Below, one piece after another: positions 1-64,000 of a stretch of 64,000 nt of DNA. The first letter of the stretch is position 1, and every line of letters begins with the position of its first letter. The stretch spans positions 310,001-374,000 of the forward strand of contig JAPZUC010000002.1 in the NCBI GenBank assembly GCA_027533455.1, in the 5' to 3' direction. Source of the stretch: Porphyrobacter sp. GTDB taxonomy: Bacteria; Pseudomonadota; Alphaproteobacteria; Sphingomonadales; Sphingomonadaceae. The notes under the pieces are model-generated. The model was not told the origin of the DNA, did no database searches, and worked only from the letters and a program-made list of their open reading frames with translations. A program made the position numbers and the translations under genes.

Positions 1-124
1 TTACCTAACCGCCGACGAAGGGTGCGCAAAGAGGGCGGTTGCCCGATATCGTCAGGCTGGCGGCATCCGCCAAGACCGGGCCTGCGTAAATCACGGTGGA
101 CGGGCAGCACAAAGGAGTGCGCGC

Positions 125-505
125 ATGGCTTTTTTCACCACCGGTAGGCTCGCAGTGATCCTCGCATTGGCACTTCCCGCCAGCGGCTTGGCGGCGGGCG
201 AGATCAACTCGCAGCTCCAGATCGAGGCAGGTCAGACGTTCGAGCTTGGCGGAGGACAGGCGGGCGGCTTTCTGGTCACGGGCAAGAACACTGGCCCGGT
301 GTCAGTCGAGGTGCTCGCTAAGGCGCCCGGCAAGCCTGTGTCAGTGCGCGGTACAGTGGCGCCGGGAGGAGCCATCAACGCGCAATTCGCGCCGGGCGAA
401 ACGGCGTTGCTGCGCAATGCTTCGGGTCGGCAGATGGCTCGACTGAAGCTGAAGGTGACGGGGGATACCTCGGGTCTGGGGATGACCTACTCGGCCAATC
501 CCTAG
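125..505 (+). CDS. small secreted protein of unknown function
   Basis: 126 aa. I do not recognise the family. Residues 1-24 form a signal peptide (short n-region, a hydrophobic stretch ending near SGLAAG), so the mature protein of about 100 residues should be periplasmic or exported. The mature part has no cysteine, is rich in G, V, A and T, and alternates polar and hydrophobic residues as in a beta-sandwich. The ATG is preceded by AAAGGAG seven bases upstream, a good ribosome binding site. It converges on rlpA with only 5 bases between the two stop codons. The arms AACCGCC and GGCGGTT in the first 40 bases of the window could be the terminator of a gene further left. Confidence 0.75.
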   Translation: MAFFTTGRLAVILALALPASGLAAGEINSQLQIEAGQTFELGGGQAGGFLVTGKNTGPVSVEVLAKAPGKPVSVRGTVAPGGAINAQFAPGETALLRNASGRQMARLKLKVTGDTSGLGMTYSANP

Positions 506-510
506 GTCCT

Positions 511-1062
511 TCAGTCAGCGATCAGAGCCAGTTCCACGTCGCCGTGACCGCGGGCGACAAGGCCCAGTTCCTCGGCGGCGGCGCGGGTCACGTCGATCAG
601 CCGGCCGCGGGTGAAGGGGCCGCGGTCCGTGATGCGCACCACGACGCTGCGCCCGTTCGCGGTATTGGTGACGCGCACCAGACTGCCGAAGGGCAGGGTG
701 CGGTGGGCTGCGGTCATCTGGGCATTGTCGAAGCGTTCGCCGCTGGCGGTACGGCGGCCATCGAAGCGCGCGGCGTAATATGAGGCGCTGCCACGGCCAA
801 GCACGGTTTCCTGCGGGGAAGACGGGCCGGCGATCTCGTCAGTGATCGGCGCGGTTACGTTGCTGACGGGCTGAACCGGCACGAGCTCGACCACGGCGGC
901 GCTGGCGGCAACTTCGATCTGGGCTTCGGATGGATCGGGCGCGGCAGCTGACGACGCTGCGAGCGGCGCAAGGCCGAGCAGGCCTGCGGCCACCATTGCT
1001 TGCAAGCTCCGGCTGGCGAAGCTGCGGGGCAAGAGGCCCTCGGTGCGATTTCCCGTCCGCAT
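511..1062 (-). CDS. rlpA: RlpA-family septal ring lytic transglycosylase / double-psi beta-barrel protein
   Basis: 183 aa. An N-terminal signal peptide (about residues 1-41, ending in an alanine-rich AASSAAA) is followed by a linker and then the RlpA double-psi beta-barrel (about 88-180). The family signatures are visible: G-x-A-S-Y-Y, the RRTASGERF stretch, LPFGSLVRVTN, and VRITDRGPF with the conserved Asp. RlpA proteins act in the periplasm on denuded peptidoglycan at the septum. There is no C-terminal SPOR domain, as in many short alphaproteobacterial members. There is no lipobox cysteine, so it looks soluble. No clear ribosome binding site precedes the ATG. Confidence 0.9.
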   Translation of the reverse strand: MRTGNRTEGLLPRSFASRSLQAMVAAGLLGLAPLAASSAAAPDPSEAQIEVAASAAVVELVPVQPVSNVTAPITDEIAGPSSPQETVLGRGSASYYAARFDGRRTASGERFDNAQMTAAHRTLPFGSLVRVTNTANGRSVVVRITDRGPFTRGRLIDVTRAAAEELGLVARGHGDVELALIAD

Positions 1063-2039
1063 GGAGGCGCAGATAGAGAAGGGTGATTGTGGAAGGCAAA
1101 CCAGGTTAGGCTTTCGTCGTCAGCGTCGTTCATCTGAGGCATGAATCGAGCCGCAAATGCGATGAACTGAGTTGGCTGCGGCATGCCGTTGCGCCGATCT
1201 AAGGCGCTTTGCGTGAAGCGACTCGGAGCAACAGAGATCTCAGGCCGAACGCCAGTGGGGGAGCCACAATGCAAATGGGGCCGGCATTGCTGCCGACCCC
1301 ACTCTCACCGGCGTGTGGATGACCCCTGCTCGCGATGCTTCCGGCGAACCTTCAGCTTCATCCGCTTGGAGCCATGCTTGGCGCCCGATGTCTAGCCTCC
1401 TGCTGCCCGGCCTTGCGGCTGGCTGACCAGAGATTTGTCACCGGCGCTCGCGCCGGCATCCGGCTTTGCTCCGGCTGGCTTGTGCGTCCGTTATCCGGCC
1501 TGAGCCTTCCTACTTTCGCCGCCGCGCCTTCGCTTGGCCGAGGCCTTTGTCCCTTTACCGTTTACAAGAGCTACGGATGGAGGCCTTCGCCGTTTCCGCT
1601 GCACTTCCGCCCGGCCAGGTTCTTGGCCTGTCCGGTGCCATCGCGTCGCTCCGACCCTTGAATTGATCCGACTTGCCTTTGGCCGAGGCCTCCTGCATGC
1701 CGTCTCCAGATCGGCGCGTGGACAGATGTCACCGCCATCTCTGGGATAAAAACCCCGCTAACTTCAGAGCCTTGCGGCCTTCCGTTCCGGTTGTTTTGTG
1801 TCCCGAAGACAAGTTGAAAGTGCGCCTGAATCGGCGTTCTGGCAACATTCCGGACAGCGACTTTTCCACTTTGGGTGATTTGCGCTGTGGACACGAGTGG
1901 ATAACTCAACGGCTCGTCGTATTTTGCGCGAAACCGAGCAAAAAGCGGGAACGAGACCGCATTCAAGATGTCACGTTAGAGGTCTTCAGTCGGCACGGCT
2001 AACCAGGCGACTCGGTTTTCCCCATCAGGCCTAGCGCAA
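1063..2039. other. about 980-base gap without a convincing gene; structured, minus-strand biased
   Basis: No known family is recognisable in any frame. On the minus strand, downstream of argG, the sequence is A/G-rich. A 47-codon ORF (1555-1698, starting MQEASAKGKSDQF) has a TGGAGA ribosome binding site. After it, in other frames, come short lysine/arginine/alanine-rich stretches broken by stops, so either a decayed basic-protein gene or an RNA is possible. Other visible structure: a perfect palindrome at 1441-1456, a stable hairpin at 1276-1301, a GGCCGAGGCC motif repeated near 1540 and 1685, and a noticeably less GC-rich part at 1740-1990. Open reading frames of 108-131 codons here show no family motif. 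Confidence 0.5.
1276..1301 (-). terminator. candidate hairpin terminator or RNA structure
   Basis: Read on the minus strand, this is an 11-base-pair stem (TGGGGTCGGCA with TGCCGGCCCCA, one G-U pair) closed by a GCAA tetraloop. It is followed by only TTTGCATTG rather than a long T run. It would end a transcript coming from the 1.3-1.9 kb region, which supports a minus-strand transcript there. The stem is clear in the sequence; its function is inferred. Confidence 0.5.
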
Positions 2040-3260
2040 TCAGGCGTCGCGGTTGCGCCGCGAGAGCAGGCGAAGGCGCAGGCCATTCAGTTTGATAAAG
2101 CCTTCGGCGTCCTTCTGGTCATAGGCCCCTGCGTCATCCTCGAAGGTCACGTGCGCTTCGGAATAGAGCGAATAGGGCGACTTGCGCCCGACAACGCTCG
2201 CCAGCCCCTTGTAGAGTTTCAGCCGCACCGTGCCGGTCACCTTGTCCTGGCTGTGGTCGATCGCCGCCTGAAGCATCTCGCGCTCGGGGCTAAACCAGAA
2301 GCCGTTGTAGATGAGCTCGGCATACTTGGGCATAAGCTCGTCCTTGAGGTGTGCCGCGCCGCGATCGAGCGTAATCTGCTCGATCCCGCGGTGGGCGCGG
2401 GCGTAGATCTCGCCGCCAGGGGTTTCGTACATCCCGCGGCTCTTCATACCGACAAAGCGGTTTTCGACGAGATCCAGCCGGCCGATGCCGTGCTTGCGGC
2501 CCAGGTCGTTCAGGGCAGCGAGCAGCGTGGCGGGGCTCATCGCCTCACCGTTCAGCGAGACGCCGTCACCCTTTTCGAAATCGATGGTGATGTATTCCGG
2601 CTGGTCGGGTGCGTCCTCGGGATTGACCGTGCGCGAATAGACATAATCCGGGGTCTCCTCCCACGGATCCTCCAGCACCTTGCCCTCGGACGAGGTGTGG
2701 AGCAGGTTCGCGTCGGTCGAGAACGGGCTGTCGCCGCGCTTGTCCTTCGGGACCTGGATCTGGTGCTTTTCCGCCCATGCGATGAGCGCTGTACGGCTGG
2801 TCAGTTCCCATTCGCGCCACGGGGCGATCACCTTGATGTCGGGATCGAGCGCATAGGCGCTGAGCTCGAAGCGCACCTGGTCATTGCCCTTGCCGGTCGC
2901 GCCGTGGGCGATGAAATCGGCGCCGGTCTCGTGCGCGATCTCGACGAGGCGCTTGGAGATCAGCGGGCGGGCGATGGAGGTGCCTAAAAGGTAGTCGCCC
3001 TCGTAACGGGCATTGGCGCGCATCATCGGGAAAACGAAATCGCGCACGAACTCCTCGCGCACATCCTCGATGAAAATGTGATTGTCGGGGATGCCCATCG
3101 CCTTCGCCTTGGCGCGGGCGGGTTCAATCTCCTCGCCCTGGCCGAGATCGGCGGTGAAGGTCACCACCTCGAGGCCCCGCTCCACGCTCAGCCACTTGGC
3201 GATGACGCTGGTATCGAGACCGCCGGAATAGGCGAGGACGACCTTCTGGGGCTGGGACAT
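2040..3260 (-). CDS. argG: argininosuccinate synthase
   Basis: 406 aa, the usual length. It condenses citrulline and aspartate, using ATP, in the arginine pathway in the cytosol. The N-terminal ATP-binding P-loop AYSGGLDTS is at residues 9-17, followed by conserved stretches such as [27 protein letters not shown] and [15 protein letters not shown]. The start is taken at ATG-Ser-Gln-Pro, which matches the family. The open frame runs further upstream into the end of the neighbouring cfa gene, but that extension has no conserved sequence. cfa lies 77 bases upstream on the same strand. Confidence 0.97.
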
Positions 3261-3337
3261 GGGAGAGGGTTCCTGAGGAATGGACTGCGGGCGCGCCCGT
3301 ATCAGGGCAACTCCCGCGAGGCAATCCGCCAGAGGGC

Positions 3338-4561
3338 TCAGCGATAGAGGTAATCGCGCGTGATCGGCAGCGCGTGGCGGCTGCGGATGTACTGGATCTG
3401 GTAATTCGCCATACCCCCGTGCTCGAACACGGTCGCCGCACCCGCGAGGTAGAAGGTCCACATCCGGAAGAACTTCTCGTCATAGAGCGCGACGATTGTG
3501 TCCTGGTGTTCCATGCAGTTGGCATACCAGCAGCGGATCGTCTTGGCGTAGTGGAGCCTGAGCGTCTCCACGTCCGAAGCGATGAGACGCACCTTCTCGC
3601 TGGCGGCGAGCGTTTCGGACAGCGCGGGAATGTAACCGCCCGGGAAGACATACTTGCGGGTGAACGCATCGGTCGTGCCCGGCCCGCCGAAGCGGCCGAT
3701 GGTGTGGAGCAGCATCACCCCGTCATCGGCCAACATTCGCGCGGCTGCGGCGAAGAAGGTCTCGAACTGCGCGCGGCCGACATGTTCGAACATCCCGACC
3801 GAAACGATCCGGTCGAAGCGGCGGCCCGACGCGGCGGTGTCACGGTAATCCTCGAGCAGGATCGTCACCCGGTCAGCCACCCCCGCATCGCGTACGCGGC
3901 TGCGGGCGAGGGCGGCCTGTTCCTCCGACAGGGTGATCCCCGTGACGTGGACATTGTGATGCTTAGCAAGATGGATCGTCATCCCGCCCCAGCCGCAGCC
4001 GATATCCAGCACCTCCTGCCCGGGGGCGAGGTGCAGCTTTCTGGCGATATGCTTGAGCTTAGCCTCCTGCGCTTCGACCAAGGTGGTGACACCCTCGGGC
4101 CAGTAAGCGCAGCTATACTGCCAATGCTCGGTATCCAGCATCAACCGGTAGAGATCATTGCCGATGTCGTAATGGTGCGCGACGTTCTTCTTTGAGCCCA
4201 CGCGGTTGTTGATCTGCTCGGCAGCGAAACTGGCGTGGTTGATCAGGCGCTTCAGCCGGTTCGGCTTGCCGATATCGCCGCCCTTGTCCCAAGGGCTGTT
4301 GGCGCGCAGCAGGCTGACAAGACCCATCACATCGCCTTCCTCGATCAGCAGGCGCCCTTCGATAAAGGCCTCTGCAGCGCCAAGCCTCGGGTCCATCAGG
4401 ATATCGCGGAGGACGCGCTCGTCGGTGAAACGGATCACGATGTCCGGGAAGCCTTCCGCAGCTGTGCCGTAGGTGCTGGCGGTGCCATCGGCAAAGACGA
4501 TGCCGAGGCGGCCTTGCCGCACAGCACGGGACATGAACCTGTCGAGGAGAGGCTTGCTCAT
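3338..4561 (-). CDS. cfa: cyclopropane-fatty-acyl-phospholipid synthase family protein
   Basis: 407 aa. A SAM-dependent enzyme that methylenates double bonds of membrane phospholipid acyl chains. SAM-binding motif I ([10 protein letters not shown]) is at about residues 184-193, followed by GITLSEEQ. The family signatures [10 protein letters not shown] (about 129-138), MFEHVGR and the C-terminal [11 protein letters not shown] are present. The N-terminal 110 residues match the usual lipid-interaction domain. The start is the ATG of MSKPLLDRF; an in-frame extension of 16 codons upstream looks non-coding. Confidence 0.93.
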
Positions 4562-4678
4562 GGGGCTCCTTTCCTGGCCTCTGTCGGCCTGAAAGCGAGC
4601 ATGGCGCAAGCAAGCACCGTGTCACCGGTCCGGACGTCGAAGCGTTGCAAGAAAGCGCTGAGCCGCCTTGCCCCAAAG

Positions 4679-5428
4679 CTATATGCCGGCATACCACTGG
4701 TAGCCCGCGACATCCTCCCACAATCCGCCGCCGCCTTTGCCGATGTCGGCGAAGCTAGTCACGGCCTCGATTGCCTTCACATATTTGGCCTGTTTATAGC
4801 CGAGCTGGCGTTCGATCCGCATCCTGAGCGGCGCGCCGTTCTTTTCGGGGAGCGGTTCGCCGTTCAGGCTGTGAGCGATGATCGTCTGCGGGTGATAGGC
4901 GTCGACCATGTCGATGCTCTCGTAATAGTCGCGCCCGTAGAGCGTATCGGCGCAGCGGAAGACGATGAACTTTGCTTCCGACCGGACCTTGGCTGCATCG
5001 AGCAGAACGGCCAGTTGCGGCCCCTGCCATTCGCCGATCGCGCTCCAGCCTTCCACGCAGTCATGGCGGGTGATCTGGGTTCGCTGGGGAAGCGCCTTCA
5101 GCTCAGCAAGGCTGAGCGCCAGCGGCAGATCGACAAGCCCCTTCACCTCCAACCGCCAATCGGGAAAACCACTCGCCAGCTGCTGCTGGTAAAAGGGATC
5201 GGCGACCGTCACCGAACCATTGCCGCGGAATGTGGGCGAACGTTCGGCGCGGGTATATTCAGGCGCAAGGCCCTGCTTGCCCGCCAGCGCGCGGTGGAGC
5301 GTACGGTGCCCGTCCTCGGCCGCCTCGAACAGGCCATGCGCGGTCTGGCTCTCGTTGATTTTGGAGCACGCCGTCGCTCCCAAAGCGGCGATCCCGGCGA
5401 GCAGCGAGCGGCGCGGCAAGTCAACCAT
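4679..5428 (-). CDS. molybdopterin-dependent oxidoreductase, sulfite-oxidase fold
   Basis: 249 aa. The N-terminus has a twin-arginine-like signal (RRSLLAG), and ATAC resembles a lipobox, so export by Tat, possibly as a lipoprotein, is likely. The oxidoreductase molybdopterin-binding domain covers about residues 75-230. The Mo-ligating cysteine is in HDCVEGWS, followed by GEWQGP; a later GAPLRMRIERQLGYKQ motif is also typical. The gene overlaps the preceding cytochrome b gene by 8 bases, so the pair probably forms a periplasmic Mo enzyme with a membrane haem electron donor, similar in layout to MsrPQ. The true substrate cannot be read from the sequence. Confidence 0.88.
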   Translation of the reverse strand: MVDLPRRSLLAGIAALGATACSKINESQTAHGLFEAAEDGHRTLHRALAGKQGLAPEYTRAERSPTFRGNGSVTVADPFYQQQLASGFPDWRLEVKGLVDLPLALSLAELKALPQRTQITRHDCVEGWSAIGEWQGPQLAVLLDAAKVRSEAKFIVFRCADTLYGRDYYESIDMVDAYHPQTIIAHSLNGEPLPEKNGAPLRMRIERQLGYKQAKYVKAIEAVTSFADIGKGGGGLWEDVAGYQWYAGI

Positions 5429-6146
5429 GGGCGGGCACTCCTTCTTCGGCAGGTTCGGTCGGGGGAGGAGCGGGCTGGGGCGGGGCCTCGTGACGTCTGC
5501 CTCCGGTGAACATTTCGAGGATCAGCCGCCAATCGGTGAGCGCGAGCACGAGGTGGATCACGAAGAAGCTGAAGATGCCCCACGCCGCGATGAAGTGGAG
5601 CGAACGCGCGCTCTGGCGTCCGCCGAGAACGTCGAGCAGCCACGGTGCTGCCGCCTGAAAACCGGGGCTGATCGCAAGCCCGGTAAACAGCATCAGCGGC
5701 AACAGCACGCCGAATACCCCGCCATACAGAATCTTCTGCACCGGGTTATAGCCATGAGCGCCTCCCGCGTGAGCGCCCGAGTGTGCTTTCAGCGAAGCGA
5801 TGACCGCGCCGGGCGTCCAGTCTCCGGGCGAAGTGGTGAGGTCGCGGCGGAAGTGGCCGTTCGCCAGCATCGCCACCCAGATGAACAGCACGCCAAGGCC
5901 GAAGGGCCATGCGGCGGTGATGTGCCAGTCGCGGGCCAGCGCAAGGTTGTAATGCCCGGGGATCGTCGCCCAGCCGGGGAAGCGCACCACCGCCAGCCAC
6001 GCCTCCTTCGGTTCGAAGCCGTAGTCACCCCAATAGAGGTAGCGGTGCGCGTTCGAGATGTTCAGCCCGGTCATGAACAGCACGATGATCGCCGCCGCAT
6101 TCACCCAGTGCCACAGGCGGGTCGAAAGAGCGTGCTTTCGGATCAT
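5421..6146 (-). CDS. cytochrome b/b6-type membrane subunit (Ni/Fe-hydrogenase b-type family)
   Basis: 241 aa. An integral membrane cytochrome with about four helices (roughly residues 14-35, 100-120, 150-172, 190-210). Candidate haem histidines lie in STRLWHWVNA, GWATIPGHYN, DWHITAAW and FFVIHLVLALTDW. It probably supplies electrons to the Mo oxidoreductase with which it overlaps by 8 bases. The start is the ATG with AAGGGA seven bases upstream. A TTG five codons earlier overlaps the stop of the upstream SDR gene as TTGA and is an alternative start. The C-terminus is a proline-rich cytoplasmic tail. Confidence 0.87.
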   Translation of the reverse strand: MIRKHALSTRLWHWVNAAAIIVLFMTGLNISNAHRYLYWGDYGFEPKEAWLAVVRFPGWATIPGHYNLALARDWHITAAWPFGLGVLFIWVAMLANGHFRRDLTTSPGDWTPGAVIASLKAHSGAHAGGAHGYNPVQKILYGGVFGVLLPLMLFTGLAISPGFQAAAPWLLDVLGGRQSARSLHFIAAWGIFSFFVIHLVLALTDWRLILEMFTGGRRHEAPPQPAPPPTEPAEEGVPAHG

Positions 6147-6157
6147 TCGCGTTCCCT

Positions 6158-6949
6158 TCAAGCCCCTTCGCGCGCCAGCCAGATCACGTCGCGCGGCTGG
6201 TCGAGCAGGTGTTGGCCGCTGTCGATGAACAGGCTCTGCCCGCTAGCAAGCGTGCCGCCGGCAAGGAACAGCGCCGCACCGGCAATCTCGTCAGCCCCGG
6301 TCTTGCGGCCGAGCAGGTTCATCCGGTGCGAAACCTCGGTCTCTTCCTCGCGCTGGTCATGACTCGCCAGCACCGCGCCGGGGGCGAGGCCATAGATCTT
6401 CGCGCCGCCGTCAGGGTTGCCCTTGGCCAGCATTCCGATGGTGGCGGCCAGCGCATGTTTGGACATAGTATAGCTGAAGAAATCGGGGTTGGTGTTCTCG
6501 ATCTTCATGTCGGTGATGTGGATCACGCTCCGCACGCCCTCGCAGCCTGCGGTGAGGGCGATGAAGGCCTGCGCGAGGGCGGCAGGGGCGAGAGCGTTCA
6601 CTTGCATTGCCGCCCGGTTCGTTGCGGGATCGAGTGCGGATACACTGTCGTAATCAAAAACCGACGCCGAATTGACGAGGCAGCGCCAGCCCGGCAGCCG
6701 CGCGGCCAGTGCGGTCACGGCGGCAATGGCTGCCTGTTCGTCCGTAAGGTCGAACCCGATCGTCTCGGCTGAAGGTAGACACGCGGCCAGCGCCTCGGCG
6801 GGCCCTGCGGAGCTGCGGTAATGGATCACCACGTGCCAGCCCGCATCGGCAAAGCGGCGAACGATGGCCGCTCCGATACGGGTCGCCCCGCCGGTCACAA
6901 GAACGGCGGGGCGGTTGAGGGGTGCGCTGCTGTCAGGGGAGAGAGACAT
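6158..6949 (-). CDS. SDR-family reductase, FolM/pteridine-reductase-like
   Basis: 263 aa from the chosen ATG. A Rossmann-fold short-chain dehydrogenase/reductase. The nucleotide-binding VTGGATRIG is near residue 20, a NSASVFDYD stretch replaces the usual NNAG, and the catalytic Y-x-x-x-K appears in YTMSKHAL. The C-terminal DSGQHL resembles the pteridine reductase/dihydromonapterin reductase subgroup (FolM). It lies just upstream of, and reads into, the cytochrome b/Mo oxidoreductase pair. No good ribosome binding site is seen; a TTG 12 codons upstream is possible. Substrate assignment to a pterin is an inference. Confidence 0.8.
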   Translation of the reverse strand: MSLSPDSSAPLNRPAVLVTGGATRIGAAIVRRFADAGWHVVIHYRSSAGPAEALAACLPSAETIGFDLTDEQAAIAAVTALAARLPGWRCLVNSASVFDYDSVSALDPATNRAAMQVNALAPAALAQAFIALTAGCEGVRSVIHITDMKIENTNPDFFSYTMSKHALAATIGMLAKGNPDGGAKIYGLAPGAVLASHDQREEETEVSHRMNLLGRKTGADEIAGAALFLAGGTLASGQSLFIDSGQHLLDQPRDVIWLAREGA

Positions 6950-7025
6950 GACAGCAGCGCTAACAGTCAGGGGCGCGCGCTTCAATCGGGGAGAGAGGCG
7001 AAGGCGCGAGCCCCTGCCAGATCAA

Positions 7026-7397
7026 TTAGCGGCAGCGCAGTTCCCCGCGGTCGATCTCGCGGCCCAGCAGGCCGCCGGCAATCGCGCCGATCAGGGTGCC
7101 GGCCGAACGATCGCCCCGGGTGTCGGCGGTGCGGCCCAGCAGGGCGCCAACGCCCGCGCCGATCACGAGACCGGTGGTCCCGTTGTCGCGGCGGCAGTAA
7201 TAGCGATCTCCATCGCGCCAGATCCGGTCGCCGCGGGTCAGACGGCGAGGCTCGTAATAGCGGCTGCGGTCGTCATAGATGCGGTCCTTTGCGCGCTTGC
7301 CCCGGGCCGGGGCATGACGCGGGGGATCAGCCATGGCGGGGGTCGCCAATGGCAGAGTCATGGCGCCGGCGGCGATGATAAGGGCAATCTTTTTAAT
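7026..7397 (-). CDS. exported glycine-zipper (2TM) protein, probable ATT start
   Basis: 123 aa if translation starts at the ATT at 7397. This start is chosen because it gives a complete signal peptide (start-KKIALIIAAGAM..., cleavage after PAMA) and because GAGGAAG sits six bases upstream. The first in-frame ATG (7361) would cut off the charged n-region and half of the hydrophobic core. The mature part is basic and Arg/Asp/Tyr-rich, and ends in a glycine-zipper segment with the pattern GAGVGALLGR...GGLLGREIDRG. Such proteins sit in the outer envelope (Rick_17kDa_Anti/glycine-zipper 2TM families). It is a paralogue of the gene just upstream at 7517-7978. Confidence 0.8.
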   Translation of the reverse strand: MKKIALIIAAGAMTLPLATPAMADPPRHAPARGKRAKDRIYDDRSRYYEPRRLTRGDRIWRDGDRYYCRRDNGTTGLVIGAGVGALLGRTADTRGDRSAGTLIGAIAGGLLGREIDRGELRCR

Positions 7398-7516
7398 GGC
7401 TCTTCCTCGGTTAACTACGTGGATGTATCGTCCACTTTGCTTGTTTAAGGGCGGGTTAACAGCGCTAAGCGGCAGGGCGGGCCTCCGTTGAACCGGATGC
7501 CCGCCGCGCCAAACCG

Positions 7517-7978
7517 TTAGCGGCAGCGCGCTCTGCCGCGGTCGATTTCGCGGCCCAGCAGACCGCCACCGATCGCGCCGAGCAGCGTTCCGACCGTGCG
7601 GTCACCGCGCGTGTCGATGGTCCGTCCGAGCAGCGCGCCGACACCTGCACCGACCAGAAGTCCGGTGGTGCCATCGGCCCGGCGGCAGCGCCAGCGGCCG
7701 TCTTCACCGCGCCAGTAATCGCTGCGGCGGTCGTCATAGCGGCGGTCATCGTAGCGACGCTCATCGTAGCGGCCGCGATCGTCGCGCCAGCGGCGATCAT
7801 CGTGGTGCCTGCGGTCCTTCCAGCGGCGGTCGTAACTCGCGTCTTCGGCAAACGGTGATGCGGCCTGCGTGTAGCTCACGGCGACGGGAGCCGGGGCCGG
7901 AGCGAACGACGCTGCCTGCGCCGGAAGCGCGGTAACGAGCATCGAACCGGTTGCGGCGAGCAGAGCGAGGTTCTTCAT
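7517..7978 (-). CDS. exported glycine-zipper (2TM) protein with Asp/Arg repeats
   Basis: 153 aa. The signal peptide is MKNLALLAATGSML...AQA (about 1-22). Residues 50-95 are a low-complexity run of DRR, DDRR and YDERRYDD repeats. The C-terminal 60 residues (RRADGTTGLLVGAG...GLLGREIDRG) are nearly the same as in the neighbouring gene at 7026. An envelope or membrane-associating role is inferred from the glycine zipper. The start ATG has AGGATACAGGACC before it. The two genes lie in tandem 119 bases apart, so a local duplication is likely. Confidence 0.88.
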   Translation of the reverse strand: MKNLALLAATGSMLVTALPAQAASFAPAPAPVAVSYTQAASPFAEDASYDRRWKDRRHHDDRRWRDDRGRYDERRYDDRRYDDRRSDYWRGEDGRWRCRRADGTTGLLVGAGVGALLGRTIDTRGDRTVGTLLGAIGGGLLGREIDRGRARCR

Positions 7979-8113
7979 GGTCCTGTATCCTTGTGGTGGC
8001 TCGGAAGTGGAGCGACCCCCTTTTCGTTCAGATTACAAGAACCTTGGCTGAACAAGCCGGTCAGGAAACAGCAGGATTTGTTCATCTGCTGGGTCTGCAG
8101 GATGAACCGTGCT

Positions 8114-8755
8114 TCAACTGCGTTTGGCTGCAGCTTTCATGCGAAGACGCGGGGTGAGGGCGGGCAGTTCGGCAAGTTCGGAAAGCTCCTGTCGTGTTGC
8201 CTTGCCAGCCACCAGCGCGCGAAATACCCGCGCTACGCTCCAGTCGGCCGCACCAATAGCGACTCGCTCGAGCGAATCCCCCGCCGCAACCTCGCCCGCT
8301 TCGATCACGCGGAAGTACCAGCCTGACCGCCCCGTGGTGATGATCGCGGCCACCATGCCTTTGTGGCCAAAGCGGTGCTCGATCTTCCAGCACGGCTGGC
8401 GCGGATGGCTGACCTCGATCAGCGCGGTGCCGAGGCGGAAACGGTCACCGACATGGACATGCTCCTCGGTCAGCCCGCGCACCGCGAGATTCGAGCCGAA
8501 GCCGCCGGGTTCATCCAGCGCCGGATGATCGCCGATCTCGCCGCGCCACCAGTCGTGGTGATCGAGCGGGTAGAGATGAAGTGCCTTTTCCGGCCCGCCA
8601 TGGACGCTGCGGTCGGCTTGCTCGTCGGGGGCGAGGCCTTCTTCCAGCACCTGCACAAGGCCATCGCGCGGGCGCTTGGAAATAGCGCTGAGTTCCGCGC
8701 CGTTGAAGGGGCGGGCGGTGCCAGTGCAGACGGCTTCGATGGTCCAGCGGGTCAT
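8114..8755 (-). CDS. MOSC domain-containing protein (YiiM-like)
   Basis: 213 aa. The MOSC fold covers most of the protein. The characteristic HGGPEKALHLYP stretch is near residues 52-63, GSNLAVRGLTE is near 88, and PRQPCWKIE carries the conserved cysteine used to bind sulfur or molybdenum species. A 3-alpha-like C-terminal tail (DWSVARVFRALVAG) is present as in YiiM. YiiM-type proteins reduce N-hydroxylated compounds with molybdenum cofactor, so a detoxification role is plausible. The ATG overlaps the stop of the upstream methyltransferase as ATGA, indicating translational coupling. Confidence 0.88.
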   Translation of the reverse strand: MTRWTIEAVCTGTARPFNGAELSAISKRPRDGLVQVLEEGLAPDEQADRSVHGGPEKALHLYPLDHHDWWRGEIGDHPALDEPGGFGSNLAVRGLTEEHVHVGDRFRLGTALIEVSHPRQPCWKIEHRFGHKGMVAAIITTGRSGWYFRVIEAGEVAAGDSLERVAIGAADWSVARVFRALVAGKATRQELSELAELPALTPRLRMKAAAKRS

Positions 8756-9357
8756 GCTTTTCTCACGATCAAGTCGATCCAGTCGCGCTCCACATTGTCG
8801 AACCCGCCGGCCTGGTAGAACCGGGTATCGACGATGCTCCATCCGGGAACCGCCGCATATTGCGCGGCGAGCCAGTCGTGGGTGGGGAAATTGTAGAACC
8901 GGCCAAGCGCATCGCGGCCTTCGCCATCAACGGCGCCGCCGAGCTTGTAGCTGGCGAAATGCCAGCCTCCGGGCCGCAAGGCGCGGTCGATGCGGGCGAG
9001 GACATCGGGCAGTGCGGCGCGCGGGCAGTGGAGGAGGCTCGCGTGCGCCCAGACGCCGTCATACGCGGCGTCGGCAGCGAGTTCGTCGAAGGCCATCACC
9101 CGTGCGCCCACGCGCCAGCGCTCGTTGGCCTTGGCGACCATCGCTGGCGTGGCATCAGTGGCATCGACGATGAACCCTCGCGCGGCGATACGGGCCGAAT
9201 CCTGCCCGCTGCCGCAGCCAAGCTCCAGCACCCGTCCGCCTGCGGGCAAACGGTCGAGGAAGGGATCGAGCTGGTAGCTGTGGGCTTTGCCGAACTTCAG
9301 GACATAATGCGGCGCGCGCGCCTGATAGAAAGCGATCGTGCCGGGATCGGTGCTCAA
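8752..9357 (-). CDS. class I SAM-dependent methyltransferase
   Basis: 201 aa. Motif I is [10 protein letters not shown] near residue 43, followed by an acidic VDATDAT loop, and the post-motif region [22 protein letters not shown] is typical of small-molecule methyltransferases of the Methyltransf_11/25 type. The substrate is unknown. The start is taken as TTG at 9357, which overlaps the rlmN stop as TTGA and has GGAAG upstream. The open frame continues 27 codons further upstream only as a shadow of rlmN. It sits between rlmN and the MOSC gene in one tightly overlapping unit. Confidence 0.85.
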
Positions 9358-10610
9358 GCGTCTTCCGGTGCCGCTGCTGCCTCGCGGTCGCGCAGGGCGC
9401 GGCTCTTTTTCTCGGCTGCAGTTTTCAACTGCCCGCAAGCCGCATCGATATCGCGACCCCTGGGCGTGCGAACCGGAGCGGAGAAGCCGCCTTCGAAGAC
9501 GATCTCGGAGAATCGGCGAATGCGGTCGGGTGCCGAGGTGTCATAGCCCGCGCCCGGCCAGGGGTTGAACGGGATGAGGTTGACCTTGGCGGGCAGGTTG
9601 TACTGGCGTAGCAGCCGGACAAGCTCGCGCGCGTCATCGTCGCTGTCGTTCTTGTCCTTGATCATCACATATTCGAAGGTGATGCGGCGCGCGTTGCTGG
9701 CGCCGGGATAATCGGCGCAGGCCTGCAGCAGATCGTCGATGCCGTACTTTTTGTTGAGCGGCACCAGCTCGTCGCGCACTTCCTTGCGCACGCCGTGCAA
9801 GGACACCGCGAGGTTCACGCCGATCTCCTTGCCGCAACGTTCCATCATCGGGATGACGCCGCTGGTGGAAAGCGTGATGCGGCGCTTCGACAGGGCGAGG
9901 CCGTCGCCGTCCATCACCAGCTTCAGCGCATCGCGCACGTGGTCGAAATTGTAGAGCGGCTCGCCCATGCCCATCATCACTATGTTGGTGAGCAGGCGGC
10001 CATCGGCGGTGTAGTGCCCTGCCTCGTCATCCTCGTCGACCAGATCGGCATCGCTGACCATCGATCCCTTGGGCCATTCGCCGAGCGCATCGCGCGCCAG
10101 CATCACCTGCCCGACGATTTCGCCGGGGGTGAGGTTGCGGACCAGCTTCATCGTGCCGGTATGGCAGAACGAACAGGTAAGGGTGCAGCCGACCTGCGAG
10201 GAGACGCACAGCGTGCCGCGGGTTTCATCGGGGATGAACACCATCTCGAAATCGTGGCCGTCCGCGGTGCGCAGCAGCCACTTGCGGGTGCCATCGACCG
10301 AATGCTGGGCCTCGACCACATCGGGGCGGCCGATCACGAAGCGTGTCGCCAGCCACGGGCGCATCGGCTTGGCGATGTCGGTCATCGCCTCGAAATCGGT
10401 GACGCCGCGGTGGTAGAGCCAGTGGAACACCTGCTTGGCGCGCAGCTTGGCTTGCCTGTCGTCCAGACCCGCTTCGGCGAACAGCTCGCGGATGCGCGGA
10501 CGGGGCAGGCCGATGAGGTCGACACGCCCGTCGGTGCGCGGCGTGATGTCGCGCGAAGCGGGGACCGGGTCAACGAGGCCCGGAATGCTTATGAGTGCTG
10601 TATCTGCCAT
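9354..10610 (-). CDS. rlmN: 23S rRNA (adenine-2503-C2)-methyltransferase, dual-specificity radical SAM
   Basis: 418 aa. It methylates A2503 of 23S rRNA and A37 of some tRNAs. The radical-SAM cluster motif C-x3-C-x2-C is visible as [12 protein letters not shown]. The RlmN-typical [28 protein letters not shown] and [11 protein letters not shown] blocks follow, and the resolving cysteine is near the C-terminus in AACGQLK. The start is the ATG of [10 protein letters not shown]; no ribosome binding site is evident. A linker rich in D and E (VDEDDEAG), about 20 residues, is inserted after the cluster region, as in other sphingomonad homologues. Confidence 0.96.
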
Positions 10611-10650
10611 GGGTGACGGCCGTATAGTGCCCAACGCCGGGTTTGACCAG

Positions 10651-11124
10651 TCAGCGCTTGGCGCATCCTATTGTGGCAGCATCGATGGCCGTTGCAGCGC
10701 CTGCAAGCGTGTAGCGATCGGTGAACCTGCCGCCCTTCATCGCGCTGGCCGATACGCTCATGATCGCTGCGCTGCGCATTGCGGCGATAATCGCGGCATC
10801 GCCCTGCGCATCGGCGGCCCAGGCGTTGCGACCTTTGGCGACAAGATCGAAACGCTTGCCGCCCACGGCCAGCCTGACGCTCCCTTTCGCCGCGACCTCG
10901 CGCGAAAGCACGATGTGCACCGCCCCACGCACCTGCTTGCCCGGCCATTGCGATACTGTGGCATATGCGGGCGCGCGCACCTTTCCTTGCGCCTTGGCGA
11001 TGGCATAGCAGCGCTGCGGATCGGTATCGCGGAATGCTGCCCAGCTGTCATAGACGCCAAGGCTCTCGCGCGCTGCGAGCGGCGCGGCGAGGGCAAGCAA
11101 GGCGAGCGGCCAGAACCTAGTCAT
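10651..11124 (-). CDS. IalB-like (invasion-associated locus B) periplasmic protein
   Basis: 157 aa. A signal peptide ([18 protein letters not shown]) precedes a domain beginning [18 protein letters not shown], the usual opening of the invasion-associated-locus-B family. A second cysteine near the end (TIGCAKR) probably pairs with the first in a disulfide, as in IalB. The biochemical role of the family outside Bartonella is unknown. The ATG overlaps the end of greB by 8 bases, so it is the second gene of a greB-ialB pair. Confidence 0.78.
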
Positions 11125-11596
11125 AGACAATACTCATCACTTCCCACTCGCGCGAGCTCGAGGGGAGGGTAACCGTGCGCAGGTCGCCAAGCCCCGCGCC
11201 GCGCAGCGCGCGTGCCAGCGGGGAGTTCCAGCCGATCCGGCCTTGTCCTGCATCCTGTTCGTCATCGCCGACCAATATGACCGTCTGGCGGTTGTCGTCC
11301 TCGTCCGCGATCTCGACTTTCGCGCCGAAGAACACTCGCGACCGGTCCACCTGCGCCGCCGGATCGACCACTCGCAGCGCCTTCATGCGCTTGATGAGAT
11401 GCGCCAGCTCGCGGTCGATCTCGCGCATCTTCTTGCGGCCATAAAGATAGTCGCCGTTCTCGCTGCGATCGCCATTGCCGGCCGCCCAGCTGACGATCTC
11501 GACGATCGCCGGACGCTCGGTGCCGAGCAGGTGGTCATAGCGCGCCTTGAGCGCCGCCATCCCCGCTGGCGTGATCGGTGGCCCCCCCGGCTTCAT
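11117..11596 (-). CDS. greB: transcription elongation factor GreB
   Basis: 159 aa, the GreA/GreB family length. The N-terminal coiled coil (about 1-75) carries the acidic tip signature GDRSENGDY followed by YGRKKMREIDRELAHLIKRM, which is the GreB rather than the GreA form. The C-terminal FKBP-like domain ends in [11 protein letters not shown]. It rescues backtracked RNA polymerase by stimulating transcript cleavage. The lytic transglycosylase gene lies downstream of it in map terms (11604-13568), that is immediately 5' on the same strand with 7 bases between, so the three genes probably share an mRNA. Confidence 0.9.
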   Translation of the reverse strand: MKPGGPPITPAGMAALKARYDHLLGTERPAIVEIVSWAAGNGDRSENGDYLYGRKKMREIDRELAHLIKRMKALRVVDPAAQVDRSRVFFGAKVEIADEDDNRQTVILVGDDEQDAGQGRIGWNSPLARALRGAGLGDLRTVTLPSSSREWEVMSIVYD

Positions 11597-11603
11597 CGCA
11601 GTC

Positions 11604-13568
11604 TCAGCGCAGGAAGCTGTCGACCGGGCGGGGCATCCCGGCCTGTTCGGGGTACATGTGCGAATAAGTCACCGCGTTGCCGATCACGCGCATGACGTAA
11701 TAGCGGGTCTCGAAATTGGCCGGGATCTTCTCAACCCACGTCACCCAGTCGATCGCCCCGGTGCGCGGATCGCCGTTCTGCCGCAGCCACTTGTTCACGT
11801 TGCCGGGCCCCGCGTTGTAGGCCGCCACCGCGAGCGGATAGGAGCCGCCATAATAGCTCATCATCCGTGCGAAGTAGCCATCGCCCAGCTGGATATTGTA
11901 CTGCGGCGATGCGGTGAGGTCAGCGGAGAGATACTGCACGCCCAGCTTGCCCGCCTGCTCGCGCGCGGTGCCGGGCATCAGCTGCATGATCCCGCGCGCG
12001 CCGGCGTGGCTTTCGCGTGTCCGGTCGAACTCGCTTTCCTGCCGGGCGATCGCATGGACCATGACCCAGTCGTTGACCACCGGCGGCGTGGGCACGGTCG
12101 GGAAGCCGATCCGCTCGAGCCCGCTGAGCCCCGTCTCGCCCATCTTGAGACCGAGAACTACGGCCAGTTCGTCAAGGCCGACTTCCTTGGCCAGCATCGC
12201 CGCCATCAGCATTTCGGTGGGGGTATCGGCCTCGTCGCCGAGCGCCTCGAAGAAGCGGCGCTCGGTGCGCCAGTCGCGGCGGTTATTAGCGAGGGCGCGG
12301 ATCGCCTTGACCACGGGCCGAGCCTCGAATTCGGCGCGGACGGCCGCGTTCATCGCCGGCTGCGGCAAGCCTGCGAAAGCCGGCATCGTGCGGCCGAGCG
12401 CGGAAAGCGCCAATTGGCCATAGTAGTAATCGGGCCAGCGCGCGGCCATCTCGAAATAGCGTGCCGCGCCCGCCTGATCGCCCGCTTGCCGCGCCGCCCG
12501 GCCCGCCCAGAAATAGCCCTTGGCCTTGGTCAGCGGCGTCTTGGCCGCATCGCCATAGCGTGCAAACAGCGGCGCGGCCGTTTTACCGTCGCCCATATCC
12601 CACAGCGCCTTGGTGCCGCCGAGCCACATCAGGTCGGTCAGCCGGTCCCGCAAGGTAAAGCTTGTCGCCGACAGGTCGGTGTCGGGCGCAAACAGGTCCC
12701 CCGTGCGGCTGGCGATATCAGCGGCATCGCGCGCACCCACACTCCCCGCCAGACCGAGGAGCTGGCCCACGAAAGCTTCGGGATCAAGCGCGGGGCGGGA
12801 GAAGGCCGGACGATTGGTGAAGACCCGCGCCGCCTCGTAACTCTGGCCTGAACCGCGCAGGTAATTCACGAGATTGAAAACGTAGCCCGGATCGGCCTCG
12901 GCCCCGGCGGGCACAGCCACGCCTGCCATCTCGGGGCGGGCGCCGCGCAGCAGGGAAAGGCGGGCGAGCGCCATCGGGCGTGCCGCTTCGGGCAGGTTGA
13001 TCAGCTGGCGGGCAGCGGCATCGGCCTTGCTCTGCCATAGCAGCGCATCCATCCGCACCGTGTTATCATCGGGCGTGAACTGGCCCGCGTAGAGCTGGGC
13101 GAGATAAAGCTCGACAGCATCGGCCATCTGTCCCCCGCGCCAGGCCTTGCGCGCTTCGGTCAGCGCTTCGGGGCGCTGCATCGCGGCGAGTGCCAGAGCA
13201 TAGCGCGCGCGGCCCGGATTGGTCAGCGGCGGATTGGCATCGAAGAACCGTATCATCTCGGCGGGCGAGGGTGCCTCGTTCTCCAGTGCAGCCTCGGCCC
13301 GCAGGCGCAGGATCTCGCTGCGCGGGAAGCTTGGATAGGCGAGCACGAAGCCGGCATAGTCGGCGAACATGTGCGTGCGGCTTTCCTGCAAGACCTCCCA
13401 CCGGGCGAGAGCGGCATCGACGGCAGCGGGCTGACGGGCGACGAGATCATTGCCGGAGCCCCAATCCTGCGCGGCCGCAGGCACAGCCGCGGCAAGGCCT
13501 GCGCCGAGTCCCGCAATCACAGCAATAATCCGGACAGAAATCGTAGACTTGCGGACCATGCTGGACAT
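11604..13568 (-). CDS. soluble lytic murein transglycosylase (Slt-type)
   Basis: 654 aa. A signal peptide (ending AVPAAAQ near residue 34) is followed by a long alpha-helical superhelical U-domain and then a C-terminal SLT catalytic domain (about 490-640). The catalytic Glu is in AIARQESEFD, followed by GIMQLMPGTA, YNIQLGDGYF and LAVAAYNAGPGNV, all SLT motifs. It cleaves peptidoglycan to 1,6-anhydromuropeptides in the periplasm, the substrates imported by AmpG-type permeases such as the one at 44252. The start is uncertain: ATG at 13568 with AAGGAG 12 bases upstream, or the ATG 3 codons later. It is divergent from dapA. Confidence 0.93.
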   Translation of the reverse strand: MSSMVRKSTISVRIIAVIAGLGAGLAAAVPAAAQDWGSGNDLVARQPAAVDAALARWEVLQESRTHMFADYAGFVLAYPSFPRSEILRLRAEAALENEAPSPAEMIRFFDANPPLTNPGRARYALALAAMQRPEALTEARKAWRGGQMADAVELYLAQLYAGQFTPDDNTVRMDALLWQSKADAAARQLINLPEAARPMALARLSLLRGARPEMAGVAVPAGAEADPGYVFNLVNYLRGSGQSYEAARVFTNRPAFSRPALDPEAFVGQLLGLAGSVGARDAADIASRTGDLFAPDTDLSATSFTLRDRLTDLMWLGGTKALWDMGDGKTAAPLFARYGDAAKTPLTKAKGYFWAGRAARQAGDQAGAARYFEMAARWPDYYYGQLALSALGRTMPAFAGLPQPAMNAAVRAEFEARPVVKAIRALANNRRDWRTERRFFEALGDEADTPTEMLMAAMLAKEVGLDELAVVLGLKMGETGLSGLERIGFPTVPTPPVVNDWVMVHAIARQESEFDRTRESHAGARGIMQLMPGTAREQAGKLGVQYLSADLTASPQYNIQLGDGYFARMMSYYGGSYPLAVAAYNAGPGNVNKWLRQNGDPRTGAIDWVTWVEKIPANFETRYYVMRVIGNAVTYSHMYPEQAGMPRPVDSFLR

Positions 13569-13663
13569 AATGCCAATCGGCTCCTTATCAGGCGCTGAAC
13601 GGTGGGATGGCGGGGGAGAGGCCCCGCGTTCCGATCTCTAGCGATGAAGGCAGGACAATAGCA

Positions 13664-14551
13664 ATGTTCAGCGGTTCGATACCCGCTCTGGTGACTCCTT
13701 TTCGCGGCGGAGCGTTTGACGAGGCCGCCTTCCGCCGTTTGGTGGACTGGCAAATCGAGAACGGCAGCGCCGCCCTGGTAGCCTGCGGCACGACGGGAGA
13801 GGCCTCGACCCTGTCAAACGCCGAACACCACCGCGTAATCGAGGTCTGCATCGAACAGGCCGCAGGCCGGGTGCCAGTGATCGCGGGTTGCGGGTCGAAC
13901 GATACCCGCAATGCCCAGCTGCACATGAATTTCGCCAAGAAATCGGGCGCTGCGGCGGGGCTGTGCGTGGCCCCTTATTACAACCGACCCAGCCAGCGCG
14001 GCCTTGTGGCCCATTTCAGCTATCTGGCAGAGAACTGTGACCTGCCGATCGTGCTCTACAACGTGCCTGCGCGTACTGTGACCGATCTGCTGGACGAGAC
14101 GGTGGTTGAGCTGGTGCGCAAGTACCCCGACCGGATCATCGCCATCAAGGACGCGAGTGGCGACCTTAGCCGCGTCGCCGATCACCGCATGGGGATCGGG
14201 CGCGAGTTCTGCCAGCTTTCGGGCAATGACGAGCTATGGCTCCCGCATGCTGCAGCCGGCGGGCGCGGGTGCATCTCTGTAACGGCCAACGTCGCGCCCA
14301 AGCTGTGCGCGGAATTCCACGAAGCGATCGCTGCAAACGAGCTGAAGAAGGCGCGCCAATTGAACGACCGCCTGTTCCCGCTGCACTACGCGATGTTCTC
14401 CGACGCTTCGCCGGCTCCGGTGAAATACGCGCTCAGCCGCGTGCACCAGTGGATCGAGCCGGAAGTGCGCCTGCCGCTGGTCGAATGCTCGGATGAGGCC
14501 AAGCGCGCGGTGGACGAAGCGCTGGTGTCGGCGGGGGTAATCGCTGCCTAA
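13664..14551 (+). CDS. dapA: 4-hydroxy-tetrahydrodipicolinate synthase
   Basis: 295 aa. It condenses pyruvate and aspartate semialdehyde in lysine/diaminopimelate synthesis. Visible family features: GSIPALVTPF at the start, GTTGEASTLS with the substrate-contacting Thr pair, the Tyr in VAPYYNRPSQ, the catalytic Schiff-base Lys in IIAIKDASGD, and GRGCISVTAN. The start is the ATG with AGGA about 8 bases before it; a longer open frame begins 19 codons upstream without conservation. The end overlaps the convergent gene at 14548 by 4 bases. Confidence 0.96.
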   Translation: MFSGSIPALVTPFRGGAFDEAAFRRLVDWQIENGSAALVACGTTGEASTLSNAEHHRVIEVCIEQAAGRVPVIAGCGSNDTRNAQLHMNFAKKSGAAAGLCVAPYYNRPSQRGLVAHFSYLAENCDLPIVLYNVPARTVTDLLDETVVELVRKYPDRIIAIKDASGDLSRVADHRMGIGREFCQLSGNDELWLPHAAAGGRGCISVTANVAPKLCAEFHEAIAANELKKARQLNDRLFPLHYAMFSDASPAPVKYALSRVHQWIEPEVRLPLVECSDEAKRAVDEALVSAGVIAA

Positions 14552-15612
14552 ACCACCTCGTCCTCGTCGAGCATCCCTTGCGCATTGCCTTGGGGTTCGC
14601 TCGCCAGAATGGCCTCGGTGATCGAATCGATCTGGCGGCCGACGCGTTCGGGGTGATCGATGGCGGCAATGTGGAAAAGCGCATCGCCCTGATGGACGAC
14701 CGGAAGCGTCGCATGGCCGATTACGATGCCGTCGACCGGGCTGACCAGTTCCTCGGCACCTTCTCCGAACAAGCCCGCGACCCGCGCCAGCACTTCGCCC
14801 TGGCGCACCGGATCGCCCGAGGTGCGCACCGCCTGCATTACCCCGCCGCGCGGGCTTCTCACCCACACCGAGCGGTTGGCGCGGGCGGGCACGCCGACCG
14901 CGCTTAGACCGTCGTCGGCCTCGATCATGCCGAGATGGGCGAGCACCCGTGTCACGCCTTCCACGCCCGTCTCGATCGACAGGCGGTCAAAGCGCAAGGC
15001 CTCGCCCGCCTCCATCAGTAGCATGTCGACACCGTGCTTCTGCGCCTGATCGCGCAAGCTCCCGTCGCGCAAGGGGCTCTCGATGATCACCGGCGCGCCG
15101 AAGGCCATCGCCAGCTCTACCAGCCGCCGGTTGCCTGCCTTGATGCGGATCTGGGGCAGATTGTAGCGGTGGATCGCGGCCGAGTGGATGTCGATGCCCA
15201 GTGTGCAGCGCGCGACCACCTCGCGGTAGAAAATGTGCGCGAGCTGCCCCGCCAATGATCCCCCCGCGCTCCCCGGGAAGCTGCGGTTGAGGTCGCGCCG
15301 GTCGGGCAGGTAGCGCGAATGGGTGATGAAGCCGAAGATATTGGCGACCGGCACCAGCATCACCGTTCCCGTCAGCGTCGCAGGGTCAAGCTCCTGCGCA
15401 AGCCGCTGGATCACCGCCGTGCCGATGATCTCGTCCCCGTGGATTGCCGCACTCACGAACACAGCCGGGCCTGCCTGCGCCCCGTGCAGCACCCGCACCG
15501 CGAGCGACGAGGTCGTGCCGGTTGCCATCGTGGTGACGGGAAAGGCGACATCGGCCTGCGTGCCCGCAGCGATGCTCTGTCCTGCGATGATGAACGGCTC
15601 GGCTGTGATCAT
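14548..15612 (-). CDS. succinylglutamate desuccinylase/aspartoacylase family protein
   Basis: 354 aa. A zinc carboxypeptidase-like fold. The metal ligands are in AAIHGDE (His and Glu near residues 53-56) and DIHSAA (His near 145), with a catalytic-type Glu in [12 protein letters not shown]. The C-terminal third forms a beta-rich barrel ([36 protein letters not shown]). The family includes N-acyl amino acid and N-alpha-acetyl diaminobutyrate deacylases; the substrate here is not known. The start is the ATG at 15612. An open frame running 48 codons further upstream overlaps the opposite smpB region and has no conservation. Confidence 0.85.
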
Positions 15613-15718
15613 GGCCCCCGCATTTCTTATGCCTTGCGCGGCGCACGCTACGCTCCGCCGCCCAAAAGCGCAAAGGCCCTCGCTTTTTACCGCCCCAGCC
15701 ACTACATCGCGCCCCCTT

Positions 15719-16201
15719 ATGGCACGCCCCAAACCCGTAACCTTCGACAAGCTCAAGATCGTCGCCGAGAACCGTCGTGCGCGGTTCGACTACTATATCG
15801 AGGACAAGTTCGAAGCCGGGCTTGCCCTGCAGGGCACCGAAGTGAAAGCGCTGCGAGCAGGCGAGGCGAGCATCGCGGAAAGCTATGCCGAGGTGAAGGA
15901 CGGGCAGGTGTGGCTGATCAACGCCAATATTCCCGAATACAGCCACGGCAACCGCCTGAACCACGAACCGCGCCGCCCGCGCAAATTGCTGCTGCACGAA
16001 CGCGAGATCGAGAAGTTCGTCGGCGCGGTGGAGCGCAAGGGCATGACGCTGGTGCCGCTGTCGGTCTATTTCAACAGCACCGGCCGCGCGAAGGTCGAGC
16101 TCGCGCTCGCCAAGGGCAAGCAGACTCACGACAAGCGCGCCAGCACCAAGGAGCGCGACTGGAAGCGCGACAAAGCGCGGCTGATGCGCGACCGGGGGTA
16201 G
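15719..16201 (+). CDS. smpB: SsrA-binding protein
   Basis: 160 aa, normal length. The OB-fold tmRNA-binding protein of trans-translation. Family blocks: [63 protein letters not shown] and the basic C-terminal tail [20 protein letters not shown], which folds in the decoding centre. The ATG has no clear Shine-Dalgarno sequence. A 27-bp tandem duplication lies directly after the stop codon. Confidence 0.96.
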
Positions 16202-16217
16202 AACGCGTGCGACCTAC

Positions 16218-16271
16218 GCTCGTCGATTATTTCGTACCGGCCTGGCTCGTCGATTATTTCGTACCGGCCTG
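16218..16271. repeat. exact 27-bp tandem duplication after smpB
   Basis: Two head-to-tail identical copies, 16218-16244 and 16245-16271, each starting GCTCGTCGATTATTTCG and ending ACCGGCCTG. They lie in the 180-base gap between smpB and the DUF2062 gene. The unit is not a multiple that makes a gene, and it has no obvious hairpin. This may be a small replication-slippage duplication or a duplicated regulatory element. Confidence 0.85.
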
Positions 16272-16382
16272 CGATTCATCACCTAGTCAGCACTGTCATG
16301 CTACCCATATGGGCCTCGTGATGCTGACCTTCCCGCTCTTGCGCGATTCATTCGCTGCGCTGCGCCATGTAATGGTGTGCGC

Positions 16383-16994
16383 ATGAGCGTGCCGCAGCCG
16401 CGCGACTCCGGTCTGGGACCACGCTCCAAGACCTGGGCGATGGACATCATCCGCAAGAACACGCCGACCCGCGAAGAGATGGCCGGGAACAAGTATCTCG
16501 CCCCCATGGCGCACCGATTCCTTTCGCCCGAGCTTTGGCGCTTTACCCGCCGCTCTGTGCCGCGCGGTGTGGCGCTCGGGCTGTTTGCGGCCTTCATCAT
16601 CCCCATCGGACAGATTTTCTTGTCCGCTTTCCTGGCGCTGCCGACCCGCGCCAATGTGCCGCTGGCCGCGCTCGTGACGTTTGTCACCAACCCCTTCACG
16701 CTTCCCTTCTGGATGGCGATCGCTTACAAGATCGGCGAATTCTTCCTGCGTTTCGATGCCGCCAGCAGCGCGATCGCCAGCGCTAAAGCCGGCAGCGGAA
16801 CATGGGCGTTTCTGGTCGATGCCTATCAGGTCGCAGGCGCCACGGTGGTCGGCTATCTCGTGCTCTCCACGATCACGCCTGTAGTCGGTTATTTCGTCTC
16901 TGGCTGGGTGTGGCGCGCTGTGGTGTCGCGCAAACGCGCCAGACGGTTGAAGGCGATGGAAGCGCGGCTCGACCAGCGGCTCGGAGCGCAGTAG
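16383..16994 (+). CDS. DUF2062 domain-containing membrane protein
   Basis: 203 aa. The DUF2062 domain covers about residues 45-180. It has an amphipathic start (SPELWRFTRRSVPRGVALG), three to four hydrophobic helices (about 58-80, 85-105, 145-170) and the typical TNPFTLPFWMAIAYKIG loop, and ends in a basic tail (SRKRARRLKAMEARL). The function of the family is not known. It is followed by cckA 61 bases downstream on the same strand. Confidence 0.86.
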   Translation: MSVPQPRDSGLGPRSKTWAMDIIRKNTPTREEMAGNKYLAPMAHRFLSPELWRFTRRSVPRGVALGLFAAFIIPIGQIFLSAFLALPTRANVPLAALVTFVTNPFTLPFWMAIAYKIGEFFLRFDAASSAIASAKAGSGTWAFLVDAYQVAGATVVGYLVLSTITPVVGYFVSGWVWRAVVSRKRARRLKAMEARLDQRLGAQ

Positions 16995-17055
16995 GAAGCG
17001 CATCTTGCGGAGCGCGACGTCGCGCCCGTTCCCTGTTCACAGGAGCTTGCCCGTC

Positions 17056-19558
17056 TTGTCCCGCCGTACCGGCAGCCAGCCGCACACCCTGACCACCGCC
17101 GAGGAACGCGGCGAGAGCGCGGGGCTGCCCCCTGCCAAATTTCTGGCAATCATGGGCGGCGGACTGCTGCTCAGCGCCTTGGTGCTGCTCATCGCCACTG
17201 GCAGCTGGCTGGTGGCGCTCGCCTTCATTCTGGCATCGGGCGTGATGCTGGGTGGGGTGGTGATGCTCGACCAGATGCGCGGCGCGCCCGCTTCAGAAGG
17301 CACTTCCGCGCCCGACTGGAGCGTCACTGTCGCCGCGATCGAGCGCGCGGGCGAGGCGATCGCGATCACCGACCGCGCCAACCGTATGGTGTGCGCCAAC
17401 CCGTTCTTCCTCGACAGCTTCGGCGCCAATGCCGCCCCCCCCGGCTCTGCCGCTCGATCGCCCGGGTCTTGAGGCGCTGGCTTTGCTCGCGCGCAATGCC
17501 TGGCGCGATGGTTCGGCTGCGCTAGAGCAGATCGAGGCCTCCGACGAGACGCGCTGGCAGGTCAGTGCCACGCGCGCAGGGCGGGGCGATGATCATCTTA
17601 TATGGCGGCTCAAGCCCATCGCCCGCGCACGCGGAGCCGATCTCGGCTCGCTCGATCTGGCCGGGGCGTTTGGCAAGATGCTGAGCCGGGCGGGAATCGA
17701 GACCGCTATCACGACCGCTGACGGTGTCATCCGCGCCGTTAGCGCCGGTTTCGCTGAGCGCGCCGCTGGTGATGAGCGCGCCAGCCTGGTGGGTCAGGAC
17801 TTCGTCAGCTTCCTGCGCTCCGACGAGCGCGACCGCATCTTCTTCACCCGCGAAGGCAGGGGCGGCACGCCGCAGACGCTGGTGGATATACCGCTGGTCG
17901 ATCCCGAAGAGAGGGTGACCCCCGCCGGGCCGGACGAAGCAACCTCGCTGATGTTACTGATCGACAGCGGCGTAGGCATCGGTTCGGGCTTTGACGGCGC
18001 GGCGCAGGCAGGGGTGGCGCAGCTCGACGCGCTGCTCGCGCAGCTGCCGCTCGGCCTCGCCATGACCGACCGTGACGGGCGCTTCCTGTTCGGCAACGAG
18101 GCGTTTCTGCGCAGCGTCGGGCGCGAGGGGCGGGGGCTGCCCGCCTTTCCGACCGATCTTGCCACGCGGGAGGACAAGGCCGCGCTTTCGGATGCCGTGC
18201 GCCGCCACGGGCGCGGGCCTGCGACCAGCGGCGATGTAGCGGTGCGGCTCACTAACAGTCCGGAAGAGCCGGTTTCGCTCGGTTTGGCGGGCGTGCGGGG
18301 ATTGGGCGAGGCAGCTGTACTGCTCTCCCTTGCCGACACATCCCAGGAAAACCAGCTTAGGCGTCAGGTCGCACAGGCCACCAAGATGCAGGCGGTCGGC
18401 CAGCTTGCAGGCGGCGTTGCGCATGATTTCAACAATGTGCTCACCGCGATCATCGGCACCTGCGACCTGATGCTGCTGCGCCATATTCCGGGCGACAGCG
18501 ATTATGACGACATTCAGCAGATCCGCGCAAATTCCAACCGTGCGGCATCCCTGACGCGTCAGCTGCTCGCTTTCTCCCGCCAGCAGACCCTGCGGCCCGA
18601 GATCATCCAGCTGCCCGACGTCGTCAGCGAAGTCAGCCCGCTCATCAAGCGGCTCCTCGGCGAGAAGATCACCTACTACGTCCAGCATGACCGCAACCTC
18701 GGCCCGGTGCGTGCCGACCCGCAGCAGATGGAGCAGGTGATCATGAACCTTGCCGTCAACGCGCGCGACGCGATCCAGTCGCGTGGGAACGGGCAGGGGC
18801 GGATATCGCTCTACACGCGCACGCTTCAGGCCAATCAGGTGATCCAGCTGGGATCGGAAGTGCTGCCGCCCGCCGACTATACCGTGCTGATTGTGCAGGA
18901 CACCGGCGGGGGCATTCCGCCGCATGTGTTGCCCAAGCTGTTCGAGCCGTTCTTCACCACCAAAGAACAGGGCAAGGGCACCGGCCTCGGCCTTTCGACG
19001 GCATACGGGATCGTCAAGCAGTCGGGCGGGTTCATCTTCGCCGACAACATCATCGACAAGACCGGCCACCCGACAGGCGCGCGCTTCACGGTCTATTTCC
19101 CCGTACACCGCGGTGAGGTGCCCAAGAAGCGCACGGCTGCGCCGCTGGTGTCCTCCGATTGGTCGGCAGGCGGCAAGGTGCTGCTGGTAGAAGACGAGGA
19201 CATGGTCCGCGCCGTCGCAGAGCGCGCGCTGGCACGGGCGGGCTATGAAGTCACCGCCTGCGCCAACGGCGAGGAGGGCCTTGCCGCGATCATGGACGGG
19301 ACGACCGAATTCGATCTGGTGGTGAGCGATGTGGTCATGCCCGGGATGGACGGTCCTGCGATGGTCCGCGCAATCCGGGCGAAGCTCCCCAGAATGCCGG
19401 TGCTGTTCATGTCGGGCTATGCCGAGGAACAGCTGCGGCGCGATATCGACATTCCCGACATGCACTTCATCGCCAAACCGTTCAGCGTCGCGTCGATCGG
19501 CGATAAGGTCGGCGCGGTGCTGAGCGAGGCGCGGGCAGAACAGGGTGCGCGGCCATAG
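17056..19558 (+). CDS. cckA: hybrid sensor histidine kinase CckA, interrupted by a frameshift in a C8 run
   Basis: If the frame is restored by removing one C from the run 17435-17442, the product is about 833 aa. It has two N-terminal membrane helices (about 31-47 and 51-71), two PAS-like regions, an H-box GGVAHDFNN with the phospho-His near residue 456, an HATPase domain (NLAVNARDAI, DTGGGIPP, KGTGLGLSTAYGIV) and a C-terminal receiver with Asp in VVSDVVMPGMDG. This architecture and the KMQAVGQLAGGVAHDFNNVLTA-type block identify CckA, the essential alphaproteobacterial cell-cycle kinase acting through ChpT on CtrA and CpdR. The TTG at 17056 is chosen because AGGAG precedes it by 10 bases. As read, the upstream frame stops at 17472. 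A sequencing error or real slippage cannot be separated here. Confidence 0.88.
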
Positions 19559-19653
19559 AACCGGTACACTGATTTTGCGCGAAACTTTCTCCATTCACGT
19601 TGGATAAAGCCGCCGGGTCGTTCATTCCGGCGGATGACACGAGTGGAGGGGAC

Positions 19654-21150
19654 ATGATGATCTATCGCGCAATTACCGCAGGGTGCGGCATCTCGCTGGC
19701 GGCGCTCCTCGCCACCGGCGTGTTCGCCCAGGGCGTGCCCGATCCCGATGCGACCGCGCAGGGTGATGTGTCGCTCACGATCTACAACAACGATCTCGCC
19801 CTCGTGCAGGACGTGCGCCAGATTGCCATCGTGCAAGGGAAGAGCCGCATCGAGTTCCCCGATGTCTCCGCCCGGATCCAGCCCGAGACGCTGAGCTTTG
19901 CTTCGGCCAACACCACGATCATCGAACAGAACTTCGACTATGATCTGCTCACCCCCGAAAAGCTGATGGAGAAGGCGGTCGGCCAGACTGTCACGCTGCT
20001 GCGCACCAACCCCGCCACCGGCGCCGAAACGCGCGAGCGCGCCAAGGTGCTGTCGGTCGCGGGTGGCACCGTGATCCAGATAGGCGACCGGATCGAGGTG
20101 CTGCGTGACGACGGCCTGCCGGTGCGCGTGATCTTCGACCGCGTGCCCGCCAACCTGCGCGCACGGCCGACGCTGTCGGTGAATCTCGAATCGACCCGCC
20201 CCGGCACCCGCCCCGTCAACCTGCGCTATCTCACCGGAGGTCTCGGCTGGAGCGCGGATTACGTCGCGTTGTATAACGAGGGCGCGGGTACCATCGACAT
20301 GCAGGGCTGGGTGACGCTCACCAACACGACCGGCACCACCTTCCACAAGGCCGATACCGTGCTGGTCGCGGGCAACCCCAATGGGGGCGGCAACGGCTAT
20401 GGCTACAACCAGCGCGGCATGACCCGCGCGGGGACCGAGGCGTCGGACCGCGAGCGGCTCGGCGATTTCTATCTCTACCCGATCAGCGGGCGCACCACGG
20501 TTGCCAACAACCAGACCAAGCAGGTGAGCTTCCTCGACGTGCAGTCCGTCCCCGCGCGCAAGATCTATTCGGCCAGCGCCTATTTCCAGCAGAACGACCA
20601 AGAGCCCCGCAATGTCGAGAGCCGCATTGCCTTCTCAACCTCGCGCGACCAGGGCCTGGGCGATGCGCTCCCCGCAGGCACCGTGCGCTTCTACCAGCGC
20701 GACCGCGAGGGCACGCCCCAGTTCATCGGCGAAAAGGGCATCGACCACACCCCGATGGGCAGCGACCTTTCGCTGGTGACCGGCGATGCTTTCGACATCA
20801 CCATCAAGGCCGAGGTCGAAAAGCGCGAGACCATCACGTCGGCAGAATGGGAAAAGAGCGCGCGCTACCGCGTGACCGATGGCTCCGAAACCCGCACTAT
20901 CACCATCGAGCGGCCCAAGACTTATTATCGCACCACCATGCGCTACACCCTCACCAATGCCAAGGCGGCGCCGGTCGAGGTGGAACTTACCCAGTCGGGC
21001 CTCTCCCGCAGCTGGTGGTCGGATGATTTCCGCGTCACCTCCGAAGATATCAAGGGCAAACAGCTGAACGCCGATCAGCGGCGCTACAAGATCCCCGTCC
21101 CCGCCGAGGGCGAGCGGGTGATCCGCGTCACCTACGAAACCCGCTACTAG
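19654..21150 (+). CDS. exported DUF4139 domain-containing protein
   Basis: 498 aa. The start is the first of two ATGs, preceded by GGAGGGGAC. A signal peptide (about 1-24, ending GVFAQ) directs export. The mature protein begins with SLTIYNNDLALVQDVRQ, typical of DUF4139 proteins, and continues with the beta-rich domain (GLGWSADYVALYNE, NTTGTTFHKADTVLVAGNP, KQVSFLDVQSVPARK). A Gly/Asn/Tyr-rich segment is near residues 245-265. The function of the family is unknown; it is common in sphingomonads. A second member follows 12 bases downstream. Confidence 0.85.
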   Translation: MMIYRAITAGCGISLAALLATGVFAQGVPDPDATAQGDVSLTIYNNDLALVQDVRQIAIVQGKSRIEFPDVSARIQPETLSFASANTTIIEQNFDYDLLTPEKLMEKAVGQTVTLLRTNPATGAETRERAKVLSVAGGTVIQIGDRIEVLRDDGLPVRVIFDRVPANLRARPTLSVNLESTRPGTRPVNLRYLTGGLGWSADYVALYNEGAGTIDMQGWVTLTNTTGTTFHKADTVLVAGNPNGGGNGYGYNQRGMTRAGTEASDRERLGDFYLYPISGRTTVANNQTKQVSFLDVQSVPARKIYSASAYFQQNDQEPRNVESRIAFSTSRDQGLGDALPAGTVRFYQRDREGTPQFIGEKGIDHTPMGSDLSLVTGDAFDITIKAEVEKRETITSAEWEKSARYRVTDGSETRTITIERPKTYYRTTMRYTLTNAKAAPVEVELTQSGLSRSWWSDDFRVTSEDIKGKQLNADQRRYKIPVPAEGERVIRVTYETRY

Positions 21151-21162
21151 GAGCGCGGGGCC

Positions 21163-22797
21163 ATGCGCTCTGCCGCGATCCTTCTGGCCGGCCTCGGCAG
21201 CGTGCTCGCCGCGCCGCTGTGGGCGCGCGAGGTGGTGGACGCCGCCGCGCCGTCCGACATCGCCGTCACCATCTATCGCGATCCGGACCGCGGCGAGGAC
21301 GAGAAGCTCAACAGGGATAATCCGCGCGGCCTCGCAATGATTTCCGAGACCCGCCGCGTGACGCTGCCCAAGGGCGAATCGACCATCCGCTTCGAAGGCG
21401 TGGCTGAAGGCATGATCGGCATCTCCGCGATCGTCACGGGCCTACCCGGCGGCACGATCGAGAAGAACCGCAACGCTGCTTTGCTCTCGCCCGCATCGCT
21501 GGTCGATGGCACGCTCGGCAACCGGGTGACGATCACGCGGATGAACCCCGCGACCGGCCAGCAGGTGAGCGAGAGCGCCGTGGTGCGCACCCGCGCAGAC
21601 GGGGGGCTTGTGCTTCAGACGGGGCAGGGCTTCGAGGCGGTGCAATGCTCGGGCCTCCCCGAAACGCTAACCTTCGACCGCGTCCCCGCCGGGCTTTCGG
21701 CAGCGCCGGTGTTCTCGGTCGACACCCGTTCTGCCGAGGGCGGCACTTACGATGTGACCCTCACGTACCTCGCCTGGGGGTTCGACTGGCAGGCCAATTA
21801 CGTCGGCACGCTGAAAGAAAGGGGCGCGAAGGCGCAGGGCGACGAATTCGAGATGGGCCTGCTGAGCTGGCTCACCCTTGTCAACGACAACGGCCAGAGC
21901 TTCGATAATGCCCGTCTCCAGATCGTCGCGGGCGAACTCAATGTCGAAAGCGATTACGAAAGCCTCGCCGATCCGCCGGTGGCCGAAGAACTCTACCTGA
22001 CCTGCTATCCGCTGGGCAGCACCTCGGCAGGGGGAATTCCCGAGCTTGTCCCGCCGCCACCGCCCGCGCCGCCGATGCTCCTCGATTTGCCGATGCCGGC
22101 TGCCGCAATCGTCGTCACGGGCTCGCGGCTCGAAGCGCGCTCCTATGATATTGTCGCGCCAGTCTCGGTCGTCACCGCGAGCGAGGAAGACCTTGGCGAC
22201 CTCAAGCTGTTCCGTGTGCCCGGCCGCATCGACGTTTCGGCCAAGGGAATGAAGCAGGTCGCCTTCCTCAACAAGGAAGCGGTCAAGGGGCGGCTGCTTT
22301 ACGAGGCGAGTTGCTCTCCCGATCGATGGATCGGCCAGCAGGTAGACCCTTTGCCTGCCGGGATGCTGCTGGTGACAAAGAACGAGGAGAAGAAGGGCCT
22401 CGGCACCGCTCTTCCGCAAGGCGGGCTGACGCTTTACGAACCTTCCCCGCGCGGCGAGCGGCTGGCGGGCAGCACGTCCTTGCGCGATTATGCGCGCGGG
22501 CAGGATATAGAGCTTGACCTGGCCCCAAGCACGCAGGTCTTTGCGCGCTGCGCCTCGCTGAGCGAGAAGGGCCGGGCCGAGGGTCGCCAGTGGAACGCGA
22601 TGCGCGCGGTGCTGAGCAACGCCAATCCCCACCCGGTCAAAATGCGGCTGCAACTCGGCTGGGCCGGAGGCTGGCAGGTTCGTTTTCCGGGGCAGAAGGC
22701 GGTGGTGAAGAACGGCTGGCAGACGGTCGAACTGACGCTGCCGGCGAATAGCGAGAAGACCTTCGACTGGAAGCTGCGAGATGCGACAGCGGAGTAA
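21163..22797 (+). CDS. exported DUF4139-like protein, divergent paralogue with TonB-receptor-like motif
   Basis: 544 aa. A signal peptide (about 1-21, cleaving near LWAR) is followed by a mature protein similar in plan to the previous gene: DIAVTIYRD at the start, GLPETLTFDRVPAGLSA, YLAWGFDWQANYVGTL and VNDNGQSFDNARLQIVAGE. It is shorter in homologous core but has a proline-rich linker (PPPPPAPP) and an inserted stretch IVVTGSRLEARSYD...PVSVVTASEEDL that looks like the start of a TonB-dependent receptor plug. Four cysteines may form disulfides. It is coupled to the upstream paralogue, so the two probably work together. Confidence 0.8.
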   Translation: MRSAAILLAGLGSVLAAPLWAREVVDAAAPSDIAVTIYRDPDRGEDEKLNRDNPRGLAMISETRRVTLPKGESTIRFEGVAEGMIGISAIVTGLPGGTIEKNRNAALLSPASLVDGTLGNRVTITRMNPATGQQVSESAVVRTRADGGLVLQTGQGFEAVQCSGLPETLTFDRVPAGLSAAPVFSVDTRSAEGGTYDVTLTYLAWGFDWQANYVGTLKERGAKAQGDEFEMGLLSWLTLVNDNGQSFDNARLQIVAGELNVESDYESLADPPVAEELYLTCYPLGSTSAGGIPELVPPPPPAPPMLLDLPMPAAAIVVTGSRLEARSYDIVAPVSVVTASEEDLGDLKLFRVPGRIDVSAKGMKQVAFLNKEAVKGRLLYEASCSPDRWIGQQVDPLPAGMLLVTKNEEKKGLGTALPQGGLTLYEPSPRGERLAGSTSLRDYARGQDIELDLAPSTQVFARCASLSEKGRAEGRQWNAMRAVLSNANPHPVKMRLQLGWAGGWQVRFPGQKAVVKNGWQTVELTLPANSEKTFDWKLRDATAE

Positions 22798-22832
22798 GGT
22801 AGCGACGTAGGGAAAGGCGCGGACCCCACGCG

Positions 22833-22882
22833 GAAAAATTTTTCGTTCCCTACTTGTTCCATGAGAACAAATCCAATACATA
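22833..22882 (+). promoter_or_regulatory. recA promoter with LexA (SOS) box
   Basis: GTTC-CCTACTT-GTTC at 22845-22859 is an exact alphaproteobacterial LexA box (GTTC-N7-GTTC). The second half overlaps a -35 element TTGTTC (22854-22859), with a 17-base spacer and TACATA as -10 (22877-22882). LexA bound here would cover the promoter, so recA should be SOS-inducible. A 12-base AT-rich palindrome (GAAAAATTTTTC, 22833-22844) lies immediately upstream and could act as an UP-like element. Confidence 0.85.
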
Positions 22883-22942
22883 GCTCCTATCGGGCGGCGG
22901 AAAACTGCTTTTCTGCCCTAGGCAATCGAAGGAGCGCGTGCG

Positions 22943-24010
22943 ATGGCTACCCAATTGAAATTGGTCGAAGAGGATAAAAAAGCCGTGGATCGTCAAAAGG
23001 CTCTGGAAGCCGCGCTTGCCCAGATCGATCGTGCCTTCGGCAAGGGTTCGGCAATGAAGCTGGGCTCGAAAGAAGCGATGCAGGTCGAAGCGATTTCGAC
23101 CGGCTCGCTGGGTCTGGATATCGCGCTCGGAATTGGCGGCCTGCCGCGCGGCCGGGTGATCGAGGTCTATGGTCCTGAAAGCTCGGGTAAGACCACGTTG
23201 GCGCTGCACGTGATCGCCGAAGCACAGAAGGCAGGCGGCACCGCGGCCTTCGTCGATGCAGAACACGCGCTTGATCCGGTTTACGCCAAGAAGCTCGGCG
23301 TCGACATTGACGAGCTGATCGTCTCGCAGCCCGACACCGGCGAACAGGCGCTTGAGATTGTCGATACGCTGGTCCGCTCCAACGCGATCGACGTGCTGGT
23401 GGTCGATTCGGTCGCGGCGCTGGTGCCGCGCGCGGAAATCGAAGGCGAGATGGGTGACAGCCACGTCGGCCTTCAGGCGCGTCTGATGAGCCAGAGCTTG
23501 CGCAAGCTGACCGGCTCGATCAGCCGCTCGCGCTGCATGGTGATCTTCATCAACCAGCTGCGCATGAAGATCGGTGTGATGTACGGGAACCCCGAAACCA
23601 CCACGGGCGGCAATGCGCTCAAGTTCTACGCCTCGGTCCGCCTCGACATCCGCCGCACCGGCCAGATCAAGGATCGCGACGAGATTACCGGCAACGCGAC
23701 CCGCGTGAAGGTGGTCAAGAACAAGGTCGCCCCGCCGTTCAAGCAGGTCGAATTCGACATCATGTACGGCGAAGGCATCTCCAAGATCGGTGAGATCATC
23801 GATCTAGGGGTCAAGGCTGGCCTCGTGGAAAAGTCGGGGAGCTGGTTCTCCTACGATTCGATCCGCATCGGGCAGGGGCGTGAAAACGCCAAGACCTACC
23901 TCAAGGAGAATCCCGAAGTTTGTGACCGGTTGGAAGCTGCGATCCGCAGCCGCACCGATCAGGTCGCCGGGGAAATGATGACCGGGCCGGACGCGGACTC
24001 GGACGACTGA
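22943..24010 (+). CDS. recA: recombinase RecA
   Basis: 355 aa, normal length. DNA strand exchange and LexA co-protease in the cytosol. The Walker A is GPESSGKTT near residue 75, Walker B is [19 protein letters not shown], and the [15 protein letters not shown] and [22 protein letters not shown] signatures follow. The C-terminus is acidic (GPDADSDD), which normally tempers activity. AAGGAG is 8 bases upstream of the ATG. It is transcribed from the LexA-controlled promoter described separately and followed by a hairpin terminator. Confidence 0.98.
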
Positions 24011-24088
24011 TCCCCAAGCGGGCGTCGTCAGGTGAAGGAGTGTCCCGCTCCTGTCCTGACTGTACCCAAACGCCCGGACACGCGGAAC

Positions 24089-24132
24089 GCCGGTCTTGCG
24101 CTTCTCCCCAGAGCGCGGGGCCGGCCTTTCGC
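24089..24132 (+). terminator. intrinsic terminator after recA
   Basis: A 14-base-pair stem (24089-24102 with 24112-24125), including three G-U pairs, and a 9-base loop, followed by CTTTCGCTTT. It lies 78 bases after the recA stop and before alaS. The remaining sequence up to alaS (24133-24284) shows nothing I can assign apart from the presumed alaS promoter. Confidence 0.7.
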
Positions 24133-24284
24133 TTTATTCGGGCAGCGCCAGACCCCCGCCAGCCCGCGCGAAGTGCGGCCTTGGCCAGCCTTAGCCCCAC
24201 TTAGACCCGGGCCAGACCCCCTCCAACCCCCCCTTTTTTCGCGCTCCATTGCGAAATCCGTGCGGTTTGCCTAACTGCACCGCC

Positions 24285-26939
24285 ATGACCTCGACGAACG
24301 AAATCCGCCGCTCCTTCCTCGACTATTTCAGCAGGAACGGGCACGCCGCCACGCCTAGTGCGCCGCTCGTTCCTTACAACGATCCGACGCTGATGTTCGT
24401 CAATGCCGGAATGGTGCCGTTCAAGAACGTCTTCACGGGTCTCGAAACACCCGCGTCTCCCCGCGCCGCGTCCTCGCAAAAATGCGTCCGCGCTGGTGGC
24501 AAGCACAATGATCTCGACAACGTCGGCTACACCGCTCGGCACCATACATTTTTTGAAATGCTTGGGAATTTTTCCTTCGGCGACTACTTCAAGGAGCAGG
24601 CGATCGAGCATGCCTGGACCCTCCTCACCAAGGAGTGGGGCCTGCCCAAGGACAAGCTGACCGTTACCGTATATCATACAGACGACGAAGCGGCCGATCT
24701 CTGGAAGCGCATCGCGGGTCTGCCGGAAGAGCGCATTATCCGGATCAGCACCAACGACAACTTCTGGTCAATGGGCGACACCGGCCCCTGTGGCCCGTGC
24801 TCGGAGATCTTTTTCGACCACGGTGATCACATCTTCGGCGGCCCTCCGGGTAGCCCGGACGAGGACGGCGATCGCTTCGTCGAGATCTGGAACCTCGTCT
24901 TCATGCAATACGAACAGCAGGTTGATGGCACGCGTCGCGATCTGCCCAAGCCCTCAATCGACACCGGTATGGGGATCGAGCGGGTCGCTGCGGTGCTTCA
25001 AGGGGTCCACGACAACTACGATACCGATACGTTCAAGGCCCTGATCGCGGCTTCGGAATCGCTGACCGGCGTCGCCGCGCAGGGGGAAAATGCTGCTTCG
25101 CACCGCGTCATCGCGGATCACCTGCGCTCGACCAGCTTCCTGATGGCCGACGGGGTCCTCCCCTCGAACGAAGGGCGCGGCTACGTCCTGCGCCGGATCA
25201 TGCGCCGCGCCATGCGCCACGCGCACTTGCTAGGCGCGAGCGAACCGCTGATGCACCGCCTTGTTCCTGCGCTCGTGACCGAGATGGGCCAGGCCTATCC
25301 GGAGCTTACCCGCGGCCAGACGCTGATCGAGGAAGTGCTTGAGCGCGAGGAAACCCAGTTCCGCCGTACGCTCGACAAGGGTCTGAAATTGCTCGATGAA
25401 GAAACTGGGGACCTTGCCGAAGGTGGCGAGCTGGATGGCGAAGTCGCCTTCCGCCTCTACGACACATTCGGCTTCCCCTATGACCTCACCGAAGACGCGT
25501 TGCGCGCTCGGGGCATAGGGGTCGACAAGTCCGGTTTCGACGCGGCAATGGCGCGCCAGAAGGCTGCCGCCCGCGCTGCATGGAAGGGCTCGGGTGAAGC
25601 GGCGTCGGGTGAAGTCTGGTTCGACATCGCCGAGCGAGAAGGCGCGACCGAATTCACCGGCTATGCCGCCACTAGCGGCGAAGGTCGTGTGGTGGCTATC
25701 GTGAAGGCGGGTGCCGAAGTGGCCAGCGCCGGAGCGGGCGAGGAGGTCGTGGTGCTGACCAACCAGACACCCTTCTACGGCGAAAGCGGCGGCCAGATGG
25801 GCGATGCCGGAATGATTGCGAGCCTTGGCGGGCTGCGTGCGCATGTCACCGATACCTCGAAGCCGCTGGGTCGCCTGCACGCGCACCACGTGCATATCGA
25901 CGCGGGCGAGGTCGCAGTCGGCGACACGGTTGAGCTCAAGGTTGATGCTGAGCGGCGCGACCGGATCCGTGCCAATCACTCGGCTACGCACCTCGTTCAC
26001 GCCGCTCTGCGGGGGCGCCTTGGCGGGCATGTTACTCAGAAGGGCAGCATGGTTGTCGAAGACCGTTTGCGGTTCGACTTCTCGCACCCCGTTGCGCTCA
26101 CTGCGGAGGATATCGCTGCGGTCGAGGCCGAGGTGAACGCCGAAATTCGTGCCAACGAGGCGGTAAGCACGCGGTTGATGACCCCCGACGATGCTGTCGC
26201 CGCGGGCGCGCTGGCACTGTTTGGCGAGAAATATGGCGACGAGGTCCGCGTGCTCGCTATGGGCCGCGCCGGAGCAGAAGGGCGCAGTTATTCGGTCGAG
26301 CTTTGTGGCGGCACTCACGTGCGCGCCACCGGCGATATTGGCGTGTTCCGGATTGTCTCGGAAAGCGCGGTCTCTTCGGGTGTGCGCCGAATTGAGGCGA
26401 TGACCGGTGAAGGCGCGCGCCAATGGCTGGTTGCGCGCGAAGACGCTCTCAAGGCGGCGGCAGGCGTGATCCGGGCGACGCCCGAGGAAGTGCCCGCCCG
26501 CCTCGCGGCGCTGCTCGATGAACGCAAGCGGCTCGAAAGAGAGTTGGCCGAGGCCAAGAAGGCGCTGGCGCTGGGCGGCGGCACCGGAGGCGGTGCGCCA
26601 GCGGCTGATGAGATCGTTGCGGGCGTCACTTTCAGCGGTCAGGTCCTCGAAGGGCTCGACCCCAAGGAATTGCGCCCGCTGCTGGATGCAGCCAAGCAGC
26701 GCATTGGATCAGGCGTGGCGGCGATTATCGCGGTCAATGACGGCAAGGCGAGCATCGCAGCCGCAGTTACCGATGACCTGACGGCACGCATCAGCGCCGT
26801 CGATCTGGTACGCGCCGGCGTGGAAGCGCTCGGCGGCAAGGGAGGGGGCGGGCGGCCTGACATGGCGCAAGGCGGCGGGCCGGACGGCAGCAAGGCAGGA
26901 GATGCGCTGGCTGCAGTGAAGGCTCTGCTCGCGGGCTAA
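24285..26939 (+). CDS. alaS: alanyl-tRNA synthetase
   Basis: 884 aa, normal length. Class II aminoacylation domain at the N-terminus ([47 protein letters not shown]), the alanine-specific mid-domain, and the editing domain with [12 protein letters not shown] and the zinc-binding [13 protein letters not shown]. The C-Ala oligomerisation domain includes a glycine-rich tail ([16 protein letters not shown]). The start is the ATG of MTSTNEI; the open frame 12 codons upstream has no conservation. Transcribed in the same direction as recA. Confidence 0.98.
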
Positions 26940-26950
26940 CCCGGGCACGG

Positions 26951-27430
26951 TCAACGTCTGAACAGCGCTGTCAGGAAATCGGGCAGAAGCACGGCCATGC
27001 TCGCCAGATCGCCGCTCGTCTTTGGCAGGTCGTCGATCACGTCCGCTTTGCGGGTGCCGTAGAAGATATGGCGCGTGGGCCGCGGCTGCGCTCTGTTTTT
27101 CGGAAGCATAGCAGCCGGGACGAAAGCCAGGTCCGGCATGGCTGGCATCTTCATGAACGCCACTACCGGATGCGCGCAGGATGTGCACACCCCGCGCTCC
27201 AGCGGACTGTTCGCCTTGTAGTGCCCGAAGGTGACCGTTTCGGGCGTCAACAGGCGGACTGCATCAGCCCGCGTAATGGTCGCATCAGCGTAGTCGCCCG
27301 GATAGACGTTTTGGCAGATCGTGCAGTGGCACAGGAAGCGGTGCCTCGGCATCCGTGCCAGCGCGATCCGACTTGTTCCGCAAGGGCAGCAGCCCTCCAG
27401 CCAGTGGTTCTTATCGCCGCGCTTCGCCAT
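26951..27430 (-). CDS. GFA/CENP-V domain zinc-binding protein
   Basis: 159 aa. A small Zn-binding fold with cysteine pairs: GCCPCG near residue 14-17, CHCTIC near 34-39 and VCTSCAHP near 81-86, the pattern of the glutathione-dependent formaldehyde-activating (GFA) family. Despite the name, most members have no proven activity. The gene is convergent with alaS with 11 bases between stops and lies 32 bases downstream of the Kef-type antiporter gene on the same strand. Confidence 0.82.
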   Translation of the reverse strand: MAKRGDKNHWLEGCCPCGTSRIALARMPRHRFLCHCTICQNVYPGDYADATITRADAVRLLTPETVTFGHYKANSPLERGVCTSCAHPVVAFMKMPAMPDLAFVPAAMLPKNRAQPRPTRHIFYGTRKADVIDDLPKTSGDLASMAVLLPDFLTALFRR

Positions 27431-27462
27431 TTCCCCAACTCCCCCTGATCGCGATGCAGACC

Positions 27463-29235
27463 CTAGCTTTCCGCTCTCGAAGTCCGCAGTTTCGGCTTCT
27501 CACTCAAGCCCCCGTCGCGTTCCAGCTGCTCGCGGAACTCGTCGCGCTTGGCGTGGATCGAGGCGATCACCGGACCCATCGCGACGCCGATATCGACCAG
27601 CACGGCTTCCGATAGTTGAAGCGAACTTTCAAGCGTCTCGGGTACGGCATGGCTGGCGCCGGCGCGGTACATGGCGGCCGCGTGATCGGTGTCGCGCGCA
27701 CGGGCTACGATCAGCAGGTCGGGGTAAGTCTGCCGCAGCTTGGCCACGAGCCGCTGGGCCAGCACTGGTTCGTCCATCGTCAACACTACGGCGGGAGCCC
27801 GCTCCGCCCCCAGCCGCGACAAAGTGTCGCCGCGTGCAGCATCGCCAAAGGTGGCTCGGTACCCGTCCCGCTTGGCAGTGGCGATGAGATCGGGGTTCGA
27901 ATCGATCATCACGTACGATTTGCTGTGGGTCTGCATCATGTCGGCAACCAACCGTCCCACACGTCCGCCGCCGACGATAATGGTGCGCGCCTCCTCGCTG
28001 TCGTCATCGTGCTGCGCAAGGGCGACGCTATCGACCCGTCGGGCAATTACCGCGCCGAGCTTTGCGAGAAGCGGCGTGATGGTGAGGCCGATGGCGGTAA
28101 CCGTCTGCCAGAAGCGCGCGGTTTCCGGGTCGAGGACCAGCGCGCTTGTTGCAGCGGCGAGCACGATAAGCGTGGTCTCGGATGGCGAGGCCATCAACAG
28201 GCCGGTTTCCGCCGCAGTGCCGCGCCTGGCGCCCATCAGCCGGAGCAGGATGCCTGTGACCATTGCCTTGAATGCGAGAACGCCCACGACTGCCAGCGCT
28301 ATCACCCCGATTTCGCTGGCGATTTCTGCCAGATTGATGCTCATGCCGACCGTGATGAGAAATACGCCGAGGGCGAGACCCTTGAACGGCTCCATGATCA
28401 GTTCGACTTCGGTATGATACTCGGTCTCGGCGATCAGCAGGCCGGCGATCAACGCGCCGACGATCGGCGAAAGGCCGACCAGCGCTGTTGCCAGGCTGGC
28501 GCCGATCACCACCAGCAGCGAGGCAGATAGGAACAACTCGGGGCTCTTGGTGCGTGCAGCCTGCGCGAACAGGCGGGGAAGGGCGAGCCTTCCGACTATC
28601 AGCAGGACCGCAACAACCAGGCCACCCTGCCATAGGGTCTGGATCATGCCCGCCCAGCCATCGTCAGCGGCGTTGGGAGCCAGTGCGCCGAGGATGAAGA
28701 TGATCGGGACGATCATGATGTCCTCGAACAGCAGCATCGACAGCGCCGCCCGGCCGACGGGCGTGCGCGTACCGGAAATCGGCAGCACGATTGCGGTGGA
28801 GGAGAAGGCGAGTGCGAAGCCCAGTGCGAGTGCCGAGGTGAAGCTCAGCCCGCTCGCCAATCCCACGAACAGCGCCAGCGCGCCGCCACTGACCAGCACC
28901 TCGAGCGCGCCTAGGCCGAACACCAGCCGTCGCATTTCCCACAGGCGGTTGAACGAGAGTTCGAGCCCGATGGCGAACAACAGCAGCACGATGCCGAAGT
29001 CGGCGAACGGCACCAATCTCACCACGTTCGTGATCGTGATGTAATAAAGCCATGGATGCTCATCGACCAGCGAGCCGAGGCCGGAAGGGCCGACCAGCAC
29101 ACCGATCAGGATGAAGCCGATGATCGGCGTGATGCGGAACCGGGCGAAGAGCGGGATGACGATACCCGCCGAGCCGAGTATCACCAGCGCATCCGACAGG
29201 ACGGGGGAAAGTGTTAGTTCGCCAGCCACGCCCAA
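27463..29235 (-). CDS. Kef-type monovalent cation:proton antiporter (CPA2) with RCK domain
   Basis: About 590 aa. An N-terminal Na/H-exchanger domain with about 12-13 hydrophobic helices (residues 10-385; conserved GLELSFNRLWEMRR and ALGFALAFSSTAIVLP) is followed by a cytoplasmic TrkA-N/RCK nucleotide-binding domain (about 415-530, Rossmann IIVGGGRVGRLVADMM). It exports K+ or Na+ in exchange for H+ and is gated by the RCK ligand. There is no ATG at the start. TTG at 29235 and GTG at 29229 are the candidates, so the exact N-terminus is uncertain. Confidence 0.9.
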   Translation of the reverse strand: MGVAGELTLSPVLSDALVILGSAGIVIPLFARFRITPIIGFILIGVLVGPSGLGSLVDEHPWLYYITITNVVRLVPFADFGIVLLLFAIGLELSFNRLWEMRRLVFGLGALEVLVSGGALALFVGLASGLSFTSALALGFALAFSSTAIVLPISGTRTPVGRAALSMLLFEDIMIVPIIFILGALAPNAADDGWAGMIQTLWQGGLVVAVLLIVGRLALPRLFAQAARTKSPELFLSASLLVVIGASLATALVGLSPIVGALIAGLLIAETEYHTEVELIMEPFKGLALGVFLITVGMSINLAEIASEIGVIALAVVGVLAFKAMVTGILLRLMGARRGTAAETGLLMASPSETTLIVLAAATSALVLDPETARFWQTVTAIGLTITPLLAKLGAVIARRVDSVALAQHDDDSEEARTIIVGGGRVGRLVADMMQTHSKSYVMIDSNPDLIATAKRDGYRATFGDAARGDTLSRLGAERAPAVVLTMDEPVLAQRLVAKLRQTYPDLLIVARARDTDHAAAMYRAGASHAVPETLESSLQLSEAVLVDIGVAMGPVIASIHAKRDEFREQLERDGGLSEKPKLRTSRAES

Positions 29236-29281
29236 GGCTTAACGGGCCGGGGCGGGGCTGTCACCCTTACGCCGGACAATT

Positions 29282-29316
29282 AAAAAGCCGGGCAGACCGC
29301 AGGGCCGCCCGGCTTT
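29282..29316 (-). terminator. intrinsic terminator after icd
   Basis: On the minus strand, AAAGCCGGGC (29307-29316) pairs perfectly with GCCCGGCTTT (29284-29293) around a 13-base loop, and the transcript then runs into a stretch of U (29282-29286). It sits 22 bases after the icd stop. Because the stem ends in A/T on both sides it may also work weakly in the other direction. Confidence 0.88.
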
Positions 29317-29338
29317 GGATGTTATGCGCAAAGCAGAA

Positions 29339-30562
29339 TCAGGCCCAGTTGGCCATTTCCTTCTCGAGGTTCTGCACAATCGTCTCGAAGAACTGTTCGG
29401 TGGTCTGCCACGCCTGGCCCGGGCCGATCAGCAGCGCGAGGTCCTTGGTCATGTAGCCCTTCTCGACGGTCTCGATGCAGACGCGCTCAAGCGTTTCGGC
29501 GAACTTGACCACGTCCGGGGTGTTGTCGAACTTGCCTCGATACATAAGTCCGCGGGTCCAGGCGAAGATCGAGGCGATCGGGTTGGTCGAAGTCGCCTTG
29601 CCCTGCTGGTGCTGGCGGTAGTGGCGGGTGACGGTGCCATGGGCGGCTTCGGCCTCGACGGTCTTGCCATCGGGGCTGAGCAGCACCGAGGTCATCAGAC
29701 CGAGCGAGCCGAAGCCCTGCGCGACGGTGTCCGATTGCACGTCGCCATCGTAGTTCTTGCAGGCCCAGACGAACTTGCCACTCCACTTCAGGGCCGAGGC
29801 GACCATGTCGTCGATCAGGCGGTGCTCGTACACCATGCCCTTGGCCTTGAACTGTTCAGCGAAGCCTTCGGTGTCGAATACTTCCTGGAACAGGTCCTTG
29901 AAGCGCCCGTCATATGCCTTGAGGATCGTGTTCTTGGTCGACAGGTACACCGGCCAACCGAGGTTGAGGCCGTAGTTGAAGCTGGCGCGGGCGAAGTCGC
30001 GGATCGAATCGTCGAGGTTGTACATCGCCATCGCGACGCCCGAGCTCGGGAAGTCGAACACGTCGAGGTCGATCTTCTCGCCGTTGTCGCCGTCCCACAC
30101 CAGCCGCAGCTTGCCCGGGCCGGGGATCAGGGTATCTGTCGCCTTGTACTGGTCGCCAAAGGCATGGCGACCGACCACGATCGGATCGGTCCAGCCCGGC
30201 ACGAGACGCGGCACGTTGTCGATCACGATCGGCTCGCGGAAGACGACACCTCCAAGGATGTTGCGGATCGTGCCGTTGGGCGACTTCCACATCTTCTTGA
30301 GGCCAAATTCCTCGACGCGTTGTTCGTCGGGGGTGATCGTCGCGCACTTCACGCCGACGCCATGTTCCTTGATGGCATTGGCAGAATCGACCGTCACCTG
30401 ATCGTCGGTCGCATCGCGGTTTTCGATCGAGAGGTCGTAGTAGTGCAGATCGACGTCGAGGTAGGGCAGGATGAGCCTCTCGCGGATCCACTGCCAGATA
30501 ATGCGCGTCATCTCGTCGCCATCGAGTTCGACGACGGGGTTGGCGACTTTGATCTTGTTCAT
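29339..30562 (-). CDS. icd: NADP-dependent isocitrate dehydrogenase
   Basis: 407 aa. This is the eukaryotic-like homodimeric type (subfamily II), as usual in alphaproteobacteria, not the E. coli type. It oxidises isocitrate to 2-oxoglutarate in the TCA cycle. Family blocks: [77 protein letters not shown], and [18 protein letters not shown]. The gene is monocistronic, ended by a clear hairpin. Confidence 0.98.
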
Positions 30563-30752
30563 GCGTGTTGCCCTATCCTTCTTGCCCCGTCTCTTGCGAG
30601 GCTAGGTGTGATCGACAGGAAGTGTTGAGGCCCGTCCAAAGGCCCATAGATCCCGGGGCGGCTTTAGCAGAGGCGCGGGGGCTTGCAAGCACGGGGACTG
30701 CGAATGAAACGCAAGAGCCGTTGCAGTGCGCGCGCGGTGCAATTCGGGGCAC

Positions 30753-30778
30753 AAAAAAGCCCGCCGGTGAGGGCGGGC
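30753..30778 (-). terminator. intrinsic terminator after tRNA-Val
   Basis: Minus-strand hairpin GCCCGCC/GGCGGGC (30759-30778, six-base loop) followed by six T (30753-30758). It lies 18 bases past the 3' end of the tRNA gene. Confidence 0.88.
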
Positions 30779-30795
30779 ATTCTCGTCTTATCCGG

Positions 30796-30870
30796 TGGTG
30801 GGCGTAGCAAGGATTGAACTTGCGACCCCTACGATGTCAACATAGTGCTCTACCACTGAGCTATACGCCC
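30796..30870 (-). tRNA. tRNA-Val (GAC)
   Basis: Read on the minus strand it folds into a full cloverleaf: acceptor GGGCGTA/TACGCCC, D-arm GCTC..GAGC, anticodon stem CTATG/CGTAG with loop TTGACAT, anticodon GAC, T-arm with TTCAATC, discriminator A and an encoded CCA. GAC reads valine codons GUC/GUU. It is a single gene with its own terminator. The rest of the 30563-30958 gap shows only flanking sequence. Confidence 0.96.
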
Positions 30871-30958
30871 GCACCATCGGATCGGCCCCATCGCGGGGCG
30901 GAGCGGCCCTTTATCGCAGCACTTGTGAAGGTGCAAGCGATTCGAGCCACGGAATGAT

Positions 30959-31348
30959 TTACATCCGGGCGGCGTCTGCTTCCTCGAACACCCGTTCCAC
31001 TTCCAGCACCAGATCACGTAGGTGGAAGGGTTTGGAAAGCACCTTTGCGGCGGGCTGTTCCCGGCTCGCGCGGAGGGACACGGCGGCAAAGCCGGTAATG
31101 AACATCACCTTCGTGCGCGGCGAAATTTCAGCGCAGCGCTGCGCAAGTTCGATCCCGTCCATTTCGGGCATGACGATATCCGAAAGCAGCAGATCAAAAT
31201 CGCCCGTCTCCAGAAGGGGCACAGCATCTGTGCCGCGGTCGACCGCGCTGACGTCATAGCCGGCGTTGGTCAGCGCGCGTTCCAGATAGGCGCGCATGGC
31301 ATCTTCGTCTTCGGCAAGCAGAATGCGGGGGGTGCGTGTCGCTGTCAT
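30959..31348 (-). CDS. cpdR: single-domain response regulator CpdR
   Basis: 129 aa. A stand-alone CheY-like receiver with the acidic pocket in LLAEDEDAM, phospho-Asp near residue 57 in LLLSDIVMPEMDG, Thr in FITGFAAVSL and Lys in VLSKPFHLRDL. Length, the LAEDEDAMR start and VLEVERVFEE end fit CpdR, the adaptor that, when unphosphorylated, delivers substrates to ClpXP. In this pathway CckA (at 17 kb in this window) phosphorylates CpdR through ChpT. ChpT itself is not in the window. Confidence 0.88.
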   Translation of the reverse strand: MTATRTPRILLAEDEDAMRAYLERALTNAGYDVSAVDRGTDAVPLLETGDFDLLLSDIVMPEMDGIELAQRCAEISPRTKVMFITGFAAVSLRASREQPAAKVLSKPFHLRDLVLEVERVFEEADAARM

Positions 31349-31487
31349 GGCAGGTGTGTTAGCAGGCCCGGCTTAAGAAATCTTTGTCCCTGCGACGAGG
31401 GGCGCCCGTTGTGGTGCAAATTGCGCGACAGGCCGCAAGGATGAGGCTTTGACAGCCCTGCGCAAACCCGTCAGCAAGGTGGCGATC

Positions 31488-32477
31488 ATGGCACCGCCCT
31501 CCCGCACATCTCCAAAAGGTCTCGCAGGCCCGATCGCTGCCCAGCGCACCGCATCCAGTGGCGGCGTTGTGCCGGGGCTCGAGGACGCGCCCGCCTTCAC
31601 ACTCACCAGTCCGCCGCGTCTGCGCTTGCCGGTGCTTATAGCGGTGCCCCATGCGGGTCGTGCCTACCCTCCGGAAGTAACCGCGCGGATGCGCGATGCC
31701 GACCTTGCCCAGTTGCGGCTCGAGGATCGTTATGTCGACCGACTGGGTGTTGCCATTGCGCGCGAGACCGGCGCCGCACTGCTCGTGGCTCACGCCCCTC
31801 GCGCGCTGCTCGATCTCAATCGCGCCGAGGATGACATCGACTGGGACATGGTCGAAGGCGGGCGTCCAGCCGATGTCCCGTCCGCTGAGCCCGGGCAGCG
31901 CAGCAACGCACGTGCGCGCAGCGGGTTAGGGCTGGTACCGCGGCGCCTGCCGGGATCGGGCGAAATCTGGCGCGGTCGGCTTTCTCCGGCAGAGCTTGCT
32001 GCGCGGATCGAGGGAATTCACCGCTCGTATCATGCACGTGTGGCGGCAGAACTGGCGCGGATCCGCACCGACTGGGGCGCTGCACTGCTGGTCGATCTGC
32101 ATTCCATGCCTCCGCTGCGCGCGGGCGAGGGCGAGACGCGCGCACCTGTGGTGGTGATCGGTGACCGCTTTGGCGCGTCGTGCCACAATCTGCTGGTGGG
32201 GCGGGCGCTCGCCCATCTCGAGGCGCGCGGCGTGGCAGCGACGCAGAACCGGCCTTACTCGGGCGGCTATGTGCTGGACCGCCACGGCGCCCCGCAGGGC
32301 GGGGTGCACGCGATGCAGATCGAGGTGTGCCGTGCGACCTATCTCGACCGCCACCTTTCGGAGCCTGGCGCAGGGCTACCGGCTATCGCCGCGATGCTGT
32401 CAGAGCTGGTGCGCGAGCTCGGGGCAGAAGCCGCGCTGCTCGGCGGGAGCGAAGGGCTGCGGCAAGCTGCCGAATAG
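31488..32477 (+). CDS. N-formylglutamate amidohydrolase
   Basis: 329 aa. The family hydrolyses N-formyl-glutamate in histidine degradation or related acyl amino acids. Conserved elements: AVPHAGRAYP near the N-terminus, LEDRYVDRL, LLDLNRAEDDID, VDLHSMPP with the metal-ligand His, and QNRPYSGGYVLDRHG. The start is the ATG (MAPPSRTSP) with AAGGTG about 6 bases before; a TTG 13 codons upstream is possible. The first 40 residues are low-complexity. No other histidine-utilisation gene is nearby. Confidence 0.87.
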   Translation: MAPPSRTSPKGLAGPIAAQRTASSGGVVPGLEDAPAFTLTSPPRLRLPVLIAVPHAGRAYPPEVTARMRDADLAQLRLEDRYVDRLGVAIARETGAALLVAHAPRALLDLNRAEDDIDWDMVEGGRPADVPSAEPGQRSNARARSGLGLVPRRLPGSGEIWRGRLSPAELAARIEGIHRSYHARVAAELARIRTDWGAALLVDLHSMPPLRAGEGETRAPVVVIGDRFGASCHNLLVGRALAHLEARGVAATQNRPYSGGYVLDRHGAPQGGVHAMQIEVCRATYLDRHLSEPGAGLPAIAAMLSELVRELGAEAALLGGSEGLRQAAE

Positions 32478-32491
32478 GCGCGGGATGCGAA

Positions 32492-32523
32492 ACGGGCGGG
32501 CAGACCTTCGTCCACCCGCCCGT
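32492..32523. terminator. bidirectional hairpin between convergent genes
   Basis: ACGGGCGGG (32492-32500) and CCCGCCCGT (32515-32523) are perfect complementary arms around a 14-base loop that itself can form GAC-CTTC-GTC. It lies in the 91-base space between the convergent amidohydrolase and sapC genes. There is no long T run on either side, so termination strength is uncertain. Confidence 0.65.
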
Positions 32524-32568
32524 CAGATGCTGTAGCAGCGCCGGAGTTTCGCACCCCGGAAACCCCCG

Positions 32569-33357
32569 TCAATTCAGCGCTGGCGCGCCCTGTTGCGTCA
32601 TCGGCACCTTGCCCTGCGCGAGCTGGCGTTCGAAGATGTTGCGCATCAGGTTCAGCGAGAAGAGGTGCGCGTAGATCAGCATCAGCATGCCGTTCTTAGA
32701 GAGTTCCTCCAGCTTCGCAGCCGACAGCTCGCGCAGCTTGTTTTCGTCGACCATCCGAAAGCCGCGATAGATGAACGGCGTTTCGGGCATGTCGTTGCGG
32801 GTGATGGCGATCTCGCCGTCCATCAGCACATCGAGCTTTTCGAGCTCTTCCATGAACAGTTTGGTGCGCTGGCCGGCTTCTTCGAAGCGGCGGCAGAAAT
32901 CGAGCACGCCTTGCGTGTATTCGGTCGGCTGGCCGGCATCGTCGAACAGCGCGAGACCTTCGTCGAACTTGCCGAGCAGACCGGGAACCGGATCGAAGCA
33001 CAGCGACATGTCGTCGCTGCCCTGCTGCAGCTTGGCGAGGATGAAGGGATAGCGGCGCGCGTAGGCGGGCAGGTAGATCGGTTCATTGATCTTCATATCT
33101 TCGCCGACGAAGGTGTTCACGCCTTCGTTAAGACCGAACAGCGCGATCGGCAGCGGGTTTTCGCCCGAGGTGAAGACGATCGGGAAGTTGCGCTGCGCGT
33201 CGACGAATTCGTCCGAGGTCAGCGGAATCGCATGGGTGACGGAGAGGTATTCGGCGCTGTCGAGCGTGCCGGCTTTCCAGTCTGCGTGATCACGGCTGTT
33301 GAGCGGCAGAAGGTCTTTGTAGAACAGCGGAAGTTGCGATTGCGGCGCGCTGGCCAT
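32569..33357 (-). CDS. SapC-family protein
   Basis: 262 aa, a typical length for SapC (PF07277). Visible family sequence: LPLFYKDLLPLNSRDHADW at the start, AEYLSVTHAIPLTSDEFVDAQRNFPIVF, GLNEGVNTFV, YLPAYARRYPF and the C-terminal YAHLFSLNLMRNI. There is no signal peptide or membrane helix, so it is predicted cytoplasmic. The function is not established; in sphingomonads such genes often accompany TonB receptors and tryptophan halogenases, but neither is present here. Monocistronic as far as can be seen. Confidence 0.88.
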   Translation of the reverse strand: MASAPQSQLPLFYKDLLPLNSRDHADWKAGTLDSAEYLSVTHAIPLTSDEFVDAQRNFPIVFTSGENPLPIALFGLNEGVNTFVGEDMKINEPIYLPAYARRYPFILAKLQQGSDDMSLCFDPVPGLLGKFDEGLALFDDAGQPTEYTQGVLDFCRRFEEAGQRTKLFMEELEKLDVLMDGEIAITRNDMPETPFIYRGFRMVDENKLRELSAAKLEELSKNGMLMLIYAHLFSLNLMRNIFERQLAQGKVPMTQQGAPALN

Positions 33358-33468
33358 GACGAAGTCTCCGAAAGTCGATTGGTGATGATCCCGTCAGCGG
33401 AAAAACCAAGCCCCCCGCCGGAAGCGGGCGCCTTAAGGCTTTGTGCCTCCCCGCGCAAGCCGCGAGGG

Positions 33469-34950
33469 TCAGTGCGCGGCCGCGGTGTGCAGGAGTTTCC
33501 CCGGATTGAGCAGATTGTGCGGATCGAGCGCCTGCTTCACCTGCATCATGACCGCCAATGCGGCCGGATCGTGAAGGCGCACCAGTTCGTCGACCTTCAT
33601 CTGGCCGATCCCGTGTTCGGCGCTGATCGATCCGCCCCATGCGGTCACGAGGTCATAGACGCGCCTGCTGACGGACTTTCCATCGCCCTCTTCCCACACC
33701 CCCCTGATCGCGCCAGCGGGCGCCAGAACGTGGAAATGGACATTGCCATCGCCCAGATGTCCGAACGCGACCGCGCGGGTGCCGGGAAAGGCGGTCTCGA
33801 TGTCTGGCACGGCGGCAAGGATGAATTCGGGCATCTTGCTGACCGGTACCGAGATGTCGTGCTGCATCGCGGGGCCGAGCGCGCGTTCGGCCGCGGAAAT
33901 GCCATCACGCAGAGCCCAGAATGCCTCGGCCTGCGTGTCGTTGGCAGCGATCACCGCGTCGGTGATCAGGCCTTCCTCCAGCGCGGCGCCCAGCGCGGCC
34001 TCCAGCGTTTCGCGCAAGAGCGCATTATCCTGAACCGGCGAGACACATTCGATCAGCGCGTTCCACGCCTGCGGCTCGGCCAGTGGCGCGCGGGCGGCGG
34101 GCTGGTGGGCCAGCACGGATTCGAGGCAATGCGCCGGCACCACCTCGAAGCCTTCGAGCGCGTCGCCCATCGCACGATCGATCTGCCGCAACAGCGTACG
34201 AGCTTGGACAATCCCGTCTAGTCCGACCCACGCCGTCGCGCGTCCAACGGGGGCGGGGAGCAGCCGCAGGCATGCCGCCGTGACAATGCCCAGCGTGCCT
34301 TCCGAACCGATCAGCAATTGCTTCAGGTCGAAACCGCGATTGTCCTTCTTGAGCGGAGCCATCAGATCGAGCACACTTCCGTCTGCCAGAACCGCCTCCA
34401 GCCCCAGCACCTGTGCGCGCATGGTCCCGTGGCGCAGCACCTGCGTGCCGCCGGCATTGGTCGCAATCAGCCCGCCAATGGTGGCCGAGCCCTTACCCCC
34501 CAGCGTCAGCGGGAACTGCAGACCTGCGCTGTCTGCCGCTTCATGGAGGGTCTGGAGAACAACGCCTGCCTCGCAAACTGCTTGTCCGTCTTCGGCCGAG
34601 AGGGTGCGGATGGCGTCCATGCGCCGCAGCGACAGGATAATCGCCGCGCCGCTTTCATCGGGGGTGGCGCCGCCCGCCATGCCGCTGTTGCCGCCTTGCG
34701 GGACAATCGGCACGCCGTGACTTGCGCATAGCTTCACCAGCGCGGCGACCTCGGCGGTCGAGGCAGGGGAGGCCATGGCCAGAGCCCGACCGGTGTAGCG
34801 CCCGCGCCAGTCAGTGAGCCAGGCGTCCATCCGCTCAGGGTCGGTGGTCAGTCCGCGCGGGCCGAGCAGGTCGGATGCGGCTTCCAGAAAGGCGATCTGG
34901 TCGGTTTCTGCGCGCTGCGGAGGGGTTGAGCGATTCATTGTTGCTTGCAT
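33469..34950 (-). CDS. FAD-linked oxidase (D-2-hydroxyacid dehydrogenase, GlcD/D2HGDH type)
   Basis: 493 aa. An N-terminal PCMH FAD-binding domain (about 45-230; PQGGNSGMAGGA, GGLIATNAGGTQVLRHG, KQLLIGSEGTLGIVT) is followed by the FAD_oxidase_C domain (about 240-490; FGHLGDGNVHFHV and SAEHGIGQMK, which carry metal-binding and substrate-binding histidines). It oxidises a D-2-hydroxyacid such as D-lactate or D-2-hydroxyglutarate to the oxo acid. The specific substrate is not readable. The start at 34950 (MQATM) is uncertain; 34938 is an alternative. Confidence 0.88.
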   Translation of the reverse strand: MQATMNRSTPPQRAETDQIAFLEAASDLLGPRGLTTDPERMDAWLTDWRGRYTGRALAMASPASTAEVAALVKLCASHGVPIVPQGGNSGMAGGATPDESGAAIILSLRRMDAIRTLSAEDGQAVCEAGVVLQTLHEAADSAGLQFPLTLGGKGSATIGGLIATNAGGTQVLRHGTMRAQVLGLEAVLADGSVLDLMAPLKKDNRGFDLKQLLIGSEGTLGIVTAACLRLLPAPVGRATAWVGLDGIVQARTLLRQIDRAMGDALEGFEVVPAHCLESVLAHQPAARAPLAEPQAWNALIECVSPVQDNALLRETLEAALGAALEEGLITDAVIAANDTQAEAFWALRDGISAAERALGPAMQHDISVPVSKMPEFILAAVPDIETAFPGTRAVAFGHLGDGNVHFHVLAPAGAIRGVWEEGDGKSVSRRVYDLVTAWGGSISAEHGIGQMKVDELVRLHDPAALAVMMQVKQALDPHNLLNPGKLLHTAAAH

Positions 34951-35113
34951 GCCACACCCGGTGATGAAATTGCCAATGCTTTTGCGGGTGCACGGGCAGG
35001 CAGTTAAGGCATGGTTCAAATGGAAAGCCTAAGGCAATAAGCCGCCCACACATTCGGCACACTGGCCTTCCGTGCCGATCCTGTCCCACCTGAGGAGAGA
35101 TCATCCTTCGCCC

Positions 35114-35692
35114 ATGCACAGTCTGCTCGCCCTCGCTGCGCCGATCGCGATCATGCTGCCGCTTATGGCGGAGGACGTAGGGTCTCCAGTCCAAGCCGGA
35201 TCGGTTGTGCATGCCTCTGCGCCGCAATGTGATGCGGCCTCTGCTGCGGGCGAGGGTCCGCTTCCCCCGACCAACCCGCTTTCCGCATTTCGCCAGTCAT
35301 CGGTTGTTCGGCAGGTGCGGATAGAGCAACGCGTCGTGGTGCGCATCGCCCCGCAACCCGGCCCATCGCGCCAGAATCTGCTCGCGGAAGTCCCCCAGCG
35401 CCCGTCTGCTCCCCGATTCGAGGAGCGCGGCAAAGAGAAATGCGTTCCGCTTGTCGATATTGCCGGTGTTCAAACCGGCAGCGGCAACCGGCTGGTGCTG
35501 TTCCTGCGTGACCGGCGGATGATCTCGCTCAACCTCGAAAAAGCGTGCCGCGCCCGTGACTTCTACGCCGGCTTCTATGTCGAGAAGAACAAGGATGGGC
35601 AGATCTGTGTCGATCGCGACAAGCTGCAATCGCGCACCGGAGCGCGCTGTCAGGTCGAGACCATGCGCCAGCTCGTCCAAGCGCGCAGCTGA
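35114..35692 (+). CDS. secreted protein of unknown function
   Basis: 192 aa. I do not recognise a family. A signal peptide (MHSLLALAAPIAIMLPLMA) is followed by about 60 residues of low-complexity linker rich in S, A, P and Q, then a compact C-terminal region (about 100-190) with four cysteines spread over KCVPLVD, KACRAR, QICVDRD and ARCQVE. Two disulfides are likely. The ATG is 16 bases after GAGGAGAG, longer than usual; a GTG at 35072 would start 14 codons earlier. It is on the same strand as the downstream helicase but 145 bases away. Confidence 0.7.
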   Translation: MHSLLALAAPIAIMLPLMAEDVGSPVQAGSVVHASAPQCDAASAAGEGPLPPTNPLSAFRQSSVVRQVRIEQRVVVRIAPQPGPSRQNLLAEVPQRPSAPRFEERGKEKCVPLVDIAGVQTGSGNRLVLFLRDRRMISLNLEKACRARDFYAGFYVEKNKDGQICVDRDKLQSRTGARCQVETMRQLVQARS

Positions 35693-35837
35693 CCGCCCCC
35701 GCCGCGTCCGCGCGATTCCTTGACTTTTGCGAGCATTTGCGGGAAAGGCGCGGCAGCCCGATACAGCGCCAGCGTGCGCGTCAGGCCAGCAATCCCGGCA
35801 GCACCACTGCCCGCTATTCTCGGACACCACACAAAGC

Positions 35838-37241
35838 ATGACCTTCGCCGATCTCGGCCTTTCGCCCGAATTGCTCAAAGCCGTTGAGGACGCGGGCTAT
35901 TCAACGCCGACCGCGATCCAGGCGCAGGCTATCCCGACCGTGCTAATGATGCGGGACCTGATCGGTATTGCCCAGACCGGCACCGGCAAAACCGCAAGCT
36001 TCGTGCTGCCGATGATCGACGTGATGGCCGCCGGCCGCCGCCGTGCGCTGATGCCGCGCTCGCTGATCCTCGAACCCACCCGCGAATTGGCTGCCCAGGT
36101 GGCCGAAAACTTCGAGAAATACGGCAAGAACCACGACCTCAAGATGGCGCTGCTGATCGGCGGCGTGCAGATGGGTGACCAGCTCAAGGCCCTGTCTGAC
36201 GGGGTCGACGTGCTGATCGCCACTCCCGGTCGGTTGATGGACCTGTTCGAGCGTGGCAAGATCATGCTCAACGGCTGCGAGCTGCTGGTCATCGATGAAG
36301 CCGACCGGATGCTCGATATGGGCTTCATTCCCGATATCGAGTTCATCTGCTCCAAGCTTCCCGAAACGCGTCAGACCATGCTTTTCTCGGCGACCATGCC
36401 TCCGCCGATCGAAAAGCTAGCCAAGAAGTTCCTCAACAATCCCAAGCGCATAGAAGTCAATCGCGCGGCCTCGACCAATGCCGATATCACCGCTTTCAAG
36501 GTGCCGGTGAAGTCGCGGTCGAAGAAAGACACGCTGCGCTGGTTCCTCGAGAACGACCTTGTCGAGACCGCGATCATTTTCGCCAACCGAAAGACCACTG
36601 TGCGCGAACTGAACCAGAGCCTCAGCCGGTTCGGTTTCAGGTCGAGCGAAATTCACGGAGACATGGACCAGTCCAGCCGGATCAAGGAGCTGGAGCGGTT
36701 CAAGGCGGGCCAGGTCAATATCCTCGTTGCTTCAGACGTCGCGGCGCGCGGGCTCGACATCAAAGGCGTGAGCCACGTCTTCAACTACGACACGCCGTGG
36801 CACCCCGATGATTACGTCCACCGCATCGGTCGCACCGGCCGCGCGGGCGCCAAGGGCCGCGCGTTCACTTTCGTGTCCGAAGAAGACGCTGAAGCCATCG
36901 CCAACGTTGAGAAGCTGACCGGTAGCCCGATCAAGGTGTTCGGCAAGGAAGACGTTCGCGTCGACCTTTCCGAGATGCTCGCCAAGGCCGAAGCTGCTCA
37001 AGCCCCGCAGGCCGCTGCCGAGGATGAGCCCCGTGAGGAGCGCCCCGCGCGCAAGCCCCGCCGTGCCCGCGAAGACCGCCCTGCACGAGCGCCGCGCCGC
37101 GAGCAGGACACCCCGCGCACGGATCGCGTTACTGCCAGCGAAGAGCGCAAGCCGCGCCGCCATCGTGAGACTGACGAACCGGGCAAGCCCGGTGAATGGA
37201 ACGGACCGGTTCCCGGTTTTCTCGATGTCGGTTTTGGCTGA
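35838..37241 (+). CDS. DEAD-box RNA helicase (RhlE-like)
   Basis: 467 aa. All DEAD-box motifs are in order: Q-motif (FADLGLSPELLKAV...TPTAIQAQAIP), motif I AQTGTGKT, Ia PTRELAAQ, Ib TPGRLMD, II DEAD, III SAT, V ARGLDIKGVSHV and VI HRIGRTGRAG. The last 100 residues are a disordered basic tail rich in RPARKPRR- and REDRPARAPRR-type repeats, as in RhlE, which helps RNA binding. The start is the ATG of MTFADLGL; the open frame upstream (37 codons) is not conserved. It acts in ribosome assembly or RNA decay, in the cytosol. Confidence 0.93.
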   Translation: MTFADLGLSPELLKAVEDAGYSTPTAIQAQAIPTVLMMRDLIGIAQTGTGKTASFVLPMIDVMAAGRRRALMPRSLILEPTRELAAQVAENFEKYGKNHDLKMALLIGGVQMGDQLKALSDGVDVLIATPGRLMDLFERGKIMLNGCELLVIDEADRMLDMGFIPDIEFICSKLPETRQTMLFSATMPPPIEKLAKKFLNNPKRIEVNRAASTNADITAFKVPVKSRSKKDTLRWFLENDLVETAIIFANRKTTVRELNQSLSRFGFRSSEIHGDMDQSSRIKELERFKAGQVNILVASDVAARGLDIKGVSHVFNYDTPWHPDDYVHRIGRTGRAGAKGRAFTFVSEEDAEAIANVEKLTGSPIKVFGKEDVRVDLSEMLAKAEAAQAPQAAAEDEPREERPARKPRRAREDRPARAPRREQDTPRTDRVTASEERKPRRHRETDEPGKPGEWNGPVPGFLDVGFG

Positions 37242-37280
37242 TCCTCTGAAGTTTTAACGCTTTTTTGGCGGATAGGACTT

Positions 37281-38117
37281 ATGTACCCTCAGGTGATCCA
37301 GGATGCATTCCAGACGGCCGGCTCGGAACTGGCGGAACTTTTGCCGCTCGCGATTTTGTTCGGCATCATCGCCTATCTGACCAAGCGCGACGCCCTTGCC
37401 GCGAGCATTAGGCGCGCGCGGCCCGAAGTCGTCACCAACCTTATGCTGTTGCTTGTGAATGCTGTGGTGTTCATCCCCCTGTTGGCGGTGCCACTGCTGA
37501 CCGGCTGGTCGCTGCTTCCACGATCCGAAACACTCGTGGGCTTCTGGGAAACGCTGCCGACTGCGGTCAATGTTGTGGTGGCAATTCTCCTGATCGAGTT
37601 TGTCGCCTACTGGCGTCACCGCTTCGAACATTCCCCGTCGCTGTGGCGGGTCCACGCCACGCACCACGCGGACGAGGCGATGAACTGGTTGAGTGTGCGC
37701 CGCAAGCATCCCCTAGGCGAGGCACTGGCTCTGATCTTCGACAACCTGTTCGTGATCCTGCTGGGCGTGCCGTTCTGGGCGATTGCCGCCGGGGCTTTGA
37801 TCCGCGGCTGGTGGGGCTATTTCATTCATGCCGACGTGCCTTGGACCCTTGGCCCGCTGGGCAAGGTGTTCATCTCGCCAGCGGCGCACCGTCTCCATCA
37901 CATTCGTGACGAGCAATTGATGGGCCACAATTTCGGCAACATGATTACGCTGTGGGACCGGTTGTTCGGCACCTATCGCGATCCTGCGCCCTACCTCGAT
38001 TGCGAGACCGGCATTGCCGAAGGTACGCGCGACTTCGTGGGCGAACTCGCCCGGCCATTCGAGGCGCGCTATTGGCGCAAGCCGGGGGTCGAGGCGACCG
38101 GCGACCAGCCGGCCTGA
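37281..38117 (+). CDS. sterol desaturase / fatty acid hydroxylase family protein
   Basis: 278 aa. An integral membrane di-iron enzyme with four hydrophobic stretches (about 20-35, 52-75, 92-110, 148-172). The histidine clusters are HRFEH, HATHH and HRLHH with further His in GHNFGN. Members hydroxylate or desaturate lipid chains or carotenoids; in this group the substrate might be a carotenoid or ornithine lipid, but that is not shown. It follows the helicase by 39 bases. Confidence 0.86.
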   Translation: MYPQVIQDAFQTAGSELAELLPLAILFGIIAYLTKRDALAASIRRARPEVVTNLMLLLVNAVVFIPLLAVPLLTGWSLLPRSETLVGFWETLPTAVNVVVAILLIEFVAYWRHRFEHSPSLWRVHATHHADEAMNWLSVRRKHPLGEALALIFDNLFVILLGVPFWAIAAGALIRGWWGYFIHADVPWTLGPLGKVFISPAAHRLHHIRDEQLMGHNFGNMITLWDRLFGTYRDPAPYLDCETGIAEGTRDFVGELARPFEARYWRKPGVEATGDQPA

Positions 38118-38151
38118 GAGCGGTCCGCTGACCGCCGGGCAGGCACAGAAC

Positions 38152-40455
38152 CTAACCCACCACCGTAACAAAGCTGTCGAGCACCCGCTTCTCGCCGGCG
38201 TCCTCGAACAGGATGGTGAGCTTGTTGCCCTCCTGATCGATCACGCAGCCCGTGCCGAACTTGGCGTGGGTGACCATAGCGCCGATCGCGACGTCCGAGC
38301 GGGCAGGGGCGGCGAAGCTGGCAGCAGACCGCGTAGTCTCGCGCACCCGCGCAGGCTTGGTCTCGTATCCCGAAGTGAGCGCCCGCTGCCAGCCCGGACC
38401 GCGCATTTGCGCTTTTGCGGGATAGTCGCGCGCCACGTGGGCAAAGGGGTCTTCCTGCTCGCTCCAGTTCGCCCGCCACAGCGATGCGCCGCCGGTGAGC
38501 GTGGTTTCCTGATCGATATGCTCGGGCGGCAGATCTTCGATGAATCGCGACGGTATGGAGCTGGTCCATTGGCCGTAGATCCGGCGATTGGCGGCATGGA
38601 GGATGGTGCAGTGCCGACGCGCGCGGGTGATCGCGACATAGGCGAGGCGGCGTTCCTCCTCCAGCGAGGCAAGCCCGCCTTCATCGATCGCGCGCTGCGA
38701 GGGGAACACGCCTTCCTCCCAGCCGACACAGAACACATTGTCGAACTCCAGCCCCTTGGCCGCGTGGATTGTCATGATCGTCACAGTCTCGCATGCGTCT
38801 GATCGTTCATTGTCCATGACGAGGCTGACATGCTCGAGGAAATCGCCGAGCGTCTCGTATTCCTCCATCGCGCGGGCGAGTTCGGAGAGGTTTTCTGCAC
38901 GGCCCGCGCTCTCGGGCGACCGGTCGGCGGCGAGCATTGCGTTGTAGCCCGATTCTTCCATCACCAACCGGAGCAGATCGGCAGGCGAAAGCGTCTCCGA
39001 TGCCTCGCGCCAGAATAGGAACTGCCGCATCAACCCGCCGATGGTGATCGCGGTGCGCTTGGGCAGCTCGTCACTGTCGGCCAGTTGCAGCGCGGCGGCC
39101 GCGAGTGGCAGGCCGGTGCGGCGCGCGTGACTATGCATCTGCTCCAGCGCCTTGGCGCCAAGTCCGCGCTTGGGCTGATTGTGGATCCGCTCGAACGCCA
39201 GATCGTCCTGCGGCTGCGCGATCAGGCGCAGATAGGCTAGGGCATCGCGGATCTCGGCGCGCTCGTAGAAGCGGAAACCCCCGATGATGCGATAGTTGAT
39301 GCCGATCTGGATGAAGCGGTCTTCGAACTCGCGGGTCTGGTATTGTGCCCGCACGAGGATCGCGACCTGATCGAGCGCAGCGCCTTCGCGCTCCAACCGC
39401 TCGATTGCCTCGCCGACCCGGCGCGCTTCTTCGGGTGCGTCCCACACGCCGATCACCTTGACCTTGTCGCCGCCATTGACCTCGGTCCACAGGGTCTTGT
39501 CATGGCGCTGCGAGTTGGCGCGGATAAGCCCCGAGGCTGCGGCAAGGATGTGCGGCGTCGAGCGGTAATTCTGTTCCAGCCGGATCACTTCCGCGCCCGG
39601 GAAGTCCTTCTCGAAACGCAGGATATTGGCGACCTCTGCCCCGCGCCAGGAATAGATCGACTGGTCATCGTCGCCAACGACGCAGATGTTCTTGTGCCCC
39701 TGCGCCAGCAACCGCAGCCACAGATACTGCACCGCATTGGTGTCCTGATATTCGTCCACCATGATGTAGCGGAAGCGGCGCTGGTAATCGGCGAGGATGT
39801 CCGGGTGCTGCCGAAGGATGTTCAGCATGTGCAGCATCAGATCGCCGAAATCGCAGGCGTTGAGCTGTTTCAGCCGCTCCTGATATCGGGCGTAGAGCGC
39901 CGTACCGCGACCATTGGCGTAGGCTTCGTTCTCCACTGCATCGAGATCGGCGGGGTTGAGGCCGCGGTTCTTCCAGCGGTCGATCAGGCCAGCCAGCTGG
40001 CGCGCGGGCCAGCGCTTCTCGTCCAGCTCGGCCTCGGCGATCAGTTGCTTCAGCAGGCGAAGCTGATCGTCGGTGTCGATGATCGTGTAATTGTGATGGA
40101 GCCCTACGAGCTCGGCATGGCGGCGCAGCATCTTGGCGCAGATCGAGTGGAACGTGCCGAGCCACGGCAGCCCCTCGGCCTGAGGGCCAAGATGATGCGC
40201 GACCCGCTCGCGCATTTCCTTTGCGGCCTTGTTTGTGAAGGTCACGCACAGGATCTGCGAGGGGTAGGCGCGCCCCGTCGCCACAAGGTGCGCCAGCCGC
40301 GAAGTCAGCGCGGCGGTCTTCCCGGTGCCTGCGCCCGCGAGCATCAACACCGGGCCTTCCGTGGCCAGCACAGCGGCACGCTGCGGTGCGTTCAGCCGCG
40401 CCGCATAGGCCGGGATCGAGTCGCGCTCGGCGGGGAAGGGGAGGTTGGTGCTCAT
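38152..40455 (-). CDS. UvrD/PcrA-type ATP-dependent DNA helicase
   Basis: 767 aa. Superfamily 1A helicase. Motif Q is LNAPQRAAV, Walker A is GAGTGKTAAL, motif II is MVDEYQDTN, motif III GDDDQSIYSWRGA, motif IV RLEQNYRST, motif V TIHAAKGLEFD, motif VI VAITRARR. The C-terminal segment ends in a Tudor-like module (VTHAKFGTGCVIDQEGNKLTI) that binds RNA polymerase in UvrD/PcrA. It acts in nucleotide excision repair and mismatch repair. The start is ATG-Ser-Thr-Asn; an alternative upstream start has no support. It is divergent from the secreted-protein gene at 40731 across 275 bases in which I see no other gene. Confidence 0.94.
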   Translation of the reverse strand: MSTNLPFPAERDSIPAYAARLNAPQRAAVLATEGPVLMLAGAGTGKTAALTSRLAHLVATGRAYPSQILCVTFTNKAAKEMRERVAHHLGPQAEGLPWLGTFHSICAKMLRRHAELVGLHHNYTIIDTDDQLRLLKQLIAEAELDEKRWPARQLAGLIDRWKNRGLNPADLDAVENEAYANGRGTALYARYQERLKQLNACDFGDLMLHMLNILRQHPDILADYQRRFRYIMVDEYQDTNAVQYLWLRLLAQGHKNICVVGDDDQSIYSWRGAEVANILRFEKDFPGAEVIRLEQNYRSTPHILAAASGLIRANSQRHDKTLWTEVNGGDKVKVIGVWDAPEEARRVGEAIERLEREGAALDQVAILVRAQYQTREFEDRFIQIGINYRIIGGFRFYERAEIRDALAYLRLIAQPQDDLAFERIHNQPKRGLGAKALEQMHSHARRTGLPLAAAALQLADSDELPKRTAITIGGLMRQFLFWREASETLSPADLLRLVMEESGYNAMLAADRSPESAGRAENLSELARAMEEYETLGDFLEHVSLVMDNERSDACETVTIMTIHAAKGLEFDNVFCVGWEEGVFPSQRAIDEGGLASLEEERRLAYVAITRARRHCTILHAANRRIYGQWTSSIPSRFIEDLPPEHIDQETTLTGGASLWRANWSEQEDPFAHVARDYPAKAQMRGPGWQRALTSGYETKPARVRETTRSAASFAAPARSDVAIGAMVTHAKFGTGCVIDQEGNKLTILFEDAGEKRVLDSFVTVVG

Positions 40456-40730
40456 GGTCTCATGCGAACAGGTAGGGAACAATTCCACGGGGGGCAAGCA
40501 GCGAGGCGGTGCTGCGCACAGGACTCGCGGCAGGCGGAAATTCGGCTTGCCGCCTTTCAGCCACAACTATCGCCCGGACGGGCCGGCGCTGCGTTGCCCG
40601 GGTCGCGACGGCATTGCCCGGCTGCTCACGATGCACATATTGGCCTTGTCCGGTTAGCAGGGGATCGCGCTACCGGACACGCTTTCTTTCGCGTTCGTCG
40701 TGCTTGGGACAGTCACAATTGGAGTTACCC

Positions 40731-41261
40731 ATGCACAAGTCTCTGAATAAATACGGTCTCGCCAGCGCTGCCCTCGCTCTGGCAATGACCCCGTCGCTCG
40801 GCGCTGCGCAGAACCAAGCCATGCCGGAAACGCCTGCCACCACCGGCACCCCGCCCACCGGCACTCCGCCCACTGCTACGCCGCCGGTCCACACCCCTGG
40901 CATGCCGCATTCGGACACGACGACCGAAAGCACCCCGGATCCGACAACGCCCATGCCCGGCGATGAGCAGACCGCCGACAGCGCTGCCTCGGATCAGCTA
41001 GCGACGCAGGCCGCGACTCCTCCCGTTTCCGCTGCTGATCGCGACGCCAAGATGCAGGCCTGGCCCGCCGAACAGCGGACCGCCTTCAACACCTGTACGC
41101 CCGAAACCCAGACCTATTTCTGGACGCTGAGCGAGGATCGTCAGGAAATTTTCTGGCGGATCGCCGACACCGACAAGGCAACACTCGCCACGATGGCGGA
41201 ACCGCAGCGCGAAGCCACCTGGGTCGAACTCGAAAACCGCATCAAGACGATGAAGGGCTAA
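40731..41261 (+). CDS. secreted Pro/Thr-rich protein of unknown function
   Basis: 176 aa. A signal peptide (MHKSLNKYGLASAALALAM..., cleaving near GAAQ) is followed by a low-complexity tract rich in Pro and Thr (repeats of the form TGTPPTGTPPTATPP, about 36-75), an acidic linker, and then a C-terminal region of 70 residues with WPAEQRTAFNTC and FWTLSEDRQEIFWRI. I do not recognise the last domain. A GGAG sits nine bases upstream of the ATG. Likely periplasmic or surface-exposed. Confidence 0.75.
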   Translation: MHKSLNKYGLASAALALAMTPSLGAAQNQAMPETPATTGTPPTGTPPTATPPVHTPGMPHSDTTTESTPDPTTPMPGDEQTADSAASDQLATQAATPPVSAADRDAKMQAWPAEQRTAFNTCTPETQTYFWTLSEDRQEIFWRIADTDKATLATMAEPQREATWVELENRIKTMKG

Positions 41262-41265
41262 GCCG

Positions 41266-41841
41266 TCACGCCGAGGGCTCCGGGTCAGCAGACAGGGCAG
41301 CATCCATCCGCAAGAGATGGAGCTTGCCCTTGCCGACCCGGCGCTCGGCATCGCACGAGAGACCCTTTATCGCGATGTCTTCGTTGAAGGCGGTTTCCAG
41401 CGCGATCCACGTTTCCGGGCCGATCCAGCCGAGCCGCAGCAGGCGGTCGAGCGCCACTTCGCCGGCACCTGAATGATAGGGCGGATCAGCGAGGATCAAA
41501 TCGAGCGGCTTTGTCGCCGCCCGTAAACCCATGACCGAACCGGTTTCGACCCGCGTGCGCGTGCCTGCACCCAGCGCCGCGATATTGGCGCGGATCGCGT
41601 CTACCGCAGCACGGTCCTGCTCGACAAACAGGCAATGCGTCGCGCCGCGCGACAGGGCTTCCAGCCCGAGCGCGCCGGAGCCTGCGAAGAGGTCTGCGAC
41701 CTGCAATCCCTCAAAATCGCCAAGCCGGCTGGTGAGCATTGCGAACAGCGTTTCACGTGCACGGTCTGCTGTGGGGCGGGTCGCTTCGCCTTTGGGCGCT
41801 ACGAGCTTTCGTCCGCGCCACTCGCCTGCAATGATACGCAT
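41266..41841 (-). CDS. rsmD: 16S rRNA (guanine-966-N2)-methyltransferase
   Basis: 191 aa. The usual RsmD start MRIIAGEWRGRKL is present, followed by RPTADRARETLF, the SAM motif VADLFAGSGALGLEALSRGA, FVEQDRAAV, and the catalytic DPPY in LILADPPYHSG. It modifies G966 in 16S rRNA. The ATG shares one base with the stop of the upstream pseudouridine synthase (TGATG), so the two ribosome-modifying enzymes are translationally coupled. Confidence 0.96.
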   Translation of the reverse strand: MRIIAGEWRGRKLVAPKGEATRPTADRARETLFAMLTSRLGDFEGLQVADLFAGSGALGLEALSRGATHCLFVEQDRAAVDAIRANIAALGAGTRTRVETGSVMGLRAATKPLDLILADPPYHSGAGEVALDRLLRLGWIGPETWIALETAFNEDIAIKGLSCDAERRVGKGKLHLLRMDAALSADPEPSA

Positions 41842-42965
41842 CAGCGGGTCCCGCGCGGCGGCGGGTTGCCGCGTGTGGGGGCCGGGCGCTTGCGCGATCC
41901 GGAGCCTGTGCCGGGACGTTGCTTGCCCGGGGCAACGCGGTCCTTGCGCGGGCCAGCTTCGGACCCGGCCAAGCCCTTGCGCGGAGCATTGGTCAGAGTG
42001 GCCGGGCCCTTGCGCGAAGCATTGGAGAAAGGTGCCGCGCCCTTGCGCGGCTTGGCGGCAGTTGTAACGGCATCCTTGCGTGGGGCAGGACGGGCGGACG
42101 GGGCTTTGCGGGCCGTCGCGCGCTCCGGCGCGGGCGCCTTTACCGGGGCGGCAATCGCGATTTTCTCGGCCTTCTTCACTCCGCCGCGCGGGATGGGCTC
42201 GCCGGTTATCTCGGACAGGAAATGCGCCACCGGCTTGCCAGTCAGTTCGACTGCCTGCCCACGCGGCAGATCACCGATGTTGAACGGGCCATAGCCGGTG
42301 CGGATGAGGCGGTTCACCTGAAGCCCGAGAAATTCGAGCACATTGCGCACTTCGCGGTTCTTGCCTTCGGTGATCGTCATCTCGACCCACAGATTGCGGC
42401 CCGATGAGCGTTCAAGATTGGCATCGATCGACCCGTAACGCACGCCGTCGATCTCGACGCCCTCGATCAGTTCCTCGAGCTGTTCCTGCGTCACCACCCC
42501 GAATGCGCGCGCGCGATAGGTGCGGGGGACCTTGGTGGCGGGGAGCTCCATAGTGCGCTTCAGCCCGCCGTCATTGGTGAGCAGCAGCAGGCCTTCGGTG
42601 TTGAGATCGAGCCGTCCGACAGGCATCAGCCGCGGCGTGCCCTTGGGCAGCGCATTGCGCAGGGCGGTGTAGATTGTGGGGCGTCCGGCCGGATCGCGTT
42701 CTGCGGTGATGAGGCCGGCGGGTTTGTGGAATGCGAACAGGCGCGTGGCCTCGGCAGCGGCGACCGGATTGCCGTCAACCGTCACGCCCTTGAGGCTGGA
42801 AAGGATGGTCGCCGGGGTGTCGAGCACCTTGCCATCGAGCGCGACGCGCCCTTCGGCAATCATCCGTTCGATCTCGCGGCGGCTGGCAACGCCGGCGCGG
42901 GCGAGCAGCTTGGCGATGCGGTCGCCTTCGGGGCGGTCGGCGGAGCGGGGGGGCTGGGTGGGCAT
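41841..42965 (-). CDS. 23S rRNA pseudouridine synthase, RluB/RsuA family, with long basic tail
   Basis: 374 aa, longer than the usual 240-290. An N-terminal S4 domain (about 15-60, RIAKLLARAGVASRREIERMI) and an RsuA catalytic domain (about 75-250; catalytic Asp in PVGRLDLNTEGLLLLTNDG, then KVPRTYRAR and EGKNREVRNVLEFLG). The last 125 residues are a disordered, very basic tail with repeats of RKG, RKD and RKR separated by Ala, Pro and Thr. Such tails occur in alphaproteobacterial homologues. The ORF is open further upstream (to 43163) but the start at 42965 is the one with the conserved N-terminus. Confidence 0.92.
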   Translation of the reverse strand: MPTQPPRSADRPEGDRIAKLLARAGVASRREIERMIAEGRVALDGKVLDTPATILSSLKGVTVDGNPVAAAEATRLFAFHKPAGLITAERDPAGRPTIYTALRNALPKGTPRLMPVGRLDLNTEGLLLLTNDGGLKRTMELPATKVPRTYRARAFGVVTQEQLEELIEGVEIDGVRYGSIDANLERSSGRNLWVEMTITEGKNREVRNVLEFLGLQVNRLIRTGYGPFNIGDLPRGQAVELTGKPVAHFLSEITGEPIPRGGVKKAEKIAIAAPVKAPAPERATARKAPSARPAPRKDAVTTAAKPRKGAAPFSNASRKGPATLTNAPRKGLAGSEAGPRKDRVAPGKQRPGTGSGSRKRPAPTRGNPPPRGTR

Positions 42966-43017
42966 GGCCGCGCGCCTAGAGCATTTCTTCAGGAAATGCG
43001 ACCCGCGATGACAGCGC

Positions 43018-44178
43018 TCAATCGGCGGCCCGCAGCGCCTCGGCCACGATCTGGTCGAAGCGCGCGATCCCGCCCTCCAGCGTGCCAAGCGTGATGTGAT
43101 CGATCGCGCCCGAGGAAAGCCCCTGCTGGCCCAGCTCCGCCGCGCGGAAATCTTCGGACGCAAAGACTCCGCCGTCGAGCAGGTTCCAGCTCTTTTCCCA
43201 ATGCGCCAGCGCCTTTTCAGTCGCGGGTGCCTCGGGAATGAGCATGAAGTCCTCGACCAGCGTCAGGTCGGCTGCTTGCGGCATCAGCACCATGACATTC
43301 ACGTAATCGGGACTGGGCACGATCACCGTCGCGGGGAGCAGTTGGTAGGCAAAGGTCACGACGCGGCGCAGACTGGCCATGTCGGTGAGGTCGACGCCCT
43401 CCATCTCCTCAAGCCGCCCCACGGCAGAGCGCTGGTGCGGGCCGATCTGATCGCCTGCAGTGATCCCGTCCTTGAAGAACGGGCCGATGGTCGCCGCGTG
43501 CAGCCGCGTCACATGGTAGCTTTCAAGGAAGGCATCCATGATGAGCTTCCAGTTGCCCTTCACAGTGTGAAGCTTGCGGCGGAACAGGTGCGCGCCCGCC
43601 AATCCGAAAGAATCCAGATCCCTGCCCAATTCCCGGGCAGCACTGAAATCGGGAGCCTCCGCCGGCGCGAACCAGATCAGGCCGCCCGCCTCTAAACTGG
43701 GCAATTCGACCAAGCCGAAGTCCGCTTTCTCCAGCCCGGGGAAGGTCTCGGGCCGCGGGAGGGCCATCAACCCGCCGTCAAGGCGATAGGTCCAGGCATG
43801 ATAGGGGCACACCAGCCGCTTGGCGCATTGCACTTCGCTTCCCTCGACCAGGCGCGTCCCCCGGTGGCGGCAGACATTGAGAAAGACATGGGCATTCCCA
43901 TCGGCGTCGCGGGTGATCAACAGCGGGCGTCCCGTGGCATCATGCGGCACGGCCATGCCTGCTTCGGGCAGCAGCGCGGACGGTGCGATCACCTGCGGCA
44001 GCCGGTCGAACAGCGCCGCCTTTTCGCGCGCGAAGTGATCGGGGCAGGTGTAGTTCGACGCAGGCACCGTCTGGATGCCGCTCGCCATCTTGCCCGCACC
44101 GCTGCGGATCGCCTCGGCGAGCGCCAATTGGCCGGATGTGGGCCGCAAAGCGGGGACAGTCGTATCGGCAGGGTTCAT
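43018..44178 (-). CDS. aromatic-ring-hydroxylating dioxygenase alpha subunit (Rieske oxygenase)
   Basis: 386 aa. An N-terminal Rieske [2Fe-2S] domain with C-x-H-x17-C-x2-H visible as [10 protein letters not shown]...[12 protein letters not shown] (about 90-115), then the Ring_hydroxyl_A catalytic domain with [12 protein letters not shown] supplying mononuclear-iron His ligands. It hydroxylates a substrate using electrons from a ferredoxin/reductase, which are not encoded nearby, so the substrate is unknown. The start has GGGGAAGAGAGC before the ATG. It is divergent from the AmpG-like gene across 73 bases. Confidence 0.9.
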
Positions 44179-44251
44179 GCTCTCTTCCCCATTCCTCATC
44201 CTCGCGGCTAGTGTCGCAGAAATCTGGGTAAACGGGAAGGACGCGAGCAGC

Positions 44252-46006
44252 ATGGCCGACGCTTCGGCAGCGAGGAACAACAAACCGGGCTGGAGCACCC
44301 TGCTGCGCGCGTTGCGCAGCCCCAAGAGCGGCTACATGCTGCTTTTCGGCTTCGCGCAAGGCCTTCCCCCTGCGCTGTTCCTCGGCACTCTCTACGCTTG
44401 GCTTTCGGAAGCCGAGGTCGATCTTGAAACGATGGGCGTCTTTTCGCTGGTTGGCCTCGCCTATGCCTTCCAGTTCCTGTGGTCTCCGCTACTCGACAAG
44501 GTCGATATTCCTGTCTTGCGTAGGCTCGGCAAGCGCAAGCAGTGGATGGCGCCTATGCAGCTCGTCATCGGCATCGCGCTGGTGGTGATGAGCACGCTTG
44601 ATCCGCGCAGCGCACTCGCCTGGTTCAGCCTGCTCGCCGCAATCGGCGCCTTCGCCAGCGCGACGCAGGACATTGCGATCAACGCCTGGCGCATCGATGT
44701 CGCCGACGAAGTCGCGACGATCGACATCCTCTCGACGATCACCCAGATGGGCTTCCGCCTCGCATCGCTCGTCGGTGGTGCGATCGGACTAATCATGGCC
44801 GACCGCTATGGCTGGCCCTTCGTCTACGTCATGTTCGGCGGCTTCATGCTGGCGATCGGCTTTGCCGCGCTGTTTGCTCCGGATGCGCATGTCACCGAGG
44901 ACCGGGCGGCCAATGCCGCAAGCAATCGCGACGAGGTGGCCGAACTTTATGCCGAAGGGGAAGTGAGCCCGCGCATTCGCAACCGGGCGCTGCTCGCGGT
45001 GGGTGCGCTGTGGGCCTGGGCGATCGTGACAGTGGTCGTCTTCATGGTCCGCTCTATGACCGAAAGCCCCGAAACCAGGCCTGACGTCGCGCTGTTCACC
45101 ACCGCCTATGGCCCGCTGATCGTCCTCGCCACCATCGTGTTGCCCGCCTTCATCGCTGCCTGGGTGGTGAAGCAACAGCGCGCGGGGTTGAACGTGGTCT
45201 CAGCCGCCGAGGCGGGCGAGCGGTGCGAGGTCACCTTCGCCGATCATCTCTACCGCGCGCTGGTGCTGCCGCTGGTCGAGTTCGTGAGCCGCATGGGCTG
45301 GTCGCTGGTGCTCGTGCTCGCTTTGGTCCTGACCTATCGCATCACGGATTCGGTGTGGGGGGTGTTCGCCTACCCCTTCTACCTCAAGGAGCTGGGTTAC
45401 ACCGGCGAGGACGTCGCCTTCGCCTCCAAGATCCTAGGCATCTTCGCGGTACTGATCGGACTTGCGCTGGGCGGCTGGCTGATCACGGTCTTCGGGCGCA
45501 TGTTCATGCTGACTTTGGGCGCAATCATCGCGGCGGCCACCAACCTGCTCTATGCCAACCTCGCGGTCGGCGGAGCTGCGATGCAGGCGGCGAGCGACGC
45601 GATCGGCTTCACCTGGCTTGTCGACACCACCGCGCACGGGCTCGCGCCGCTGTTCTTCGTCGCCGCACCGCCCTCTCCGGGGTTGGCGAGACTCGCATTC
45701 ACGATCTTCTGGGAGAACCTCGCGATCGGGATCGCCGGGGCGGCCTATATTGCCTGGCTCTCGAGCATCGTGGCCAAGCGCTATGCGGCAGTGCAATTCG
45801 CGCTGCTCTCCTCGCTTACGCTGCTGATCGGCACGCTCGGGCGCGGGGCGCTCGGCCAGATGATCGAAGTGCGCGGCTATTACTACGTGTTCATCCTGAC
45901 AACACTGATCGGCGGCATTGCCGTGGTGCTGTGCGTGGTCGAATGGGTGAGGCAGGTGAGATCAGGCAGGGGGGAAAACGCCCCGCCGCCGGAGCTGGAG
46001 ATCTAG
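44252..46006 (+). CDS. AmpG-like muropeptide/MFS permease
   Basis: 584 aa. A major facilitator with about 12-14 helices. The N-terminus [32 protein letters not shown] matches AmpG, which imports anhydromuropeptides for cell-wall recycling. Further AmpG-like stretches are [38 protein letters not shown] and [12 protein letters not shown]. It may act with the Slt enzyme at 11604. AAGGA sits 10 bases upstream of the ATG. The stop overlaps folC by 4 bases (convergent). Confidence 0.88.
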
Positions 46007-47247
46007 TCCGGCAACTCGTCATTCAGCCGCAGCACCTCGCCTGCGAGGTAGAGCGAGCCGGCGATGAGGATGGGCAGGCCGTCCTCCGGGATCACGGCGA
46101 GGGCGCCCGGCACATCGGGGGCGGAGCGTGCCTCGGAGCCGAAGGCGCTTGCCGGGTGCCACTCGTGCCCCGGCACCGGCACAGCAGTGATGCTCGCGAG
46201 TGCAGGGGCGAGCGGGGCGGTCAGTGAGGCGGGGTCCTTGCCCTCGATCATGCCGATCACGAGGTGGAGGCGCTGGCCCGCGAAGTGCGCGCCCAGCATG
46301 GCGCCGGCCTGCGGGTTGTGGCCTCCGTCGAGCCACACCTCGCGGGAACCGACGAGCGGTCCGGTGGCGAGGCGCTGCATACGGGCAGGCCAGCGGGCGG
46401 TGGTCGCACCGGCGATGATGGCGGCCTCGCTTATCCCGAGCCTGCTCTGGGCGCGCAGCATGGCGGCCGCGAGTCCGGCGTTTAGCGCCTGATGGCGACC
46501 GGGCAGGCCGAGTGGCGAAGCCGGTAACGCGGCAACGGGATGCAGCGGCGCGCCGGCGTTGGCGGCCACCGCCGCGACCGCGGCCTGCGCTTCGGGGTGG
46601 TAGGTGTGGTGAAGCGTCACCAGCGGCACGCCGCGCTTCGCGATCCCCGCCTTCTCGAAGGCGATCCGCGCCATCGGTTCCTTGGGTACGCCCTCCTCCG
46701 GCGCGAGCAGGAAGCGTTCATGATCGAGGCCCAGTGCTGCGATCCCGCAGGCGGCGAGCGCCTCGGGCTCCAGCACATTGGTCGCATCGAAGCGCCCGCC
46801 CATGCCGACCTCGACCACGCAGGCGTCGGCCGGCACCCGCGAGAACGCTAGGAAAGCTGCGGCGATGGTGACTTCGAAGAAGCTGGGGCCGAGGTCTTCT
46901 CCGGCATCCAGCACCTCCTTCAGCACATCAGCCAGCGCCTCGTCGGAGATCAACTCCCCCGCCAACCGGATGCGTTCATTATAGCGAACAAGATGGGGCG
47001 AGGTGGTCACGTGGACCTTGTAGCCCTCGGCCTCCAGCATCGCGCGCAGGAAGGCGCTCGTCGAGCCCTTGCCGTTGGTGCCTGCGACATGGAACACCGG
47101 CGGCAGCTTGCGGTGCGGGTTGCCGAGCCGCTCCATCAAGGCGCGGATCGTCTCTAGCCCGAGCCGACCTTGCGGCAGGCTCAGCGCCGCAAGGCGATCA
47201 AGCTGAGCCTGAACGCGCGGGTCGTTCGACCGCCCGAAGTCGCGCAT
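46003..47247 (-). CDS. folC: bifunctional folylpolyglutamate/dihydrofolate synthase
   Basis: 414 aa. It adds glutamate to dihydropteroate and folates. Mur-ligase-type fold: the P-loop is HVAGTNGKGSTSAFL near residue 47, then TTSPHLVRYNERIRL, VEVGMGGRFDATNVL, and the catalytic Lys region GVPKEPMARIAFEKAGIAK. The C-terminal domain has DGGHNPQAGAML. It heads the downstream half of the minus-strand block trpF-trpB-trpA-accD-folC, an arrangement common in alphaproteobacteria. Confidence 0.95.
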   Translation of the reverse strand: MRDFGRSNDPRVQAQLDRLAALSLPQGRLGLETIRALMERLGNPHRKLPPVFHVAGTNGKGSTSAFLRAMLEAEGYKVHVTTSPHLVRYNERIRLAGELISDEALADVLKEVLDAGEDLGPSFFEVTIAAAFLAFSRVPADACVVEVGMGGRFDATNVLEPEALAACGIAALGLDHERFLLAPEEGVPKEPMARIAFEKAGIAKRGVPLVTLHHTYHPEAQAAVAAVAANAGAPLHPVAALPASPLGLPGRHQALNAGLAAAMLRAQSRLGISEAAIIAGATTARWPARMQRLATGPLVGSREVWLDGGHNPQAGAMLGAHFAGQRLHLVIGMIEGKDPASLTAPLAPALASITAVPVPGHEWHPASAFGSEARSAPDVPGALAVIPEDGLPILIAGSLYLAGEVLRLNDELPD

Positions 47248-47255
47248 GAGACCGC

Positions 47256-48107
47256 TTAGGCCGCCTTCACCGGAGCGAGATAGTCCAGCACCTGCGCCAG
47301 CGTCGCCTTGAGCTCGTGGCGCGGGACGACCATGTCGACCATGCCGTGCTTGTGCAGATATTCGGCGCGCTGGAAGCCCTCGGGCAGCTGCTCGCGGATG
47401 GTGTCCTGGATCACGCGCTGGCCCGCAAAGCCGATGAGCGCGCCCGGCTCCGCGATGTGGATGTCGCCGAGCATCGCATAGCTCGCAGTCACACCGCCGG
47501 TTGTGGGATCGGTGAGGACGACGATATAGGGCAGGCCCGCGTTCTTGAGGCGCCGCGTCATCACCGTCGCGCGGGGCATTTGCATCAGCGAGAGGATCCC
47601 CTCCTGCATCCGCGCGCCGCCTGCTGCCGTCACCACGACATAGGCGCAGCCGCGGTCCAGCGCCTTTTGCGCGCCGTTGCAGAAGGCCTGTCCCACGGCC
47701 ATGCCCATCGAGCCGCCCATGAAGCTGAAATCCTGCACGCCGACGACAGCCGGCTTGGCGTCGATGAAGCCCGAGCTGACGACGAAGGCGTCCTCATGCG
47801 GGTTCGCGGCGCGCGCGGCCTTGAGGCGGTCGATGTATTTCTTGGTGTCCTTGAACTGCAGCGGGTCCTCGGTGACCTTGGGAAGGGGCAGAACCTCGAA
47901 GCCATCATCCAGCAGCAGGCCAAGCCGCGCATCGGCGCCGATCCGCCCGTGATGCTCGCACTTCGGGCAGACCGAGAGGTTTGCCTCGTAATCCGCCACG
48001 AAGAGCATCTCCTGGCAGGACGGGCACTTGATCCACAGATCCTTCTCGGTGGACTTCTTCTCGGGCGCGAAGCCCAGCGAATTTCGGACGCGGTTGAACC
48101 AGTTCAT
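47256..48107 (-). CDS. accD: acetyl-CoA carboxylase carboxyltransferase subunit beta
   Basis: 283 aa. An N-terminal four-cysteine zinc finger ([10 protein letters not shown]...SVCPKCEHH), then the crotonase-like carboxyltransferase domain with [40 protein letters not shown] and [12 protein letters not shown]. It transfers CO2 from biotin to acetyl-CoA with AccA (elsewhere). The start is the ATG with AAGGA seven bases before it; a TTG two codons upstream is less likely. It lies 8 bases upstream of folC. Confidence 0.97.
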
Positions 48108-48188
48108 GGGCAAGTCCTTAGCCGGGTTTCCCCGTCATTGCGAGATGTGCAACAAATGTGCAATCCACAGGGCGGGATTGCGGTTCCC

Positions 48189-48971
48189 TCAGCGAGCGTT
48201 GTGAACGGCCTCGGCCAGCGCGGCGGTGACGGTTCTAAGGTGCTTGGGAGCATCTGCGCCATACTCCCCGCAGATTTCCACGAGAGCCGAACCGACCACC
48301 ACGCCGTCCGCCACCTTGGCGATGGCGGCGGCCTGCTCGGGCGTGCGCACGCCGAAGCCGACCGCGACGGGGAGGTCGCTCGACTGCTTGATGCGCGCCA
48401 CGTTCGCCTCGATGCTCTCGATCTGGGCCTGCTGCTTGCCGGTGATCCCCGCGACCGAGACATAGTAGATAAACCCTGCCGACCCGGCGAGCACCTGCGG
48501 CAGGCGCGCGGCGTCGGTCGTCGGAGTGGCAAGGCGGATCGGGGCGATGCCCTTGGCGCGCAAGGCCGGCCCGAGCGCGTCGTCCTCCTCGGGCGGAATG
48601 TCGACGCAGATGACGCCGTCAACGCCTGCCGCCGAGGCCGCGTCCGCGAACCATTCCGGCCCGCGCCGCACCATCGGATTGGCATAGCCCATCAGCACCA
48701 GCGGCACATTCGGGTGCCGCGCGCGGAAATCAGTGGCGTAGCGCAGCACATCCGCCGTGGTCGTACCCGCGCCCAGCGAGCGCAGATTGGCGCTCTGGAT
48801 CGCGGGGCCATCGGCCATCGGATCGGTGAAGGGCATGCCCAGTTCGATCACATCCGCGCCGGCTTCCACCAGCGCATTGAGATTGGCCGCGGTGTCGCCG
48901 TCGCCTGCAGTGATGAAGCAGACGAGCGCGGTGCGGGGGGCGGCGAAGGTGGTGGAGAGGCGGTTCGTCAA
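48189..48971 (-). CDS. trpA: tryptophan synthase alpha subunit
   Basis: 260 aa. Cleaves indole-3-glycerol phosphate to indole, which passes through a tunnel to TrpB. Family sequence: FAAPRTALVCFITAGDGD, VIELGMPFTDPMADGP with the catalytic Glu and Asp, GVDGVICVDIPPEE, and the phosphate-binding GVRTPEQAAAI and GVVVGSALVEI. The start is TTG at 48971, which overlaps the stop of the small ORF at 48968 as TTGA and begins with TNRLSTTF. The frame is open further upstream but not conserved. The gene is separated from trpB by three small ORFs. Confidence 0.94.
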   Translation of the reverse strand: MTNRLSTTFAAPRTALVCFITAGDGDTAANLNALVEAGADVIELGMPFTDPMADGPAIQSANLRSLGAGTTTADVLRYATDFRARHPNVPLVLMGYANPMVRRGPEWFADAASAAGVDGVICVDIPPEEDDALGPALRAKGIAPIRLATPTTDAARLPQVLAGSAGFIYYVSVAGITGKQQAQIESIEANVARIKQSSDLPVAVGFGVRTPEQAAAIAKVADGVVVGSALVEICGEYGADAPKHLRTVTAALAEAVHNAR

Positions 48972-49252
48972 AAGTCGGATTCCGGAACATGTTTCGAGAA
49001 GAAGGCGATGACCGAGGTCGCGCAGGAGGCCCCTGCAACAAAGGATGCTCCTTGGGCAAGTGATACCGGCCAATGGAAGAAATGCGCGTAGATAACGCTG
49101 GCGGCGTAGAACGGTGTGGCGATCACAAAAGCGAGCTTGGCGCGCGGCAAGCTCCAGCTGCGGATAAAACGTCCGGTGTGTCGCCCGAGGAAGCCTTCCT
49201 CGTATTCCTTCATCGGCAGGATCTTTTGCCGTGGGGCCGGACGCCGCCTCAT
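48968..49252 (-). CDS. small membrane protein of unknown function between trpB and trpA
   Basis: 94 aa. A basic N-terminus (MRRRPAPRQK) is followed by two hydrophobic segments (about residues 40-58 and 65-83, around a short HW-containing loop) and a polar C-terminus. I do not recognise a family. The ATG overlaps the stop of the preceding ORF as ATGA and the stop overlaps trpA as TTGA, so it is fully embedded in the coupled trp unit. A shorter start at 49213 is possible but lacks the overlap. Codon usage looks like its neighbours. Confidence 0.65.
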   Translation of the reverse strand: MRRRPAPRQKILPMKEYEEGFLGRHTGRFIRSWSLPRAKLAFVIATPFYAASVIYAHFFHWPVSLAQGASFVAGASCATSVIAFFSKHVPESDF

Positions 49253-49329
49253 TCCGGCTTCCGGTAGGCGGTACTCATGATGATGCTGAAGCGGAATTCC
49301 TCGAAGATGGTGGTGGAGAGGCGGGTCAT
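49249..49329 (-). CDS. 26-codon ORF beginning with a copy of the trpA N-terminus
   Basis: Encodes [20 protein letters not shown] plus six residues. The first seven residues repeat the start of TrpA (TNRLSTTF), and 16 bases are identical in the two places (49309-49324 and 48948-48963). The ATG overlaps the stop of the 62-codon ORF as ATGA, and its stop overlaps the next ORF as ATGA. This is best explained as a remnant of a duplicated trpA start kept open for translational coupling. A functional peptide is possible but unproven. Confidence 0.5.
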   Translation of the reverse strand: MTRLSTTIFEEFRFSIIMSTAYRKPE

Positions 49330-49510
49330 CCGAGCAACCGACTTTTCAGCCTCACCATCGAACCCATCACAAAAAAGAGTACGGAAACGACCGCGACCTC
49401 TCCAGCAGATTTCGTGTTCTCGAACCCGAAAGAGCTTGCAAGAAGCGAGGCGACGATTGGAACGCCGGCAAAGAACAGGCCGACGCAAATCGCTCTCGCA
49501 TGCTGACTGC

Positions 49511-49514
<4 letters not shown>
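49326..49514 (-). CDS. 62-codon membrane peptide directly after trpB
   Basis: Starts at TTG (49514), which overlaps the trpB stop as TTGA. The product has two hydrophobic stretches (about 9-28 and 40-53) and a basic C-terminus (VRLKSRLLG), a two-helix hairpin like that of the 94-aa protein further on, although the sequences are only weakly alike. I do not recognise a family. The ATG of the next ORF overlaps its stop. The ORF extends upstream inside trpB in the same frame, but the TTGA junction is the most likely start. Confidence 0.6.
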
Positions 49515-50721
<1,207 letters not shown>

Positions 50722-50725
<4 letters not shown>

Positions 50726-51354
50726 AGGCGGGCGGCTTTGCAGAAGGCGGCGATCTTGTCCACGTCCTTGATGCCGGGACCGCGTTCAACGCCCGAAGAC
50801 GTGTCGACCAGCGGCGCGCCCGTCAGGCGGATGGCATCAGCAACATTGGCGGGGGTGAGGCCGCCGGCAAGGCCCCAAGGGGTCGGCCCGTCGTAGAAGC
50901 GCAGCAGGTTCCAATCGAAAGCTGTGCCATTACCGCCGGGAAGCGAGGAGGCCGGCGCATCGAATAGCAGGCGGTCGGCTGCTCCGTAAAAACGGGCTGC
51001 ATCGGCAAGCGCTGCGGCATCCTTCACGCCCATCGCGCGCCATGCTTCGACCCCGGTCTCGGCGCGGAAGCGGGCGAGCGCGTCAGGTGTCTCGCTGCCG
51101 TGGAACTGGACGACATCGGGGCGCATTTCGCGCACAGCCTCAGCCAGAATTTCGGCAGGCGCGTCCACCACCAGCAGCACAGCTTTGACGTGCGAAGGAA
51201 CCTGACGGCGCAGAACCGCCGCCTCGGCGAGGCTCAGGTGGCGCGGGCTCTTGGCGAAGTGGACAAAGCCGACATGGCTCGCGCCCGCCTGCACCGCAGC
51301 GATCACGGTTTCGGGCGTCTTGAGCCCGCAAATCTTGACGAGGGTGCCAGCCAT
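50722..51354 (-). CDS. trpF: phosphoribosylanthranilate isomerase
   Basis: 210 aa. A TIM-barrel enzyme of tryptophan synthesis. The N-terminal KICGLKTPE with the catalytic Cys, [22 protein letters not shown], and the phosphate-binding [10 protein letters not shown] and [15 protein letters not shown] are typical. The ATG is followed 10 bases downstream-in-map by the GNAT gene. It is coupled to trpB. Confidence 0.96.
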
Positions 51355-51364
51355 GCGGGCCCCC

Positions 51365-51871
51365 TTACGCGGGGCCGAGCGGCTTTTCCAGCACCACGAA
51401 ATTGACCGGCGGATCGCGCAGCACGGGGAAAGGGCGGCGCTCGCCGGTAAAGGCGTAGCCGCGCCGCTCGTACCACGCGATCAGCGCGTCGCGGCTATCG
51501 ATCACAGTCATCTCCATCGCCGCGATACTTTCGCTGCGGGCAAGATCTTCCGCCGCATCCAGCAGACGCCGCCCAAGACCCGCCGATTGCAGGAGGGGCG
51601 AGACGCAGAGCATCCCGAGATAGGCGAGGGAGGCATCCTTGCGTGTAACGGCCACGCAGCCGACCTGCGCAGCGCCGTCACGCGCGACCAAAATGGTCAC
51701 CGCCGGATCGGCCAGCATCGCCTCCAACTCGCCCGGAGCGATGCGCTCGTCGTCGAGAATGTCGGCTTCATGGTTCCAGCCCTGCCGCGCCGAATCCCCG
51801 CGATAGGCAGCTTCGAGCAGGGCCTTGAGTGCCGGAGCGTCAGCAGGAGACGCCGCTGCAATGGCGATCAA
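51365..51871 (-). CDS. GNAT-family N-acetyltransferase
   Basis: 168 aa. The acetyl-CoA-binding motif A is VSPLLQSAGLGRRLLDAAE (about 95-113), preceded by a beta strand AYLGMLCV, and the C-terminal ALIAWYERRGYAFTGE is typical of GNATs. The substrate is unknown. The start is TTG at 51871, overlapping the pyrF stop as TTGA. The open frame upstream (24%, within pyrF) is a shadow. It is positioned between pyrF and trpF in the minus-strand biosynthetic run. Confidence 0.85.
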   Translation of the reverse strand: MIAIAAASPADAPALKALLEAAYRGDSARQGWNHEADILDDERIAPGELEAMLADPAVTILVARDGAAQVGCVAVTRKDASLAYLGMLCVSPLLQSAGLGRRLLDAAEDLARSESIAAMEMTVIDSRDALIAWYERRGYAFTGERRPFPVLRDPPVNFVVLEKPLGPA

Positions 51872-52542
51872 AGCGTCGCCTCGATTGCGCGGGCGGCTGC
51901 CGCCGGGTCCTCCGCGCGGCTGATCGGGCGGCCGATGACAAGCACACTCGCGCCGTTGTCGCGGGCCTGCCGGGGGGTGACGACACGCTTCTGGTCGCCT
52001 GTGCCGTTGCCGGCGGGGCGCAGGCCAGGGACCACGAAGAAGCCGTCCTTCCAAGCCTTGCGGACCATGCCGACTTCCTGCCCCGAGCACACAATCCCGT
52101 CGAGGCCCGCTGCATGGGCCAGCTCGGCAAGGCGCATCACCTGTGTCTCGGCGCTGCCATAGACTCCGGTGGCGGTGAGATCGTTCGTGTCGAGGCTGGT
52201 GAGCATCGTCACCGCGACCACCTTGGTGCCATTGGCGGCCGCTGCCTTGGCATCCTCCATCATCGCGCGCCCGCCGCTGGCGTGGACGGTGACGATGGCA
52301 GGCTCATAGACGTGGATCGCCTGCATCGCTGCGGCAACGGTGTTGGGGATGTCGTGGAACTTCAGATCAAGGAAGATCGGCAGCCCGCAATGGGCGATTT
52401 CGTGGACGCCGTGCGCGCCGTGGGCGCAGAAGAATTCGAGCCCGAGCTTCACCCCGCCGATATGCGCCTTGACCTTCTGGACCAGCGCCTTGGCCGGTTC
52501 GAGCTGCGGAAGATCCAGCGCGAGATAGACCGGATTGCTCAC
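51868..52542 (-). CDS. pyrF: orotidine-5'-phosphate decarboxylase
   Basis: 224 aa. A TIM-barrel enzyme that makes UMP. The catalytic block is ILDLKFHDIPNTVAAA with the Asp-Lys-x-x-Asp pattern, and the phosphate-binding GLRP (VVPGLRPAGNG) and VIGRPISRAEDP follow. The start is GTG at 52542, overlapping the stop of the upstream lapA-like gene as GTGA. The E. coli-type N-terminus PVYLALDLP is clear. Confidence 0.95.
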   Translation of the reverse strand: MSNPVYLALDLPQLEPAKALVQKVKAHIGGVKLGLEFFCAHGAHGVHEIAHCGLPIFLDLKFHDIPNTVAAAMQAIHVYEPAIVTVHASGGRAMMEDAKAAAANGTKVVAVTMLTSLDTNDLTATGVYGSAETQVMRLAELAHAAGLDGIVCSGQEVGMVRKAWKDGFFVVPGLRPAGNGTGDQKRVVTPRQARDNGASVLVIGRPISRAEDPAAAARAIEATL

Positions 52543-52913
52543 TTGCCGCTGCCTCCATCGCCATCCGCCGGGCTGAGCGGATCGGCACTTTCTCCCGTGC
52601 TTTTGCCGGGCTTATCCACAGACGTATCCTCGGTCGCCACGGTGGTGTTGTCGCTCGGCCGCGCGAGCGCTGCCTGCTTGAGCGAGTTTTCGAGCGTGCG
52701 AATGCGGCGATTGAGGCCCCACGTCACGCTGCGGTGGAGCGCCCACATCGGCACGAAGCCGACCAGGAAGGCGAGCACGACCAATACCGGCAGCTTGGTT
52801 TCCAGCACCAGATTTTGCCACAGTGTGAGCTCGACCGGCTGCCAGTTGTAGATCGCGAAGATCAGGAACCCGAGCAGCACGAAAATCCAGATGATGGTGC
52901 GAAGGATACTCAC
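52539..52913 (-). CDS. LapA-domain (DUF1049) membrane protein
   Basis: 124 aa. Two membrane helices (about 5-22 and 42-62) separated by a short loop YNWQPVELTLW typical of the LapA/DUF1049 family, then a coiled-coil stretch (NRRIRTLENSLKQA) and an acidic, Ser/Asp-rich cytoplasmic tail. LapA works with LapB in lipopolysaccharide quality control in E. coli; here that role is inferred. The start is a GTG. It overlaps pyrF by 4 bases. Confidence 0.85.
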   Translation of the reverse strand: MSILRTIIWIFVLLGFLIFAIYNWQPVELTLWQNLVLETKLPVLVVLAFLVGFVPMWALHRSVTWGLNRRIRTLENSLKQAALARPSDNTTVATEDTSVDKPGKSTGESADPLSPADGDGGSGK

Positions 52914-52990
52914 AGGCGCTTTGCCTCCCTTTGGCCGCTGGACAGGCGAAACCTAGGCGATTCGCGCCCCATGTCCAGCACCGCCCCGAC

Positions 52991-54301
52991 CTAGCCGAAC
53001 ACGCGTGCGAAGATCGTGTCGACGTGCTTGAAGTGGTAGGCCAGATCGAACTTCTCTTCGAGCTGTTGCGGCGAGAGCGCGGCCGTAACGTCTGCGTCGT
53101 CCTTGAGCAGATCGAGCAAGGACAGTTCGCCGTCCGATTCCCACACCTTCATCGCATTGCGCTGCACCAGTCGGTAGGCATCGTCACGGGTGAGGCCGGC
53201 CTGGGTCAGTGCCAGCAGCACACGCTGCGAATGGATCAGCCCGCCCATGCGGTTGAGGTTCTTCTCCATGCGGGCAGGATAGACGAGCAGCTTCTCGACC
53301 AGGCCCGTCAGCCGCGCGAGCGCGAAGTCGAGCGTGATCGTGGCATCCGGCCCGATGTAGCGCTCTACGGAAGAGTGCGAGATGTCCCGTTCGTGCCACA
53401 GCGCGACATTCTCCAGCGCCGGGGTGACGGCCGAGCGCACCACACGGGCAAGGCCGGTGAGGTTTTCGGTCAGGATAGGGTTGCGCTTGTGCGGCATCGC
53501 GCTCGAGCCTTTCTGCCCGGGCGAGAAATACTCCTCGGCCTCCAGCACTTCGGTGCGCTGCAGGTGGCGGATTTCGACCGCCAGGCGCTCAATCGAGCTG
53601 GCGATGACGCCCAGCACGGCGAAGAACATCGCATGGCGATCGCGCGGGATGACCTGGGTGGAAACGGGCTCGATGGCGAGGCCGAGCTGGTCTGCCACAT
53701 ATTCCTCGACCGCCGGATCGACATTGGCAAAGGTGCCGACCGCGCCCGAGATTGCGCAGGTCGCGATTTCCGCTCGTGCCGCCACCAGCCGGGTGCGGCA
53801 GCGGGTGAACTCGGCATAGGCCTCGGCAAGCTTCAGGCCGAAGGTCACCGGCTCGGCATGGATGCCGTGGCTGCGGCCGATGGTGGGGGTATATTTGTGC
53901 TCCTCGGCGCGGGTGCGGATCGCGGCGAGCAGCGCGTCGAGATCGGCCAGCAGGATGTCGCTCGCGCGGGCGAGTTGCACCGACAGCGTGGTGTCGAGCA
54001 CGTCGCTGCTGGTCATGCCCTGATGCATGAAGCGCGCTTCCTCGCCCACCTGCTGGGCAACCCAGTCGAGGAAGGCGATCACGTCGTGCTTGGTCACCGC
54101 CTCGATAGCATCGATCGCGGCAACGTCGATGGCGGGGTTCGTCGCCCACCAATCCCACAGCGCCTTGGCGGCGGACTGCGGCACGACGCCGAGATCGGCG
54201 AGCTTCTGGGTGGCGTGGGCCTCGATCTCGAACCAGATGCGATACTTCGCTTCCGGCTCCCACAGGGCGGTCATTTGGGGGCGGGCGTAGCGGGGGACCA
54301 T
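52991..54301 (-). CDS. purB: adenylosuccinate lyase
   Basis: 436 aa. Catalyses two steps in purine synthesis (SAICAR to AICAR, and adenylosuccinate to AMP). Fumarase/aspartase superfamily: MTSSDVLDTTLSVQL, the catalytic His in HEHKYTPTIGRSHGIHAEP, the signature GSSAMPHKRNP in the flexible loop, and SHSSVERY. The N-terminus MVPRYARPQM is normal for the family. It is the first gene of the minus-strand run that ends with folC, with a 77-base gap to the LapA gene. Confidence 0.97.
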   Translation of the reverse strand: MVPRYARPQMTALWEPEAKYRIWFEIEAHATQKLADLGVVPQSAAKALWDWWATNPAIDVAAIDAIEAVTKHDVIAFLDWVAQQVGEEARFMHQGMTSSDVLDTTLSVQLARASDILLADLDALLAAIRTRAEEHKYTPTIGRSHGIHAEPVTFGLKLAEAYAEFTRCRTRLVAARAEIATCAISGAVGTFANVDPAVEEYVADQLGLAIEPVSTQVIPRDRHAMFFAVLGVIASSIERLAVEIRHLQRTEVLEAEEYFSPGQKGSSAMPHKRNPILTENLTGLARVVRSAVTPALENVALWHERDISHSSVERYIGPDATITLDFALARLTGLVEKLLVYPARMEKNLNRMGGLIHSQRVLLALTQAGLTRDDAYRLVQRNAMKVWESDGELSLLDLLKDDADVTAALSPQQLEEKFDLAYHFKHVDTIFARVFG

Positions 54302-54379
54302 CGGGCGGCTCCGGATGAGGGGTCTGACTCGGTGGGCGGGCTAGTCGGGGCAGCGCGCGAACGCAAGCCGTAGCCAGTG

Positions 54380-54907
54380 CTATGCGCCGCTATTGCGCCA
54401 TCCCAACACACGGTCGGCCACCAGCCATGCGGAAAGTCCACCGATAATCTGCGCCGCAATGAACAGCGGGGCATTGGCCGGGGCGATCCCAGCAAAGGTG
54501 TCCGACAACGTGCGCGCGATCGTCACCGCCGGATTGGCGAAAGAGGTTGAAGCGGTGAACCAGTAGCCAGCGACAATAACCAGCGCGACGCTCGCCGGAA
54601 CGGCCGACGGTCGGCTGTGCAGCGTGCCGAGGATGGTCAGCACAAGCGCAAAGGTCGCCACCATCTCGGACAGCCATTGTGCGGGACCGGTCCGGATATG
54701 GGCGGAGAATTGCAGCAGCGGCAGTTCGAACATCGCGTGTGCCGGCAGCGTTCCTGCTATCCCGCCAATGATCTGTGCGAGGGCGAAGACGAGCAAGTGG
54801 CCGGGCCGCAATTCGCCGCGCAGGGCAAACACGAGGCTCACCACAGGATTGAATTGCGCGCCGGAAACCGGACCGAACATCGTGATCAGCACGAACAGGA
54901 TCGCGCC
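54380..54907 (-). pseudogene. MIP/aquaporin family protein lacking its first transmembrane helix
   Basis: What remains begins at GAILFVLITMFGPVSGAQFNP (54907 leftward), that is, at the second helix of an aquaporin. Both half-helix boxes are kept: NPV in the first and ASTSFANPAVTIART in the second, and the C-terminal LADTFAGIAP-type SDTFAGIAPANAPL stretch matches the arsenic-associated aquaporins of alphaproteobacteria. About 45-50 N-terminal residues, including helix 1, and any natural start codon are missing. A GTG at 54892 could start a 170-aa fragment. It is probably not functional. It is followed by purB 79 bases away. Confidence 0.78.
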
Positions 54908-54912
54908 GGGCC

Positions 54913-55083
54913 ATGATGGCAGGGGTTGCGATCCTTTCGGCAGGGCTGGGCGGCTGCATCAATATCGCCGCACCCTACAAACCGATCGTGATCGAGCTCA
55001 ACATCAACATCCCGCAGGAAGTGATTTACCGGCTGGCGGAAGACGCGGCCAACACGATTGACGAGAATGCGGATATTTTTTGA
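54913..55083 (+). CDS. ynbE: YnbE-like small lipoprotein
   Basis: 56 aa, a short gene. The signal (MMAGVAILSAGLGGC) has a lipobox LGGC, so the protein is an outer-membrane lipoprotein. The mature INIAAPYKPIVIELNINIPQ and the ending ENADIF are the YnbE family pattern. In E. coli YnbE forms a trans-envelope complex with YdbH and YdbL. There is no positively charged n-region after the ATG, and an in-frame TGA lies only 8 codons upstream, suggesting the real N-terminus may have been lost. ydbL follows 54 bases later. ydbH is absent from the usual place upstream. Confidence 0.8.
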   Translation: MMAGVAILSAGLGGCINIAAPYKPIVIELNINIPQEVIYRLAEDAANTIDENADIF

Positions 55084-55137
55084 CGGCCTATCGCTTCGCT
55101 ACTTGAGGCCCCAACCATCCGGTTCTCCTGAGGAGGA

Positions 55138-55524
55138 ATGATGATGCGTAATTCAATGCTTGCCGGGATCGCCGCACTGGCAGCGCTTGGTCTGACAGCG
55201 GGTGCGGCCTATGCCCAGCGCGATCCTGCCTATGCCGCCGCGCGTGAAGCCGGCAAGGTCGGTGAACAGCCCGATGGTTACCTCGGCATTGTCGGTGCGG
55301 CTGACCCCGCCTTGCAGCGCCTGGTTGATGATATCAACATCAAGCGCCGCGCGGTCTATGCTGAAAAGGCAAAGGAAAACAACGCGACGCTCGAGGCCTA
55401 TGCGCTCACTGCCGGATGCCAGGCGATTGCCCGCACGGTGCCGGGCGAAAAGTATCGCGCGCCCGATGGCAGCTGGCAGACCCGCACCAGCGCCGCCCCG
55501 ATCCGCGATCCGCGCTGTCCATAA
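55138..55524 (+). CDS. ydbL: YdbL-like (DUF1318) periplasmic protein
   Basis: About 126-128 aa. A signal peptide ends at GAAYAQ. The mature protein contains the DUF1318 pattern GYLGIVGAADPALQRLVDDINIKRRAVYAE. It is the partner of YnbE in the YdbH-YnbE-YdbL phospholipid-transport-related system of E. coli. Three ATGs follow each other at 55138, 55141 and 55144. The AGGAGG at 55131-55136 is spaced best for the third, so translation probably starts there (MRNSMLAG). Confidence 0.84.
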   Translation: MMMRNSMLAGIAALAALGLTAGAAYAQRDPAYAAAREAGKVGEQPDGYLGIVGAADPALQRLVDDINIKRRAVYAEKAKENNATLEAYALTAGCQAIARTVPGEKYRAPDGSWQTRTSAAPIRDPRCP

Positions 55525-55587
55525 TTTGTGCAACTGCACAAACTCGGCATAGCCCATGTTGACACTCATCTAGCCCCCTTCTAAGGG
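55525..55587 (+). promoter_or_regulatory. candidate atp operon promoter with perfect operator-like palindrome
   Basis: TTTGTGCA-AC-TGCACAAA (55525-55542) is a perfect 8-bp inverted repeat with a 2-base spacer. It is followed at 55559-55564 by TTGACA, a good -35, and after 17 bases by TAAGGG, a weak -10. A second small inverted repeat CCCCTT-CT-AAGGGG overlaps the -10. The position, directly ahead of atpI-atpB, suggests regulation of the F0 operon; alternatively the palindrome belongs to the end of ydbL. Confidence 0.55.
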
Positions 55588-55649
55588 GTCGGCGCCCTCG
55601 GCGGGCACTTTATTGCGCGTGCCTGATCGTTCGTTTGACGGAGCATGGC

Positions 55650-55976
55650 ATGAGCGATGAGAAACCCGCCCGAGAACCCATCGTCGAGGATGCGCGGATT
55701 GACGCGCTCGAAGCGCGGCTCAAGGCCGCACGCGAGCGTGAAGAGCAGCGCAACCGGCCAAAGGTGCAAGGTGCCGATGCGAATTATCGCAGTGGGAACC
55801 GGGTGCTGGCGGACCTCATTGGCGGGCTTCTCGGAGGTTGCGTGATTGGCTGGGCGGTTGACGCCCTGTTCGACACGACGCCCTGGGGTCTGTTGGTTGG
55901 CCTGTTCTTCGGGATCGTGGTCGCCTTCAGGAACATTATTCGTGCGGCAAACAAGGCACCCGAGGACCCGCAATAG
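55650..55976 (+). CDS. atpI: ATP synthase subunit I (AtpI / gene 1 protein)
   Basis: 108 aa. A charged N-terminus (IDALEARLKAARERE) followed by two membrane helices with the AtpI/Gene-1 pattern RVLADLIGGLLGGCVIGWAVD and TTPWGLLVGLFFGIVVAFRN. AtpI helps assemble the c-ring. The ATG has GGAG seven bases before it; the longer frame starts at TTG 5 codons upstream. First gene of the F0 operon. Confidence 0.9.
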   Translation: MSDEKPAREPIVEDARIDALEARLKAAREREEQRNRPKVQGADANYRSGNRVLADLIGGLLGGCVIGWAVDALFDTTPWGLLVGLFFGIVVAFRNIIRAANKAPEDPQ

Positions 55977-56025
55977 GTCTGCCTAAGGGTGCCGCGTTTA
56001 TATAGCTATCAGGGAACCAGAGATC

Positions 56026-56811
56026 GTGGCAGCCGAGCAAGGCAAAGTCGATCCGATGCACCAGTTCCAGATTGAGCCGCTGTTCGGCTCGGGTCTGGAT
56101 TTCGCTGGTTACAACATCGCGTTCACGAACTCCGCACTGTGGATGGCGGTGACCGCTGTTCTGCTGTGGGTGTTTGTCGCCGGCGGCATGAAGCGCGAGC
56201 TGGTCCCCGGCCGCTGGCAGATGGCGGTCGAATCCTTCACCGGTTTCATCGACAGCATGCTCGAGGCGAACATCGGCAAGGAAGGGCGCAAGTACCTCCC
56301 TTACATCTTCAGCCTGTTCATGTTCATCCTGTTCGGCAATCTTCTCGGCCTGCTGCCGATCGGCGTGCTGGGCCTGCATCCGTTCACCTTCACCAGCCAC
56401 TTCACCGTTACTGGCGTGTTGGCGGTGTTGAGCTTCTCGATCGTGCTGATCGTCGGCTTCTGGAAGCATGGCATCAAGTTCTTCACGCTGTTCGTGCCCC
56501 ACGGCACGCCGCTGCCGATGATCCCGATCATCTTCCCGATCGAACTTATCAGTTTCCTGGTCCGTCCCTTCAGCCTTGCACTGCGACTGTTCGTCGCGAT
56601 GATGGCCGGGCACGTGCTGCTCAAGGTGCTGTCGAGCTTCGTGATGGGCGGCATCAATGCTGGGGTCGGTTTCGGCCTGCTGGTCAGCCTGCCCAGCTTT
56701 GCGCTGATGATCGGTATTTCGGCGCTCGAAATCCTCGTTGCCGGGATCCAGGCCTACGTTTTCGCGCTGCTCACGTCGCTGTACATCAACGACGCCGAGC
56801 ACCTCCACTGA
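56026..56811 (+). CDS. atpB: F0F1 ATP synthase subunit a
   Basis: 261 aa. Membrane proton channel subunit. The essential Arg is in RPFSLALRLFVAMMAGHVLL, with the other channel residues in FVPHGTPLPM and the C-terminal helix GIQAYVFALLTSLYINDA. Start codon GTG at 56026 with AGGGAA ten bases upstream. Downstream is the c subunit. Confidence 0.97.
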   Translation: MAAEQGKVDPMHQFQIEPLFGSGLDFAGYNIAFTNSALWMAVTAVLLWVFVAGGMKRELVPGRWQMAVESFTGFIDSMLEANIGKEGRKYLPYIFSLFMFILFGNLLGLLPIGVLGLHPFTFTSHFTVTGVLAVLSFSIVLIVGFWKHGIKFFTLFVPHGTPLPMIPIIFPIELISFLVRPFSLALRLFVAMMAGHVLLKVLSSFVMGGINAGVGFGLLVSLPSFALMIGISALEILVAGIQAYVFALLTSLYINDAEHLH

Positions 56812-56863
56812 TTTTCGTCACCTTACCTTTCCAACATATGTGATTTCCCAAGGAGTTTTTAAA

Positions 56864-57091
56864 ATGGAAGCAGAAGCAGCCAAGCTCGTCGGCGCAGGCC
56901 TCGCAGCGATCGGTGCCGGTATGGCCGCGATCGGCGTGGGTAACGTCTTCGGTTCGTTCCTTGAAAGCGCGCTGCGCAACCCCGGCGCTGCCGACGGTCA
57001 GCAGGGCCGTCTGTTCATCGGCTTCGCGGCTGCCGAACTTCTCGGCCTGCTCGCGTTCGTCGTGGCGATGATCCTGATCTTCGTCGCCTGA
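56864..57091 (+). CDS. atpE: F0F1 ATP synthase subunit c
   Basis: 75 aa. The proteolipid of the rotor ring. Two helices with the GAGLAAIGAGMAAIGVG glycine-rich first helix and the proton-binding Glu in GFAAAELLGLLAFVV. AAGGAG lies upstream of the ATG with an A/T-rich spacer, expected for a highly translated gene. Confidence 0.97.
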   Translation: MEAEAAKLVGAGLAAIGAGMAAIGVGNVFGSFLESALRNPGAADGQQGRLFIGFAAAELLGLLAFVVAMILIFVA

Positions 57092-57171
57092 TTTTCCGGT
57101 CTCGGGGTTGGTCGGCGCAGGCTGACCGACCCTGATACCTGTTGCCCCGCTCAAGCCATCGGACCCCGTCC

Positions 57172-57666
57172 ATGCCTCAGATAGCCCAGCTTGCCGAAAC
57201 CTATGCCAGCCAGATCTTCTGGCTGCTGGTGTTCTTCGGCTTCACCTTCTTCGTGGTCGGTCGCGGCATGGTGCCCAAGGTGATGGGCACGGTGGCGCTG
57301 CGTGACCAGCAGATCGCCGATGACCTTGCTGCCACCCAGGCTGCGCGCGATGCGGCCGATGCACAGGAAGCTGCGTGGCGCGAGCGGGAAAACGCCAATC
57401 GTGCCCAGGCGCAGGACGTGATCGGCGCTGCCAAGGCCAAGGCCGCGGCGGCATCCGAGAAGAAGCTTGCCAAGGCGCAGGAGCGGCTCGACGCGCAACT
57501 CGCCACGGCTGAAGCCGAGATCGAAGCCGCACGTACCACCGCGATGGCCGAGATCCAGGACGCTGCTGCCGAAGCCGCGCAGGATATCGTTGCCCGCATC
57601 GCCGGCGCAAAGGTCGACAAGCGCGCCGCCAAGGCCGCCGTGAAGGAGGCTCTGGTCCATGGCTGA
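57172..57666 (+). CDS. atpG: F0F1 ATP synthase subunit b' (second b-type subunit)
   Basis: 164 aa. One N-terminal membrane helix (TYASQIFWLLVFFGFTFFVV) followed by a long alpha-helical stalk rich in Ala, Glu and Lys. As in other alphaproteobacteria and chloroplasts there are two b-type genes; this one, by position, is b'. The start is the ATG of MPQIAQL. It overlaps the next b gene by 8 bases. The symbol follows alphaproteobacterial usage (atpG or atpF2). Confidence 0.9.
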   Translation: MPQIAQLAETYASQIFWLLVFFGFTFFVVGRGMVPKVMGTVALRDQQIADDLAATQAARDAADAQEAAWRERENANRAQAQDVIGAAKAKAAAASEKKLAKAQERLDAQLATAEAEIEAARTTAMAEIQDAAAEAAQDIVARIAGAKVDKRAAKAAVKEALVHG

Positions 57667-58192
57667 TATTCTCATCCTGCTCAGCGAAGCTGCCGCACAG
57701 GAACACGCTGCACCCTCGGCCTTCGGCCTGCAGGATTACCAGTGGGTGTCGCTGGCGATGCTCGTGCTCATCGCGGTGGTGCTGTGGAAGAAGGTTCCCG
57801 GCGCGATTGCCGGCGGGCTCGACAAGAAGATCGCGGAAATTCGCCAGCAGCTCGATGAAGCCAAGGCGCTGCGCGCCGAGGCTGAAGCCCTGCGCGCCGA
57901 ATATGCCGCCAAGATTGCCGCTTCCGAAAAGGACGCTAAGGCGATGCTCGCGGGCGCCCGCGAGGAAGCCGATGCAATCCTCGCCAAGGCCGAAGCCGAT
58001 GGCGAAGTCATGGTCGCCCGCCGCCAGCGCATGGCCGAGGACAAGATCGCTGCCGCCGAGCGCGCCGCGATCGCTGAGGTCAAGGCCAAGGCCGTGACCG
58101 CCGCTGCCGCCGCCTCCAAGGTACTGATCGCCAAGGCGCATGACGGCATGGCCGACAAGAAGCTCGCCGACGAGGTCATCGCCTCGCTCTGA
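57659..58192 (+). CDS. atpF: F0F1 ATP synthase subunit b
   Basis: 177 aa. One membrane helix (VSLAMLVLIAVVLWKKVP) and a long charged coiled coil that ties F0 to F1 through the delta subunit. Last gene of the F0 operon; followed by an intrinsic terminator, so the F1 genes (atpHAGDC) are elsewhere, as usual in this class. Confidence 0.94.
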   Translation: MADILILLSEAAAQEHAAPSAFGLQDYQWVSLAMLVLIAVVLWKKVPGAIAGGLDKKIAEIRQQLDEAKALRAEAEALRAEYAAKIAASEKDAKAMLAGAREEADAILAKAEADGEVMVARRQRMAEDKIAAAERAAIAEVKAKAVTAAAAASKVLIAKAHDGMADKKLADEVIASL

Positions 58193-58216
58193 GCGGCGCC
58201 GGAAAGAGAACACGAG

Positions 58217-58242
58217 GGGCGGTCCTGCGGGGCCGCCCTTTT
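58217..58242 (+). terminator. intrinsic terminator of the F0 operon
   Basis: GGGCGGTCC-TGCG-GGGCCGCCC-type stem (58217-58238; one G-U pair) followed by TTTTCGTTT. It sits 24 bases after the atpF stop and also lies between convergent genes. Confidence 0.85.
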
Positions 58243-58252
58243 CGTTTGTGCC

Positions 58253-59233
58253 TCAGGTCCCCGGCACAAAGACCACTTTGCCCACCAGCTCGCGCTGCGC
58301 CATCGCCTCGAAGCCCTCGCGCCAGCGGGAGAGGGGAAGTGTGCGGTCAATCGCGGGAGTGATCGCCCCAGCCTCGGCAAGGCGGGTGATGGCCTGATTG
58401 ACTCGGCGACCTCGCTCGGGGAAGCGGCGCGCGTATTCCCCGGCGCGCAGACCCACGATGCTGAAGCCCTTGATGAGCGGGATGTTGGTGGAGACGTCGG
58501 CGATCCGCCCACCGGTGAAGCCGACGACGATCAACTTGCCCCCAAAGGCCACGCAGCGGGTGGATTCGTCGAACACGTCGCCGCCGACGGGGTCGAAGAC
58601 AATGTCGGCGAGCTTGCCGCCGGTCAGTTCCGCCACTTGCTCCCTGAAGCGCCCCTCGCTCGTCAACACGGCTTCGGGGCGAGCGAGGGCGGCGATGCGC
58701 GCGGCTTTGGCGGGCGAGCCGGTGGTGGCGATGACCATCGCACCCAGCGCCCGGGCAAGGTCGCAAGCCGCAAGGCCCACCCCGCCGCTCGCGCCGTGGA
58801 CCAGCACCCACTGCCCCTCCTGCAACCCGCCCAGTTCGACCAGCCCGGTAAAAGCGGTCGAATAGGCCGCGCCCATTGCAGCCGCGGCAGGGAAGTTCAT
58901 GCCCTGCGGCATCAAGGAAAGCTTGTCGGCGGGAACGCTGGCGAGTTCGGCAAAGGCACCGGTCTTGTTTCCCCCCATGACCCTGTCGCCCGGGGCAAAG
59001 CCACTTTCTGGATCGGCCTCAAGCACCTCGCCCGCTAATTCCAGACCGCTGATGAAGGGCAGCGCGGGTTTGAACTGGTATCCCCCTTGCGTCATCAGCA
59101 GGTCAGGGAAATTCAACGAGGCCGCGCGCACCTGCACCAGTACCTCCCCCGGTACGCGCGCGGGGGCAGGGGCATCGGCAAGCGTGACGCCCGACAGGTC
59201 GTCCGACAAGCGTTCGACCCTGAGGGCCTGCAT
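58253..59233 (-). CDS. NADPH:quinone oxidoreductase / zinc-free MDR family protein
   Basis: 326 aa. Medium-chain dehydrogenase/reductase. The N-terminal GroES-like domain (FPDLLMTQGGYQFKPALPFISGLELAGEV) has no structural zinc cysteines, and the Rossmann part has LVHGASGGVGLAACDLARALGA. It reduces quinones or enoyl substrates with NADPH; the precise one is unknown. It is 4 bases downstream of gloB on the same strand and converges on the F0 operon. Confidence 0.88.
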   Translation of the reverse strand: MQALRVERLSDDLSGVTLADAPAPARVPGEVLVQVRAASLNFPDLLMTQGGYQFKPALPFISGLELAGEVLEADPESGFAPGDRVMGGNKTGAFAELASVPADKLSLMPQGMNFPAAAAMGAAYSTAFTGLVELGGLQEGQWVLVHGASGGVGLAACDLARALGAMVIATTGSPAKAARIAALARPEAVLTSEGRFREQVAELTGGKLADIVFDPVGGDVFDESTRCVAFGGKLIVVGFTGGRIADVSTNIPLIKGFSIVGLRAGEYARRFPERGRRVNQAITRLAEAGAITPAIDRTLPLSRWREGFEAMAQRELVGKVVFVPGT

Positions 59234-59237
59234 GGCG

Positions 59238-59993
59238 CTAGAAATTGTCCTTCGCCGCCCTGAGAACCGCGAAAGTCTCGTGCGGAGCATCGCAGCCCCA
59301 TTTGGCCATCAACGCCGGATCATCGGCGCGCAGGAAGGGGTTGGTGGCAAGTTCACGTCGCAGCGTCGTCGGCACCGTCCATTCGTTCTTCGCACGCTTC
59401 GCGGCGATCTCGGCAGCGTAGTCCTGCAAGGCGGCATTGTCGGGATCGGCGTGGAGCGCAAACCTGGCGTTGGAAGCGGTGTATTCGTGCGCGCAGTAGA
59501 GCAGGGTTTCGGGGGGCAGGGCTTTGATGCGCGAGAGGCTCGACCAGAATTGTTTCGGCTCACCCTCGAACATCCGGCCGCAGCCAAGCGCGAAGACAGA
59601 GTCGCCGACAAAGGCCATGGCGGCTTCGGGCAGGTGGAAGGCGATATGGCCATTGGTGTGGCCCGAGACGTCGATCACCGCGGCCGCAACCGCGCCGATC
59701 ATCACGGTTTCGCCGTGGCTGACAACGCGGTCGAGCGGGAACTTGCCCTCGACCTCCGCTGGGCCGAGGATGGTGCAGTCCGTCGCCTCCTGGATTGCCG
59801 CGTTGCCGCCCGCGTGGTCGGGGTGCCAGTGGGTGTTCCAGATCTGCGTGATCCGCCAGCCCTTCATGTCAGCCTCGAGGAGGTAGCTCTTGGCGTCCGG
59901 CGTATCGATCGCGACGGTCTCGTGGCTATCGGTGTCGTGGACGAGATAGCCGTAATTGTCGCTAAGGCAGGGGAACTGGTGAACGTGGATCAT
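59238..59993 (-). CDS. gloB: hydroxyacylglutathione hydrolase (glyoxalase II)
   Basis: 251 aa. Metallo-beta-lactamase fold. The metal-binding motif THWHPDHAGG and further ligands in VSGHTNGHIAFHL, FVGDSVFALGCGR and LLYCAHEYTASN are visible, and the C-terminal glutathione-binding region RRELATNPFLRAD is typical. Hydrolyses S-lactoylglutathione to D-lactate. The start is the ATG of MIHVHQFP; the open frame upstream runs antisense into rpsA and is not coding. Confidence 0.95.
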   Translation of the reverse strand: MIHVHQFPCLSDNYGYLVHDTDSHETVAIDTPDAKSYLLEADMKGWRITQIWNTHWHPDHAGGNAAIQEATDCTILGPAEVEGKFPLDRVVSHGETVMIGAVAAAVIDVSGHTNGHIAFHLPEAAMAFVGDSVFALGCGRMFEGEPKQFWSSLSRIKALPPETLLYCAHEYTASNARFALHADPDNAALQDYAAEIAAKRAKNEWTVPTTLRRELATNPFLRADDPALMAKWGCDAPHETFAVLRAAKDNF

Positions 59994-60026
59994 GCGGGCA
60001 ACCTTACAGAGGCGGCCCCAAAAGGA

Positions 60027-60058
60027 AAAGGCCCGCCTGCTGACGCAAGCGGGCCTTT
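60027..60058 (-). terminator. intrinsic terminator after rpsA
   Basis: AAAGGCCCGC (60027-60036) and GCGGGCCTTT (60049-60058) form a perfect 10-bp stem with a 12-base loop. On the minus strand the stem ends in U-rich sequence. It lies 50 bases past the rpsA stop. Confidence 0.85.
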
Positions 60059-60108
60059 GATATTGCGGTGGACGCCCGCCCGGAAAGGCAGGGCGCCACT
60101 CACAATTC

Positions 60109-61815
60109 TTATTCGCTGCCCTTCTTGAGAGCGGCGCCGAGGATGTCGCCGAGCGAAGCGCCCGAGTCCGACGAGCCGAACTGTGCCACAGCTTCCTTTT
60201 CTTCGGCGATCTGACGCGCCTTGATCGAGAAGTTGGGCTTCTTCGAACGGTCGAAGCCGATGACCATCGCGTCGATCTTGCTGCCGACCTGGAAGCGGTC
60301 GGGACGCTGTTCGTCGCGGTCACGGCCGAGATCCGAGCGCTTGATGAAGCCGGTCGCACCGTCTTCGCCAACCTGAACTTCAAGGCCGCCATCACGCACT
60401 TCGAGCACGGTGACAGTGACGGTCTGGTTCTTGCGCAGCGAACCGCCGCTGGTGGCGCCTTCAGCCGAGGGCGCGCCCTTCTCGAGCTGCTTCATGCCGA
60501 GGCTGATACGCTCCTTTTCGACGTCCACATCAAGCACGATGGCCTTAACCATTTCGCCCTTGCGGTGGAGCGCCAGCGCGTCCTCGCCCGAGATGCCCCA
60601 GGCGATGTCCGACATGTGCACCATGCCGTCGACGTCGCCATCCAGGCCCACGAACAGACCGAATTCGGTGGCGTTCTTGACTTCGCCTTCGACTTCGGTG
60701 CCGACCGGGTGCTTCTCGGCGAACTCGTCCCACGGATTGCGCTGGGCCTGCTTGAGGCCGAGGCTGATACGGCGCTTGTCGCTGTCGACTTCCAGCACCA
60801 TCACATCGACTTCCTGCGAGGTCGAGACGATCTTGCCGGGGTGGACGTTCTTCTTGGTCCAGCTCATTTCCGAAACGTGGACGAGGCCTTCGATGCCTGC
60901 TTCCAGTTCCACGAAGGCGCCGTATTCGGTGATGTTGGTCACCTGACCCGACAGCTTCATCCCGACCGGATACTTGGCGGCCACGCCATCCCACGGATCG
61001 CTTTCGAGCTGCTTCATGCCGAGGCTGATGCGCTGCGTTTCGGCGTTGATGCGCACGATCTGCACGGTCACCGTGTCGCCAATGGCGATCACTTCGCTCG
61101 GGTGGTTGACGCGCTTGTAGCTCATGTCGGTGACATGCAGCAGGCCGTCGATGCCGCCGAGATCCACGAACGCACCGTAATCGGTGATGTTCTTGACCAC
61201 GCCGTCGATGATCTGGCCTTCGACCAGGTCATTGATGAGCTCGCTGCGCTGTTCGGCGCGGGTTTCTTCGAGGACTGCACGACGCGAGACGACGATGTTG
61301 CCGCGGCGACGATCCATCTTGAGGATCTGGAAGGGCTGCGGCACGTCCATCAGCGGGGTGACATCGCGCACGGGGCGGATATCGACTTGGCTGCCGGGGA
61401 GGAAGGCCACGGCGCCATCGAGGTCGACAGTGAAGCCGCCCTTGACGCGGCCGAAGATGCGGCCTTCGACGCGCTTGCCTTCGCCGAATTCGCTTTCCAG
61501 CTTGTCCCAGGCAGCTTCGCGGCGGGCGCGGTCACGCGAGAGCATGGCTTCGCCGTCGGCGTTCTCGACCCGGTCGACGAACACTTCGACTTCGCCGCCA
61601 ACGGTCAGGCCGTGGTCGTCTTCGCCGCGCGAGAATTCCTTGAGGGAGATGCGGCCTTCGCTCTTGAGGCCGACGTCGATCACGGCAAAGCCGTTCTCGA
61701 TTGCAGTGACGGTTCCCTTGACGACGCGGCCTTCAAAACCGTCTTCGCCGGCACCGCCGAGCTGTTCGTTGAGGAGCGCCTCGAAATCGGCGCGGGTGGG
61801 CATTTGCGTTGCCAT
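60109..61815 (-). CDS. rpsA: 30S ribosomal protein S1
   Basis: 568 aa. Six S1 repeats follow each other. Typical sequences: GTVTAIENGFAVIDVGLKSEGRI, VVKNITDYGAFVDLGGIDGLLHVTDMSYKR, VTNITEYGAFVELEAGIEGLVHVSEMSW, VKNATEFGLFVGLDGDVDGMVHMSD. The third and fourth are the strongest RNA-binding ones. Binds mRNA on the small subunit. It is followed by a terminator, and cmk lies upstream 214 bases away on the same strand, the common alphaproteobacterial order cmk-rpsA. Confidence 0.98.
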   Translation of the reverse strand: MATQMPTRADFEALLNEQLGGAGEDGFEGRVVKGTVTAIENGFAVIDVGLKSEGRISLKEFSRGEDDHGLTVGGEVEVFVDRVENADGEAMLSRDRARREAAWDKLESEFGEGKRVEGRIFGRVKGGFTVDLDGAVAFLPGSQVDIRPVRDVTPLMDVPQPFQILKMDRRRGNIVVSRRAVLEETRAEQRSELINDLVEGQIIDGVVKNITDYGAFVDLGGIDGLLHVTDMSYKRVNHPSEVIAIGDTVTVQIVRINAETQRISLGMKQLESDPWDGVAAKYPVGMKLSGQVTNITEYGAFVELEAGIEGLVHVSEMSWTKKNVHPGKIVSTSQEVDVMVLEVDSDKRRISLGLKQAQRNPWDEFAEKHPVGTEVEGEVKNATEFGLFVGLDGDVDGMVHMSDIAWGISGEDALALHRKGEMVKAIVLDVDVEKERISLGMKQLEKGAPSAEGATSGGSLRKNQTVTVTVLEVRDGGLEVQVGEDGATGFIKRSDLGRDRDEQRPDRFQVGSKIDAMVIGFDRSKKPNFSIKARQIAEEKEAVAQFGSSDSGASLGDILGAALKKGSE

Positions 61816-62029
61816 AGGCTCAAAAAGTCCTGTTTCGTTGTGCTACCGGCCACCGGTTTTTCCGGGGTCTTTCTCCGCTTCCCAGGCACCATTGCCGGGG
61901 CTGGCGGGGCAAGAGGCAGACTTCCCCGCGCGGCCCCATGCCTACGCGAAGGTTCCTTCAACCGATAAAGATTGCGAGAACGGCCGCGCGCCTAGGCGAG
62001 GCAGGCGCGAAAAGCAAGGAAAACCGCCC

Positions 62030-62650
62030 TCAGCCCGCCCGCGCCAGCACCGCCTTGATCGCGGCTTCGATCGCGGCGTCCCGACTGAGATGGGTGGTGT
62101 CGAGCACCAGCGCATCCTCTGCGGCTTTCAGCGGCGCATCGGCGCGGCCCATGTCGCGCGCGTCGCGGGCGGCGATGTCGTGTTCGATCTCGGCGAGGGC
62201 AACGTCGATGCCGCGCCCCGTCATCTCCAGCCAGCGCCGCCGCGCGCGCTCTGCCACGCTGGCGGTGACGTAGAGCTTCACTTCGGCTTCCGGCGCTATC
62301 ACCGTGCCGATATCGCGCCCGTCGAGCACCGCGCCGCCTTCCTGAAGGGCAAAAGCGCGCTGGCGCTGGTAGAGCGCGTGCCGCACGTCCGGGTGCACCG
62401 ATACGCGGCTAGCGAAACCGCCAACCTCTTCGGCGCGCAGAATATCTTCATCGAGAAGGCTGTCGGCAAAATCGCAGGCGGCCAGGGCTGCTTGCGGGTC
62501 GTCAGGATCGCCGCCCTCCAGCTGCACTTGCCGCCCGACCGCGCGGTAGAGCAGGCCCGTATCGAGATGTGGCAGGCCAAAGTGCGCCGCCAGCGCCTTG
62601 GCGATGGTGCCCTTGCCCGAGGCGGTCGGGCCGTCGACTGCGATGATCAT
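62030..62650 (-). CDS. cmk: cytidylate kinase
   Basis: 206 aa. The P-loop GPTASGKGT is at the N-terminus, [14 protein letters not shown] and [21 protein letters not shown] are the CMP-binding and core motifs, and [13 protein letters not shown] is the lid region. Phosphorylates CMP and dCMP. The ATG overlaps the stop of the upstream 87-aa gene as ATGA. Confidence 0.96.
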
Positions 62651-62910
62651 GCAGCCTGCTCCGCCCTGCTCCGCCACGCGCGCACCAGACCGATGATTGC
62701 GATCGAGGCCCAGAAGAACTCCAGCACCAGGCTCGCCCAGTTGGTGTGGTAGATCAGCGAGACAGTCAGCAGCGCGGCGCCCAGCAGATTGATCCCATGC
62801 AACAGGAACGGGTTAGTCGCTTTGGCGAGGGTTAGATAGGCGTAGGCCCCGATGATGCAGGCCGTCCCGCACAGGCCAACGATGCTGGGCCAGTCGAGCG
62901 GGGTGTTCAC
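62647..62910 (-). CDS. small membrane protein (CBU_0592-like)
   Basis: 87 aa. Three hydrophobic segments (about 8-27, 35-53, 56-75) with the pattern [18 protein letters not shown] and [11 protein letters not shown], which resembles the CBU_0592-like family of unknown function. The start is GTG at 62910, overlapping the aroA stop as GTGA, and the stop overlaps cmk. It is thus embedded in a coupled aroA-orf-cmk unit. Confidence 0.78.
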
Positions 62911-64000
62911 CGCGCCGCCTCTTCCAGCAGTCCCATGAAGGTCGGGAAGCTGGTGTTGATGGGCGATATGTCATCGACGCTCACCCCGCCGCGGCTGACG
63001 AGGCCCGCCACGGCCATGCTCATGGCGATGCGGTGGTCGAGCCTTGTGGCGACATTCGCGCCTTCCGTAGTGCCGGAGAGCGGTTCGCCGCCAGTGCCGT
63101 GGATGATAAGGCCGTCCTCATGCTCCTCCACCCGCGCGCCCGCCAGCGTTAGCGCGGCGGCCATGGTGGCAAGCCGGTCGCTTTCCTTGACGCGCAGTTC
63201 TTCGAGGCCCGTGGTGCGAGTGGTCCCCGAGGCGAGGGCAGATGCGACGAAAAGCACCGGAAACTCGTCGATCATCGCAGGCGCAATTGCGGGATCGACG
63301 TCGATCCCTTTCAGCGTGGCATGGCGCACGCGCAGATCGGCCACCGGCTCGCCACCCACTTCGCGCGGGTTCACCTCGGTGATGTCCGCGCCCATCTGGC
63401 GCAGCACATGCAGCAGGCCGGCGCGCGTCGGGTTTAGTCCGACATTCATGATCGTGAGATCGCTTCCGGGCACGATGCTGGCGGCGACCATGAAGAAGGC
63501 GGCCGACGAGGGATCGCCCGGCACTGTCACGTCCATCGGCTTGAGGTCCGCCTCGCCGTGGATGGCGATGACGGTCTCCCCGTTTTCCGTGCCCACTTCA
63601 AGTTTCGCGCCGAAGCCGGTCAGCATCCGCTCTGTATGGTCGCGAGTGGGGATTGGCTCTATCACGCGGGTGATGCCGGGCGTGTTGAGCCCCGCCAGCA
63701 GAACCGCGCTCTTGACCTGCGCGCTGGCGACGGGGAGCCGATAGGTGATTGGGACCGCAGGCGAAGCGCCGCGCAACATCAGAGGGAGGGTGCCGCCCGC
63801 ACTCGCTTCGATGCTCGCGCCCATCATCACAAGCGGATCGATGACGCGCTTCATTGGGCGGCCCGACAGGCTGGCGTCCCCGACAAAGGTCGCGCTGATG
63901 GCGTGGCCTGCGACAAGGCCCATTAACAGCCGCGTCGAGGTGCCCGAATTGCCCATGTCGAGTGCCTGCTGCGGTTCAAGCAGACTGCCGACGCCGACGC
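62907..64000 (-). CDS. aroA: 3-phosphoshikimate 1-carboxyvinyltransferase (EPSP synthase), 5' end outside window
   Basis: The visible 364 codons run to the window edge; about 75-80 N-terminal residues are missing. Shikimate pathway, the step before chorismate. Visible motifs: LDMGNSGTSTRLLMGLVAG, LSGRPMKRVIDPL, LPVASAQVKSAVLLAGL, and the EELRVKESDRLATMA and LDHRIAMSMAVAGL blocks. Ser/Gly pattern GNSGTSTR suggests the class II type, as in other alphaproteobacteria. The stop overlaps the next gene as GTGA. Confidence 0.96.
   Translation of the reverse strand, partial: VGVGSLLEPQQALDMGNSGTSTRLLMGLVAGHAISATFVGDASLSGRPMKRVIDPLVMMGASIEASAGGTLPLMLRGASPAVPITYRLPVASAQVKSAVLLAGLNTPGITRVIEPIPTRDHTERMLTGFGAKLEVGTENGETVIAIHGEADLKPMDVTVPGDPSSAAFFMVAASIVPGSDLTIMNVGLNPTRAGLLHVLRQMGADITEVNPREVGGEPVADLRVRHATLKGIDVDPAIAPAMIDEFPVLFVASALASGTTRTTGLEELRVKESDRLATMAAALTLAGARVEEHEDGLIIHGTGGEPLSGTTEGANVATRLDHRIAMSMAVAGLVSRGGVSVDDISPINTSFPTFMGLLEEAAR

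Follow-up and report, generated by a model that had tools for sequence, protein, structure and literature searches.

Short gene cassettes between trpB and trpA in Porphyrobacter and related Sphingomonadales: a probable exchange slot inside the trp operon

The stretch of DNA analysed in this work (64,000 nt of a Porphyrobacter contig, hereafter the window) carries a trp locus in which three short open reading frames separate trpB from trpA, all on the minus strand. The left anchor of this slot is trpB (49511-50725), a 404-aa ORF matched above the cut-off by the TIGR00263 model and 81-99% identical to the trpB of 158 other loci, 17 of them duplicates. It overlaps by TTGA (49511-49514) with ORF62 (49326-49514, TTG start, 62 codons), the first cassette, predicted to encode a two-helix membrane protein. 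ORF62 overlaps by ATGA (49326-49329) with ORF26 (49249-49329, ATG start, 26 codons), a probable recombination scar, which in turn overlaps by ATGA (49249-49252) with ORF94 (48968-49252, ATG start, 94 codons), the second cassette, a predicted membrane-hairpin gene that is under purifying selection. Finally, ORF94 overlaps by TTGA (48968-48971) with trpA (48189-48971, TTG start, above the TIGR00262 cut-off), whose genuine start region (48945-48969) serves as the right anchor of the slot. The neighbours trpF, trpB, trpA, accD and folC are all named above NCBIfam cut-offs. The chain of four 4-nt overlaps given in the preliminary description is thus present as claimed; since dinucleotide shuffling of the window insert also yields a chain composed entirely of -4 overlaps in 4 of 200 cases, the window chain by itself is just moderately improbable. 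No inverted repeat of at least 12 nt was found between positions 48700 and 49700, in a type of search that imperfect attC sites could escape.

ORF94 exhibits two rather weak hydropathy peaks (1.56 and 1.48), slightly below the cut-off of 1.6, and when modelled alone it is predicted with low confidence to form three helices (pLDDT 66, pTM 0.28). The profile search of 114 genus genomes returned three matches of this family, all at the trpB-trpA joint. The relatives in genomes G017 and G062 had first been found with the window protein as a whole-genome query, which also gave one weak place in G067 (0.0016), with two in-frame stops and located elsewhere than the joint. Among 397 family genomes the ORF94 family was found in two other genera (loci L206 and L207), in both cases between trpB and trpA. 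In comparison with the copy from L014, where another cassette also precedes ORF94, differences affect 34 of 68 synonymous sites and 43 of 214 nonsynonymous sites (Fisher 3e-6) and are distributed over the codon positions as 20/16/41. Over three pairs of family members dN/dS is 0.16-0.28 (0.28 with the window copy), with Fisher values of 3e-6 or lower and an excess of third-position changes. On the grounds of the relatives at the same joint and the dN/dS of 0.28, ORF94 is, by its pattern of substitution, a real protein-coding gene under purifying selection. Its family profile pairs with an 83-aa family, F3 (5e-4 and 5e-3), while the PDB sequence search and the search of plasmids, phages and viral contigs gave no match.

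ORF62 is the more clearly hydrophobic of the two, with peaks of 2.37 and 1.86. Neither ORF62 nor ORF94 matched any family in Pfam (E up to 1), PHROGs (0.05), NCBIfam (0.001) or PADLOC (0.05). As claimed earlier, both resemble membrane hairpins of no known family, with a clear membrane prediction for ORF62 and peaks slightly under the cut-off for ORF94. A search of 100 genus genomes with ORF62 reported its own genome and a weak place in G068 (E 0.006) but no clear relative; it is absent from the plasmid and phage records searched, and its DNA matches nothing in 118 inserts (106 distinct, window included) beyond a copy of the trpA start and a few preceding bases. ORF62 is probably the same kind of gene as ORF94, and as it has no clear relative in the 100 genomes, its translation is only presumed.

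ORF26 is most likely of a different nature. Its first 25 nt (49306-49330) copy the trpA start (48945-48969) at 88% identity, and the trpA starts of 31 loci match this copy site. The last eight residues, STAYRKPE (49249-49275), are identical at 7 of 8 positions to the end of the junction ORF of L020 (STAYRKPA), probably as the leftover of another cassette's 3' end; shuffled tails equalled this match in 1 of 20000 trials against 144 C-termini. With a trpA-start copy at its head and the tail of another junction ORF at its end, ORF26 looks like a recombination scar in which the two were fused, and its status as a gene is not borne out. Of the translation proposed earlier for all three ORFs, that of ORF94 is supported by purifying selection, that of ORF62 is presumed and that of ORF26 is not retained.

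A TrpA search of 100 genus genomes (own included) matched 92, and joints were taken from 80 of the 91 other matching genomes (G004, G015, G024, G033, G052, G055, G066, G072, G077, G085 and G094 were left out on account of distant or broken matches), which with the window gives 81 joints; at every joint the ORF chains were rebuilt from the trpB stop to the trpA start. Inserts of at least 30 nt are found in 67 of the 81 joints, mostly with predicted membrane ORFs, and direct overlap occurs in 14, all of which have a GTG trpA start. The junction survey proposed in the preliminary description thereby bears out the split joint, and its premise that trpB and trpA nearly always adjoin fails locally; the 14 relatives with directly adjacent genes, an arrangement that, combined with a lack of ribosome density, it had named as speaking against the ORFs, are taken as turnover and not as absence of genes. 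Sixty-four inserts carry an ORF chain and three do not. A predicted membrane ORF (at least 50 aa, with a Kyte-Doolittle 19-residue mean of at least 1.6) is present in 54 of the 67, and the remaining 10 chained inserts hold a repeat (L021), a restriction enzyme (L024), weakly CdiI-like ORFs (L063/L069), an ankyrin protein (L068), DUF559-like ORFs (L069/L085) or other short or soluble ORFs. Chains consisting entirely of -4 overlaps occur in 41 of the 67 inserts vs 4.2 expected (34 of them a single ORF with -4 at both ends), and chains of -1, -4 or -8 links in 54 vs 6.3 expected. The earlier argument that such a chain is unlikely by chance holds for the genus, and just moderately for the window alone.

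Of 80 named Sphingomonadales loci 78 had both genes (L100 and L148 were without trpA); a membrane ORF lies in the insert of 35 of these, 12 have an insert of another kind, in 4 the insert contains no chain, and 27 are direct. L097, from the cultured Erythrobacter oryzae COR-2, is one of the relatives that carry an insert. Seventeen named loci are the same joints as in the genus sample, and the 118 inserts are 106 distinct ones. Across alphaproteobacteria a trpB-trpA gap of at least 100 nt was found in 6 of 94 genomes (one of them from the window's family) and of at least 150 nt in 2 (the 94 are what remained of 105 TrpB-matching genomes after exclusion of the window's own, of six that lacked a TrpA match or had a partial TrpB, and of four in which the two genes lay on different contigs or strands). 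Small, fast-changing genes appear to fill the trpB-trpA seam in the window and in most relatives examined, in apparent translational coupling with their neighbours.

The neighbouring joints served as controls. Among the named loci and the window, gaps of at least 100 nt occur in 50 of 79 trpB-trpA joints, 22 of 73 trpF-trpB, 14 of 76 trpA-accD and 20 of 74 accD-folC joints, and in 20 genomes (20 kb each, covering 10 neighbour joints) a membrane ORF was found in 18 of 20 trpB-trpA joints vs 0 of 20 at each of the other three. Coupled ORFs of this kind are nearly absent from the neighbouring joints of the operon. TM-positive ORFs were also encountered at gnat-trpF (4/19), folC-orf435 (4/20) and orf191-orf804 (6/20), where they seem to be uncoupled, as in the examples listed they begin 33-732 nt past the upstream stop; those at gnat-trpF read like antisense translations. 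At orf436-pyrF all 19 joints hold a TM ORF (130-139 aa in the four listed examples), which we regard as an ordinary conserved gene; gnat and pyrF are presumptive names of ours. Seven of the 22 longest ORFs in the trpF-trpB gaps are TM-positive; the longest ORFs in the trpF-trpB, trpA-accD and accD-folC gaps look like repeats or antisense frames, with the exception of L139 and L150. The accD-folC joint of these two loci contains a membrane ORF of 98 aa that is coupled to folC by a -4 overlap and by eye is similar to the MKRDWR-type ORFs, which makes this joint a possible second slot; given this coupled membrane ORF, the trpB-trpA slot would not be unique. As separate observations, the trpF-trpB joint of 16 named loci (e.g. 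L116, L123, L127) holds inserts of 713-1651 nt whose sense frames look like a conserved gene read in antisense, which probably means a gene on the opposite strand within the operon, and the gnat-trpF joint of L176, L180, L182 and L192 (4/19 genomes) holds inserts of ~570-590 nt, likewise with a likely opposite-strand gene.

The 67 non-repeat ORFs of at least 50 aa fall into up to 38 families, of which 23 are singletons. A TM segment is predicted in 82% of them vs 19% of random ORFs of equal composition. Averaged over 58 two-helix ORFs from all loci, the N end carries a net charge of +2.3, the loop -1.2 and the C end +1.6; taken together, the ends are more positive than the loop in 56 of these ORFs. 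With positive ends and a negative loop, this pattern fits hairpins with both ends inside and suggests that the usual cargo is a small membrane hairpin, predicted to have both termini in the cytoplasm. For measurable non-repeat pairs dN/dS is 0.08-0.38 (no value is obtained for many other pairs, whose synonymous sites are saturated), with 0.10-0.27 in the DUF559-like cluster; the exceptions are L063/L069 with 0.54, based on few differences, and the repeat-derived ORFs with 0.47-0.84. In the L126 insert (4832-6008) two diverged members of a family with four TM segments stand in tandem; the model of this 4-TM family (pLDDT 72) had no PDB fold match below E 0.001, and its PDB sequence search returned chance-level matches only (best E 0.13).

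The content of the joint changes rapidly between relatives. By trpB DNA the window is closest to L019, L018 and L013 (92-93%), which carry families 8, 18 and 2, respectively. Where trpB is 93-95% identical (15 pairs), the inserts are unrelated in 10 pairs, one of the two joints is direct in 3 and the family is the same in 2; the sole pair with trpB at least 95% identical has a common insert family. A tree of 79 rows (built from the trpB end and part of trpA, with strong support on 8 of 76 inner branches) requires at least 61 changes of family state, with many singleton families, and at least 10 changes between direct and insert states. The trpB-trpA joint is an accessory-gene hotspot: its flanks are constant and its content varies in related genomes. 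Part of this turnover could be rapid divergence, and families counted as unrelated may be far-diverged, since profile matches between families below 1e-3 (14) exceed those of segment-shuffled (1.3) and reversed (3) controls. A single superfamily of insert ORFs was considered and dropped, as on iteration the shuffled controls scored alike (best 1e-6); the family count is an upper bound.

The families also return to the same place. The 4-TM family gave 5 of 5 matches at the joint and none elsewhere in 100 genus genomes (all five being profile seeds), and 11 of 11 at the joint in 298 family genomes (one seed, one the L150 genome, and nine new). The 83-aa family gave 5 of 6 matches at the joint in 100 genomes (four seeds), the sixth, in G007, being located elsewhere, weak (8e-4) and interrupted by one in-frame stop. 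Together with the ORF94 family, 25 of 26 whole-genome matches lie at trpB-trpA, or 15 of 16 without joint-derived seeds; this site restriction is read from three families, with 10 of the 26 matches being profile seeds taken from joints. A profile of the MKRDWR-type hairpins (A6) gave no match in 298 genomes and is uninformative. As for the profile searches proposed in the preliminary description, they brought the ORF94 family back at the joint (3/3 and 2/2) and left ORF62 without a clear relative.

Direct traces of exchange were found at several joints. The 110-aa ORFs of L063 and L069 are 98-100% identical, while the corresponding trpB blocks are just 73-88% identical; the tract of identity extends from 8 nt before the ORF start to ~25 nt into trpA, and L069 keeps the donor-like trpA start as a remnant, followed by another element and then its own trpA. 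Judged from these alignments, this is one recent transfer confined to the cassette, and this best transfer case concerns a soluble ORF. Copies of the trpA start are present inside the inserts of the window, L069, L091, L121 and L124, and copies of the trpB end inside those of L050 (same record as L108) and L150; the reversed-insert control gave 0 flank copies. The flank-copy matches of L065 and L109 are weak (one query each), and the insert of L205 also contains a trpB fragment. Among 15 rows of flank matches, those of L034, L128, L145 and L147 and the trpB row of L124 were treated as chance. Separately, we noted that the elements of L069, L085, L119, L124, L139, L158 and L091, whose insert ORFs we take to be DUF559-like, mostly end in TPSP.GEGA-type repeat translations, and that in L069, L091 and L124 the repeat is directly preceded by a copy of the trpA start, which would fit entry of the element into trpA near codon 12 with duplication of the start.

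We propose that in these Sphingomonadales short gene cassettes are exchanged at the trpB-trpA joint, a slot at which translational coupling acts as the gatekeeper, a reading that we consider probable (roughly 0.7). A typical cassette would consist of a single ORF whose start lies in the trpB stop (TTGA or GTGA) and whose end lies in the trpA start (mostly ATGA); ribosomes that have finished trpB would then re-start on the cassette and again on trpA, and this stop-start coupling would keep trpA translated. The conserved trpB end and trpA start may serve as anchors for the recombination by which cassettes enter and are replaced, with no recombinase encoded by the cassettes themselves. Exchange anchored in this way would explain why the families stay at one site and why trpA starts and trpB ends are left as scars inside inserts; the necessity for ribosomes to reach trpA would explain why even the bare repeat of L021 is in frame with overlaps at both ends. 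The window would then represent two cassettes in tandem (ORF62, the scar ORF26, and ORF94), with ORF26 as the seam at which the incoming ORF62, together with a trpA start, met the tail of a resident cassette standing before ORF94.

As to what the cassettes do, an accessory membrane role in competition or defence is our leading guess, and a tentative one. A related alternative, which we regard as doubtful, takes the cargo to be genes for defence against, or immunity to, phages or competing bacteria, and the slot to be a minute defence island within an operon. It agrees with the high turnover and with several matches among the cargo: the L024 insert ORF matches a methyl-directed restriction enzyme (PADLOC 1.4e-51), the L068 ORF matches the ankyrin model of a candidate defence system (1.2e-16), the L063 ORF has a weak match to the CdiI_2 immunity family (0.005, below the cut-off), and two insert members match PycTM weakly (best 0.0024). 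However, the genes behind these hints are a few soluble ones, and nothing comparable was seen for ORF62 or ORF94, for which the searches of PADLOC, Pfam, PHROGs, NCBIfam and phage and plasmid records described above were all negative; the other membrane ORFs scanned singly gave no PADLOC match better than 0.04, and pooled scans gave scattered weak ones.

According to a second alternative, the genes are born in place: stray repeats would be forced open by the coupling to trpA and some of them would mature into membrane proteins, making the joint a gene nursery and not an exchange site. The return of the three traced families to the site agrees with this scenario, as do the L021 insert, which consists of a REP-like repeat alone (40 codons, in frame, -4 overlaps at both ends), the inserts of L013, L035, L040 and L081 that combine a repeat with a membrane ORF, and the GC content of the membrane ORFs, 51.5% vs 64.2% in the trpB end. 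We nonetheless find it unlikely, given families common to several genera at the same site, the near-identical ORF in two lineages with strongly differing trpB (L063/L069), and the flank scars and genes with known relatives (ankyrin, DUF4145, restriction enzyme), which speak for exchange and import; moreover, comparison of the window insert with the other inserts revealed no non-coding forerunner of a membrane ORF. It can be added as an observation that REP-like repeats in the joints of L013, L021, L035, L040, L051, L053, L071, L081 and others are translated in silico into in-frame peptides (RHCEEPKATRQ...RYARND, VIPDLIRDPA...) which often overlap their neighbours by -4.

The hairpins might instead serve tryptophan synthase itself, for instance by tethering TrpA/TrpB or the trp mRNA to the membrane or by tuning the TrpA:TrpB ratio. 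Their position between the two subunit genes with coupling on both sides, the return of families to the site across genera, and the strong N-in/C-in bias in spite of unrelated sequences are what such a role would predict. Still, 14 of the 81 joints do without an insert and others hold soluble proteins or repeats, and exchange by flank homology would confine families to the site whatever their function, which renders this role quite improbable. A variant that keeps the recombinase-free cassette site with coupling as the gatekeeper holds that the hairpin form alone matters, the nascent N-in/C-in hairpin drawing the trp mRNA and new TrpA/TrpB to the membrane; this would account for the repeated filling of the slot by unrelated sequences of the same topology, and it is a long shot. 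That the ORFs are spurious, i.e. long frames from GC-rich DNA with coincidental overlaps, is scarcely credible: the 4 of 200 shuffles and the probable non-gene ORF26 are in its favour, but the genus-wide excess of -4 chains, the codon-position pattern and dN/dS of ORF94, and the ORF94 relatives at the same place in two further genera contradict it.

The exchange slot proposed here can be compared with several known systems. The trpB-trpA pair is a textbook example of translational coupling and of adjacent genes in an operon. Chromosomal hotspots and integron cassettes likewise combine a fixed site and conserved flanking genes with variable cargo; they differ from the slot, which in the window has no long inverted repeat, lies inside an operon and carries mostly open frames with overlaps. 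Genes of unknown function within trp operons, also between trpB and trpA, are mentioned in one report for one Sargasso Sea contig, some Flavobacterium and Burkholderia (PMC2395257). These are non-trp genes at the same joint, but as described there they are isolated cases, whereas in the window's genus the joint is hypervariable in most sampled members, with coupled small membrane genes, scars and returning families. Coupling by termination-reinitiation at 4-nt overlaps, as outlined in PMC6728339 and PMC10666635, involves similar ATGA-type overlaps of operon neighbours; in the slot the two partners stand apart, and unrelated inserts restore the overlaps. In Streptomyces, TrpM/TrpX, a small ORF once without known function inside the trpCXBA locus (PMC5036795), is one gene placed before trpB, unlike the exchanged genes between trpB and trpA, a distinction drawn from the description and not from sequence. 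The de novo membrane proteins of budding yeast, which according to PMC7005711 emerge from thymine-rich sequences, are also new membrane-protein genes, while the slot ORFs are conserved, exchanged and located in an operon. A literature search at the level of titles and abstract openings, with thin coverage of subscription papers, returned no description of such a trpB-trpA slot.

A genus in which fast-changing, selected, site-bound membrane genes split most of the sampled trpB-trpA joints amounts to a natural experiment on the acceptance of new genes by operons. From the alleles at this one site it can be read how coupling is required, by which route exchange proceeds and where orphan membrane proteins come from, and the slot supplies a large set of unstudied small membrane proteins that can be checked in any genome of the group.
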